DNA from: Planctomycetota bacterium
GTDB lineage: Bacteria; Planctomycetota; Planctomycetia; Gemmatales; Gemmataceae
Direction: 5' to 3'
DNA: 46,839 nucleotides
Assembly (NCBI GenBank): GCA_021807595.1
Contig: JAKBCS010000026.1
Span: 1 to 46,839 of the forward strand
Shown here: in pieces, positions 1 to 46,839 of the stretch
Numbering within the stretch: position 1 is the stretch's first letter
Layout of the letters: each line of letters opens with the position of its first letter
Notes under the pieces: generated by a model
Told to the model about the DNA's origin: nothing
Databases searched by the model: none
The model's input: only the letters and a program-made list of their open reading frames with translations
Position numbers and translations under genes: made by a program

Positions 1-115
1 CCCCCCCTCCCCCCTAGCCCCTCTCCCCCGAAACGGGGGCGAGGGGAACCAGATTTCTCCCCTCTCCCCCCTTGGGGGGAGAGGGGTTGGGGGTGAGGGG
101 GGGAGAACGCGAGGC
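1..115. repeat. Two adjacent CCCTCTCCC/GGGAGAGGG palindromic repeats
   Basis: Two hairpin-forming elements lie back to back at about 17-46 and 59-86, each a C-rich arm (CCCCTCTCCCCC) followed by its G-rich complement, and then a G-rich tail to about 103. A shorter copy of the same family lies at 16241-16266, so this is an interspersed intergenic repeat rather than local low complexity. The frame of the MutS-like gene that follows stays open through the whole element to base 1. Confidence 0.75.
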
Positions 116-1003
116 GTGTCCCCTTCGGAGCGCATCGCCCAACTCGGCAACCTTCTCGATCTGCTCCATTCGCGGCGCAATCAGTTGTTCATGCCGTTGG
201 CGTATCTCTTATTGTGGGGCACGCAAATGGCCCACGCCATCGAACGCTGGCGCGCCGCGGCCGGACCCGCCATCGGCCGCTGGCTGAACGTCGTCGGCCA
301 ATTCGAGGCGCTGAGCGCGCTGGCCGCCTATTCCTACGAAAATCCAGACGATCCGTTTCCAGAGATTGCGACCGAAGGCGCTCCCTGCTACGACGGCGAG
401 CAACTCGGCCATCCCCTCGTGCCGACGTCGCAATGTGTCCGCAACGATTTGCGGCTGATCGAAGGTCTTCGCGTTTTGATCGTTAGCGGATCGAATATGT
501 CTGGAAAAAGCACCTTTCTGCGCACCGCCGGCATCAACGCGGTCCTTGCGCTGGCCGGAGCGCCGGTACGCGCACGGCGTCTGCGTCTGTCGCCCTTGGC
601 TCTCGGCGCGACCTTGCGGATTCAAGATTCGCTGCAACAAGGAAGGTCGCGCTTCTACGCCGAAATCTTGCGCGTGCGGCAAATCGTCGATCTGACGCGC
701 GGCCCCCTACCGCTTTTGTTCTTGCTCGATGAAATCTTTGCCGGCACCAACTCGCACGATCGTCGTCAGGGTGCCGAGGCCATTGTGCGCGGCTTGGTGG
801 AAGCCGGGGCGATCGGCCTGGTAACGACGCACGATCTATCGCTGACGCACATTACCGAGCAACTTGCCCCTCGGGCCGCCAACGTCCACTTCGCCGACCA
901 TTTCGAGCAGGGGGAAATGAAGTTCGATTATCGCATTCAACCCGGCGTCGTCCGCCACAGCAACGCCCTGGCCCTCATGCGCGCCGTTGGCCTGCGCGTC
1001 TAA
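116..1003 (+). CDS. MutS-family ATPase, C-terminal half (truncated or repeat-interrupted)
   Basis: This encodes the ABC-type ATPase part of a MutS-like protein. The Walker A motif GSNMSGKST lies near residues 124-132, the Walker B segment LLFLLDEIFAGTNSHDR near 198-214, and the H-loop TTHD near 238. Family members of this planctomycete type are, from general knowledge, roughly 600 residues with an N-terminal core/lever region and membrane-like helices; only about 295 residues are present here. The protein starts in the middle of the expected fold (RIAQLGNLLDLLHSRRNQ). The GTG at 116 has no well-spaced ribosome site, and the frame is open back to base 1 through the palindromic repeats. It is therefore either a truncated remnant or a gene carrying an in-frame repeat insertion. 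It probably binds and hydrolyses ATP; a mismatch-repair role is not shown. It converges on proB. Confidence 0.8.
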   Translation: MSPSERIAQLGNLLDLLHSRRNQLFMPLAYLLLWGTQMAHAIERWRAAAGPAIGRWLNVVGQFEALSALAAYSYENPDDPFPEIATEGAPCYDGEQLGHPLVPTSQCVRNDLRLIEGLRVLIVSGSNMSGKSTFLRTAGINAVLALAGAPVRARRLRLSPLALGATLRIQDSLQQGRSRFYAEILRVRQIVDLTRGPLPLLFLLDEIFAGTNSHDRRQGAEAIVRGLVEAGAIGLVTTHDLSLTHITEQLAPRAANVHFADHFEQGEMKFDYRIQPGVVRHSNALALMRAVGLRV

Positions 1004-1015
1004 CGTAAGATCGCA

Positions 1016-1060
1016 AGCCGCGAAGATCGCCGAGCGCGCGGGCGCAAGCGATCGGCGGCT
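1016..1060. terminator. Hairpin between convergent genes
   Basis: An imperfect inverted repeat (AGCCGC...GATCGC paired with GCGATC...GCGGCT) sits between the stop of the MutS-like gene and the stop of proB. It has no T tract, so it may be a repeat acting as a bidirectional transcription end rather than a classical intrinsic terminator. Confidence 0.4.
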
Positions 1061-1066
1061 AGGACA

Positions 1067-2206
1067 CTAGGGCGCGATCACGACCAAATTATCGCGATGG
1101 ACGACCTCGTCGTAGGCGGCGTCTCCTAAGGTATCTCGGACTTGCTCGCTGCGCTGACCGCGGATGAGTTCGAGGTCGGCGGAAGAAAAATTGCTCAGGC
1201 CGCGAGCGAATTCGATTCCTTCTACGTCTAATAGAGTGACGACATCGCCCTTGCCGAACCAACCATCGAGGCGGACGACGCCAATCGGCAGTAAACTTCG
1301 TCCTTCGTTCTGAACGGCGCGACGCGCTCCGGTATCGACGATCAACCGTCCTCGCGGCTGAGCCGTGTAGCCGAGCCAGCGCTTCCACGCCGACATCGTG
1401 CGGTCGTGAGGTAAAAAAAGGGTGCCCACCGGCTCAGCTCGGAAGATGGCGTCGAGGATGTTCGGAACGCTACCGTTGGCCATGAGGACCGACTCGCCTG
1501 CCACCGTAGCCAAACGCGCGGCGCGGAGTTTGCTCCTCATCCCACCCGAACCCAACGCGCTGCGGCTGTCGCCCGCCGCCGACAAGATCGATGCATCGAT
1601 GGATGGGACCGTCGTTATCAGCGCCGCCGAGGGGTCGGTGTGCGGATCGGAGGAATACAAGCCGTCCACGACGGTCAGCAGGATCAACAGGGGGGCTTGC
1701 AACAAGTTGGTTACAAGGGCGGCGAGACGATCGTTGTCGCCGAAGCGAATCTCGGCGACGCTGACCGTATCGTTTTCGTTAATGACGGGCAGGCAACCGT
1801 ACTCAAAGAGAGAGAGAATGGTGTTGCGAGCGTTCAGATACCGAGCGCGGTTGTCGAAATCGCCGGCCGTCAACAGAATCTGTGCAGTGGGGATGCCGTG
1901 ACGTGTCAAAGAGTCTTCGTAGGCGCGCATGAGGAATGCCTGGCCCACGGCGGCACAGGCCTGCAGTTGGCGAAGGTCGGTGGGTCGGCGCGGCAGACCG
2001 AGACGCCCCATCCCCGCTCCAATAGCCCCGGAACTGACGAGGACTACCTTGCGTCCCGCCGCCTGCAGGCGTTGGATTTGATCGGCCAGGGCTTGTAGGC
2101 GCTCGCGATCGAGGGTACCCTCCTCGTTGGTCAATACGTTCGTTCCGACCTTTACCACAACGGTGGCGGCCAAGGCGATGACTTCCTGACGAACGGCATC
2201 GATCAT
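1067..2206 (-). CDS. proB: Glutamate 5-kinase
   Basis: Catalyses ATP-dependent phosphorylation of L-glutamate to glutamate 5-phosphate, the first step of proline synthesis, in the cytosol. The 379-residue length matches the long form with a C-terminal PUA domain. The N-terminal amino-acid-kinase fold shows VVKVGTNVLTNEEG near residues 17-30, the SSGAIGAGM segment near 58-66, and the substrate region INENDTVS. The PUA domain covers roughly residues 285-375 (GRLIVDTGARRA, LDVEGIEFARGLSNFSS). The start is an ATG at 2206 with only a weak upstream purine tract. No proA lies next to it, so the pathway genes are scattered. The upstream region is shared divergently with the S41 protease gene. Confidence 0.95.
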   Translation of the reverse strand: MIDAVRQEVIALAATVVVKVGTNVLTNEEGTLDRERLQALADQIQRLQAAGRKVVLVSSGAIGAGMGRLGLPRRPTDLRQLQACAAVGQAFLMRAYEDSLTRHGIPTAQILLTAGDFDNRARYLNARNTILSLFEYGCLPVINENDTVSVAEIRFGDNDRLAALVTNLLQAPLLILLTVVDGLYSSDPHTDPSAALITTVPSIDASILSAAGDSRSALGSGGMRSKLRAARLATVAGESVLMANGSVPNILDAIFRAEPVGTLFLPHDRTMSAWKRWLGYTAQPRGRLIVDTGARRAVQNEGRSLLPIGVVRLDGWFGKGDVVTLLDVEGIEFARGLSNFSSADLELIRGQRSEQVRDTLGDAAYDEVVHRDNLVVIAP

Positions 2207-2327
2207 GGAAAATCGTCCCGTACTTACGAATGGGTGGAGCGAACCGAGCGAAACCCACTGCGTACTACAATGAAAGAATGGATTACCGACTCAAGGCTAT
2301 GAAAATTGTAACAATTGCAAAGATCGT

Positions 2328-2356
2328 TTGACGAGCGAAGATCGGTGCTTTATACT
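2328..2356 (+). promoter_or_regulatory. Sigma70-like promoter for the S41 protease gene
   Basis: TTGACG at 2328-2333 and TATACT at 2351-2356 are separated by exactly 17 nt, matching five of six consensus bases in each box. The predicted transcript would start near 2363, leaving a leader of about 125 nt before the TTG start at 2491. Confidence 0.65.
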
Positions 2357-2490
2357 CGGTCTCAGCGAACGAATCATCTCGGTGCGTCGTTTGCGCCAAA
2401 CATTTGGCACAAACGATATGCCGATCCGCCCGGATCGCCCGATGTCATTCGGTAGACTTGGCGGAATGGAATCCTACCACGAGGTGCCCC

Positions 2491-4197
2491 TTGGCGACGA
2501 TTTACACGCGATCCCCGCGCCGTCGGTTCGATGCTCGCCGCGGAGCCGTGCTGATTCTCTTGGCGTTGTTCGTGTTCCCCGGTCGGGTTCGCGCTCAGGC
2601 CGTCGCCGTCGATAAACTAATAAGGCAAGCTCAAGAGGCCGAGAAGCACCTCGATTGGCTCGAAGCCTGCCGCCTCTACGACGAGGTTCTCCGCCGCGAT
2701 CGGACGCACGACGACGCACGCAGTCGCCTAGCCTACCAGCGCTGCCTACGTCGCTTCCACCTCGTTCACCGCCATCAAGACAAAACGTATCGAGAAGCGC
2801 TGGAGCGTGTCACGCCGGCGCAGGCACTCGAGTTGTATACCCATGTTTTAGAGACGATAGGCCGCGTCTACACGGATCGCCAAAAGAGCGGGCCGGAGCA
2901 GCTGTTTGCTCAAGGACTGGAGGAGCTGGACTTGGCGTTGGCGGAGCCGGTCTTCCTGCGCGTCTATTTCTCGGCGGTGCCTCCGGCGGCCGTCGATGCG
3001 TTCCGGAAGAAGCTGAACGAATGGCACGGTCGCAAGATCGCCAATCGGAACGAGGCCAGCGAGCAAGTCCGCGCGATCGGCCGCACGGCTCAACAAATGG
3101 GATTTGGGCTGCGTCCGCTCGTTCTCACGCTCATTGCCTTGGAGTTCGTCGGCGGCGCTTGCAATGCCTTGGACGATTACACATTCTTTTTGTCGCCGGG
3201 TCAATTCCGCGAAGTGCAGGCCGCGCTGCGTGGACGGCTGGTGGCGATTGGCGTCGAGTTGGAGATCGTCGAAGGTGAACTGCACGTTCGCCGCGTCTAT
3301 CCGCGCGGTACAGCGGAGGAAGCCGGTCTCGCGCCGCGCGATCGTCTTGTCCGCATCGACGGACATTCCACCCACGACATGACGCTTGAAAAAGCCTCCG
3401 AACTGCTGAGAGGCCGCTCTGGAACCACGGTGAAACTTGAGGTAGTACCCTATTTGCGTGGCGATTCCGAGACGACGACGGTCTTTGACATCAAACGTGC
3501 CCCGACCATTGTGCCGAGCGTCGAAAGCGAGATGCAAGAATCTCTGAACGTCGAGCTTGGCGACGGGATGAGGTTCGCCGTTCCAGTCGGCAAGGTGACA
3601 ATTAACTTTTTCCAAGAATCGACCCTGCAAGAAGTGAAAGAAGCCTTGGCCGCTCTCCAGATGGCCGGCATGAGGGTGTTGATTCTCGACTTGCGCGGCA
3701 ATCCCGGCGGGCTGTTCAAATCGGCGGTGGAAGTAGCCGAGCTGTTCGTTCCCGAAGGTGTCCTCGTCGTTTCACAGACACAACCACACGTCATCAAAGA
3801 TCGCAAACTAACCGGCACGATCCGATCCGAGTCGCTGAACGCCCTGCTCATCCCCATGGTCGTTCTCATCGACGGCGACACCGCCAGCGCCGCCGAGGTC
3901 CTGGCCGGAGCGCTCAAGGACAATAATCGAGCCAAGCTCATCGGCCAGACGACCTTCGGCAAGGGGTCGATTCAATGCATTATCCCCTTGGACAAGCCGC
4001 ACTTCGAGCGAATGCCGGCCGGCATCCGCATCACGGTCGCCAAGCTGTTGTCTCCATCGTGGCAGCCGTACACGGTCAAGGGAGTTCAGCCCCATTTTAC
4101 CTCGCCCTTGGAGGGGAATTCTCTCTTGATCGAAGCGCGTGAAACATTGGTTGAAGAACTGCTCAAGAGCCTGCGCGCTTCGTCTATGTCCAATTAG
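2491..4197 (+). CDS. S41 carboxyl-terminal processing protease with PDZ domain
   Basis: A secreted or periplasmic CtpA/Prc-type serine protease that cleaves unstructured C-termini. The TTG at 2491 is preferred because GAGG lies 6 nt upstream and a clean signal peptide follows (RRGAVLILLALFVF, cleavage near RAQA). An in-frame ATG at 2404 would add 29 residues that do not look like protein and would hide the signal. After a helical, TPR-like N-terminal region come a PDZ domain (about residues 255-317, RGTAEEAGLAPRDRLVRIDG) and the protease core. The substrate-site motif LRGNPGGL is present. The catalytic Ser466 (GDTASAAE) and Lys491 (GKGSIQ) are 25 residues apart, the same spacing as Ser452/Lys477 of E. 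coli Prc. The next gene overlaps its stop codon by one base, so the two are probably cotranslated. Confidence 0.92.
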   Translation: MATIYTRSPRRRFDARRGAVLILLALFVFPGRVRAQAVAVDKLIRQAQEAEKHLDWLEACRLYDEVLRRDRTHDDARSRLAYQRCLRRFHLVHRHQDKTYREALERVTPAQALELYTHVLETIGRVYTDRQKSGPEQLFAQGLEELDLALAEPVFLRVYFSAVPPAAVDAFRKKLNEWHGRKIANRNEASEQVRAIGRTAQQMGFGLRPLVLTLIALEFVGGACNALDDYTFFLSPGQFREVQAALRGRLVAIGVELEIVEGELHVRRVYPRGTAEEAGLAPRDRLVRIDGHSTHDMTLEKASELLRGRSGTTVKLEVVPYLRGDSETTTVFDIKRAPTIVPSVESEMQESLNVELGDGMRFAVPVGKVTINFFQESTLQEVKEALAALQMAGMRVLILDLRGNPGGLFKSAVEVAELFVPEGVLVVSQTQPHVIKDRKLTGTIRSESLNALLIPMVVLIDGDTASAAEVLAGALKDNNRAKLIGQTTFGKGSIQCIIPLDKPHFERMPAGIRITVAKLLSPSWQPYTVKGVQPHFTSPLEGNSLLIEARETLVEELLKSLRASSMSN

Positions 4198-5096
4198 TGA
4201 ACCAGTCGGGTCGCAGCTGCTTTCCGTGCGGATGCTTTCGAGTGCATAATTCCTGGACTCAGAGCGTTGCTTCACCCTTGCGAGGCTTGCGTCTCGCACG
4301 GGAAGGCGAAGCGGTTTTCGCTTGGGACGGACGGAACGATTTGTTTCTGTTCGACCGAACGGGAAAGTTGCAAGCACAACGTCCGGCCCCTTCGCCGGTT
4401 GTCGCGGCCGGTTGCTCCGAAGATGGCCACGCTTTTGTCGTCGCTCTCTCACAAACTCCGTCGGTGTGCTGGCTGGCTCCCGATCTTGCTCCGCTTTGGG
4501 TTCGTCCCCTGTCTCATCCAGCGACGGCTCTGGCCGTCGAACCGCTGGGGGATCGACTCGCCGTTGCAGACGCAGGAGGAACGCTGCACCTGATCGACTC
4601 GCGCGGCAAATCTCTGTGGCAGGCATCGACGCCGCGGGCGTTGCACCATCTGACCTTCGTCCCGGAGAAGGCGGTCCTCGTCGGTGCGTCCGATTTCGGT
4701 TTGGTCGTCTGTTTCGGTTCCACGGGCGAATGCCTCTGGCGCGATGGTTTGGTCGCTCACATCAGTTCGCTGGCGTCCAACGGCGACGGCAGTTGTCTCC
4801 TCCTCACCTGCTTCAGCGATGGACTCGTTCGCTACCGCGCAGAAGAACCCAAGCAAGAACGCATTTCGTTGGACGCCGCCTGTCATCTGGCATCACCCAC
4901 TTATGCCGGCGATTACTTGCTTACCGCCGACCGACAAAATCGCATCTGTGTGCGGGACGACAAAGGAACCATTCAGGATCAAATTACTCTTGATAGCGCC
5001 GTCCTCGCCGCTTCGCTGGCCGCGCTAGGAGATAGTGTCTTCGTCGGGCTTGCGAACGGCACGCTCCGCCGCTTGGAACTGCAGCGGAACCGATGA
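4197..5096 (+). CDS. Beta-propeller (WD40/PQQ-like) repeat protein
   Basis: A 299-residue protein built of about six blade-like repeats of the pattern LAVADAGGTLHLIDSRGKSLW or VGLANGTLRRLEL, typical of WD40 or PQQ-type beta propellers used as binding platforms. Its GTG start shares the last base of the S41 protease stop (TAGTG), which indicates translational coupling. The first 25 residues contain several Cys and no clear signal peptide, so it may be cytosolic although its partner is exported. Such coupling suggests a role in substrate recognition or regulation of the protease, but that is inference. No catalytic motif is visible. Confidence 0.75.
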   Translation: MNQSGRSCFPCGCFRVHNSWTQSVASPLRGLRLAREGEAVFAWDGRNDLFLFDRTGKLQAQRPAPSPVVAAGCSEDGHAFVVALSQTPSVCWLAPDLAPLWVRPLSHPATALAVEPLGDRLAVADAGGTLHLIDSRGKSLWQASTPRALHHLTFVPEKAVLVGASDFGLVVCFGSTGECLWRDGLVAHISSLASNGDGSCLLLTCFSDGLVRYRAEEPKQERISLDAACHLASPTYAGDYLLTADRQNRICVRDDKGTIQDQITLDSAVLAASLAALGDSVFVGLANGTLRRLELQRNR

Positions 5097-5100
5097 CATC

Positions 5101-5129
5101 CCTCGTTCGATCGCGCGGATCGAACGAGG
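5101..5129. terminator. Perfect 12-bp hairpin between convergent genes
   Basis: CCTCGTTCGATC at 5101-5112 and GATCGAACGAGG at 5118-5129 form a perfect stem with a 5-nt loop. It lies 4 bases past the propeller stop and 12 bases before the stop of the opposing hydrolase gene, the expected place for a bidirectional terminator. There is no T tract. Confidence 0.6.
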
Positions 5130-5141
5130 TCTCGGAGGCGA

Positions 5142-7175
5142 CTATTCCTCCTTGGTCGGCGGTTTCCATTCTTCGTCGAAGAAACCCGCCACCGCCACCT
5201 TGCCCGGCAAGCGAGACGAAGGGGGAGTGCGCACGTCGAGGATGGCGAAATCCGGCAGCTTCGGCACCTGCCGGGCATTATTGAGATAGTCGTACTCTCG
5301 AAAGGTAAAACCGCTGTTTAGCACGACGTACCGTTTCGGATTGAGCGGATTGGGATAGATCAATAGCGGGACGTGATGCTCCGAAGCAAAGGTCTCCTCG
5401 CCGAGCTTGATCTGCTGGCGATCCCAGCGAATCGGCAACTTGTCGGCGATTCTGGACAGAATCTTATTGCTGCTCGGATCGCCCCAGAGGACGAGATTGT
5501 GAGCGGCGAGGTCGGCGTCGGTGACGGCGGCATCGTCCTTGATGCGAGCCTCGCCGCGAAACTGTTTGCGCCAGTGCTCGACGGCGTGCTTCATCTCCGA
5601 CTCCGTCCAGTCGCCGACCTTGCCGTTGAACGGCTTGCCGGTCGGTCGCACCATCAGAAAGCTGTCCATGAAGGCATCGTCGATGGGGCCTTGCAAACCG
5701 TGCCGTTTCCGCAGCGTGCCGTCGTCGCTCTTCTCCACCACCTCCCAGGCGTTGTCCTTCTTGCGCAAATGTACCGTCCACGAGCGATCCGACAACACGG
5801 GCGGCACTTCTTTGAGTTCGACTTCCTCGTCATCGAGGGTCACATTCGCCTTGCCCACGGCCTCCATCGGACAGGTTCCCGGTTCAAAGTAGATCGTCAG
5901 AGCCGAGACGTTCTTGGTCTTGATCTCCGCGCCGTCGGGGCCGATGGTGGCATCCACTTCGGCGCGCGACCAGTGTTTCTCCATGCCGTCGATGCGCACC
6001 CAAAACATCTTGTTGTAGCGCAGCGTCCAAGTGTTGAGCAGGACGTGGATCGGCACCGCGTCGCGTCCCTGTTTGGCGATGGTGTCGATGCGGCGATTCA
6101 ATTCGTCTTTCGTCTTGCGTTCGTAGAAATGCCCCGCGCCAGGACCGATCAAGTGTGCCAGCGCGATGCCCTTCTCTTTCAGTGCTTCGGCCATTTTGTC
6201 GGCGGCCTGTTTCTGCGAGTCTTTTTCTCCGCTATAGGCCACCGTGGGACAGTTGAAGAGATTGACGGCGTAATCGGTGCAGTCGTACCAGTGCCACAGC
6301 TTTTTTTCGTACCAGGTCGGCTGTACTTTCTCGTTCTGGAAGACTTTCAAAAAGTCGGCGGTTTCGCTGAAGCCTGCGCCGGGCGCGGCGGCGACCCAGC
6401 GATCGGCATAATGCACCGCGAACTGCCAACACGCCGCCCCGCCCATCGAGAAGCCGCGCATCGCGATGCGGTTTTCATCGATGGGGTAGTGCTTGCGCAC
6501 CTCGGCCATCGCTTCGAGACAATCGATTTCTCCAGCGAATTTGTTGGCATTGCAGTAGCGACCATAGAGATGCAGCACGAAGGCGTTCTTGGGCGTGAAC
6601 TCGCCCGGCGACGACTGCCGACCGTTAATGAACGACAACTCGGTCAACGTCTCGCCGCGTCCGTGGCACCAAATATCCAGACGATGGTCGTAGGGGCTAT
6701 TCGGCTGATACGTCGGCGGCACCACGAGGCCGTAGGGTTGCACCGAACCGTCGATCTTCGACTCGTAGCCGCGCGCTACCAGGCCCGTCGCCGTCGTCCA
6801 CGGTGTCTTGCCGGAACGCAATTGTTTGGCGCGCTCGGATCCCTGCTCCAGCAGCTTCTGTGCGACGGCGATTTCCCTCTGGTTGTAAAACTCGTCGTAG
6901 GCGAGGGCATAGCGAACGGCGTTGTGGTAGATCCGCACGTCCGGCAGCAATTCCAGAAGTGCGGGTTTATTCTTGAGTTCCTGCATCAGTTGAGCGATTT
7001 CCTTGCCCAGCGCCTCGACGCCATCTCGCAGTTTGGCGCGGTCGGCGTCGTCGAGCGGGATACCCTTCGGCGGCACCGGACGCACTTTGTCGGGAACATT
7101 GTCGTTCGACCCGTCTGCGACTAGCAGGGATGTAATAAAAAAGATAAACGAGGCAGATAAAATGCGTTTTGCCAC
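5142..7175 (-). CDS. Secreted alpha/beta hydrolase (prolyl-oligopeptidase-like)
   Basis: A 677-residue exported serine hydrolase. The GTG start at 7175 has AAGGAG 6 nt upstream and opens a signal peptide (ILSASFIFFITSLLVADG). The central domain is an alpha/beta hydrolase with the nucleophile elbow RGFSMGGA (Ser243) and a likely catalytic His349 in GPGAGHFYERKT; the acid is probably in the stretch VAYSGEKDSQ. A helical N-terminal region (about 35-120) and a C-terminal beta-rich part (about 400-677) flank it. Planctomycetes carry many such secreted prolyl-oligopeptidase-like or esterase proteins. Substrate cannot be deduced: peptide, acetylated or glucuronyl-esterified polysaccharide are all possible. 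It is transcribed downstream of glyA but with a 150-bp gap. Confidence 0.85.
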   Translation of the reverse strand: MAKRILSASFIFFITSLLVADGSNDNVPDKVRPVPPKGIPLDDADRAKLRDGVEALGKEIAQLMQELKNKPALLELLPDVRIYHNAVRYALAYDEFYNQREIAVAQKLLEQGSERAKQLRSGKTPWTTATGLVARGYESKIDGSVQPYGLVVPPTYQPNSPYDHRLDIWCHGRGETLTELSFINGRQSSPGEFTPKNAFVLHLYGRYCNANKFAGEIDCLEAMAEVRKHYPIDENRIAMRGFSMGGAACWQFAVHYADRWVAAAPGAGFSETADFLKVFQNEKVQPTWYEKKLWHWYDCTDYAVNLFNCPTVAYSGEKDSQKQAADKMAEALKEKGIALAHLIGPGAGHFYERKTKDELNRRIDTIAKQGRDAVPIHVLLNTWTLRYNKMFWVRIDGMEKHWSRAEVDATIGPDGAEIKTKNVSALTIYFEPGTCPMEAVGKANVTLDDEEVELKEVPPVLSDRSWTVHLRKKDNAWEVVEKSDDGTLRKRHGLQGPIDDAFMDSFLMVRPTGKPFNGKVGDWTESEMKHAVEHWRKQFRGEARIKDDAAVTDADLAAHNLVLWGDPSSNKILSRIADKLPIRWDRQQIKLGEETFASEHHVPLLIYPNPLNPKRYVVLNSGFTFREYDYLNNARQVPKLPDFAILDVRTPPSSRLPGKVAVAGFFDEEWKPPTKEE

Positions 7176-7326
7176 GGGATACTCCTTGCTGAATCGGCAA
7201 GAACGGTAGGATACGGCGTGTTATTGTTGTTAGGACAAGACGGCCACGCAGTCAACGGGAGAAGCATAAAGCGCTTCCCTCCTCTCGCTCGGAATAGCGG
7301 AGGAGTGGGGCTTCTTGGATAGACCG

Positions 7327-8571
7327 TTACACTTCGTTCGTCGGCGCGGGGAATTGCTGGCATAATTCTTGAACTTCGCCGCGGACGCGCGTTTGCACGC
7401 TGGAATCTTCGGGATGAGAGAGAACTTCGCCGATCCAGGCTCCGATTTGTCGCATTTCCGGCTCGCGCATGCCGCGCGTCGTCAATGCAGGCGTACCGAT
7501 GCGGATACCCGAGGGATCGAGCGGCGGGCGCGTGTCGAAGGGGATGCCGTTGCGGTTGATGGTGATGCCGGCGGCATCGAGCGCCTTCTCGGCCACTTTA
7601 CCGGTCAATCCGCGCGAGGTGACATCGACCAAGAGTAGATGATTGTCGGTGCCGCCGGAGACGAGGCGGAATTGTCGTTCCGTCAATTCGTGGGCCAGGG
7701 TTCGGGCGTTCGCCACAATCTGCGCGGCGTAGGCGCGGAAGGCGGGTTGCAGCGCTTCGCCGAAGCCGATGGCCTTGGCGGCGACGACGTGCATGAGAGG
7801 ACCGCCCTGCATGCCGGGAAAGACGGCCTGATTGACCTTGGCCGCCCATTCCTTCTTGCACAGAACGAAGCCAGCGCGCGGGCCGCGCAGGGTCTTGTGC
7901 GTCGTGGACGTGACGAAATCCGACCACGGAACCGGGCTGGGGTGCCGATCGCCGGCCACCAAACCGGCGATGTGGGCCATGTCTACCATCAAAAGCGATC
8001 CATTTTCTCGACTAATCTCGGCGAAGCGCGCGAAGTCGATGACGCGCGGATAGGCGCTGGCCCCGGCGACGATCAACTTCGGCTTGTGTTCGCGAGCCAA
8101 CCGCGCTACTTGATCGTAGTCGATGCGGTGATCGTCGGCACGGACGCCGTAGGGAACGACGCGATAGAGTTTGCCGGAGAAATTCAGATGCATGCCGTGC
8201 GTGAGATGTCCGCCGTGTGCGAGATTCATCGCTAAAATGGTATCGCCCGGTTCCAAACAGGCGAAGTAGACGGCCATGTTGGCCTGTGCCCCGGAGTGCG
8301 GCTGGACGTTGGCGTGTTCGGCCCCGAATAGTTTCAGCACGCGCTCGATGGCCAGCTTCTCAACGACATCGACGTATTCGCAGCCGCCGTAGTAACGGCG
8401 TCCGGGATAGCCCTCGGCGTATTTGTTGGTCAGCACCGAGCCTTGCGCAGCGAGAACGGCGGGACTGGTGTAGTTTTCCGAAGCGATCATCTCCAAGCCG
8501 GTCTGTTGGCGACGGCGCTCTTGGGCAATGGCCTGCCACACTTCGGGATCGCCGCATTCGATGGGATTCAT
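7327..8571 (-). CDS. glyA: Serine hydroxymethyltransferase
   Basis: A PLP enzyme interconverting serine and glycine while loading tetrahydrofolate with a one-carbon unit. The start is set at the ATG at 8571 ([15 protein letters not shown]), giving 414 residues, the normal family length, with AGAGG about 5 nt upstream. Visible motifs are the N-terminal substrate region [15 protein letters not shown], the cofactor region [14 protein letters not shown], and the PLP lysine in [11 protein letters not shown]. The frame runs on upstream to 8745, but that extension is Arg-rich and does not resemble the family. A HAD hydrolase gene ends 44 bp upstream on the same strand, so the two may be cotranscribed. 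Confidence 0.97.
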
Positions 8572-8615
8572 GTTGGCCTCTTTTCTCGATAACGGACCTT
8601 CTCTCTGTCGGAGAG

Positions 8616-9230
8616 CTAGTCGCATTCGATCCCCAGCTGATACAATTCGCGACGCAGATCGAGATCGGGACGATAGACGATGCCCCGCCAGCCGCACGCA
8701 CGGGCCGCCTCGATGTTTTGCGGTAAGTCGTCGACGAACACGCACTCGTGCGGGTCGGCTTGGGCCGCGGTTTGACAGCGATGGTAAATGCCCGGAGAGG
8801 GTTTGCGGATGCCGACCTCATGTGAGAGTATGAGGACGTCGAAATGATCGAGCGTCCCGGCGAATTGGCGGCGGAATTGGCGCGCGTGCAGTTCGTTGGT
8901 ATTACTCAACAATACTAGACGATAGCGCCGTTTCAGCCTGGGAATTAGCCTACACACGGCATCATTCGGCGAGAACATATCGGCGATGGCCAAATCGAGT
9001 TGGTCGTCGTTGCAAGCAAGGCGACAGCGCTGGCGAACTTCTCTGCGGAAGTCGGGCAGGCTCATCCGGCCAGACTCGATCTCGACCTCCAAATCCGACT
9101 CGAGATAAAGTGCGAGAATCTCGTCGGCAGACAAAGGACTGTGGGCTGCCAATTGCTCTGCCGCCTTGCGATGGCTAAAGAAACCCAGCACATTGCCGAA
9201 ATCGAAGACGAGCGTAACGGGGGAACTCAT
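8616..9230 (-). CDS. HAD-superfamily hydrolase (YihX-like)
   Basis: A cytosolic HAD-IA hydrolase of about 204 residues, probably a sugar-phosphate phosphatase. Motif I is VFDFGNVLG, with Asp followed by Phe-Gly as in E. coli YihX (DLGNV); motif II is LLSNTNELH; motif III has the Lys of RKPSPGIYH; motif IV is VFVDDLPQN. The ATG at 9230 ([12 protein letters not shown]) is chosen; a GTG 15 bases upstream at 9245 is equally open, and neither has a strong ribosome site. It sits directly upstream of glyA. Confidence 0.88.
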
Positions 9231-9367
9231 TGGAAAGTGATACACCCATGTTGGTGAAACGCCACACTACCTCTTTCTCGTCAAAATTCTATGCCCCTAA
9301 CTGGGGAAAGCAAGGGACGCCGGCGACCCTGCCGGACTCCGCGAGACCCGCCATGAGAAATGCTGTC

Positions 9368-9396
9368 TAGCATCGCGACCGGATGAAGCGTATAAT
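9368..9396 (+). promoter_or_regulatory. Promoter of the metal-efflux cluster
   Basis: A perfect minus-10 box TATAAT lies at 9391-9396; the minus-35 region near 9368-9373 is poor. The predicted transcript start (about 9403) lies just before GGAGG at 9410-9414 and the ATG at 9419, giving a very short leader. This arrangement argues against the in-frame ATG at 9383, which lies upstream of the minus-10 box. A weak minus-35 suggests activator dependence, but no operator was recognised. Confidence 0.55.
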
Positions 9397-9418
9397 GTAT
9401 GTTGTGTATGGAGGAATC

Positions 9419-9805
9419 ATGGCCTCGTTCTACGCGCGAATGATGGTGTTGAGTTGCGGTCTCCTGTTGGTGCTGCCGCCGGGGTGGTGTTGCATCTTCG
9501 TCGCACTGCTTCCAAGACACGATGCGTCCGTCTCCGCCCCCGCCTGTCGATCCTGCTGCCACCAGTTCGCGCCTTCGACTCCCACGCCTCAACCCAAGCC
9601 CCATAGCCCCGAGCGTTGCCCCTGCGCGGATCGCCAGACGACGTCTCTGGACCATGTGAAATCAACGTCTCTCGACCTCCCGTCCGTTGCCTTCCTTTCG
9701 ACGATCGAACGGTCCATCCTTCCGTCGCCGACGGATGGCGCGACCCCGTTCTCTCCGCCTCCATTCGTTGCTCCTCACTTGCTCCATTGCGTTTGGATGT
9801 GTTAG
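9419..9805 (+). CDS. Small secreted Cys-rich protein ahead of cusBA
   Basis: A 128-residue protein with an N-terminal hydrophobic signal (MMVLSCGLLLVLPPGWCCIF). The exported part has Cys/His clusters PACRSCCHQF and RCPCADR and a terminal HCVWMC, separated by Pro/Ser/Thr-rich linkers. The start is decided by GGAGG 4 nt upstream. Because it opens a cluster followed by CusB and CusA, it may bind or sense metal ions in the periplasm; this is inference, as no domain is recognised. The opposite strand is also open over this stretch, but lacks a signal sequence or ribosome site. Confidence 0.6.
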   Translation: MASFYARMMVLSCGLLLVLPPGWCCIFVALLPRHDASVSAPACRSCCHQFAPSTPTPQPKPHSPERCPCADRQTTSLDHVKSTSLDLPSVAFLSTIERSILPSPTDGATPFSPPPFVAPHLLHCVWMC

Positions 9806-10006
9806 GCTCCTCCAGCCGTGGCTGGGGTTTTACTCGCGACGGGATTCAAGCGAGTGGACGATCGCGTCCGGGCGCGCCCCGTTTCGGGTTTGACGCCGAC
9901 CTGCGGCCCTTTCCATCAATCGTTTTTCATCGATTCCTTGTGTAGAGCGGGCGCTGGTCCTTTCAATCCAGTCGAAGCCAACGCGCGCTTTGAGGGAGAG
10001 GTTCCC

Positions 10007-11770
10007 ATGTCCGAACGCAATGTAGTTTCGCGCCCCAATGGTCTCGACATCATCCAAACGCCAAGCGACGAGGGAGGGCTTCGCGCCCCGCCGGAACTTG
10101 GGACCCTCGGCAAAGCGTGGTGGTGGTTTCATTTCCTCATCTTGGTCAAGCTGGCACGGCTGCGCTTCATCGCCGTCTTGCTCGCCATCGGTCTCGTCGT
10201 CGCCAAATGGGATTTGCTGTCTGCCTGGTATGACAAACTGACGCGGCCCGTCCTCGGTGGGGAAACCGCCGTCCATACGGATAGCGAATACTGGTGTCCG
10301 ATGCACCCGACCATCGTCCGCGAGCATCCGGATAAGTGCCCTCTCTGTGCCATGCCGCTATCGAAGCGCAAGAAGGGAGACAAGCAGGAGGGAGAGGCGT
10401 TGCCGCCCGGCGTCGTCAGTCGCGTGCAATTAACTCCCTACAAGGTGGCCGTCGCCGGTATCGCCACGGCACAAGTCGGCTATCGCGCGCTGACGCATAA
10501 CCTTCAGGCCGTCGGTCTCGTCGAGTTCGACGAAACGAAGCAAGCCCACATCGCCGCCCGCCAGAAGGGACGCATCGTCAAGCTGTTCGTCAACACCACC
10601 GGCCAGATGGTCGAGAAAGGCGAGAGGCTGGCCCTGGTCGATGTTCGCTATAGCTCGGAGTTGATGGTCACATTGGAGGATCTACAACGCGCCCGGAATC
10701 AAGGGAATCGAGCCTACGAGGACATAGCCCGCAAACGGCTGCGCATCTTCGATGTGGAGGAAACGCAGATAGACGATTTTTTGAAGACCGGCAAGCTGTC
10801 TACGGAAATGACCATCGTTTCGCCCATCCACGGCCACGTCATCAAGAAGTATCCTCGCGAAGGCAACTTCGTGGATGAAGGGACTCCGTTATACGATGTG
10901 GCCGACCTCTCCACCGTGTGGATCGAGGCTCAAGTCTACGAAAACGATTTGCCGTTTCTGAAGGACGCCGTGGAGAAGAGGCTGCCGGCCGTCGCCGTCG
11001 CCGAGGGCTTCCCCAACCGCGAATTCAAAGGCAAAATCGTTTTCGTTCATCCGCACTTGGATGCCGCCACGCGCACCCGGATGGTTCGCTTCAACATGGA
11101 CAACCCAGACCACGAATTGGCCCCCGGCGTTTGGGCGACGGCGCGGCTGGAAGTACCCATTACCCAAGCCGTGGCTCTGCCTCCCGATAGCTCGGCGGTT
11201 CAGAAGGAAAGATACCGGGCGGGCGAGGTTTTGAGCGTGCCGGAACGCGCGGTCATCGACACCGGAAACCACAAGTTCGTTTACCGCGAAGCCGAGCCGG
11301 ACGTTTACGAGGGACTTGAGGTGGAACTGGGACCGCGCTGCGGCGGCTACTATCCCGTGATCCGCGGCGTCAAGGAAGGCGAGCGCGTGGTGACGACGGG
11401 TTCGTTCCTCATCGACGCCGAGACCCGCCTCACGGCGGGCGCGAGTTCGATCTACTTCGGCGCGAGCGGCGGTCCTCATGCCGACCATTCGACGACGACG
11501 CCAGCGCGTCCTTCGATGGCGCGAGACGAGGATTCCAAAACGCGCGCGGGTTTGGCCAAGCTCAAACCCGTGGATCGACTTCTGGCCGAAAAACAACGGT
11601 CCTGCGCCGTCCTCCCCAAGAATCGCCTCGGCTCGATGGGCGCGCCCTTCGTCGTGGAAATCAAGGGCCGCAAAGTGTTTCTCTGTTGCGAAGGCTGCAA
11701 GGAAGATGCGTTGAAAGAGCCGGAGAAAACGCTCGCCCAGGTAGAAAAGCTGAAGCGAGAACGGAAGTAA
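10007..11770 (+). CDS. cusB: CusB-like RND periplasmic adaptor with two metal-binding domains
   Basis: The membrane-fusion subunit of a heavy-metal RND exporter, linking the inner-membrane pump to an outer-membrane channel. The ATG at 10007 follows AGGGAGAGG and gives 587 residues. In order: a cytoplasmic N-terminus, a membrane anchor (about residues 45-70, FLILVKLARLRFIAVLLAIG), a heavy-metal-binding domain (about 93-120, YWCPMHPTIVREH then CPLCAMPL), the barrel-sandwich/hairpin and beta-barrel regions (VVSPIHGHVIKKYPREGNFV; VWIEAQVYENDLPFLK), a membrane-proximal domain, and an extra C-terminal tail (about 525-587). The tail carries SCAVLPKNRLGSMGAP and VFLCCEGCKEDAL, a TRASH/YHS-like Cys cluster. 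Canonical CusB lacks that tail. It precedes cusA by 118 bp. Confidence 0.9.
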   Translation: MSERNVVSRPNGLDIIQTPSDEGGLRAPPELGTLGKAWWWFHFLILVKLARLRFIAVLLAIGLVVAKWDLLSAWYDKLTRPVLGGETAVHTDSEYWCPMHPTIVREHPDKCPLCAMPLSKRKKGDKQEGEALPPGVVSRVQLTPYKVAVAGIATAQVGYRALTHNLQAVGLVEFDETKQAHIAARQKGRIVKLFVNTTGQMVEKGERLALVDVRYSSELMVTLEDLQRARNQGNRAYEDIARKRLRIFDVEETQIDDFLKTGKLSTEMTIVSPIHGHVIKKYPREGNFVDEGTPLYDVADLSTVWIEAQVYENDLPFLKDAVEKRLPAVAVAEGFPNREFKGKIVFVHPHLDAATRTRMVRFNMDNPDHELAPGVWATARLEVPITQAVALPPDSSAVQKERYRAGEVLSVPERAVIDTGNHKFVYREAEPDVYEGLEVELGPRCGGYYPVIRGVKEGERVVTTGSFLIDAETRLTAGASSIYFGASGGPHADHSTTTPARPSMARDEDSKTRAGLAKLKPVDRLLAEKQRSCAVLPKNRLGSMGAPFVVEIKGRKVFLCCEGCKEDALKEPEKTLAQVEKLKRERK

Positions 11771-11780
11771 CCTCCGTCTG

Positions 11781-11847
11781 TTAGCCGCGAAGCGCCAGCG
11801 GAGCGCTCGGCGATCCCCGACGCGCTTCGCTGGCGCTTCGCGGCTAA
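11781..11847. repeat. Large REP-like palindrome between cusB and cusA
   Basis: A perfect 20-bp inverted repeat begins TTAGCCGCGAAGCGCCAGCG at 11781-11800 and is completed at 11828-11847. Pairing continues inward with one mismatch (AGCGC/GCGCT, TCGG/CCGA), so nearly all 67 bases form one hairpin. A related half-copy, including the trailing CGGCTAACCGATC, occurs at 35340-35370. Confidence 0.85.
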
Positions 11848-11888
11848 CCGATCGACAACGCGCGTCGAGGGAGAATCGGAGATACGAC

Positions 11889-14800
11889 ATGATCGAAAAA
11901 ATAATCGAATGCTCGATACGCAATCGTTTCTTGGTCTTGGTCGCGGCGGCGGCGCTGGCAGCGTTTGCCGTCTATGCCGTTCTCGATACGCCGATGGATG
12001 CCACGCCGGATCTGAGCGAGAATCAGGTCATCGTCTTCACCGATTGGATGGGACGAAGTCCGCGCGAGATTGAGGATCAGATAACGTATCCTCTTTCTCT
12101 CAAATTACAGGGATTGGCCGGAGTCCGGGCGGTGCGCTCGTCGTCCGAGTTCAATTTCTCGATGATTACCCTGATTTTCGAGGATAAGCTCGACTTCTAT
12201 TTTACCCGTCAGCGCGTGTTGGAGCGATTGACGTTGGCGAGTACCTTCCTCCCGGAAGGCGTCGCTCCCTATCTCGCCGCCGATGCCACGGCGGTCGGGC
12301 AGGTCTTCTGGTACACCGTCGAAGGCGGCACCATGGAGCCGGGCCGCCGTTGGGCGCTTCAGAAATACTACATCGGCCCGGAGATCAATTCGGTACCCGG
12401 CGTGGCCGAGGTCGGTACCGTCGGCGGTTCGCCCCTGGAGTATCAGATCGATGTGAATCCCAATGCGCTCCGTGCCTACAACGTCACTCTCGGGGAATTG
12501 TACGAGGCCGTAAGCCGGAGCAACTCAGCCGTCGGCGGGAGTGTGGTGCAGAAGAACAACGCCGAGTATCTCATCCGCGGCGTCGGCTGGCTCGGCAGCC
12601 GCAAGGAGACTGAGGCCAACGCGAGTGAAACCGTCGAGAGTCGCGTACTCCGCGATCTCGAAGACACCGTGCTAACCGCGCGCGACGGCGTGCCCATCGC
12701 CATCAAAAACGTGGCCCGCGTCCAGGTGGGCGTCCAGTTTCGCCGGAGCGTATTTATCAAGGGCGGCAGCGAGATGGTCGGCGCGGTCGTTGTCATGCGC
12801 TACGGTGAGAATCCCTTGGCCGTCACCAATCGCGTCAAGCAGAAGATTCAGGAACTGCAACCGGGGCTGCCCTCCGGCGTTCACATCGTCCCGGCCTACG
12901 ACCGCACCCGCCTCATCCACGGCGCGATTCAAAACGTCGCAGAGGTCATGGGGCACGAAATGCTCATTGCCGCCGTGGCCATCCTGTTGATTCTCATGCA
13001 CGTCCGCAGTGTCTTCGTCATTTGCATCACCCTTCCGCTGTCGGTGCTGTTTTCGTTTTTGATGTTGTGGGTTCTGCGGGCGCTGCGCGTCGTCGATGTG
13101 CAGGCCAACATCATGTCGCTGGCAGGAATCACCATCTCCATCGGCATCCTCGTCGATCAGGCCATCGTCATGGTCGAGAATGCCACGCACGATTTGAAGG
13201 AGCATTTCGGCGATTCTCCGGTGACGGGCGACACCACGGAAATCATCGTCCGCGCCTGCCGCACCGTGGGCCGACCGATCTTCTTCTCCGTGCTGATTAT
13301 TTTGATCTCTTTTATCCCCGTATTTGCCATGAGCGGGCGCGAGGGCAAGTATTTCCATCCGATGGCCTTCACGAAAAGTCTGGCGATGGTTGGCGTTGCC
13401 TTCCTCTCCGTGACGGTGGTTCCGGCCCTGTTGCCGACGTTTCTACGCGGACGCCTCCGCAGTGAAGAGCAGAATCCGATCGTCCGCAGTTTCATCCGCA
13501 TCTATAAGCCGATGCTGACTTGGGCGCTGCCGCGCCGCAACCTCGTCGCGTGGATGTTCGCCGTGCTGCTCATCTTGGCCGTGGGCATGTTTCCGCTTCA
13601 GGCCGTTCTGGGGATCGGGGCATCGCATCGAGATTGGGAGATGTGTTTCTTCGTCGTACTGGCTGCGGTGATCTTCTTGACCGTGGTGTTCACGCGCGGC
13701 GGAGCGTGGCAGGTAGTCAGCTTCGCCACCCTGGTTTTGGTCGGTCTGATCGCCTATCGCTTTCCCAAGATCGGCGTCGAGTTCATGCCGCCTTTGAACG
13801 AACAGACAGTCATGGACATGCCCGTCACGGTGCCGCGCGCGAGTATCACAGAGGCCGCCGACGATCTGAAAGTCCGCGATGCGCTGTTGCGGCAATTTCC
13901 CGAAGTCGAGTCGGCGATCAACAAAGCCGGCCGGGCCGACACACCGACCGATCCCGCACCGCTGGAAATGGTGGAAACGTTCGTAAACTTTCGGCCCCGT
14001 GAGTTGTGGCCGCGCCGCGTTTTGGCTTTCGACGAGGCCGCGCGACAAGTTCGACTCGCTCTGGGATTCCTGGAAGAACGCGGCTCCATCCCTCGGGCCG
14101 ACGACGAGGAGCGCGACGCACTCGTGAACGATGCCACTATGGCGGCGCTGACCAAATTCGACGAGGCGATGCGCGAACTGGCGCTGCGGCGCTATCGAGA
14201 GATGGAGACCGAACTGGGACCGGCGTTGACGCGCTTTGTCGTCGAGGATTCGCTGCGCCGCTTCCGCGCCGCCGGTTTGCTCCAATGGCCCAACGATGCC
14301 GACGAGGGAGCGGTGACGGAGAAGCTGGTCGAAGAACTGGCTCCGCGCTACGGAATTTGGTTGTCGAAAAATCCGGCTCTGGAAGATGTCGCCAAGCTGA
14401 CGCAGTCGCTCGCCCAGCGTTTGCGCGAGCGCGGCGTTCTAACGACGACGGCTGCGGACGCACTGAAACTGCGACAATCGATGCCGCGGCGCATACTCGA
14501 CGCGATCGCCGAATCCCTCGGTTCCCAGGGCAAGACATTCGCCGGCGAAGTTTTCGCGGCTCTCCAGAAGCGTCGCCACGAATTGTGGATCGAGCGCATC
14601 CACAAAAGGATCAATTGGGAGCTGTTCGATCGCGGCGTCGAGACGTTCACTTGGGCGGCGGTGGAAGAGCTAGGCCGTGCCGCCAAGATCGGACGGGATC
14701 TGCGCGATGAATTCGCATCGCTCCGCGAACAATTGGAGAAACCGTTCGCCAAGGGGCTGATCTTATGGCAGCGCAAGGGCGGGACGAAGGGCGACCTGCT

Positions 14801-16202
14801 GCAAGAGATGGATGGCGTCGTGCAGATGCCGGGATGGAGCAATATCTGGACGCAGCCGATCATCAATCGGGTGGATATGCTCTCCACTGGAGTACGGACG
14901 CAGATCGGCGTCAAAGTGTTCGGTCCCGATCTGGACACCATCAACCGCGTCTGCAAGGAGGTCGAGCAAGCGATCAAACCGGTTCCCGGCGCGATGGATG
15001 TAATCGCCGAGCCGTTCATGGGCAAGGGCTATGTGGAGATCCACATCGACCGGCGCAAGGCGGCTCGCTTCGGCGTGCGCGTCGGCGATATTCAAGATAC
15101 CATTGAGGTTGCATTGGGCGGCAAGCTCATCACGCAGACGGTTGAAGGGCGCGATCGCTTCCCCGTGCGCGTCCGCTACGCCCGCGATTTCCGCGAAGAC
15201 GAGCAAGCGGTCAAGGCTCTGTTGGTGACGCGGGGCAACATGGGGAGTTTAGGTCGCGCCATGTCCGCTGGCCCGACCGCCAGCAGGGCGGAACCGGCGC
15301 GCGGATCGGACCAGGAACATCAGGCCGCCCCTTGGCACTCCGCCGACGGCAAGATTTCGCTGCAAATTCCTCTGGAGCAAGTGGCCGACGTTCACATCGT
15401 CGAGGGACCGGCCACGATTAAAAGCGAGAACGGTCGGCTGCGCAGCTACGTCACCCTCAATGTCCGCGGCGACCGCGATGTGGTCGGATTTGTCGAGGAG
15501 GCGCAGCGCGTCGTCGCCGAGAAAGTCGATTTGCCGGAGGGCGTTCATCTCGAATGGTCCGGCGAATTCGAGCATCAAGTGCGCGCCGCCAAGACGCTGC
15601 GCATCATCCTACCGATGGTGCTGATCCTCATTTTCCTCATTTTGTATCTGACATACAAGGATTTCGCCGATGCTTGCCTGATGATGTTGGCAGTGCCGGA
15701 GGCGTTGGCCGGGGGCGTCTTCTTCCAATTCCTTTTCCCCAAGATCGTCCACGGTTGGAGCAGTCCGCCTGAGCCGTTCAGCATGGGCATCTGGGTCGGC
15801 TACATCGCTGCTTTTGGCATGGCCACCGAAACCGGCATTATCATGCTGGTGTATCTCCGCGAAGCCATTGACAAACGCGGCGGCTTGGAGAATATCCAGT
15901 CGTTGGAGGAATTGCGGCAGACGGTGATCGAAGGCGCAGTGCATCGCTTGCGGCCCAAGCTGCTGACCGAAGGCGTGGCCATCGTTGCCATTGCGCCGAT
16001 GTTGTTTTCCACGGGCATCGGCGGTGAAATCATTTCGGCGATGGCGCTCCCCGTCTTGGGCGGCTTGCTCATTGCCGACGAGGTCGTCGATCTTTTCCTT
16101 CCCGTGCGTTTCTATTGGGTGCGCCGCGCTCGCTGGCTGAAAATCCACGAAAAACGAGTCGCCCAAGAGAGACTGGAGAAGGCAGTCGCTTTGTTGTCGT
16201 AG
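11889..16202 (+). CDS. cusA: CusA-like heavy-metal RND efflux pump with large insertion
   Basis: The inner-membrane, proton-driven pump of the Cus-type exporter (HME-RND family). It begins MIEKIIECSIRNRFLVL and keeps the porter region DATPDLSENQVIVFTDW and the TM4 proton-relay motif VDQAIVMVENA. Length is 1437 residues against about 1047 for E. coli CusA. Three expansions explain this: about 60 residues with two additional hydrophobic segments near 570-625; about 255 helical, charged residues near 705-970; and about 35 residues near 1118-1155. Methionines matching the CusA triad (M573, M623, M672) appear as Met643 (MDMPVTV), Met694 (EMVET) and Met997 (DMLSTGV), so metal transport, probably Cu/Ag, is likely. 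The two extra hydrophobic segments keep membrane parity. No CusC homologue adjoins it. Confidence 0.93.
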   Translation: MIEKIIECSIRNRFLVLVAAAALAAFAVYAVLDTPMDATPDLSENQVIVFTDWMGRSPREIEDQITYPLSLKLQGLAGVRAVRSSSEFNFSMITLIFEDKLDFYFTRQRVLERLTLASTFLPEGVAPYLAADATAVGQVFWYTVEGGTMEPGRRWALQKYYIGPEINSVPGVAEVGTVGGSPLEYQIDVNPNALRAYNVTLGELYEAVSRSNSAVGGSVVQKNNAEYLIRGVGWLGSRKETEANASETVESRVLRDLEDTVLTARDGVPIAIKNVARVQVGVQFRRSVFIKGGSEMVGAVVVMRYGENPLAVTNRVKQKIQELQPGLPSGVHIVPAYDRTRLIHGAIQNVAEVMGHEMLIAAVAILLILMHVRSVFVICITLPLSVLFSFLMLWVLRALRVVDVQANIMSLAGITISIGILVDQAIVMVENATHDLKEHFGDSPVTGDTTEIIVRACRTVGRPIFFSVLIILISFIPVFAMSGREGKYFHPMAFTKSLAMVGVAFLSVTVVPALLPTFLRGRLRSEEQNPIVRSFIRIYKPMLTWALPRRNLVAWMFAVLLILAVGMFPLQAVLGIGASHRDWEMCFFVVLAAVIFLTVVFTRGGAWQVVSFATLVLVGLIAYRFPKIGVEFMPPLNEQTVMDMPVTVPRASITEAADDLKVRDALLRQFPEVESAINKAGRADTPTDPAPLEMVETFVNFRPRELWPRRVLAFDEAARQVRLALGFLEERGSIPRADDEERDALVNDATMAALTKFDEAMRELALRRYREMETELGPALTRFVVEDSLRRFRAAGLLQWPNDADEGAVTEKLVEELAPRYGIWLSKNPALEDVAKLTQSLAQRLRERGVLTTTAADALKLRQSMPRRILDAIAESLGSQGKTFAGEVFAALQKRRHELWIERIHKRINWELFDRGVETFTWAAVEELGRAAKIGRDLRDEFASLREQLEKPFAKGLILWQRKGGTKGDLLQEMDGVVQMPGWSNIWTQPIINRVDMLSTGVRTQIGVKVFGPDLDTINRVCKEVEQAIKPVPGAMDVIAEPFMGKGYVEIHIDRRKAARFGVRVGDIQDTIEVALGGKLITQTVEGRDRFPVRVRYARDFREDEQAVKALLVTRGNMGSLGRAMSAGPTASRAEPARGSDQEHQAAPWHSADGKISLQIPLEQVADVHIVEGPATIKSENGRLRSYVTLNVRGDRDVVGFVEEAQRVVAEKVDLPEGVHLEWSGEFEHQVRAAKTLRIILPMVLILIFLILYLTYKDFADACLMMLAVPEALAGGVFFQFLFPKIVHGWSSPPEPFSMGIWVGYIAAFGMATETGIIMLVYLREAIDKRGGLENIQSLEELRQTVIEGAVHRLRPKLLTEGVAIVAIAPMLFSTGIGGEIISAMALPVLGGLLIADEVVDLFLPVRFYWVRRARWLKIHEKRVAQERLEKAVALLS

Positions 16203-16240
16203 GTTGGGATGGAAGAAGAAGCGAGAGTTGATCCAGTTGT

Positions 16241-16266
16241 CCCTCTCCCCACATGCGGGGAGAGGG
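16241..16266. repeat. CCCTCTCCCC/GGGGAGAGGG hairpin after cusA
   Basis: CCCTCTCCCC (16241-16250) and GGGGAGAGGG (16257-16266) form a perfect 10-bp stem with loop ACATGC. It lies between the convergent cusA and oxidoreductase genes and belongs to the same family as the elements at the window start. It may serve as a transcription end. Confidence 0.7.
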
Positions 16267-16291
16267 GAAGAATCCAAGTTGCTCTGGGCCG

Positions 16292-17686
16292 TTAGTATTC
16301 GCGGTCCTTCTTGCGGCCGGGTTCGGGCACGGGATAGTTGCCCTTGGCGTCGGCCAACACAGGCGCGGGCGAATCCATCTTCAATCGATCGACTTCCGGA
16401 GCCAATTCGTTTTCGTCCTTGAGCATTTGCTCTTGCGTGATGATCTGTCCGGTGTGAGCGGCTTTGCGACCCATCGCAGTGACCATACTCGCCATCGCGC
16501 CGCGCTCGGCTTCATTGTACGCCTTGTCTTGGCGAATCGCCTCCAACAGATGATCCCACTCCAGTTGATAGGGGTCCGGCTCGAATTTCGGAGCGCGCCA
16601 GATAACGTCGTTCTTGTTGTCTGGCCTATTGTCCTGGCTCTTGAATAAGCGGCATTTCGACGGCGCGTGCGACGAGGTGGAGATGATGGCCGAGCCTTTG
16701 GTGCCGTGCGCGAAGCTGGCGAACTCGTGCCAGCAGCCCGGCGTGTTCCGGCCTTCGAGCAACAGCTTGGCCCCGTCGGCGAAGGTGTATTCGACGGAAT
16801 AATGATCGAAGTTCTGGTCGATGTCGTGTGCGCCGGAGTAGTTGCGATACTGCCGGCCGCCGACGGCCTTGGCCTCGATCGGCCAGGCATCTTTCATCCA
16901 GCAGCATTCGTCGATATTGTGAATCAGGAAATCGCTATAGCAGCCGCCGCTGGCCCACAAGAACGAATGGAAGCGACGGATCTGATAGTGCAGTTCCGGG
17001 ATGTTCGACGGGCGCGGCGCGGAATACTGCGAGGCTTCTTGATCTTTGACGCGGTAGGCGCGAAGAAGCGTCAAATCGCCGATCTGACCGTCCTTGATTC
17101 GCTTGAACAGCTCGCCGCGCGAGGCGCAGTGACGACACATCAGTCCGACGCCGACCTTTAGATTCTTGGCGCGCGCCTCCTCGGCCAACTTCAACATGCG
17201 GCGCGTACTCGGTCCATCCACCGTGACCGGCTTCTCCATGAAGACATTCAGCCCCTTCTTAATCGCGTAGGTAAAGTGGACCCAGCGGAAGGCAGGAGGC
17301 GTCGTCAGGATCACGATGTCGCCGGGCTTGAGACAATCCATCGCCTGTTTGTAGGCGTCGAAGCCGAGGAACTTGCGATCGTCGGGGACGGCGACTTTCT
17401 TCTCCTGCTCGAACTTCTTCAGGTAGCCGTAACTGCCGTTCAGTCGATCGGCAAACACGTCGGCCATGGCGACGATTTGGGTGGGGCCGTTCTTGGCGCG
17501 CAGGGCGTTCTCGGCCGCGCCGGTACCGCGTCCGCCGCAGCCGACAAGAGCTACTTGGATGGTGTTGTTTTCGCCGGCGTGAACGTTCGGGACGGCGAGT
17601 CCGGCCAGCGCCGAAGCTGCGACGACCTTGCCGGTCGTCTTCATCGCTTCGCGGCGTGTCGGGCCGCGTTTCGGGGTATCGGTCAC
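16292..17686 (-). CDS. Tat-exported Gfo/Idh/MocA-family oxidoreductase
   Basis: A 464-residue NAD(P)-dependent sugar-dehydrogenase-like protein. The N-terminus carries a twin-arginine signal (TRREAMKTTGKVVAASALAG, cleavage near VHA), so it is exported folded, with its cofactor. The Rossmann motif is VALVGCGGRGTGAAENAL, and the second signature is the EKP motif in FMEKPVTVDG. The C-terminal alpha/beta domain includes LIHNIDECCWMKDAWP. The start is a GTG at 17686 with GGAGG 9 nt upstream. Planctomycetes encode dozens of such paralogues. The substrate is unknown. It is monocistronic and converges on cusA. Confidence 0.92.
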   Translation of the reverse strand: MTDTPKRGPTRREAMKTTGKVVAASALAGLAVPNVHAGENNTIQVALVGCGGRGTGAAENALRAKNGPTQIVAMADVFADRLNGSYGYLKKFEQEKKVAVPDDRKFLGFDAYKQAMDCLKPGDIVILTTPPAFRWVHFTYAIKKGLNVFMEKPVTVDGPSTRRMLKLAEEARAKNLKVGVGLMCRHCASRGELFKRIKDGQIGDLTLLRAYRVKDQEASQYSAPRPSNIPELHYQIRRFHSFLWASGGCYSDFLIHNIDECCWMKDAWPIEAKAVGGRQYRNYSGAHDIDQNFDHYSVEYTFADGAKLLLEGRNTPGCWHEFASFAHGTKGSAIISTSSHAPSKCRLFKSQDNRPDNKNDVIWRAPKFEPDPYQLEWDHLLEAIRQDKAYNEAERGAMASMVTAMGRKAAHTGQIITQEQMLKDENELAPEVDRLKMDSPAPVLADAKGNYPVPEPGRKKDREY

Positions 17687-18228
17687 GAGGGAGATCCTCC
17701 TCTACAAGTGGGACAAGGGTGGGAAGGAAACGAGCGAGGTCTGTTTCCAGTTTCTCCGATCCGCCGTGAAAGTCAATCGTCGCGGATCGAAAATGCGCAT
17801 TTTTTTGATCGGACGCGGAGGCGGTCTCGGTGCTGTGCCGCGGCTGAGAAGACGCGACGAACGCAACGAAAACGACTTGGGGACGAGGAGGTAAAGGGCG
17901 AATCCGGCGCGCTCGAAGTGTCTTTATAGTTGACGCCGCACCGCGCTTCCCCGCATAATGAATCCAGGTACTTACAAAAACTCTCCTCTCGGCCCGTAGG
18001 TCGAGAGAGGATTGGCAACAAGCAAAGGGCTTACGAGGTCCGCAGCGTCCTGGAGACCACAACGCACGACGGGAGTGGAACCGGAACCGCCGCGGGCACC
18101 TTCACCGATCGTTCGCTTTGTCCGTAGTCCGTAGCTCGTGATTCCTCAGCCGAGGCAAGGACAAACCGCCTTTGCCACCGACTTTGGAATTGGAGTCATG
18201 GCCCACGGACAATGAAAGCGAGATTTGC
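17687..18228. other. Long intergenic region with possible structured leader
   Basis: No convincing gene is seen. The left part holds the ribosome site of the minus-strand oxidoreductase. A candidate rightward promoter lies at 17930-17959. Behind it is a potential hairpin at about 17983-18012 (CCTCTCGG...CGAGAGAGG) and further short complementary stretches to about 18110. This could be a structured 5' leader or a small RNA; it matches no RNA family I recognise. Confidence 0.4.
17930..17959 (+). promoter_or_regulatory. Candidate sigma70-like promoter
   Basis: TTGACG at 17930-17935 and CATAAT at 17954-17959 are spaced 18 nt apart, with five of six consensus bases in each. It reads toward the small membrane ORF at 18229 and RNase Y at 18620. 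Confidence 0.45.
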
Positions 18229-18453
18229 ATGATTCTGCTTTGTTTGACATGCGTGTGTTTACTACTGGTTGGACTCGCCGTCTTCGCGTCCGTCATGGCT
18301 TCCATCGGCGATGTCTGGCTCCACTGGTTTGGAGTCCGTCAACCGGTGCCGCGCCCGTCCGCGCGGCCCGTTACCGTCTCTTCCCGTAGTCCTCCACACG
18401 ATCGTTTGCCTCCGTTCCGCGCGGGCGCGCGGTCGGAGCCGCGAAGACAGTAA
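18229..18453 (+). CDS. Candidate small membrane protein
   Basis: A 74-residue ORF starting at an ATG with a weak GCGAG upstream. It has one N-terminal hydrophobic segment (LLCLTCVCLLLVGLAVFAS) followed by GDVWLHWFGVRQPVPRP and a Pro/Arg-rich tail, consistent with a single-pass membrane peptide. No family is recognised. It precedes rny by 166 bp on the same strand. It could be spurious, since this stretch is open in several frames. Confidence 0.35.
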   Translation: MILLCLTCVCLLLVGLAVFASVMASIGDVWLHWFGVRQPVPRPSARPVTVSSRSPPHDRLPPFRAGARSEPRRQ

Positions 18454-18619
18454 TCGGCTATCGTTTCTATGCGATATGCCGATGGACTGAGACACGGTGA
18501 GGTTGCTCGTCGACAGATGTTCCGCGCTCGCGTCGGCATTTAACGGTCGAGCGTTGCCGTTCGACTCACGGCGTTGAGTGGTGAAGGACGAAGCGGCCCC
18601 TCTGGAAGGAGTGGGCTGA

Positions 18620-20182
18620 ATGGGTCAGCTGGAAGCTATTATCAGCTGTCTCGCGGCTCTGGTTGGAGTGGCGCTGGGTTTTGCCGGCGTCCGATTGTTA
18701 GATCGATCCCGTCTGAAAAGCGTTCGCGCCCAGGCAGAATCGATCGCCAAGAGCGCCCGCGAAGAAGCCGAGAAAATCAAAAAAGAAGCCGAACTCAAGG
18801 CGAAAGACGATCTCTACCATCAACGCGAAGAGTTTAAGCGGGAGACCGAACAGGTTCGAGCCGAGTTGCGCGACCAAGAACGACGTTTGGCCCGCCGCGA
18901 GGATGGACTAGAGGAAAAAAGCCACGATCTGCAAAAGCGCGAGCGCAGCTTGGAGAGTCTCAAAACCAAGCTGACGGAGCGCAAAAACGAAGTCGAGAAA
19001 CGCGGTCAGGATCTCGAAAAGTCCATCGAACAGCAGATGCGCAAGCTGCACGAGATAACCGGCCTCGGCCGCGAACAAGCCGAGCGAATCTTGATGGAAC
19101 GCATGGAACGCGAACTGTCGGAGCAGATCGCCTCACGGCTGCAAAAGTACGAAGAACAATTGCGACAATCCAGCGAAGAACGCAGCCGGCGCATCTTGGC
19201 GACGGCCATTCACCGCTACGCCGCCGAACATACCTGCGATACTACCGTCAGCACGGTGGACATTCCGAGCGATGACATGAAGGGCCGAATCATCGGCCGC
19301 GAAGGACGCAACATCCGCACGTTCGAGAAATGCACCGGCGTCGATGTCATCGTCGATGACACGCCCGGCGTCGTTATCGTCAGCGCCTTCGACAATATCC
19401 GCCGCGAGATCGCCCGCCTCTCGTTGAGCAAGCTGATTCAAGACGGTCGCATTCATCCTTCGCGCATCGAAGAGCTGGTCGCCGAAACGCAGGCGGAGAT
19501 GGAGAAGCATATTCTGGAAGTCGGTCGGCAAGCGGTACAGGACGCGAACATCGGGTCGCTACACGAGAAGTTGGTGCAGCTGTTAGGACGGCTGAAGTTT
19601 CGCACCAGCTACAGCCAAAACGTCTTGCAACATAGCTTGGAAGTGTGCCATCTCTGCGGCATGATGGCCGAGGAACTGGGGCTGGATGGACGACTGGCGC
19701 GGCGCTGCGGTTTGCTGCACGACATCGGCAAGGCGGCCGATCACGAGATGGAAGGCGGGCATCCGAAGATCGGCGCGCAACTGGCCGGACGGCACGGCGA
19801 GACGAGCAAGGAAGTCCTGCACGCCATCGCCGGACATCACGACGACGTTACCATCGATCACGTTTACACGGTTCTCGTTGCGGCCGCCGATGCCATCAGC
19901 GCCTCGCGGCCCGGAGCGCGGCGCGAGACGCTGGAGAAGTACGTCAAACGCCTGGAGGAGTTGGAGACGGTGGCTTCGGGATTCCCCGGCGTCGAACACG
20001 CTTATGCCATCCAGGCGGGACGCGAGGTGCGCGTCATCGCCAACGCATCGCAGACGACGGACAGCGATGCCATCAAAGTCTGTCACGACATCGCCAAGGC
20101 AATCGAGGAGCAACTGCACTATCCCGGCGAGATCAAGGTCACGGTCGTTCGTGAAACGCGCGCCGTCGAGTTCGCTCGTTAG
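18620..20182 (+). CDS. rny: Ribonuclease Y
   Basis: A membrane-anchored endoribonuclease that starts mRNA decay. The 520-residue length and domain order match the family: an N-terminal transmembrane helix (residues 4-24, [20 protein letters not shown]), a long charged coiled coil (about 30-200), a KH RNA-binding domain (about 210-275, [20 protein letters not shown]), and an HD hydrolase domain (about 335-430) with [17 protein letters not shown] and AGHHDD as metal ligands. The ATG at 18620 has GGAAGGAG 9 nt upstream. It is followed by a YmdB-like phosphodiesterase gene, the same order seen in Bacillus (rny-ymdB). Confidence 0.97.
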
Positions 20183-20204
20183 CCTACGGTCCCACTGCAA
20201 AAGA

Positions 20205-20258
20205 GAGCGGTCGGCTTCGGAGAGACCCCTCTCCCACGGTCGCGGATCTGACCGAAGT
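20205..20258. repeat. Short palindromic elements after rny
   Basis: Two small inverted repeats follow rny: GGAGAG/CTCTCC around 20219-20234 and CGGTC/GACCG around 20239-20256. They resemble the short GC-rich intergenic repeats elsewhere in the window. No gene function is assigned. Confidence 0.35.
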
Positions 20259-20286
20259 AGTCTTCCGGGACAGGCTCTTATGCTTC

Positions 20287-20320
20287 CCCTATCTCCTCCG
20301 ATACTCCAGAGGAGATAGGG
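20287..20320 (+). promoter_or_regulatory. Perfect 12-bp hairpin ahead of the ymdB-like gene
   Basis: CCCTATCTCCTC (20287-20298) and GAGGAGATAGGG (20309-20320) form a perfect stem with a 10-nt loop, ending 18 bases before the ATG at 20339. It lacks a T tract. The 3' arm holds the best purine-rich GAGGAG sequence in the leader, so folding could affect translation, or it may be an RNA processing site for the upstream RNase Y. Confidence 0.5.
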
Positions 20321-20338
20321 ACTGTATTGGATGGATAT

Positions 20339-21157
20339 ATGCGCGCGTTGTTCATCGGTGACATCGTTGGTTCCCCTGGGGTAAAGATGGTGCGGCGCGC
20401 CGTGCCGTTGTTGATCGAGCGCGAACGCCTCGATCTCGTTGTCGCCAACGCCGAGAATGCCGCCAACGGTTCGGGCCTTACGCCGAACCTCTATCGCCAG
20501 CTGCGTCAAGCCGGGGTCGATCTCATCACCCTCGGCGATCACATTTACAAGAAGTCCGAGATTATCTCGACCCTGACGACCGAGGAAAGGATCTGCAAAC
20601 CGGCCAACTATCCTCCCGACGCGCCCGGTCGAGATTTTGCCTCGGCGACGGCACGCGACGGAACCCCGGTGGCCGCGCTCTGTCTGATGGGGCGGACTTT
20701 CATGCGCTCCGTCGACTGCCCCTTTCGCGCCGCCGACCGCGTTTTGCCGGCGATCGCCGACCGCGCCCGCTGCATTCTCGTGGATGTCCATGCCGAGGCG
20801 ACGGCGGACAAGTATCTGCTCGGCCACTATCTCAAAGGGCGCGTCAGCGCCGTACTGGGTACTCATACCCACGTCCCCACGGCCGACGAACAGATCCTAG
20901 CCGGCGGCACGGCCTTCGTTACCGACGTTGGCATGACCGGCCCCTACGAGAGTATCTTGGGCCGTCGCATCGACCGCGTCTTATCGACTACGATTTCCTT
21001 TATTCCCAGCGCCTTCGATGTGGCGACCGGCGATCCGCGCCTCGCCGGTGCCATCGTAGAGATCGACCCGGTGAGCGGCCGCAGCCAGTCGATTCGCCGC
21101 ACCATCATAACCGAGGCCGATGTCGACGCCTGGACAAACACCGATCCGCTTCGTTGA
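20339..21157 (+). CDS. YmdB-family (TIGR00282) metallophosphoesterase
   Basis: A dinuclear-metal phosphodiesterase, 272 residues, related to Bacillus YmdB, which hydrolyses 2',3'-cyclic nucleotides and influences biofilm and motility choices. All family motifs are present: FIGDIVGSPG at residues 4-13, NAENAANGSGL, TLGDHIYKKSEI, VDVHAEATADK, GTHTHVPTADE and TDVGMTGPYES. The ATG at 20339 is preferred to the TTG at 20327, since the family begins directly with MRALFIGD. The GGATGGA just upstream could serve as a ribosome site. Location after rny suggests a shared role in RNA turnover signalling. Confidence 0.93.
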   Translation: MRALFIGDIVGSPGVKMVRRAVPLLIERERLDLVVANAENAANGSGLTPNLYRQLRQAGVDLITLGDHIYKKSEIISTLTTEERICKPANYPPDAPGRDFASATARDGTPVAALCLMGRTFMRSVDCPFRAADRVLPAIADRARCILVDVHAEATADKYLLGHYLKGRVSAVLGTHTHVPTADEQILAGGTAFVTDVGMTGPYESILGRRIDRVLSTTISFIPSAFDVATGDPRLAGAIVEIDPVSGRSQSIRRTIITEADVDAWTNTDPLR

Positions 21158-21242
21158 CGTTCCACGAGCGCGTCGCTATGGTAACTCTTTCTTCGGATGG
21201 ACCGATTTACTTTCCCAGAATTGATAGAGGGCGACGGCAAAC

Positions 21243-21485
21243 ATGGTTCGCAAGAAGCTCGGACGAGGTCGAAAGAATCGCTGCCGATTCTGCACGAAGG
21301 ACGGTTGCCCGCGACCGGCTTTCGTGGACTATAAAGACGTGCAAACTCTCAAGAAGCTCTGCACAACCCAGGGCAAACTGTTCAGCCGCAAGCGCAGCGG
21401 CACCTGCGCCGCGTTTCAGCGCGCCGTCAAGGACGCCATCAAACGTGCGCGCTTTATGGCGCTGATGCCCTACGTCGGCGAGTAA
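21243..21485 (+). CDS. rpsR: 30S ribosomal protein S18
   Basis: An 80-residue small-subunit ribosomal protein. The family core is clear: FVDYKDVQTLKKL, GKLFSRKRSGTCAAFQ and the basic C-terminus DAIKRARFMALMPYV. The N-terminus has a Cys set RCRFCTKDGC plus the Cys in SGTC, which is the zinc-binding (C+) form of S18. It is not beside rpsF or rplI as in most bacteria, but follows the RNase Y/YmdB pair by 85 bp. Confidence 0.95.
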   Translation: MVRKKLGRGRKNRCRFCTKDGCPRPAFVDYKDVQTLKKLCTTQGKLFSRKRSGTCAAFQRAVKDAIKRARFMALMPYVGE

Positions 21486-21512
21486 CCGCCAACAAGAAAT
21501 AGCGGGCGAGCG

Positions 21513-21528
21513 GGGGGCGTCAGCCCCC
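21513..21528 (+). terminator. Hairpin terminator after rpsR
   Basis: GGGGGC (21513-21518), loop GTCA and GCCCCC (21523-21528) form a strong stem followed by a T/C-rich run (TTCTTGCCTTTCTTT). It lies between the convergent rpsR and pseudouridine-synthase genes and is the best intrinsic-terminator candidate in the window. Confidence 0.6.
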
Positions 21529-21552
21529 TGATTCTTGCCTTTCTTTCCATCG

Positions 21553-22533
21553 TCATTGCGGCTTTCGCAAGCGGTTGAGGAGTGTCGCTAGATCGCGCGG
21601 CGGCTTCGAGGTCCAACTCATGCGCTCGCCGGTCATGGGATGGTTGAAAGCGAGAAAAGCGCCGTGCAGGGCGACGCGCTTGATGCCGCTGTCGTCGGCA
21701 CATGGCTTGCCGTGGAGTGGCCGGTCGTAGAGTCGCTCGCCGCACAACGGCGTGCCGGCCTCGCCGAGATGAATCCGCACCTGATGCGTCCGCCCCGTTT
21801 CCAAGCGACATTCAACGAGCGTGTAGGCGTCGAACGCTTCAACGATGCGGACGTGTGTAACGGCCAGCTGTCCTTCCTTGGGTGTGATGGAACTGCCGCG
21901 CCGACCGTCGCCGCGATCGCGCACCAAATGCGATTCGATTCGTCCCTCTTTCGCTTGGCCGCGCACAAGGGCGAGATAACGCCGCTCGATGGAATGCGCG
22001 CGAAACTGTTTGCCCAGATGCCGTTCCGCTTCGACCGTCCGCGCGAACACCACCAGTCCGCTCGTATCCTTGTCCAGGCGATGAACGGCGCGTACCGGCA
22101 GCTCCTCTTTTGAAGAGCGGCGAGCCAACAGAGCCGGCAATACGTCGGCCAACGTCACCGGCAAGAAGCGTTTGGCGCGCGAGCCGAACTCGGCGGCTTC
22201 CTCGGCGTGCCGCATCGTCGTCAATCCTGCCGGCTTATCCACGACGACGAGGTGCGCGTCGGCGTAGCGGATGGTGGGCCGAGGTCCGGACGGCAAACGA
22301 AGCGGCGCGGGCTTCTCGCGCTGGCGTGGCGAATCGGTCAATCGAGCCTGCACGCGCTGCCCTCGTTGGAGTCGCCAATGGGGATCGAGACACGGCTTAC
22401 CGTTGACGCGCACTTGCCCCGCCGCCAGCATGCGCCGCACCGCCGAACGCGGCAGTGCCAGCCGCGCGCTCAGACAAATGCCCAGCGGTCGTCCGGCTTC
22501 GGAACTTCCGACGATAAAGAATCGAAGACTCAT
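21553..22533 (-). CDS. RluA-family pseudouridine synthase with S4 domain
   Basis: Converts specific uridines in rRNA (or tRNA) to pseudouridine. The 326-residue protein has an N-terminal S4 RNA-binding domain (about residues 20-75, RSAVRRMLAAGQVRVNGK) and the catalytic RluA core with HRLDKDTSGLVVFART, whose Asp is the nucleophile. Further motifs are VVDKPAGLTTMRH and RLETGRTHQVRIHL. The ATG at 22533 directly abuts a tandem heptamer repeat and has no visible ribosome site. Which position it modifies (RluC/D-like) cannot be read from sequence alone. Confidence 0.93.
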   Translation of the reverse strand: MSLRFFIVGSSEAGRPLGICLSARLALPRSAVRRMLAAGQVRVNGKPCLDPHWRLQRGQRVQARLTDSPRQREKPAPLRLPSGPRPTIRYADAHLVVVDKPAGLTTMRHAEEAAEFGSRAKRFLPVTLADVLPALLARRSSKEELPVRAVHRLDKDTSGLVVFARTVEAERHLGKQFRAHSIERRYLALVRGQAKEGRIESHLVRDRGDGRRGSSITPKEGQLAVTHVRIVEAFDAYTLVECRLETGRTHQVRIHLGEAGTPLCGERLYDRPLHGKPCADDSGIKRVALHGAFLAFNHPMTGERMSWTSKPPRDLATLLNRLRKPQ

Positions 22534-22535
22534 AG

Positions 22536-22556
22536 TTCGGCTTTCGGCTCTCGGCT
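22536..22556. repeat. Tandem heptamers (TCGGCT type) before rluA-like gene
   Basis: Three consecutive 7-nt units TTCGGCT, TTCGGCT, CTCGGCT occupy 22536-22556, immediately upstream of the minus-strand start. Related heptamers (GATAGCC, GAAAGCG, AATAGCC) lie at about 22765-22785, and TGATAGC, GGATAGC, AGATAGC at 44441-44461. Confidence 0.6.
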
Positions 22557-22675
22557 TTCAGAGTTTGTATGGATTTCTGGAAGGTGCGCCTCAATGTCTC
22601 CGAGACGCCTTGGGCCTCGATTCAATGAAGCCAATACTCGATTTGTGAATAACGCCGGCATGAAGGCTTGTCGCT

Positions 22676-22741
22676 GGCGAGCGGAGTTGCGTTAGCGCTC
22701 CAAGTACATTCTCTCCGGGCGCTAACACAATCCCGCTCGCC
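22676..22741. repeat. Interspersed 25-bp imperfect inverted repeat, copy 1
   Basis: The arm at 22676-22700 (starting GGCGAGCGGAGTTGCG) pairs with 22717-22741 at 21 of 25 positions. A related copy with the core CGGAGTTGCGTAAGCGCC is found at 24962-25024. No gene is seen between 22534 and 22788. Confidence 0.65.
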
Positions 22742-22788
22742 TCTTTACCATAGGCGTTCAGTCGATAGCCGAAAGCGAATAGCCGAAG

Positions 22789-23541
22789 TTAGGGTTCGGC
22801 AAATTCCATTTCGTCCACTTCGTCCAGTGAACGCGCTTCCACAAGTTCAGCCTGCATTATCTCGTGGCCTTCACGGTAGGCGCGCACCTTGGCGGGACGC
22901 TTGTATCCTCCGACGTCTTTATAATCGCCGAAAAAGAAATGCTGACGGATTTCCTTCCCTTTCCCGGCATCGATGCGGTTCTCTGCACGGACCAGTAGGC
23001 CGTATTCCTTGTCGAAGAACAGTCGCATTTCCTTCCGTCCGCGTCCTCCCACGCGAACGCCCACCGCCGGACGTTCGTTCACTTTGATTTCATCGGCGAG
23101 GGCCAGTTGATAGCTCTTGTCTTGCAACAGCGGCAACAGACGCTTGGCGCGCTCTAACTCCAGTCCGCTGCGTATCTCTGCGATTTGCGACTCCTCCGTG
23201 GGTACTTTCCGCCCATCGAGGGCGACGTACAGTTTATCGCCGTTGATGACGTAGACGAGCGTGTGCTTCTCCGCGCCGACATTCATGGTGAGTACGTACT
23301 TGTACTTCGAGGGCATTTGGGTCGTCGTCTCGGCGACGAACGGGGTGGAATGCTCGCGCAGGACGAGAGTGCCTTTGAACTTGACCTTGTCGGCACGAAC
23401 ACGGGCCAACGCTGCCTCGCCGCCGTGTGCCCTTACGGCGCGCTCGATGATGCGGCGGGCCTCGTTGTCTTGCGCATGAACGCTGCCGCTAACGGCAATC
23501 CCTAAAGCGACCAACCACGTCGAAACGATGCGTGTGCGCAT
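22789..23541 (-). CDS. Secreted LolA-like / outer-membrane lipoprotein-sorting-like protein
   Basis: A 250-residue exported protein. The ATG at 23541 has AGGAG 6 nt upstream and begins a signal peptide (MRTRIVSTWLVALGIAVSGS, cleavage after VHA). The mature part begins with the pattern ARRIIERAVRAHGGEAAL typical of planctomycete proteins of the LolA/LolB-like half-barrel type, followed by beta-rich repeats (KVKFKGTLVLREHSTPF, MRLFFDKEYGLLVRAENR). The frame extends upstream to 23928, but that part has no protein character. It may bind lipid or sort lipoproteins; the exact role is unknown. Confidence 0.7.
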   Translation of the reverse strand: MRTRIVSTWLVALGIAVSGSVHAQDNEARRIIERAVRAHGGEAALARVRADKVKFKGTLVLREHSTPFVAETTTQMPSKYKYVLTMNVGAEKHTLVYVINGDKLYVALDGRKVPTEESQIAEIRSGLELERAKRLLPLLQDKSYQLALADEIKVNERPAVGVRVGGRGRKEMRLFFDKEYGLLVRAENRIDAGKGKEIRQHFFFGDYKDVGGYKRPAKVRAYREGHEIMQAELVEARSLDEVDEMEFAEP

Positions 23542-24088
23542 GGCGATCTCCTGAAAAGATACAGCCCCAACTTTCTGGCGACCTTCCCATCGTGTATCAT
23601 TGCAAAAATCGGCGATTCGCACAATCACGGTCTGACTTGGCCAACGAGCCAACGAGGGGAACGATGCGTTGAGGTGGCGCGCAAAGGTCTCGTGCATCTT
23701 GGTTGTCGCGGTCGCAATCGCCCAAGAGTGGGTTCTCAATCCTCGAATGAGGGATAAAGTTGCTTGAGCTTCTTGAGGGCGAACGAGGAAGCTGCCTTCC
23801 GATCGGACGACACAACCGGGGGAACGTTTCCCGCGCGCGCCGCTTTTTCCACGGTGAACGAATCGGGCAAACGGGTGGGGGGCCTGCCCTATTTCCCGCC
23901 TCCCGCCCACTTCACCTAACCGTTGCATTCCGCAGGTCGAAGACGAAAAAAGCTTGATTTTCTCTGGATCGAGTGCGGAGCCGCGTTGACACCTTCGTCT
24001 CGTAAACGTAAACTTGCCCCGTCAACGTGAGCGAAAGGCCAGAAAACGGTACAACCTGCGATTGCATAAGCCTTTACGACTCCTACGA
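23542..24088. other. Intergenic region without a recognised gene
   Basis: About 550 bases between divergent genes. I see no convincing ORF with a ribosome site, no tRNA and no clear repeat. Its right end carries the promoter at 24089-24116. Confidence 0.5.
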
Positions 24089-24116
24089 TTGACGGAATCG
24101 TTATAACTGGAATAAT
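24089..24116 (+). promoter_or_regulatory. Promoter giving a nearly leaderless transcript
   Basis: TTGACG (24089-24094) and AATAAT (24111-24116) are 16 nt apart, each matching five of six consensus bases. The expected transcript start, about 24123, is only a few bases before the ATG at 24127, and no ribosome site exists upstream of that ATG. Confidence 0.5.
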
Positions 24117-24126
24117 CGGGTATCTT

Positions 24127-24864
24127 ATGGCACAGACCGAACTTCCTCCCATCCTGTCTCGACCCGCCGAGGGCTTCTACACTTCTGAAGTCCAAACGTC
24201 CCCCGAACGGCGGGGCGACAGTTGGCCGCTGCGAACCTTCTTGCCCACGGGTTACGAGCCGAACTACCCCTACCCCCTCCTCGTCTTCCTGCACGGCCAC
24301 GGCGGCAGCGAAGAACAGATTCTCCGTCTGGCTCCGCAACTGAGCCGGCGCAACTACATTTGCATCGGCTTGCGGGGTCCACGTTCTCTGGGTCTGCGAG
24401 ACAACGGGTTCCCGGCCTATAGCTGGGCCAACGAAGGATTGAGCGACACCGAAGTCGAAGAATACGTTTTCCGCGCCATTGAGCAAACCCGGCGACATTA
24501 CCACGTTCACTCCGAACGCATCTATTTGGCAGGCTATCACGAAGGCGCGACGCTGGCGTATCGAATCGGCATGACCTTCCCAGAACGATTTGCCGGTATC
24601 ATTTCCCTCAATGGAGCCATGGCGCGCGAAGGACGCCCGCTGTTGCGCTTACCGGATGTACGGCGTTTGCGCGTACTGATTGGCCACGGTCTTGCCAATG
24701 GAATCGTACCGGTGGAGATGGCGCGTCAGGATTTTCGCTTGCTCTACACGGCGGGCCTGTCGATCCACATGCACACCTACCCCGTCAATCACGGCATTCA
24801 TCTCGACATGCTCCGCGACATCAATCGTTGGGTGATGGAGGCGATCCACACCGAGGAGAGTTGA
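24127..24864 (+). CDS. Alpha/beta-hydrolase fold protein lacking catalytic Ser and Asp
   Basis: A 245-residue protein with the phospholipase/carboxylesterase fold: LLVFLHGHGGSEEQI (oxyanion region), the nucleophile elbow region IYLAGYHEGATLAYR, and RVLIGHGLANGIVPVEMAR and NHGIHLDMLRDINRW at the acid and His positions. In active members the elbow is GxSxG and the acid motif is HGxxDxxVP. Here position 138 is His and position 191 is Asn; only His222 of the triad is kept. It is probably a non-catalytic hydrolase homologue acting as binder or regulator, although an unusual catalytic mechanism cannot be excluded. No signal peptide is seen, so it is likely cytosolic. Confidence 0.85.
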   Translation: MAQTELPPILSRPAEGFYTSEVQTSPERRGDSWPLRTFLPTGYEPNYPYPLLVFLHGHGGSEEQILRLAPQLSRRNYICIGLRGPRSLGLRDNGFPAYSWANEGLSDTEVEEYVFRAIEQTRRHYHVHSERIYLAGYHEGATLAYRIGMTFPERFAGIISLNGAMAREGRPLLRLPDVRRLRVLIGHGLANGIVPVEMARQDFRLLYTAGLSIHMHTYPVNHGIHLDMLRDINRWVMEAIHTEES

Positions 24865-25191
24865 GCGATCCCCAGAAGGGGAAGGAAGTTTTTCCATCGG
24901 GTGAAAAGCTGGGTCGTGGATATACCCAATTGGCTTGAAAAGAGTCGTTAGCTACAAATTCAAGCGGAGTTGCGTAAGCGCCACGAGAGAATGCACTCGG
25001 GGCACTTTCGCAACCCCGCGCGCTAAATATCTTACATTCGCGCCGGGGTAATCGGACGAGTCGAGATGGTTTCGCGCGGACGCGATGGTCTCGAAGGGTA
25101 TCTCCGCGGACTGCGGCAGTGCGAAAAGATGTTTTAATCTATCCGGCGGCTGTTAGCTCGACAATGTCGGTTTCCGTTGGGAGTAAAGTCT
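24865..25191. other. Intergenic region between convergent genes
   Basis: About 330 bases hold only the interspersed inverted repeat at 24962-25024. No gene, tRNA or clear terminator is visible in the remainder. Confidence 0.5.
24962..25024. repeat. Interspersed inverted repeat, copy 2
   Basis: The left arm (AAGCGGAGTTGCGTAAGCGCC, 24962-24982) pairs imperfectly with about 24999-25024. Its core matches the element at 22676-22700, showing a dispersed family. Confidence 0.5.
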
Positions 25192-27318
25192 CTATGCGAC
25201 TCCGTTACTTGGCGGGGGAGACGTTAGCAAGCCGGTAAGAATGTGCGGATCGGCGGGTTTGACAAGGTGGTGATCGAAGCCGGCCTCAAGGGAGCGACGG
25301 ACATCCTCCGCTTGACCGTAGCCGGTCAGAGCCACGAGCAGCGGACGCGGCGCGAGATTCATGGCGCGAAGACGACGTGCCACCTCGAAGCCATCCAGCC
25401 CGGGCAGGCCAATGTCGAGCAGAACGACTTCCGGCTGAAACTTCTCGGCCTCGACGAGTCCTTCTTGTCCATCGAAACACAGTCGCGCTATGTGGCCGCT
25501 CATCTCCATCAACATGCCCAGGCTGCGGGCGGCGTCGGCGTTGTCGTCCACAATCAACACTCGCCGGCGAGGCAACTTGCTCGAAGTTGCCGTCACTTGA
25601 GGCGGCACCGCCACGGACTCATCGTCGTGCAAAGCGGGCAGATGCACGACGAACTCGCTGCCGCGATTCGGGCCCTCGCTGAAAGCCTCCACGTGCCCGC
25701 CGTGCATTTCGACGATCTTGTGAACCAGCGTCAGCCCGATGCCCAGGCCGCCTTGCGAACGATCCAGCGAACGATCCACCTGGGTAAACAGCTCGAAGAT
25801 CGACGACAACATCTCCGAGGGGATGCCGACACCGTTGTCGCGCACACCTATTCGGATCGTGTCGTGCCGGCACTCCGCGCCCAGGTGGATTTGACCGCCT
25901 TCTTCGGTATATTTGGCGGCATTATTGAGCAAATTGCCGATCACCTGCGCCAGGCGCACGGGATCGGCGCGCGCCTTCAACGGCGCGGGAGCCAAGGCGA
26001 TCGTCAATTGATGTTTGCGCGCGTCGAGAATCGGTCGATTCGTTTCCACGGCTCGAGAGATGACGGCGGTCACGTCCACCGTCTCCATCTTCAAATGAAT
26101 CTTGCCTCGCGTGATGCGCGACAGATCGAGGAGATCGTCTACCAGGCGCACCAGTTGATGGACTTGGCGGTCGATCATGTCGTGCAGGGCCTGCGTGTCG
26201 GAGTCTTGGGAATGGTTCAGGCGCAGCAACTGAATGGCGTTGCGGATGGGTGCCAGGGGATTGCGTAGCTCGTGGGCGAGCATGGAGAGGAATTCGTTTT
26301 TGTGCCGGTTGGCCTCTTGGACGTTGCGATAGAGGCGAGCGTTGTCCAGCGCGCTGGCGGCGCGGGCGGCGAGGTCTTCGGCCAAGGCCAAATCGGAGGG
26401 GGTATATCGGCGACCGGACGGTCCCATGCCCAATGTCAACACTCCGAGTGCGCGTTCTCGGGCCAACAGAGGCAACAGCACGAGCGAGTGGAGGTCGAAA
26501 CGCGGCGATGACTCGAGAGAATGGCGTTGGCTCGAGAGAATGGAAACGCCGGGGGGTAGGTCGGCTCTATATTCCAACTTGCCCGATTCCAATACACGAT
26601 GAATCGCCTGAACCAGGCGCGGATGCAACTCTTCCGGCGCGGCGATCGACGCGGTGCAAGTCCCGTAGCGCGAGTCGGACCAAGCCAATTCGGTCTGTCG
26701 CGGCCGGCCGCATTCGTCCACCGAGGTGATGGCGCTGACATCGCCCAAATAGGGAACCGGCAATCGCGGCAGGCCGCGCAGCGTCGCCTCGTAATCGAGT
26801 GAGCTAGACAACACTCTGCTGGCTTCGGCGAGGAATGTCGAACGGCGCGTGGCCTCCTCGGCGGCGGCGCGGGCGGCCTGCTCGCGCGCCAGCGCCACAC
26901 GCTCGTCGGCCTGACGCTGAACCTGTTGCGTCTTACGGTAAAGATCGACGAAGACTCGCACCTTGGAGCGCAAGATCTCCGGAACGATGGGCGAGAGAAT
27001 GTAGTCCACCGCGCCCATTGAGTAGCCCTGCGCGGTGTGCATTTCGTCGGCGAACGCGGTGATGAAAATGATGGGCGTGTGCGCGGACTTGCGGCGTTGG
27101 CGTATCAAGGCCGCCGTCTCGAAACCCGTCATCCCCGGCATGTTGACATCGAGAAGAATGACGGCGAAATCGGCCGCCAACACCAGACGCAGCGCCTCCA
27201 ACCCGGAGTTCGCTTTGACGACATTCTGGCCTAGCTCCTCAAGAATGGTTTCCAGAGCGAGCAATTTTTCCGGCAAATCGTCGACAATCAGAATGTTGAT
27301 TTTATCCTCGGACTCCAT
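25192..27318 (-). CDS. Hybrid sensor histidine kinase (REC-GAF-HisKA-HATPase-REC)
   Basis: A 708-residue soluble signalling protein. Order: an N-terminal receiver (residues 7-125, phospho-acceptor Asp57 in LLDVNMPGMTG), a coiled linker (130-170), a GAF-like sensor (about 185-330), a HisKA domain with His349 in SMLAHELRNPLAPI, a HATPase domain with the N box NLLNNAAKYTEEGG, the G1 box GVRDNGVGIP and the G2 box GGLGIGLTLV, and a C-terminal receiver (about 590-705, VLIVDDNADAARSLG, LLDIGLPGLDG). In the first receiver the usual Lys before Pro is Ser109 (DYILSP). It has no transmembrane segment, so input is cytosolic or comes through the first receiver. No cognate regulator adjoins it. Its upstream region is occupied by a direct repeat and the Shedu-like cassette. 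Confidence 0.93.
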   Translation of the reverse strand: MESEDKINILIVDDLPEKLLALETILEELGQNVVKANSGLEALRLVLAADFAVILLDVNMPGMTGFETAALIRQRRKSAHTPIIFITAFADEMHTAQGYSMGAVDYILSPIVPEILRSKVRVFVDLYRKTQQVQRQADERVALAREQAARAAAEEATRRSTFLAEASRVLSSSLDYEATLRGLPRLPVPYLGDVSAITSVDECGRPRQTELAWSDSRYGTCTASIAAPEELHPRLVQAIHRVLESGKLEYRADLPPGVSILSSQRHSLESSPRFDLHSLVLLPLLARERALGVLTLGMGPSGRRYTPSDLALAEDLAARAASALDNARLYRNVQEANRHKNEFLSMLAHELRNPLAPIRNAIQLLRLNHSQDSDTQALHDMIDRQVHQLVRLVDDLLDLSRITRGKIHLKMETVDVTAVISRAVETNRPILDARKHQLTIALAPAPLKARADPVRLAQVIGNLLNNAAKYTEEGGQIHLGAECRHDTIRIGVRDNGVGIPSEMLSSIFELFTQVDRSLDRSQGGLGIGLTLVHKIVEMHGGHVEAFSEGPNRGSEFVVHLPALHDDESVAVPPQVTATSSKLPRRRVLIVDDNADAARSLGMLMEMSGHIARLCFDGQEGLVEAEKFQPEVVLLDIGLPGLDGFEVARRLRAMNLAPRPLLVALTGYGQAEDVRRSLEAGFDHHLVKPADPHILTGLLTSPPPSNGVA

Positions 27319-27336
27319 GAAGGTTTAGTCTATCAG

Positions 27337-27362
27337 CCTTCGTTGCGTCCTTACAGTCCGAA
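27337..27362. repeat. Direct repeat flanking the Shedu-like cassette, left
   Basis: The 26-nt sequence beginning CCTTCGTTGCGTCCTTACAG is repeated in the same orientation at 28146-28171 with 24 of 26 bases identical. It lies 18 bases upstream of the kinase start codon. Confidence 0.7.
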
Positions 27363-27405
27363 AACTGCGGTGGCTCCCGCAGGCGGGGGGGTTATCGGAT
27401 CGGCC

Positions 27406-28065
27406 CTAAGCCCGGCGTGGTCGAAGGAGATTCCACCTCGACCGCGGCTGCGTAAAATTCGTATTCTCCTTTTTTAGGTCGTCGTGCAGCCGATCGAAGG
27501 TTCTGCACGTAACCGTGTTTGAATCGATCAGAACCTTGTTGGTCCGCCAAGTCAAGCGACGCCGCTTCGAGTCATCGAGTTCCGCGTCCCGCCCCATCGC
27601 GAGCAAACTTGCGAATGTGAGTTCCTGATCGCCAAACCTATCCCGAAATTCCCTGCGGTTCGCACCGTCTGCAAATGCGTAGAACCAATCCACGATTTGG
27701 CTGAACGCCTACTCGAACCTCGAACTCCATTCGGGGTTCTTGCGTCGCTGTTTTTTGAACAAGACCCCTTCTTGTCCTGGCTCGAACTCGACAACGCAAA
27801 ATCTCCCAGCTGTTTTGCTTCTCAGCAAGATATCAGCCCTGAAGTTGCCGCCGATGTCGAATTCATAACACACTTCGGTAGCGACCGCGATGTTGAGATA
27901 GAGCGTACCGCTGTATGCGGTAAGACGCTTCCTAGCCTTAAAAAAAGGGGTAATCTCATCCCCTTCAGAGAGGTTAAACTTGGATTTTACAAGCCCCCTA
28001 AATGCTTCTAGCCCCCTCCGAAAAGTCGCTGGGGAGGACTGGACGGACTCAAGGATACTCGCCAT
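27406..28065 (-). pseudogene. Shedu-like DUF4263 nuclease gene with an internal stop
   Basis: Shedu (SduA) proteins are anti-phage nucleases of the PD-(D/E)xK type. The first 118 codons (28065-27712) give a DUF4263-like N-terminal part: ATEVCYEFDIGGNFRADILL, then FCVVEFEPGQEGVLFKK and RKNPEWSSRFE. A TAG follows at 27711-27709. The same frame then continues AFSQIVDWFYAFADG, FRDRFGDQELTFASLLAMGR and RRRLTWRTNKVLIDSNTV to 27406, the expected family C-terminus (FSQIVDW, IGRD, RRRLxWR). So one nonsense change splits a 219-residue product. Candidate active-site residues are Asp78 and Glu93/Glu95; the usual Lys of ExK is Glu. The stretch is visibly less GC-rich than its surroundings and lies between direct repeats, suggesting acquisition. 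No partner defence gene is present. Confidence 0.75.
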
Positions 28066-28145
28066 TACCTACCCTTCTTCCCTCCTGAGATATGCGAAAC
28101 ATCGGCCGAACGGTCTAGTCATCGCCAAGGGGAGCTTCTCGCAAC

Positions 28146-28171
28146 CCTTCGTTGGGTCCTTACAGGCCGAA
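28146..28171. repeat. Direct repeat flanking the Shedu-like cassette, right
   Basis: The 26-nt counterpart of 27337-27362 (begins CCTTCGTTGGGTCCTTACAG). It lies 21 bases past the stop of the patatin gene. The two copies enclose about 780 bp containing only the Shedu-like gene. Confidence 0.7.
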
Positions 28172-28192
28172 TTCCATCGAAGTCGGCGTTCC

Positions 28193-29398
28193 TCACGGGC
28201 ATCCCCGGATCTCGCTGCCGTCGCGCGGCTTGGACTCCTCGCCCGGTTCTTCGCCCGGCGATGTGGTGCGCCAAGAGGAACCGCGTGCTCCGTAGCGATA
28301 ACCCGTCTCGAACAGTTGCCGCGCATGTTTGGGATAGAGATTGGTCAGACTCGGCGGTTCGCCGCGATAGTCTTGTGGCACGGCAAGGAGATGGAAGCGC
28401 GTGCCGCCGAGCAAACAGAGCGAATGCAACCGGGCGATGTCGGCGCGCGTCAGTGCTTCAAAGATAGCCGTCACCGATGGTTTGAGGCGGCAAATCGCGC
28501 TTTTGGGAACCCGCACCGGCTCGGAATAGAGTTTGCGACTCGTGAGGACGTAGAGGTCGCCGCCGGATGGGCAATCGCCGAGAGGAACGAAAGGCGGCAG
28601 CGCCATAGCCACCGATCCGGCGTCGCAGTGTTCCTCTCGATGAAAGCGACCGTCGATCTCGACCTCGAAGGGCACAGGTGGAAACGCACCCGGCCACGAG
28701 ACGGCGGCCAGCAGCACCTTGCGAACTCGGTCGTCGGCGTCGGGCCTTCCACTAGATGCCACGGCTCCCACGTCCCAGACGACGAGACGGCGCGTTTCCA
28801 GGTTCATGGTGCCGACGAAAAATCGTCGGCCCGCCGCGTGCGCCTGGCGTAGATCGGCCATGAACTCGTCGTCGTAGATGTGCTGAAAGAGTCTCTCCGC
28901 CGGTTTGGCCGTGCCGAACGCCCCGTGTCGCAACATGCACTCGACCGGACGAAACTTAAACAAATCGTCCGTCTTCACCGTCAGGATCAGATGTTGAAGG
29001 CGCAGGTCGTATTTGGGACCGAGGAAGGCAAACGCTCCGATTAACGATCCACTACTGATACCCGTGACGCGATCGAACTCGGGGCGCGTACCCAACGCCG
29101 ACCATCCGACCAACACTCCAGCGGTAAAGGGCGCGCCCGCCACCCCGCCGGAGAGGGCGAGCATCTGCATGGGGCGGGAGCCGGAAGCGGGCGTGGGCAT
29201 CGGCAAGGGAGCGGACGCGCCTTCGCCGGTCGGCGTCTCGGCGGGACGATAACACGTCCGCGTCAACACCGAAGCGTCCTCGGTCGGAGCGAGGTTGGCG
29301 CACGGACAAGCGCTGCAGCCGATCAAGCCCACCCCGAACGGGAGGAGGAGAACTCCACTCCGCGCGAGGAAGGCAAGGAGGCGGATTGCGGAACCCAT
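28193..29398 (-). CDS. Patatin-like phospholipase, lipoprotein
   Basis: A 401-residue acyl hydrolase of the patatin family. The N-terminus is a lipoprotein signal (LLLPFGVGLIGCSAC; lipidated Cys near 28), so the protein is probably anchored in a membrane facing the periplasm. The patatin core shows the glycine-rich oxyanion segment LALSGGVAGAPFTAGVL (about 80-96), the nucleophile elbow GISSG with Ser115, and a candidate catalytic Asp in HCDAGSVAMALP (the family usually has DGG/DGA). It likely cleaves phospholipid acyl chains. The ATG at 29398 has AGGAGG immediately upstream. Confidence 0.88.
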   Translation of the reverse strand: MGSAIRLLAFLARSGVLLLPFGVGLIGCSACPCANLAPTEDASVLTRTCYRPAETPTGEGASAPLPMPTPASGSRPMQMLALSGGVAGAPFTAGVLVGWSALGTRPEFDRVTGISSGSLIGAFAFLGPKYDLRLQHLILTVKTDDLFKFRPVECMLRHGAFGTAKPAERLFQHIYDDEFMADLRQAHAAGRRFFVGTMNLETRRLVVWDVGAVASSGRPDADDRVRKVLLAAVSWPGAFPPVPFEVEIDGRFHREEHCDAGSVAMALPPFVPLGDCPSGGDLYVLTSRKLYSEPVRVPKSAICRLKPSVTAIFEALTRADIARLHSLCLLGGTRFHLLAVPQDYRGEPPSLTNLYPKHARQLFETGYRYGARGSSWRTTSPGEEPGEESKPRDGSEIRGCP

Positions 29399-29731
29399 TC
29401 CTCCTAGTCCTCCCTACTTGGCGAAAAAGTGCTATCGCGCGCAGTTCGGCAGCGCGATTGCGAGCGGTTACGATCCTTTTGTTCGGTTGTACGTAGGAAA
29501 TGACTTGAAAGATCCCATCGGCGCGACCCAGAGAAAGGAGTGAAAAATCGAAGAAGGCGAGCGAGTTGGCGAGCCGTCACCCTTGAAGAATTTCCGTAAG
29601 CAAGGCGATTTTTTTGGCAGTGCCGATAAGAACCCTCATCTTGGCAAGCGGGATAAGGCGTCCCACAATAAAGTGGGGCTTGGAACCGGCGGCTGAGGCG
29701 GCTGGGTATCTCCTAGAGGCGAGGTGTCTTC
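29399..29731. other. Divergent intergenic region
   Basis: About 330 bases between the patatin gene and the DUF4159 gene. A weak candidate promoter reads right: TTGGCA at 29641-29646 and CACAAT at 29664-29669, spacing 17 nt. A small CCCAC/GTGGG inverted repeat lies at 29662-29677. No gene is seen. Confidence 0.4.
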
Positions 29732-32068
29732 ATGCGCAATCGTATGCCGATGGTGTTCGTTCTCATCCTATTGGCAACGACGACCACAGGGGTGCGCGGA
29801 GACGATCCGTTGGTCGAGAGGGTAAAGACGGCCATCCATCGCGGCAAGGGATACTTGATTGGCAAACAGCGCGACAACGGCGGCTGGGAGATCAGCGCCG
29901 GCGACGTGAATCATCGCGGCGGCGCGACCAGTCTCGCGTTGCTCGCCCTGCTTACGGCCGGACAAGATCCGAAGAGTGAAACCATCAAAAAAGGACTGAA
30001 CTATTTGCGCGAGATCCAGTCCGGCGAAACCTACGTCGTCGGCTTGCAGACGATGGTATTCGCTCAGTTCGCCGGCCAGGATGAATATCGCAAACTGGTC
30101 GAACGCAACGTCCAATGGTTGACCGATTCGCAGACCGACACCGGCTGGGGTTATCACAAAGGCGGCGTTCCCAGCGACAACTCGAACACGCAATACGCCC
30201 TCCTCGGTCTGCATGCGGCCCTCGAAGCCGGGGTGAAAGTCAAACCGGAAGCCCTGATGCGCATTCGCAAATTCATGCTCGATTCGCAAACGGGCGGGGG
30301 TTGGGGATACAAGCAAGGTGTGGCGGCCAGTATGACCATGTCTTGTGCCGGGCTGAGCAATTTGATGATTACCGGCATGGATCTCGACCTCGGCAAGCAG
30401 AAGATGGTGGACGGAGTGGTTCGGGACTGCGGGAAGTACGACGATAATGTTCCTGTCGCCCAAGCGCTGGCTTGGATCGGCAGCCGATTCCCAGCAGAGG
30501 TTCGTGCCGATAACATTCAGGGTTCCGCCGGTGCCGTTCCGTTCTACGGCTTGTACGGAGTCGAACGCACGGGTCGTCTGACGGGTCGCCGATTCTTCGG
30601 CGGACACGATTGGTACGAGATCGGCTGTCGCTATTTGGTCGATAGTCAGCAGGGCGACGACTCGTGGCAGCGGAACGGATTGGACGGTCCTCCGATCATC
30701 GCCACCAGTTTCGCACTGTTATTTTTGGCCAAGGGGCGCACGCCGGTCTTGCTGACCAAACTGGCTTATGGTCCCTCCGGCTACCAAGGCTGGAACAACA
30801 AGCACCACGACGCCCGCCGCATCGTCGAGTTTTCCAGCAAGGAATTGTTCAAGAAGATGCCCTTGGCCTGGCAAATCTTCGATGTGCGCGACGGTGCCTT
30901 GGCCGAGACGGCGGCGGAGCGAAGGCAATTGGCCGGCGAATTGTTGCCCGCGCCTCTGGTCTATCTCAACGGTCACGGCGACGCTCGTATCGGCGACCGT
31001 GAAGCCGACATCCTCAAGCACTACATCGAGAACGGCGGCTTCGTGCTGGCCGAGGCGTGCTGCGGCGATGAAGCCTTTCGCCGTCAATTCGAGCAGCTGA
31101 TCGAAAAGATTCTCCCTGGAAGCGAGTTGAAACCGCTGCCGAACGATCACCCGATCTGGACGGCGTCGGGTAAGTTCCTGGTGACGCCTAACAAGCCGTT
31201 CCCACTGTACGGCGTTCAGCACGGTTGTAAGTGGGCGGCCGTGTTCAGTCCCAAACCGATGGCCTACTATTGGGAGGCCAATGATACCAAATCGCCGGAG
31301 GGCAAGGCGGCGTTCGAGTTGGCGGCGAACATCGTGGCTTATGCCACCGGCCTGGAACCGCCGCAACCGCGACTGACGCAAATCCTCATTCCGCGCGACG
31401 ATGTGAAAGAGCGCGTCCGCCGCGGTTTTTTGAAGGTCGGTCAACTTCGCTATGTTCCGGCCGGTGGAGGCGATTGGCGACCCGCGCCCAAGGCTATGCG
31501 CAATCTCATGGGCGAGATGCGTAAATCCGGAATCGATGTCGTCTTGGAGACGGCCGAGGTGTATCCCTCTCGCGCCAATATCCTCGATTATCGTTTTCTG
31601 TACATGCACGGACGCTCCGGCTTCAGCGAAAGCCCCAAAGATCTCGACCATCTGCGCTTCAACCTGATGTCCGGCGGTTTGTTGTTGGCCGACGCCTGCT
31701 GCGGCTCGACGGCCTTCGACGCTGCTTTTCGCAAATTCATGGAGACGCTGTGGAAAGAAGAGAAAGTGAAATGGGAACCGATCCCGCCGTCCGACGAATT
31801 ATTCGGCGCGGAATTGAACGGAAAGGCGATTCGTAAGGTTCGCTGTCGCCGGCGGAAGGAAGACGGCAAGGGAGTGGACCCGGAGTATCGAAATTTGGCC
31901 CCGGCTCTGGAAGGCATCAAGTACAAGGGGCGCTGGGTCGTCATCTACAGCAAGTACGATCTCGGCTGCGCGTTGGAGCGGCATACCTCTTCGGATTGCC
32001 TGGGACACGATTACGAGAGCGCCGTGCGTTTGGGGCGAGCGGCGGTGTTGTATGCGCTGAAACGATAA
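29732..32068 (+). CDS. Secreted protein: terpene-cyclase-like toroid plus two DUF4159 domains
   Basis: A 778-residue exported protein. A signal peptide (VFVLILLATTTTGVRG) leads into an alpha/alpha-toroid of squalene-cyclase type, about residues 30-330, marked by recurring motifs QRDNGGWEI, DTGWGYHKGG, GGGWGYKQG and SQQGDDSWQRNG. Two DUF4159 domains follow: one near 345-545 (GYQGWNNKHHDARRIVEF; EACCGDEAF) and one near 560-775 (LRYVPAGGGDWRPAPKAM; DACCGSTAF). Both end in a CCG-containing loop at the same relative place, indicating internal duplication. DUF4159 folds resemble a class I glutamine-amidotransferase-like or ThuA-like domain, but the function is unknown. The canonical cyclase DxDD acid motif is not seen, so it is probably not a cyclase. 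A GAGG lies about 10 nt before the ATG. Confidence 0.88.
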   Translation: MRNRMPMVFVLILLATTTTGVRGDDPLVERVKTAIHRGKGYLIGKQRDNGGWEISAGDVNHRGGATSLALLALLTAGQDPKSETIKKGLNYLREIQSGETYVVGLQTMVFAQFAGQDEYRKLVERNVQWLTDSQTDTGWGYHKGGVPSDNSNTQYALLGLHAALEAGVKVKPEALMRIRKFMLDSQTGGGWGYKQGVAASMTMSCAGLSNLMITGMDLDLGKQKMVDGVVRDCGKYDDNVPVAQALAWIGSRFPAEVRADNIQGSAGAVPFYGLYGVERTGRLTGRRFFGGHDWYEIGCRYLVDSQQGDDSWQRNGLDGPPIIATSFALLFLAKGRTPVLLTKLAYGPSGYQGWNNKHHDARRIVEFSSKELFKKMPLAWQIFDVRDGALAETAAERRQLAGELLPAPLVYLNGHGDARIGDREADILKHYIENGGFVLAEACCGDEAFRRQFEQLIEKILPGSELKPLPNDHPIWTASGKFLVTPNKPFPLYGVQHGCKWAAVFSPKPMAYYWEANDTKSPEGKAAFELAANIVAYATGLEPPQPRLTQILIPRDDVKERVRRGFLKVGQLRYVPAGGGDWRPAPKAMRNLMGEMRKSGIDVVLETAEVYPSRANILDYRFLYMHGRSGFSESPKDLDHLRFNLMSGGLLLADACCGSTAFDAAFRKFMETLWKEEKVKWEPIPPSDELFGAELNGKAIRKVRCRRRKEDGKGVDPEYRNLAPALEGIKYKGRWVVIYSKYDLGCALERHTSSDCLGHDYESAVRLGRAAVLYALKR

Positions 32069-32109
32069 TCCCCGACCCCCCGGATTGTGGGAGGAGACAG
32101 CCGTCCGCG

Positions 32110-34650
32110 TCATTGTTTGCCGATGGGATCGAGAGGCAACACGGCGGGAGCGGCGTCTTGCGGCATCCCCGGCGCGGCCGTTGTCGGCTGCGGCGGGAAG
32201 ATGGGTAGCGGCATATCCGGCGGCTTCTCCGGAGCGAAGTTGGGAGTCTCCGTCGGCGTTGGTGTTTCGGCCTTAAACGTTGTCGGCAGGATGGACCCTG
32301 GGTCGTCATTGGGACGAACCGTTCCGAACGTCGAGTTCGTCCCCTTCGTTTTGGGATGGGCCGTTGGAGCCGACGAACGCGGAGGCGACGGAGGTACCGT
32401 CGATTCCGGCAACGCAGTGCCGTCTGAGGAAACGGGATCGGGGAAGATATGATTCAGAGGAACGGTCTGAATCGGGTTGGGCAGCTGGTCGGCGTTCTCG
32501 GAATGGATGTTCTCGACCGACGGCAGCAAGTCCACATCCTTCAGCGGTGGGGCGTTCTTCCACATCGTTGGCACCGATTCGGGGCTGATCTGTTTTCGGA
32601 GATTGACGGGACCGCTGAGTTCCAATGGATTGGCTAAGTTACCCGTCGGCGCGGCGCGCTCGCGCAAGATGAGTGCCTTGGTGCGCTCGCGCAGATGTTC
32701 GACGGCGCGCTTCTGGGCGGCGACTGGGATCGGACCTTCCGAAATCGTGACGTTGTCGTGTTGCATAATGGTGGCCTTGCCGAATTCCCAGCCGACGATC
32801 GCATTGTTGTAGGTGACGATGGCGTTGTACTCGGTGACCAACGCCTCGGCCCAGGCGCGTTGAGCGTCGAGCAATAGGTTCAGGGTCACGGGCGTTCCGC
32901 TCGATCCCGTGCCATTCGGTCCCGTACCCGCTACACCGGGTTCGTTCGCACCATTGCGATAGAGTTCGTAGCGTATCCGCAACTGCGTGGCGGATGCCTC
33001 ACGCTGGGCGCGAGCGGCCTTGATCTGGAAGTACGCCGACGACATCCGACGATACTCCAGCCCCAAGAATCGCTCCGCCTTCAACTCTTGATCCTGCAAC
33101 ACCAGATAGGAGCGAGCCAATTGCAATTGAGATTGGCGCAATTGGGCGTGGGCGAAACGGAAACCCAGCGGCATGCCCAAGCGCACGCCGACCGTCCAAT
33201 CGTTGAAGGTATTGGAGGCCAGATTGCGGAAAGCGTTCAACGAGCCCGCGCCGTCGAGCTGATTGCCGACCGAGTTGGTGTCGTAGGCCATGAAGGTGCG
33301 CAGATCGGGCATCAAGTAGTTCTTGGCCAACACCACGTTCAATTGAGCCGCTTTTACGTCTTGGCGAGCCATATATAACTCGGGACGATTCTGCATAGCC
33401 TCGTACCATCCGGTCTTCCAGTCGGGACGATACTCGGCCAAAGTCGGGGCATCGCTGGGGACCAAGCGCGTGCCGTCATCGATGTGCATACCGAGCATGG
33501 CACGCAACTGGCGTTCGTTGTCGAGCAAGGTGTCGATGGCCTGCAAGCGTTGGCTGCGGAACAGATTGAATTGACCCTCGGCTTGGGCCAGGGCGGCGAG
33601 GCTGACGCGGCCCACACGGTATTGCGCCCCCGTGATCTTCCACGTCTCATAAGCGAATCGCAGACCCTGCTCGCGGCTGTACAACTGATAGTATGAGCCG
33701 TACAGGTTCCAGTAGGCGGTTTCGACGTTGAGCAACATCTGATTGACGTTGCGCTCGAACTCGGCGCGATTCTGATTGAAGCGAATGCGGGCGATGAGAA
33801 TGCCGGGCGGCAGGCCGAGACCGACGCCGGAGAGGTTGTTGAAGTTGTACGGCAGAAACGTCGAGGCCGGCGGCGCGGTTAGACTATTGGGCGGCGCTAT
33901 CGGCAGAACCGAGCCGGGGTGGAAGGCGCGCAACTGGTTGATCTCGGTGCCGAAGCCCTGCAACAACGGCTGCTCGAACGTGAACTGCATCGACGGTTGA
34001 TAGAACGGGTTCAAGCGCGACGGCAGATTGGTGAAGGTGTACGGCGCGGTGAAGGTAATGCCCGCCACACCACCTGTCGACAACGGCTTATAGATGCCGC
34101 TTTGAAACTGTGCCTGTTGTTGCACGATCGCCGTCAAACCGCTGGCCGTGCCGCCGGCTTGCAAGTTCTGAATCGGTGAAACGATGGGCTGATCGGTGGC
34201 GTTCCACAACATACTGCTGCCGACCACCGCGTCGAACTTGGCCAACGAGGCGTCGATGTTCGACGCCGTCGTCGCCGGATCCATCGCCAAGACACGGATC
34301 GAGTCGGAACCGGCGGGAGCCGATCCCTGCGGCGCGGAGATCAAGTTGTCCAAACCGACGCCGGGGAAGAGCAAGCTGGGCTGGCCAACCGTACCCTGTT
34401 CCAACGCGATCGACACCGCCTCGGCCAACGACAGGTAATGGATTTTGCGATCGAGGTTGTACAGTGTCGGCGGGGCGTTGGTGACAGAGATGGTGGGAGT
34501 CGCGCCCACATTGGGATTCTCGGCCAGATTGAAAGGCACCGGCCCCTTGTAGATATTGGCCTGATCCTCGGTAAGGAAGACTCGGCCTTTGCATCCCACA
34601 AGCAACGTCAAGAAGAGAGTTAGGCCGACGAAGGCAGACTTCCAGGCCAT
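32110..34650 (-). CDS. TolC-family outer-membrane lipoprotein with long C-terminal tail
   Basis: An 846-residue outer-membrane channel-type protein. The lipoprotein signal is MAWKSAFVGLTLFLTLLVGC. The middle (about 250-640) has the coiled-coil pattern of TolC/OEP repeats (ETAYWNLYGSYYQLYSREQG, RVSLAALAQAEGQFNLFRSQ, ALVTEYNAIVTYNNAIVGWE). Two extensions distinguish it from TolC of about 450 residues: an N-terminal beta-rich part of about 230 residues, and a Pro/Thr-rich tail of about 120 residues (PTPTETPNFAPEKPPDMP). Planctomycetes have several such paralogues. It could serve as the exit duct for the CusBA pump, which has no adjacent CusC, but it is 16 kb away. It converges on the DUF4159 gene. 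Confidence 0.88.
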   Translation of the reverse strand: MAWKSAFVGLTLFLTLLVGCKGRVFLTEDQANIYKGPVPFNLAENPNVGATPTISVTNAPPTLYNLDRKIHYLSLAEAVSIALEQGTVGQPSLLFPGVGLDNLISAPQGSAPAGSDSIRVLAMDPATTASNIDASLAKFDAVVGSSMLWNATDQPIVSPIQNLQAGGTASGLTAIVQQQAQFQSGIYKPLSTGGVAGITFTAPYTFTNLPSRLNPFYQPSMQFTFEQPLLQGFGTEINQLRAFHPGSVLPIAPPNSLTAPPASTFLPYNFNNLSGVGLGLPPGILIARIRFNQNRAEFERNVNQMLLNVETAYWNLYGSYYQLYSREQGLRFAYETWKITGAQYRVGRVSLAALAQAEGQFNLFRSQRLQAIDTLLDNERQLRAMLGMHIDDGTRLVPSDAPTLAEYRPDWKTGWYEAMQNRPELYMARQDVKAAQLNVVLAKNYLMPDLRTFMAYDTNSVGNQLDGAGSLNAFRNLASNTFNDWTVGVRLGMPLGFRFAHAQLRQSQLQLARSYLVLQDQELKAERFLGLEYRRMSSAYFQIKAARAQREASATQLRIRYELYRNGANEPGVAGTGPNGTGSSGTPVTLNLLLDAQRAWAEALVTEYNAIVTYNNAIVGWEFGKATIMQHDNVTISEGPIPVAAQKRAVEHLRERTKALILRERAAPTGNLANPLELSGPVNLRKQISPESVPTMWKNAPPLKDVDLLPSVENIHSENADQLPNPIQTVPLNHIFPDPVSSDGTALPESTVPPSPPRSSAPTAHPKTKGTNSTFGTVRPNDDPGSILPTTFKAETPTPTETPNFAPEKPPDMPLPIFPPQPTTAAPGMPQDAAPAVLPLDPIGKQ

Positions 34651-34960
34651 AATTGTTTTCCCCGTTGAATCGCCGTCCCCTTCGACCGCGCCAGCGCCGT
34701 CGATCGCTCGGCATGGAGACGGCTTCTCCCGCCGCGAAACCTTTCCGACCCGGTAAACAGGGACTCAGACAGATAGAGCCTATATCGTCAACTCCTTTGC
34801 GATTATCTAGGCGAGATTTTTCGATTCTGCCCGTCGCACCGATTGAGCGGGCCGCGATACGGTGAGGTGGGAGATTTAGGAAGAAATCATTTCAGAAACC
34901 GGCGCGGATCGGAAAGGAGCGAGGAAAAAACAACTTGGTGCGAGGGAGGGCAAGTGCGCG
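34651..34960. other. Intergenic region upstream of the TolC-like gene
   Basis: About 310 bases with no recognisable gene or repeat. It must hold the promoter of the minus-strand TolC-like gene. A TTGACG box on that strand near 34785-34790 has no convincing partner minus-10 box. Confidence 0.4.
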
Positions 34961-35302
34961 TCAGAGGCGAGTGGGATCATCGGGGTTCCAGCGCGGCGCG
35001 ATTCCGACATAGGGAAGGCCGAGAAGCCGCTTGATGGCCGCCCATTCGCCGACATCGTTGCCCTCGGCGCGATGGCCGATCCATTGCAACAAATAGCCCA
35101 GGACCATCGCGCCGACACCCCAATACCAATCGACGAGGAAGAGGGCGAAGAGACCACCGACTGCCAGCGGGATGCCGATGAGATGAATGTAGAAATTGAA
35201 CGGCAGCCGATGGCGCAGCCGCCATCCTTGCAAACGACGGCGGAGAAAGCGCAGAATGGGAAAGCGGCGCGAAGAGGGATTCGTGGTTGGCGCTTCGTTC
35301 AT
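34961..35302 (-). CDS. DUF962 / Mpo1-like membrane protein
   Basis: A 113-residue integral membrane protein of the DUF962 (yeast Mpo1, fatty-acid alpha-dioxygenase) family. Family hallmarks are the His in FNFYIHLIGIPLA and the motif LLQWIGHRAEGN, separated by two hydrophobic segments (GIPLAVGGLFALFLVDW, WGVGAMVLGYLLQWI). The ATG at 35302 is chosen; the frame continues upstream to 35332. In yeast Mpo1 these His residues bind Fe2+ for oxidation of 2-hydroxy fatty acids; here it may act on lipids, by inference. It lies 66 bp downstream of argS and may be cotranscribed. Confidence 0.8.
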   Translation of the reverse strand: MNEAPTTNPSSRRFPILRFLRRRLQGWRLRHRLPFNFYIHLIGIPLAVGGLFALFLVDWYWGVGAMVLGYLLQWIGHRAEGNDVGEWAAIKRLLGLPYVGIAPRWNPDDPTRL

Positions 35303-35339
35303 GGTATTCTCGTTCCGAAATCCGGTTCGCATCGGTCCC

Positions 35340-35370
35340 GCGCTCCGCTGCGCGTCGCGGCTAACCGATC
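35340..35370. repeat. Half-copy of the TTAGCCGCGA palindrome
   Basis: This 31-base stretch (ends CGCGGCTAACCGATC) closely matches the right half of the element at 11824-11854, including the bases beyond the palindrome. It overlaps the argS stop codon by two bases. Confidence 0.6.
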
Positions 35371-37135
35371 ACATGCGTTCCACCGTGCGGATGCCCAATA
35401 AATCGAGGCCTCGCTGAATCACTCGCGCCGTCAGATCGCACAACAACAACCGGCTCTGGCGCAGCTCCGCCGTTTCGGCCTTGAGGACCGGACAGTTCTG
35501 AAAGAAGCCGCTGTACGTCTTGGCCAAATCCCACAGATAGCCGGTGATCGCGCTCGGTTTGTATTCCGCAGCCGCCACCAACAAAGCGTTGTGGAAGCGC
35601 AGCAATTGCAGGGCAAGCGATCGCTCCTCGCCAACGGTTAACAGCACCGGCGGCGGATCGTTGCGCATAGCGGCGACTTCAATGTTGCCCCTGCGAAAAA
35701 TACTGCGATTGCGAGCGTAGGCGTACTGCATGTAGGTGGCGGTGTTGCCGTCCATCGCCAGCATCTTCTTCAAGCTGAAGCGATAATCGCTGGTTCGATT
35801 TTGCGACAGGTCTGCGTACTTCACCGCGCCGATGCCGACGACTTCGTGAATTCTCCGCCGTTCTTCGTCGCTCAATTGCGACGTTTCTTCCGCTTGATTC
35901 TGCTCGTACACACGCGCTGCAGCGGCGACTGCTTCGTTCAACAAGGAATCCAGCAGCGCGCCCGTGCCTTCGCGCGTCGAGATGGGACGGCCTTCCTCTC
36001 CCAGGACGGAGCCGAACGAGATGTGCTGCAACTCGATCTTTTCGTAGCCCCATCGGCGCACGATGTCGAACAGTTGCTTGAAGTGCAACCCCTGGCGGAA
36101 ATCGACGACATAAAGGATCGCGTGTGGATTCCATTGTTCCAAGCGATAGCGAATCGTCGCCAGGTCGGTCGTCGTGTAGGTAAACGCTCCGTCGCGTTTT
36201 TGAATCAGAGCGGGAGAATCTTTTTCGCCGAAGAAAACGGCGACGGCCCCTTCGCTCTCTTGGGCGATGTTGTGGAGACGGAGTTCGCGCACCACGTCGG
36301 CCAACATCGGCTGATAGAAACTCTCGCCGTGGGTGTGGTCGAAGCAAACGTCGAGACGGCGATAAATCCGCTCGATCTCTTCGTAGCAATGCGGCATGAA
36401 CTGCTGCCACAGGTTTAGATTCTCGGTATCGCCGGAGTGCAGCTTCGCCGTCTCCGCGCGGGCCGCCTGGGCGATGGGATCGTTGGCATCCTCCTCCTCT
36501 TCGCCTTGGGCATTGACGACCTTCTTCATCTGCTTGCGGACGTGGACGTAGAGCCGAGCCAATTCGCCGACGGGATCGGCAGCGAACGCCGATGCGTCGA
36601 GAAAGTTTTTGTAGCCGTAGAGCAGAATGCCGAACTGCGTACCCCAGTCGCCAAGATGGTTGTCGGTAACGACGTTGTGTCCCAAGAAACGCAATAAACG
36701 AGCCAAGGCGTCGCCGATAATGGTACTGCGTAAATGGCCGACGTGCATGGGCTTGGCGACGTTGGGCGAACTGAAATCGACGACGAAGGTACGAGGGTTT
36801 TCGACCGGCGCGACACCGAGCCGATCGCCTTTCGTCATCGCTCGAACTTGGCGCGCCAGCCATTCGTCGCGCAGCTTCAAGTTAATGAAGCCCGGTCCCG
36901 CGATGGTCGGCGGCTCCAGAACATCTTCGAGATGGAGACGCTCTACGATCGCCCGCGCGATTTCGGGCGGCTTCTTGTCGAGTTGTTTGGCCAACGGCAT
37001 AGCGCAGTTGGCCTGATAGTCGCCGAAGCGCGTATCCTGTGCCGGTTTCAGCATTCCAGAGTAGGCAGCGGGATCGTTCGCCAGGCCGGACAGCGCCTCC
37101 TGGAGTTTTCGTTGCAGCAAGGCAAGAACGTTCAT
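35369..37135 (-). CDS. argS: Arginyl-tRNA synthetase
   Basis: A class I aminoacyl-tRNA synthetase charging tRNA-Arg. The 588 residues contain an N-terminal Add1 domain (1-90), the HIGH-type motif in FSSPNVAKPMHVGHLRSTII (HVGH), the catalytic core with YTTTDLATIRYRLE, and a C-terminal DALR anticodon-binding domain with YAYARNRSIFRR and LWDLAKTYSGFFQNCPVL. As in many ArgRS proteins a canonical KMSKS is not evident; the loop is represented by EGRPISTREGTG. GGAAGGA lies 2-3 nt upstream of the ATG. It follows rsfS by 33 bp in one operon. Confidence 0.97.
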   Translation of the reverse strand: MNVLALLQRKLQEALSGLANDPAAYSGMLKPAQDTRFGDYQANCAMPLAKQLDKKPPEIARAIVERLHLEDVLEPPTIAGPGFINLKLRDEWLARQVRAMTKGDRLGVAPVENPRTFVVDFSSPNVAKPMHVGHLRSTIIGDALARLLRFLGHNVVTDNHLGDWGTQFGILLYGYKNFLDASAFAADPVGELARLYVHVRKQMKKVVNAQGEEEEDANDPIAQAARAETAKLHSGDTENLNLWQQFMPHCYEEIERIYRRLDVCFDHTHGESFYQPMLADVVRELRLHNIAQESEGAVAVFFGEKDSPALIQKRDGAFTYTTTDLATIRYRLEQWNPHAILYVVDFRQGLHFKQLFDIVRRWGYEKIELQHISFGSVLGEEGRPISTREGTGALLDSLLNEAVAAAARVYEQNQAEETSQLSDEERRRIHEVVGIGAVKYADLSQNRTSDYRFSLKKMLAMDGNTATYMQYAYARNRSIFRRGNIEVAAMRNDPPPVLLTVGEERSLALQLLRFHNALLVAAAEYKPSAITGYLWDLAKTYSGFFQNCPVLKAETAELRQSRLLLCDLTARVIQRGLDLLGIRTVERM

Positions 37136-37168
37136 GGTTCCTTCCGCAATTCAGGACGCTCGCCGCCC

Positions 37169-37561
37169 TTATTGATAGTGCCGCTGCCAATCGACTCGCG
37201 GCGCGTCGGCCCACAGCTCTTCGAGGGCATAGTATTGGCGGGTGGCATCGTCGAACACATGCACGACCACGTCGCCGTAATCCTGCACGACCCACTTGCT
37301 GGCTTGGTAGCCTTCGATCGACAAGCGGCGGTCGCCCCGCTCGACCAAGGCGTCGTCGATCTCCTCGGCAATCGTGTGGATTTGTCGCCTACTCGCCCCG
37401 GTGATGAGGACGAAGAAATCGTACAGGGGAGTGATCCCCCGCATATCGAGAACGAGAACGTCGCGCCCTTTATTTTCCTCGGCCACATGAGCGGCGAGGC
37501 ACGCGCGTTCGAGAGAGGTTGAGGTCAGGAACTGTTGCGATTTTTGAGTGACGAGTTTCAA
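37169..37561 (-). CDS. rsfS: Ribosome silencing factor RsfS
   Basis: Binds ribosomal protein L14 and blocks subunit joining when nutrients are scarce. The conserved core is complete: NKGRDVLVLDMRGITPLYDF, FVLITGASRRQ, GYQASKWVVQDYGDVVVHVF and RQYYALEELWADAP. The start is put at the TTG at 37561, preceded by AAGGAGG with a 4-nt gap, giving 130 residues, the usual family length. The frame continues upstream to 37747 without family resemblance. The TTG overlaps the stop codon of a 25-codon ORF (TTGA), so translation may be coupled. argS follows 33 bp downstream. Confidence 0.9.
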   Translation of the reverse strand: MKLVTQKSQQFLTSTSLERACLAAHVAEENKGRDVLVLDMRGITPLYDFFVLITGASRRQIHTIAEEIDDALVERGDRRLSIEGYQASKWVVQDYGDVVVHVFDDATRQYYALEELWADAPRVDWQRHYQ

Positions 37562-37635
37562 GAGACCTCCTTCTGGTATTGTGATCCGCGAGGGGAGGTC
37601 GGCCAAATACGGTAAGAAGATGTTCGATACGGCAC
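37558..37635 (-). CDS. Possible leader ORF coupled to rsfS
   Basis: A 25-codon frame begins at a GTG at 37635, 5 nt after a GGAGG that is part of an 11-base perfect Shine-Dalgarno match (AAAGGAGGTGA, 37648-37638). It ends in TGA at 37558-37560, overlapping the rsfS TTG. The rsfS ribosome site lies inside it. The predicted peptide starts MPYRTSSYRIWP. It resembles a leader or coupling ORF, but no homologue is known to me. Confidence 0.4.
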   Translation of the reverse strand: MPYRTSSYRIWPTSPRGSQYQKEVS

Positions 37636-38018
37636 CGTCACCTCCTTTGGTCACCTCCAGACGGGATCGAGTCAGCCCCTGTCGATTACAACACGGTGGG
37701 GAACTGCAGGCTCCTTGGGGATGGCAGGACTTCACAAGCCGAAACATCCCTCTTCTCTTATCATCCCGTTTCCACCCTCCGCCGTCAAGCGTCTTGCTGC
37801 CAAGATCTCCGATTCGATTGTATCGAATGCAGTATCCGTAGTGATTTTCCTACCCCGGTGGACGCGACTGGCGTCCTCCGGGCCGTCTCGACGTCTTCAA
37901 ACAAGACAAGGCAACGACTAAAGAGGTTCGCCAGCTGGTACATTTGACGAACCATCGGGGTAAACCGACGAATGGCGAATCGGCAGCGTAAGCCGCGGGG
38001 TGCAAGCGCAACGTCCTC
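37636..38018. other. Divergent intergenic region between rsfS and the PP2C gene
   Basis: About 380 bases. On the minus strand it contains two nearby GGAGGTGAC sequences (about 37638-37658); only the nearer one is followed by a plausible start. No ORF with coding character, tRNA or repeat was recognised in 37660-38018. Confidence 0.45.
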
Positions 38019-38047
38019 TTAACGAAAATCGTCGAACCTCGTATAGT
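38019..38047 (+). promoter_or_regulatory. Sigma70-like promoter for the PP2C phosphatase gene
   Basis: TTAACG (38019-38024) and TATAGT (38042-38047) are exactly 17 nt apart, matching four and five of six consensus bases. The expected start is near 38054, giving a leader of about 17 nt to the ATG at 38071. Confidence 0.55.
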
Positions 38048-38070
38048 GGGGTACAATGCGAGGCCACACG

Positions 38071-39246
38071 ATGACCGCCGATGGACTGCCACACATATTG
38101 CTCTGCGGCCCCCAGCCGAGCGCTTTGGCCGAGCTGCGCCATCTGCTTGCCGGCACCGGCTGCGAGATGACCTCTCATCTTCTCGGTTCTGCCGAACCGC
38201 GCGAAGCCAACGGCTATCAACTGATCGTGGTGGAAGGCGGCTCGAATCCAGGCGCGGCGCTCGAACTGTGTCGCAAGTTGCGCGAACGGTTCGAGGTTCC
38301 CTTCGTCCCGCTGCTCTATCTCGCCGACGATCGCTTGGCCGGTTTCGAGTCGGGGGCCGATGTTTGTCTCCAACGCCCCTTCGCCCCCGGCGAGCTTCAC
38401 GCCCAGGTCAAGGCGCTGTTGCGCATCAAGGAAGCGCACGATCGCCAAGCAGGTAAGACCGCCGAGATGCACCGAATCAATAAACGCTTGCAGCAACTGC
38501 ACCAACAGATCGACTACGAACTTCAATTGGCCCAGCGCATCCAAGCGAGCTTCCTGCCGCGAACTTTGCCGGAGGTGCCGGGCACGCGCTTCGCCGTCCA
38601 CTATCTGCCGCGCGAACGGGTTGGCGGCGACTTTTACGATGTCTTTCGGCTCGACGAACACCACGTCGGATTCTATGTCGCCGACGCGATGGGGCACGGT
38701 GTACCGGCCAGTTTGTTAACTGTTTTCGTCAAAAAAAGCGTGCGAGCCAAGGATGTGACGGGCCGCGATTATCGCCTCACCCCGCCGGAAGAAGTCTTGG
38801 TGCGCCTCAATAAAGATTTGCTCGATCAGCATCTTTCCGAACATCCGTTCATTACGATGGCTTACGCTTTGTACAACCATCGGGACGGCGTTTTGCGACT
38901 GGCGCGGGCGGGGCACCCCTATCCGCTGTATGTTCCGCCCATCGGCAATCCGACGCTGTGGCGGCAAGAAGGTCTGTTGCTCGGCGTCACCACCGCAACC
39001 TTCCCAGCTTGCGATTATCGTCTGAACCCCGGCGATAAAGTGTTACTCTACAGCGACGGACTCGATACCGGACGATTCGAGAACCATCCGTTGGGGGCTG
39101 AGAGTCTGCTGGCCTGCGCCGCCCGACATCGACGTTTGCCGATCCAAGCGTTCGTCGACCGCCTGGCGCGCGATCTGTTCGCGACCGGCGAACAACCCGA
39201 CGATGTGACCTTGTTGGGCATGGAGGTTGGCGAACCGGCGGCGTAA
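38071..39246 (+). CDS. Pseudo-receiver fused to PP2C-type (SpoIIE/RsbU) phosphatase
   Basis: A 391-residue cytosolic signalling protein. The N-terminal receiver-like domain (about 1-115) lacks the acidic pair near its start (ILLCGPQPS), has Glu55 where the phospho-Asp belongs (LIVVEGG), and Arg for the conserved Lys (LQRPF). A coiled linker (120-150) leads to a SpoIIE domain with the metal-binding aspartates intact: VGGDFYDVF, VADAMGHG, YSDGLDTGRF and PDDVTLLG. It should dephosphorylate Ser/Thr-phosphorylated proteins such as anti-sigma-factor antagonists. The ATG at 38071 is chosen because GAGG lies 7 nt upstream; the ATG at 38056 would be at the transcript start. The last codons and stop come from a repeat element. 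Confidence 0.9.
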   Translation: MTADGLPHILLCGPQPSALAELRHLLAGTGCEMTSHLLGSAEPREANGYQLIVVEGGSNPGAALELCRKLRERFEVPFVPLLYLADDRLAGFESGADVCLQRPFAPGELHAQVKALLRIKEAHDRQAGKTAEMHRINKRLQQLHQQIDYELQLAQRIQASFLPRTLPEVPGTRFAVHYLPRERVGGDFYDVFRLDEHHVGFYVADAMGHGVPASLLTVFVKKSVRAKDVTGRDYRLTPPEEVLVRLNKDLLDQHLSEHPFITMAYALYNHRDGVLRLARAGHPYPLYVPPIGNPTLWRQEGLLLGVTTATFPACDYRLNPGDKVLLYSDGLDTGRFENHPLGAESLLACAARHRRLPIQAFVDRLARDLFATGEQPDDVTLLGMEVGEPAA

Positions 39247-39260
39247 GCTGCCGGTTCGTC
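39229..39260. repeat. CGAACCGGC/GCCGGTTCG repeat at gene end
   Basis: GGCGAACCGGC at 39229-39239 pairs with GCCGGTTCGTC at 39250-39260. It encodes the C-terminal GEPAA and the TAA stop of the PP2C gene and touches the stop of the opposing lipoprotein gene. It is related to the element at 41968-42040. Confidence 0.6.
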
Positions 39261-40189
39261 TAATCCATCTTCTTCAGACGCGCCTCGGCAGCCGTCGCCG
39301 CACATGGATTGGACAACAACTCCGCCAAGGAGCGTTCGGTGAAATGGCGGATCACGTCCAGAGGCCCAACTTTGCCGACGATGTCCTCGACTTGTTTCGA
39401 TAGTTCTTCCTGTTTCGCTTCAAATTCCGAGTCTTTCATCGGATGCACGCGGTTGAGCAAGGCGACGACGCGCGGACGTATCTTGCTCTCGGTCGCGGCG
39501 TCGAGTCCGGCGATCAACCACGCGATTTGACCTGCCGTCTCATCGCGCAATGCTTCCCATTCCTTGCCTTCCATCGTGCGGATCTCGTCGAACGCTTCGT
39601 CGAGTTTGTCGCGCGGATCGGGAAAATCTTCGCTGAAATCGCCGAGGAAGCCCATCAGTTGCCGGGCACCCAGGTGGCGCAGCACTTCCGGCGCATGCCT
39701 CCTCGCGTCGGCGGTCAGAGCGACATCGTCGAATTCGGGAACCTCCTCCTTTTCGCGCAGATCGTCCAAGGCCAGCGTCAGCGCCTCGACGCGGGCTTCG
39801 TTGTCGTCGACGAGCGCGTCGCGCAGTTCCCGCAGCGTTGCTTCGAACGCGTCGCTGGTCTTGACGGCGCGAATCGGCAACGACTTGTGCGCTGTCGTCG
39901 CCGCCAACTTGCGCAACTGCTCGATCTGAGACCGCGACAGCTTGAGATGATTCATCGTCTCCAAAGCCGCCACTTCATAATGGATACTTACAACATCCTC
40001 TTTGTTTTCTTTGGCGGGCGCGGCGAACGGAGCGGCGTTGTTGGCTGCCAGAGCGACCGACGTTGGTTTGTTTGGGGCAGGAGGATTTTCCGAGGATTCG
40101 GCTGCCGGATGCACTTTGCGGCAAGCGGTGAAGCCAGCGAGGAGAGTCACGGCGAGCGCGACGAAGGCGTAGCGTCGAATAGGGTGCAT
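39260..40189 (-). CDS. Hypothetical helical lipoprotein
   Basis: A 309-residue protein of unknown function. The ATG at 40189 has AAGG 6 nt upstream and starts a lipoprotein signal (YAFVALAVTLLAGFTAC, lipidated Cys near 22). After a Pro/Ala linker the mature part is almost entirely helical and charged, with LKLSRSQIEQLRKLAATTAHK and ALTLALDDLREKEEVPEFDD. Planctomycete periplasmic proteins with similar LSRSQIEQL helices resemble heavy-metal-sensor or Spy/CpxP-like architectures, but I cannot assign it. It converges on the PP2C gene. Confidence 0.65.
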   Translation of the reverse strand: MHPIRRYAFVALAVTLLAGFTACRKVHPAAESSENPPAPNKPTSVALAANNAAPFAAPAKENKEDVVSIHYEVAALETMNHLKLSRSQIEQLRKLAATTAHKSLPIRAVKTSDAFEATLRELRDALVDDNEARVEALTLALDDLREKEEVPEFDDVALTADARRHAPEVLRHLGARQLMGFLGDFSEDFPDPRDKLDEAFDEIRTMEGKEWEALRDETAGQIAWLIAGLDAATESKIRPRVVALLNRVHPMKDSEFEAKQEELSKQVEDIVGKVGPLDVIRHFTERSLAELLSNPCAATAAEARLKKMD

Positions 40190-40363
40190 GGAGGACCTTT
40201 CGCAATGAGGGGCGAATACCACCTATCCCGGAAAGGATAGCACTTTTTCAACCCCTCACAGCGCCGGAAGTTTCGCGGCGTTGGTCGTCGTTATCATTTC
40301 AACTCTGCGCTCGGAGTCTAATCTCTCCCCCGGAGTACCGAGGGATAAGGGTTTATGAGACGG

Positions 40364-41947
40364 TTAATGTGCGGCCAGCTCGCCTCCTTTGGCCACGGAA
40401 CGGCGCATCAAGAATACCAAGGGGATGACGAGCAGCGAAGCGAAGGCGAACAAGCGGAACATATCCAAGTAGGCCAATGTGAGGGCTTCGCGTTGCACCA
40501 TGCCGTACAATCGAGCCAAGCCCTGTTGCATCCCGCTCACGACATCGCCGGGGCCGCCTATGCCGCTCATTTGCTGGAGCATTGAGGTGGCTTGCGGATG
40601 CAACGGCGTGACGTGGCCCGCCATCCAAGTTTGATGGAACTGTGCGCGGCGTTGCAACAGCGTTGTCACCGCGGCCACGCCGATGCTGGAGCCTTCGTTG
40701 CGAATGAGGTTGAACAGCCCCGAAGCGTTATTGGTCTGCTCTCGGGGAATGTACAGATACGCCGCCGTGTTGATCGGCACCCACAGTAGCCCGGCACCCA
40801 ACGTCTGCACGATGCGCGGCCAAATGAGTTGCGAGGCGGAGACTTGAAGCGTCAATGTGGACATCCAGAACGACGCCGTGGCGACGACCATCAGTCCGGC
40901 CACGATGAGCCAACGGGCATCGACGCGGCGACCGAGTAGGATACCGATAATCGGCATCTCTAAAATCGTGAAAAAGCCCGCCGGGGACATGACCATCCCG
41001 GCCATCGTCGCCGAATAGCCCATCAGCGTCTGCAACATTTGCGGCAACAGCACCGTACTGCCGTACAGAACGCCGAACGCGCAGAAGATGACGATGGCGC
41101 AGAAAAGGAAATTGCGATCCTTGAGCAATCGTAGATTGAGAATCGGTTGAGGATGGAGCAGCTCCCAGACTATGGCGGACCCCAAGGAGACGACGGCGGT
41201 AATCGTAAGGGTGACGATGAACCGCGAGCCGAACCAATCTTCTTGCTGCCCCTTGTCGAAGACCACTTCGAGAGCGCCCAGGCCGAGAGCCAGCAGCCCC
41301 AGGCCGATGTAGTCGATCTGAAACGGCTTGCCGCGTAGAACGGCGCGCTGAGCCTTCAGGTACGGCGGATCTTCGACCACGATATTGCTCAAAAACAGCG
41401 AGAAACAGCCGACCGGGACGTTGATGTAGAAGATCCAGCGCCACGAATAGTTATCGGTGATCCAGCCGCCCAAGGTGGGGCCGAGAATGGGCGCGACGAG
41501 AATGGCCATGCCGTAGACGGCCATCGCCATGCCGCGCTTGGCGGGCGGGAAGGTATCGACGAGGATTGCTTGCTCGGACGGTTGCAACCCTCCGCCGCCA
41601 ATGCCCTGCAAGACGCGGAAGAAGACGAGTTGTCCCAACGTGGTAGCCATGCCGCACAGAGCCGAACTAAGGGTAAACAAGGCCACGCACATCATGTAGA
41701 AGCGCTTGCGCCCGAGCAGTGTGGACAGCCAGCCGGACAGCGGAAGGGCGATGGCATTGGCCACAAGATAGCTAGTCAGCACCCAAGTGCTTTCGTCTTC
41801 CGAGGCGGCCAAACTGCCGGAGATGTGCTTGAGGGCGACATTGGCGATGCTGGTATCCAACACTTCCATGAAGGTGGCCAACGTCACCGTCAGGGCAATG
41901 ACCCAAGGGTTGAATCGCGGGCCATCAAGCGAGCCGTCCGTTGCCAT
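40364..41947 (-). CDS. emrB: EmrB-type MFS multidrug exporter (DHA2, 14 TM)
   Basis: The inner-membrane proton-drug antiporter of an EmrAB-type tripartite pump. Its 527 residues with about 14 hydrophobic segments fit the DHA2 family. Signatures include the first helix FMEVLDTSIANVALKHISG, motif A-like LPLSGWLSTLLGRKRFYM, and motif C GMAILVAPILGPTLGGWITD. It lies directly downstream of emrA, 74 bp apart, with an inverted repeat in between, and presumably shares the emrA promoter and operator. Confidence 0.93.
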   Translation of the reverse strand: MATDGSLDGPRFNPWVIALTVTLATFMEVLDTSIANVALKHISGSLAASEDESTWVLTSYLVANAIALPLSGWLSTLLGRKRFYMMCVALFTLSSALCGMATTLGQLVFFRVLQGIGGGGLQPSEQAILVDTFPPAKRGMAMAVYGMAILVAPILGPTLGGWITDNYSWRWIFYINVPVGCFSLFLSNIVVEDPPYLKAQRAVLRGKPFQIDYIGLGLLALGLGALEVVFDKGQQEDWFGSRFIVTLTITAVVSLGSAIVWELLHPQPILNLRLLKDRNFLFCAIVIFCAFGVLYGSTVLLPQMLQTLMGYSATMAGMVMSPAGFFTILEMPIIGILLGRRVDARWLIVAGLMVVATASFWMSTLTLQVSASQLIWPRIVQTLGAGLLWVPINTAAYLYIPREQTNNASGLFNLIRNEGSSIGVAAVTTLLQRRAQFHQTWMAGHVTPLHPQATSMLQQMSGIGGPGDVVSGMQQGLARLYGMVQREALTLAYLDMFRLFAFASLLVIPLVFLMRRSVAKGGELAAH

Positions 41948-41967
41948 AACGCAGCTTCTCCTCTACC

Positions 41968-42040
41968 GGCGAACCGGCAGCCTAAGCTGCCGGGTACATT
42001 TCATGTTCGCCTACTCGGCAGCTAACGCTGCCGGTTCGCC
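41968..42040. repeat. Inverted repeat between emrA and emrB
   Basis: GGCGAACCGGCAGC (41968-41981) and GCTGCCGGTTCGCC (42027-42040) are perfect 14-bp complements. Each half also contains a small palindrome (GGCAGCCTAAGCTGCC; CGGCAGCTAACGCTGCCG). The right half supplies the last residues and the stop codon of emrA. Confidence 0.75.
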
Positions 42041-43581
42041 GGGCTGTTGGGCGCGGCACCCAGCAGACGCTTGCCGGCGTCTTTCCCAGTCGGAGGAGCC
42101 TTGATATTCACTTCGGGTACCACCGACAGACCGACGAACAGTGGTGTCTCCTCCGGCGGCGGCTCGGTCAATTCGATCCGCACCGGCAGACGTTGCACCA
42201 CTTTGACGAAATTGCCTGTGGCGTTCTCCGGCGGCAGCAGCGACAGCGCCGCTCCGGTTCCGGGACTGAAGCCGGCGACGCGACCGCGAAAGACACGTCC
42301 CGGATAGGCGTCGACGGAAATATCCACGGATTGCCCGATGCAAAGGCGATCGAGTTGGTTTTCCTTGAAATTCGCCTCGACCCAGACGGCGTACAGCGGA
42401 CGCAAGGCCATTAGCATCTGACCGGCCTGCACTTGGTTTCCGGGGTTGACGGAACGGCGATTGACGTAACCGGAGAGGGGCGACTTGAGTACGGTGTAGC
42501 TGAGATTCAACTCGGCTTGCTCCAAATCCTTCTGGGCGTGGACGACGCTGGGATGTTCGTAGGGAGAAGACGGATTGAAGGCCGATCCGCCCAGCGCAGC
42601 ACGCTCTTGCCGCACCCGCGCCTGTGCCGAGCGCACCGCCGGCACCCTTTCCATCAATGAGGTTACGTTGAGCCGGTCGAACTCCGGCAGAATGGAGGCG
42701 GTGCGCATATTGAGCAGATTGAGGGGCACGCCGAGCTGTGCCAGCGTTTGCTGCGCGGTGGACAGCGCGTACCGAACGCCGGGATAGTTCTCCACCAAGT
42801 CCGCCTTCACCGATTCGCTTTCGTCGGCGGAGATGCCGAGGAGCGCCTGAGTCTGTTTCACCGAAGCGCGCGCGGCGTTCAGTTGCTCCTCGGCGACGCG
42901 CAGGGCGGCGTTCTTCTGATCGGACATCTCTTTGCTGACGGCACCGCGCGGCATCAGGTCGGCATAGCGGCTTTGCTCGGTTTGCGCTAGTGCCAGATTG
43001 GCCTTTTGCAGATTCTCACTGGCCCGATTGGCGCGCAGATTGGCCTCTTGATAGCGCACGAGATTCTGGATCGTCCGCAACAGATACCAGCTACCCCACA
43101 GACCTGCCACCTGGGAGCGCACCTGATTGCGCGCCTGTTCCAGGTCGGCTTCGGCGGCTTGGAGGGACGCGAGTTGCCGGTCTATTTGCAACTTGGCGTT
43201 GGCCAGCGAAGCTCGGCGCTGTTCGACAACGATGCGATACGGTTCGTCGTCGAGGCGCGCGAGAACCGTTCCCGGCTCGACGAACTGGTTGTCGTCCACC
43301 AACACTTCGACGACATTACCGGACACGCGCGGACTGATATAGCTAACGTGGCTGTTGACGTAGGCATCGTCGGTAGACTCGTGCGTGAAAGAATGCGCAA
43401 TCCAGGGAACTCCGAAATAGCCGGCCGATCCCAAGCCCACCGCGCCGACCAACGACAGAATCAACCACCGGCGTCGTTTGGCGGGAGACGCGGGGGGACT
43501 GGGTGAAGGAGGGAGATTGGCGTCGCGTAAAACGGGGAGGATTTCGGTAGATGAAGAAGATCCGTGCGGCTCTTGGGACAT
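42022..43581 (-). CDS. emrA: EmrA/HlyD-type membrane-fusion protein
   Basis: The periplasmic adaptor of the EmrAB pump, connecting EmrB to an outer-membrane factor. Start at ATG 43581 with GGAGGG 8 nt upstream, giving 519 residues; the frame is open to 43665 but that part overlaps the operator. Layout: a Pro/Ser-rich cytoplasmic tail, one transmembrane helix (about 44-65, WLILSLVGAVGLGSAGYFGV), the first biotinyl-lipoyl half (YISPRVSGNVVEVLVDDNQF), a long coiled-coil hairpin (about 115-360), the second lipoyl half (LKSPLSGYVNRRSVNPGNQV) and a beta-barrel. It is somewhat longer than E. coli EmrA (390), mainly in the hairpin. The C-terminal ANRQR comes from a repeat. Confidence 0.92.
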   Translation of the reverse strand: MSQEPHGSSSSTEILPVLRDANLPPSPSPPASPAKRRRWLILSLVGAVGLGSAGYFGVPWIAHSFTHESTDDAYVNSHVSYISPRVSGNVVEVLVDDNQFVEPGTVLARLDDEPYRIVVEQRRASLANAKLQIDRQLASLQAAEADLEQARNQVRSQVAGLWGSWYLLRTIQNLVRYQEANLRANRASENLQKANLALAQTEQSRYADLMPRGAVSKEMSDQKNAALRVAEEQLNAARASVKQTQALLGISADESESVKADLVENYPGVRYALSTAQQTLAQLGVPLNLLNMRTASILPEFDRLNVTSLMERVPAVRSAQARVRQERAALGGSAFNPSSPYEHPSVVHAQKDLEQAELNLSYTVLKSPLSGYVNRRSVNPGNQVQAGQMLMALRPLYAVWVEANFKENQLDRLCIGQSVDISVDAYPGRVFRGRVAGFSPGTGAALSLLPPENATGNFVKVVQRLPVRIELTEPPPEETPLFVGLSVVPEVNIKAPPTGKDAGKRLLGAAPNSPANRQR

Positions 43582-43622
43582 TTCCGCGGCCCTCCGTATA
43601 GAGGCAACAGGCTTTCGATACA

Positions 43623-43642
43623 AACTGACTGACCAGTCAGTT
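43623..43642. promoter_or_regulatory. TetR-type operator at the emrAB promoter
   Basis: AACTGACTG and CAGTCAGTT form a perfect 9-bp inverted repeat with 2 central bases, the typical size and symmetry of TetR/AcrR operators, with the TGACCAGTCA-like core common in this family. It lies immediately downstream of the emrA minus-10 region, so bound repressor would block transcription. The adjacent divergent TetR gene is the likely ligand-responsive regulator. Confidence 0.75.
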
Positions 43643-43643
43643 C

Positions 43644-43672
43644 TGTTTATCGGATTGCGGCTCAATCGTCAA
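43644..43672 (-). promoter_or_regulatory. Candidate emrAB promoter
   Basis: On the minus strand TTGACG (43672-43667) is followed after 17 nt by TAAACA (43649-43644), a weak minus-10 box. The operator at 43623-43642 covers the predicted transcript start. Confidence 0.45.
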
Positions 43673-43790
43673 TACAGAATAAATCTTTAGAAAGATCGGC
43701 AAATTCTGACTTGTGGATGGTCGATAAGAATGGTACGATACTCGCAAGTCATTTATTATGTCGGGGTCAACCCCCCGTGAGGAGGAGGCC

Positions 43791-44357
43791 ATGCGAATAG
43801 CGGACCCGACCCGCGCGCAGCGCATTCTGGATGCTGCCGCTCGACTGTTTGGCCAGCATCACTATCACGAGGTTCGCATCGAAGATGTCGCCGCCAAGGC
43901 CGGCGTGTCCAAGGGGGCGGTCTATCAACATTTTAAGGACAAAGAAGACCTATATGTTGCGCTTATCCTGCACGGCCTCAATCGCCTCTACGACCGGACG
44001 CGCGCGAAGATTGCGGATTTGACCGAGCCGGAAGAACGACTCTTGAGCGTGGTCCGCGAAGGCGTACAGTTCTTCCTCGCGCAGCCGTACTTTCTCGAAT
44101 TGATCCAACGCGTTGATATCTCACATTCCGCCGCACACAGCACCGCGCTCGACGCCAGCCACACCCGCTTTCTGGACATGCTGGTGGAGATCCTCGAACA
44201 ACTGAACGGCTCGAACCGTTGGCGCGCCGACGATCCGGAACTCGCCGCTCTCGCCCTGATGGGCACGATGCGTGAAACCCTGCGCTGGCGCGGCCACATG
44301 ACCGAGGGACTACCCGAACTAATTGTCCATCAGTTCCTCAATGGATTAAGAAAGTAG
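43791..44357 (+). CDS. TetR/AcrR-family repressor of the efflux locus
   Basis: A 188-residue transcription regulator. The N-terminal DNA-binding domain is typical: AQRILDAAARLFGQHHYHEV, then the helix-turn-helix IEDVAAKAGVSKGAVYQHFKDKEDLY. The C-terminal helical part would bind the inducer. The ATG at 43791 has GGAGG 5 nt upstream and is preferred to the ATG at 43758. It is divergent from emrA and is followed by an outer-membrane factor gene, so it likely represses both sides through the palindrome at 43623-43642. TACGAT near 43735-43740 may be its own minus-10 box. Confidence 0.92.
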   Translation: MRIADPTRAQRILDAAARLFGQHHYHEVRIEDVAAKAGVSKGAVYQHFKDKEDLYVALILHGLNRLYDRTRAKIADLTEPEERLLSVVREGVQFFLAQPYFLELIQRVDISHSAAHSTALDASHTRFLDMLVEILEQLNGSNRWRADDPELAALALMGTMRETLRWRGHMTEGLPELIVHQFLNGLRK

Positions 44358-44440
44358 CTCTCCGCTATCGGCCAGACACCGCGAGAATAAGAGAACTACC
44401 GTGGTCGAGGCGTATAGATCCGGGGTCAGCTATCGCTGGC

Positions 44441-44461
44441 TGATAGCGGATAGCAGATAGC
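44441..44461. repeat. Tandem heptamers (GATAGC type)
   Basis: Three 7-nt units TGATAGC, GGATAGC, AGATAGC occupy 44441-44461, ending 15 bases before the outer-membrane factor ATG. They are related to the heptamers at 22765-22785. Confidence 0.6.
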
Positions 44462-44476
44462 CGAGTGGAGGTAAGC

Positions 44477-46099
44477 ATGGATGTTTCATGGTTGCACGGA
44501 TTTGGCCGCCGACGACGGATGGCGAGCGTGCTGTTGGTGGTGTTGGCGTGCGGATGCACCACGCTGGGCGAGTACGTTCACAACGGTTTCAAGGTTGGGC
44601 CGAACTATTCGCCGCCTCCCGCGCCCACATCTCCAACTTGGATCGACGCCGCAGACCCGCGCGTCCGCTCCGATGCTTCGGCCGTTGGCGCGTGGTGGAA
44701 GGTCTTCGGCGATCCCATTCTCGATTCGCTGATCCAAACGGCCTACGAGCGGAACCTGGATTTTAAGACGGCCGGTACGCGCGTCCTCGACTCCTTGGCC
44801 CAGCGAAACATCGCCGCCGGCAACCTGATGCCTCAATCGCAAACTGCCGTCGCCGCGTTCGCACACGGCCAGCTCAGCCAGAACTTCGGCCTGCCCTTTC
44901 CCAACGTCTTCAATCTCTGGGCCAGCGGCTTCAACGCCTCGTGGGAACTCGATTTCGCCGGTCGTCTCCGCCGCACCATCGAAGCGGCCAACGGCGAGTT
45001 AAACGCCTCGGTCGAAGACGCCCACAATGTTCTCGTCATTCTCTTGGCCGAGACGGCGAGCAATTATGTCAGGTTGCGCACCTTCCAACAGCGATTGGCC
45101 TATGCTCGGCAAAATGTCGAGATACAAAAGAAGACTTTGAAGCTCGCGGAAGATCGTTTTAAGGGCGGGGTTTCGCAAATCGACGACTTCACCCAAACCC
45201 GCGCCAATTTAGCCCAAACGGAGGCGTTGATCCAGCCGCTCGAAATCGGCCTGCGCCAGGCCAACAATCAATTGTGCGTTCTGCTCGGCATGCCGCCCCA
45301 TCAATTGGAAGCGAGCTTGAATGCCGCGCCGATCCCGACGCCCCCGGCGGAAGCAACCGTCGGCGTACCCGCCGACCTGTTGCGCCGCCGTCCGGACGTT
45401 CGCCAGGCCGAGCGCAAGGTGGCCGCCCAAGCCGCGCGCATCGGCATCGCCGAGGCCGACCTGTATCCGCGCTTCGTGCTGTTTGGCTTCATCGGCTACA
45501 CGGCGGATACTTTCGCCAAAGTGTTCGACGCCAGCAGCTACACGGGCTTCGTCGCGCCGATCTTTCAATGGAACATCCTCAACTACGGCCGTCTGTTGAA
45601 CAATATCCGCGCCCAACGCGCCCGCTTTCAGGGCGACGTTTTCACCTACCAACAAACCGTGTTGAAGGCCGACCGTGAGGCGGAAGATGCCCTCGTCGCC
45701 TTTCTGCGAACTCAGGATCAAGCCCGTCACTTGGCCGTCAGCGCCGACAACCTCAAGCGCACGGCGGAAATCGTGATGCTTCAAGAAACCAAGGGCAAAA
45801 TCGACTTTAATCGCGTCTACACCACCCAAGCCGCATTGGTGGTCCAACAAGATCAATTGGCCGAAGTGCGCGGCAACATCGCCCTCAATCTGATCGCTCT
45901 CTATCGCGCGCTCGGCGGCGGCTGGGATGTGTCGTTCGCCGCCGACGACGCGAATTGCGCCAGAACAACCCAACATCGTGAAGGCGAAGCGCCTTGGGAC
46001 AACGGCGAAGGAGTGCCGTTGCCGCGCCCTCGCCCCAATTCCGCATCTGAAAAGGAGACGACCAAGGAACGCCGCCCCCTCCAAAAGGATGCGAAGTAG
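44477..46099 (+). CDS. OprM/NodT-type outer-membrane efflux lipoprotein
   Basis: The outer-membrane channel of the tripartite drug pump, 540 residues. The ATG at 44477 has GGAGGT 4-6 nt upstream. A lipoprotein signal (RMASVLLVVLACGCTTLG) leads to the family start FKVGPNYSPPPAP and two OEP repeats (about 70-260 and 280-475), including WELDFAGRLRRTIEAANGEL, RRRPDVRQAERKVAAQAARI and DLYPRFVLFGFIGYTAD. About 40 charged residues extend the C-terminus (GVPLPRPRPNSASEKETT). Its position after the TetR gene, and the neighbouring emrAB, argue that the three form one exporter. Confidence 0.93.
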   Translation: MDVSWLHGFGRRRRMASVLLVVLACGCTTLGEYVHNGFKVGPNYSPPPAPTSPTWIDAADPRVRSDASAVGAWWKVFGDPILDSLIQTAYERNLDFKTAGTRVLDSLAQRNIAAGNLMPQSQTAVAAFAHGQLSQNFGLPFPNVFNLWASGFNASWELDFAGRLRRTIEAANGELNASVEDAHNVLVILLAETASNYVRLRTFQQRLAYARQNVEIQKKTLKLAEDRFKGGVSQIDDFTQTRANLAQTEALIQPLEIGLRQANNQLCVLLGMPPHQLEASLNAAPIPTPPAEATVGVPADLLRRRPDVRQAERKVAAQAARIGIAEADLYPRFVLFGFIGYTADTFAKVFDASSYTGFVAPIFQWNILNYGRLLNNIRAQRARFQGDVFTYQQTVLKADREAEDALVAFLRTQDQARHLAVSADNLKRTAEIVMLQETKGKIDFNRVYTTQAALVVQQDQLAEVRGNIALNLIALYRALGGGWDVSFAADDANCARTTQHREGEAPWDNGEGVPLPRPRPNSASEKETTKERRPLQKDAK

Positions 46100-46150
46100 G
46101 GCGTTTGCAAAGGGCGGTGAGAGGGGACGAGATTTTTTGAAAGTGCGTGC

Positions 46151-46168
46151 CCCTCTTGCCGAAGAGGG
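46151..46168. terminator. Small hairpin after the outer-membrane factor gene
   Basis: CCCTCTT (46151-46157), loop GCCG and AAGAGGG (46162-46168). There is no T tract, so termination is only possible, not clear. Confidence 0.3.
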
Positions 46169-46186
46169 CGGCGACGGGTCTAATAA

Positions 46187-46212
46187 TTTCTATCGATCTT
46201 GGACGATAGAAA
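46187..46212. terminator. 9-bp inverted repeat upstream of the last gene
   Basis: TTTCTATCG (46187-46195) and CGATAGAAA (46204-46212) form a perfect stem with an 8-nt loop. Located between two same-strand genes; it may end the efflux transcript or be an operator for the next gene. Confidence 0.35.
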
Positions 46213-46245
46213 CGACCCTGCCGACCTTCTTCGAGGTTACCCACT

Positions 46246-46839
46246 ATGCACATGGCTCGTCGAGTTGCCGCACTCACTCCCTCCCGTTGGCCTATGGCCG
46301 GATTACTGCTCTGCTTGGCCTTCTTACCGATCGATGCGCCGGTGAAATCTGCCGACGATGCCAAGCCGGCGGCGAAGCTGGAAATCAGGCCCGGCGATCA
46401 CATTTGCTTCATCGGCAACACCCTGCCCGACCGGATGCAGCACGATGGCTGGCTGGAAACCATGCTGCAAAGTCGATTCCCCAAGCACGAACTGGTGATT
46501 CGCAATCTCGGCTTCTCGGCGGACGAGTTAACGGTGCGTCTGCGCTCGGCCAATTTCGGCAGTCAGGATCAATGGCTATCCGGCAAGCAGCCCATCCCCG
46601 AGCCAGGTCGGCTGACCACCCGCAAGGGATTGATCGACAATCGCCTGGAATACACCAACACGAAGGCCGATGTGATTTTTGCCTTCTACGGCTACAACGA
46701 ATCGTTCGCCGGAGAAGCGGGGCTGGACAAGTTCAAGAGCGATCTCGAAGGATTTATCAAGCATACGTTGTCGCAAAACTACAACGGCAAGAGCGCTCCG
46801 CGCCTCGTGCTGTTCTCGCCCATTGCGCATGAGGGTTCG
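46246..46839 (+). CDS. Secreted SGNH-hydrolase-like / PVC-type protein, 5' part
   Basis: The frame is open from the ATG at 46246 (GAGG 9 nt upstream) to the window end: 198 residues, C-terminus missing. A signal peptide (WPMAGLLLCLAFLPIDAPV) precedes a domain with GDHICFIGNTLPDRMQHDGW, LVIRNLGFSADELTVRLRS and DVIFAFYGYNESFAG. These blocks match the GDSL/SGNH-like N-terminal part of large planctomycete proteins that often continue into a PVC-type heme-binding CxxCH domain and a beta propeller; the continuation cannot be seen here. The first SGNH block reads FIGN where many hydrolases have GDS, so the catalytic serine may be absent. Confidence 0.8.
   Translation, partial: MHMARRVAALTPSRWPMAGLLLCLAFLPIDAPVKSADDAKPAAKLEIRPGDHICFIGNTLPDRMQHDGWLETMLQSRFPKHELVIRNLGFSADELTVRLRSANFGSQDQWLSGKQPIPEPGRLTTRKGLIDNRLEYTNTKADVIFAFYGYNESFAGEAGLDKFKSDLEGFIKHTLSQNYNGKSAPRLVLFSPIAHEGS

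Follow-up and report, generated by a model that had tools for sequence, protein, structure and literature searches.

CusA is the reference pump for the selection and movement of Cu(I) and Ag(I) by RND transporters. The window analysed here, a stretch of 46,839 nucleotides from a planctomycete contig, carries a cusA-type gene (11889..16202, +) whose product holds a large extra block between two of its metal ligands. This raises the question of whether the block is a genuine domain, where in the pump it lies, how widely it is distributed and what it may contribute to metal export.

A CusA-type pump with an intact methionine triad

The 1437-residue product of this open reading frame is a CusA/CzcA-family (HME-RND) permease. 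It scores 877.7 bits against TIGR00914 (CusA/CzcA; cut-off 701.45), is matched by PF00873 in three pieces and aligns to CusA over both of its halves, with the duplicated RND layout of six TM helices plus a periplasmic loop. A phmmer comparison with solved CusA split the match into Q1-563, Q619-708, Q962-1112 and Q1158-1415, and residues were mapped onto the E. coli K-12 cusA gene (NC_000913).

With E. coli CusA (PDB 3k07, 7kf5-7kf8; CusCFBA) the window pump shares the HME-RND family, the Met triad with E625, and D405, E939 and K984 of the proton relay. By alignment, M573 corresponds to M644 (13818..13820, +; invariant in the alignment of relatives, A3), M623 and E625 to M694 and E696 (13968..13976, +), and M672 to M997 (14877..14879, +), the last being anchored by NRVDMLSTG in the window protein and NRIDMLSTG in CusA. 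The sequence-only reading had placed the triad at 643, 694 and 997, with intervals of 51 and about 303 residues, the latter against 49 in E. coli; its second and third methionines and its second interval (303) stand, whereas the first methionine was off by one and the first interval is 50 in both proteins. A different location of the third methionine was considered and rejected: both flanks of the extra block are unambiguous and strongly conserved, leaving no other credible place for it. The proton relay is kept as D423, E1314 and K1357, and in the subfamily of the window pump the triad, E625, D405, E939 and K984 are each conserved in 57 of 57 sequences, or in 56 of 57 with one gap.

The methionine relay of E. 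coli CusA (M391-M1009, M403-M486, M410-M501 and M271-M755) is incomplete in the window pump, which keeps M391, M410 and M486 and differs from CusA in several replaced relay positions (M403L, M501L, M1009I, M271F and M755L). Because of this incomplete relay, we file the protein as an HME-RND pump with a Cu/Ag triad and not as a relay pump of the E. coli type; its Cu(I)/Ag(I) specificity is what we infer from the Met triad alone.

A predicted all-helical domain within PC1

The extra residues form an inserted domain of 254 amino acids (residues 708-961; 14010..14771, +), so that the roughly 255 residues (about 705-970) of the sequence-only reading are real. The insert falls exactly between W636 and R637 of E. 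coli CusA: the upstream phmmer match (60 bits) ends at Q708 and the downstream match (121 bits) restarts at Q962, which aligns with R637. These two residues lie after strand beta3, which carries M623 and E625, and before helix alpha2, which leads to M672; sequence together with established knowledge of the fold thus assigns the insertion to the beta3-alpha2 loop of porter subdomain PC1.

The insert is charged and, by prediction, helical and has no membrane segment, as had been described from the sequence: its charges are balanced (42 K+R versus 43 D+E), and in a 19-residue window its hydropathy reaches a maximum of 0.68, with no membrane segment detected by this measure. AlphaFold2, run with 48 homologues, predicts an all-helical domain (pLDDT 90.6, pTM 0.84), which has two short paired strands at its base (710-712 and 959-961) and contains two long helices, one of 56 residues (739-794; 14103..14270, +) and one of 48 residues (884-931; 14538..14681, +), the second including the conserved NWELFD motif (909-914). 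Conserved columns are mostly W, R, D, E and L and are of a structural kind. The insert matched nothing in Pfam, NCBIfam or PDB sequences, Foldseek searches of the PDB and BFVD returned best E-values of 0.24 and 0.14, neither convincing, and the best VIA-align hit had a Z-score of 6.2 at an rmsd of 6.8. A known fold was therefore rejected as an assignment, the Foldseek and VIA-align hits being common helical arrangements only, which does not thereby prove a new fold.

An AlphaFold2 model of residues 515-1437 reproduced the insert helices, with PC1 poorly predicted (pTM 0.51); because the model failed on PC1, the orientation of the insert was taken from the ferredoxin-like topology. In this fold, beta1 leaves TM7 upward and beta3 runs downward. 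This topology would turn the beta3-alpha2 loop towards that rim of the PC1/PC2 cleft which lies near the membrane.

The same model contains two further predicted TM helices (about 580-601 and 605-623) between TM7 and PC1. This hairpin (about residues 580-623; 13626..13757, +), identified by hydropathy, AlphaFold2 and length comparison, was not mentioned in the earlier reading; it has no counterpart in E. coli CusA, from which the window pump thus differs by about 57 extra residues before PC1 as well as by the PC1 insert. Within the clade the hairpin is patchy, with 0, +43 to +69 or +127 to +194 residues at this point. Separately, the second periplasmic half contains about 37 extra low-complexity residues (15225-15359; SLGRAMSAGPTASRAEPARGSDQEHQAAPWH), a stretch of variable length among relatives.

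Distribution, constraint and origin of the insert

About 100 relatives carry the insert in frame, and the long pump form occurs in genomes of the same genus, family and class. An insert profile matched 101 of 298 genomes in the class sample and 18 of 294 in the phylum sample, the window genome being counted in both. When 84,980 species genomes were scanned with a sequence pattern, 60 loci were recovered, all but two of them labelled as planctomycetes; of the two labelled 'bacterium', L140 corresponds to G039, a genome belonging to the class of the window pump, and L139 is placed by its label alone. The insert was not found in IMG/VR contigs, nor by tblastn on 72,556 plasmids, of which at least 5000 carry a CusA relative. 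In these searches the insert was seen in Planctomycetota only, its absence outside the phylum being drawn from the pattern scan (84,980 species) and the plasmid tblastn. The sequence-only reading implied that ordinary HME-RND pumps lack the insert, and it is indeed missing from E. coli CusA, from pumps of other phyla and from the ordinary-length CusA paralogues in the window's own genome (contigs C77 and C250). No description of this insert was found in the open-access literature searched.

The insert is under purifying selection, though looser than that on the core: its dN/dS is 0.13-0.22 versus 0.06-0.11, an insert/core ratio of about 1.3-2.7. A frameshift or assembly artefact was rejected, since the frame is open in relatives of many genera and is constrained by selection. 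In core trees, pumps with 135-371 extra residues at the PC1 site form one clade (support 0.949 and 0.844), and members of the sister clade (L046-L049) have between 0 and 42 additional residues at that point. This points to one gain, after which the insert was both lengthened and trimmed; the core tree showed no insert-less reversion inside the insert-bearing clade. Mini-inserts of 135-210 residues align with the insert profile at its ends only, and the base of the domain is therefore conserved and its middle dispensable.

The sister pumps L046-L049 are planctomycete CusA-like proteins that form the nearest clade and keep the Met triad as in the window pump. Three of the four have an extension of 40-42 residues at the same PC1 site without the helical domain. 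They also carry a bigger TM-region insertion (+94 to +129; between TM6 and PC1 in L046-L048) and, unlike the window pump, have E939 replaced by D and K984 by C.

Within the insert-bearing clade, a sister subfamily (B) of 22 sequences includes a paralogue in the window genome (L041, 3626-7996; contig G000:C20). Nearly all its members have a poly-His loop (HHH/HHHH) just before the last helix of the insert, and the inserts of L041, L042 and L044 additionally contain an HFGMDM...HQHIMRTP loop. The TM10 proton-relay acid E939 is replaced by S or A in 21 of the 22, and D405 and, where sequenced, K984 are kept. This poly-His loop, near the C-terminal end of the insert, suggests that the domain lies on a metal route.

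Individual relatives show other peculiarities. Two strongly hydrophobic, TM-like segments occur in the middle of the insert of L037 (6040-7059), and one such segment, at the threshold used, in L038 (5533-6555), which belongs to the same sub-lineage; an insert can therefore reach the membrane, an independent hint at the membrane-near orientation of the loop. The CusA frames of L158 (1367-7672) and L050 (2462-7030) open far upstream, giving 2102 and 1523 residues; an adaptor-pump fusion was rejected for both, as no HlyD domain lies in frame, and the extensions are probably open frames in high-GC DNA.

The CusB adaptor and the gene neighbourhood

As in E. coli Cus, a cusB-type adaptor gene (9818..11770, +; HlyD_D23 6e-55; likely start ATG at 10004) lies directly upstream of cusA, with a gap of -13 to the CusA frame, and this arrangement holds at nearly all insert-pump loci with enough flank. 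The adaptor differs from that of the E. coli system in its two ends: an N-terminal heavy-metal-binding domain (HMBD; 10289..10357, +; PF19335 1.8e-8) and a C-terminal CCEGC motif (11684..11698, +), the latter recognized as a motif only, YHS-like by eye and with no Pfam match. The HMBD is found in 60 of 66 full adaptors of insert pumps versus 1 of 19 beside other planctomycete HME pumps, and the C-terminal CxGC in 69 of 98 versus 0 of 21, counts that come from related, non-independent sequences, so that Fisher p-values overstate the contrast, and that include many 'ordinary' control pumps not of the Cu/Ag type (9 of 17 have E at the M672 position). Common ancestry or the type of metal handled may account for the association.

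The window cluster contains no clearly recognizable cusF, and only two weak CusF-like matches (36-42 bits) occur among relatives (L104 and L107). Among the neighbours looked at, CusB alone recurs at insert-pump loci, with no conserved extra partner gene identified. The TolC-type match nearest to the pump within the window (44465-46099) is separated from it by about 28 kb and belongs to another cluster. That cluster (40364-46099), judged by eye to be of the EmrAB type, comprises an MFS transporter, a HlyD-like adaptor and a TolC-like outer-membrane factor, and is apparently unrelated to the cus genes.

What the inserted domain may do

In E. coli CusBA, the N- and C-termini of CusB contact the PC1/PC2 cleft (PMC6975555), and in CusA the cleft opens and the triad forms when PC2 swings away from PC1 (PMC8092243). 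Taken with the position of the insert and the partner data, these observations lend plausibility to a role at this cleft and in concert with CusB, where the sequence-only reading had placed the block as a possible gating module. As the likeliest of the roles considered, at somewhat less than even odds, we tentatively propose that the insert is a docking and gating arm at the cleft that receives metal from the ends of CusB. Under such a model, PC1 of a proton-driven Cu(I)/Ag(I) exporter would have gained the all-helical domain once, in the ancestry of a planctomycete clade, and the domain would occupy the outer rim of the cleft, close to the membrane. The metal-binding ends of CusB (the HMBD at the N-terminus and CCxGC at the C-terminus) would dock onto this arm and hand their metal over to the Met triad. 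Since the domain is built in between the ligand elements, docking could be linked to the opening of the cleft. Against the model stand the faster evolution of the insert compared with the core, the loss of its middle in the mini-inserts, and the chance that ancestry or metal type explains the pairing with CusB.

The main rival is a purely structural arm, whose long helices would brace the trimer, the adaptor ring or, with the TM hairpin, the membrane, without direct metal delivery; we regard it as rather unlikely, if a serious contender. The great length of the two helices speaks for it, as do the structural character of the conserved columns, with no Cys, His or Met ligands, the membrane reach shown by the hydrophobic segments in L037 and L038, and the extra hairpin next to PC1 in many members. 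However, L043, L155 and L185 keep the insert without the hairpin, so that the two are not obligately linked, and the poly-His loop found in subfamily B points to a location connected with metal. It is improbable that the domain is instead a docking site for another planctomycete periplasmic protein, for example a copper chaperone in place of CusF: the missing cusF and the weakness of the CusF-like matches would fit such a partner, but the neighbours, surveyed unsystematically, offer only CusB as a recurrent one. Slightly more improbable still is a lineage-specific decoration of little function, which would be in keeping with the variable insert length (135-371 residues) and the elevated dN/dS, but at odds with the constraint that this dN/dS still implies, the conserved insert ends, the occurrence in about a third of the class genomes (101 of 298) and the lack of reversion within the clade.

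A built-in metal-binding or chaperone module, the stronger form of the metallochaperone-interaction module suggested from the sequence, is very improbable for the window protein and was rejected: although the insert sits between two metal ligands and subfamily B has its His-rich loops, the window insert has no Cys, and none of its 2 His and 4 Met residues is strongly conserved in its subfamily; it is therefore not itself a metallochaperone, so that inserts of this subfamily probably bind no metal through conserved Cys, His or Met.

Significance for RND pumps and planctomycete metal export

Insertions into RND porter modules have been described before: funnel domains and the helical inserts of NPC1, PTCH1 and hopanoid transporters, all at beta2-beta3, further insertions at beta1-alpha1, and the P1 head of SecDF after alpha2, PC1 itself being termed a 'continuous fold' (PMC8277102). 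Like these cases, some of which are helical too, the window pump has a large domain built into a porter module of ferredoxin-like fold; it differs from them in its insertion point, beta3-alpha2 of PC1, which is not among the hotspots or sites in that work (PMC8277102). It thereby adds one insertion site to the known decorations of the RND porter module.

Taken together, the window protein is an HME-RND pump whose ligands are of the Cu/Ag type and whose PC1 carries a conserved domain, predicted to be helical and without a recognized fold match. A broader reading, which we consider unlikely in its entirety, sees in these proteins a separate class of RND metal pump that arose in the Planctomycetota. 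Its novel helical domain between the ligands, at a previously unlisted porter site, would dock the metal-loaded ends of CusB, gate entry and replace a CusF-like chaperone, with one branch having added a His-rich loop and altered its proton relay. A conserved, phylum-restricted domain beside the triad, paired with an adaptor that has metal-binding ends, would offer a natural system for the hand-over of metal from adaptor or chaperone to pump and for the gating of the cleft.
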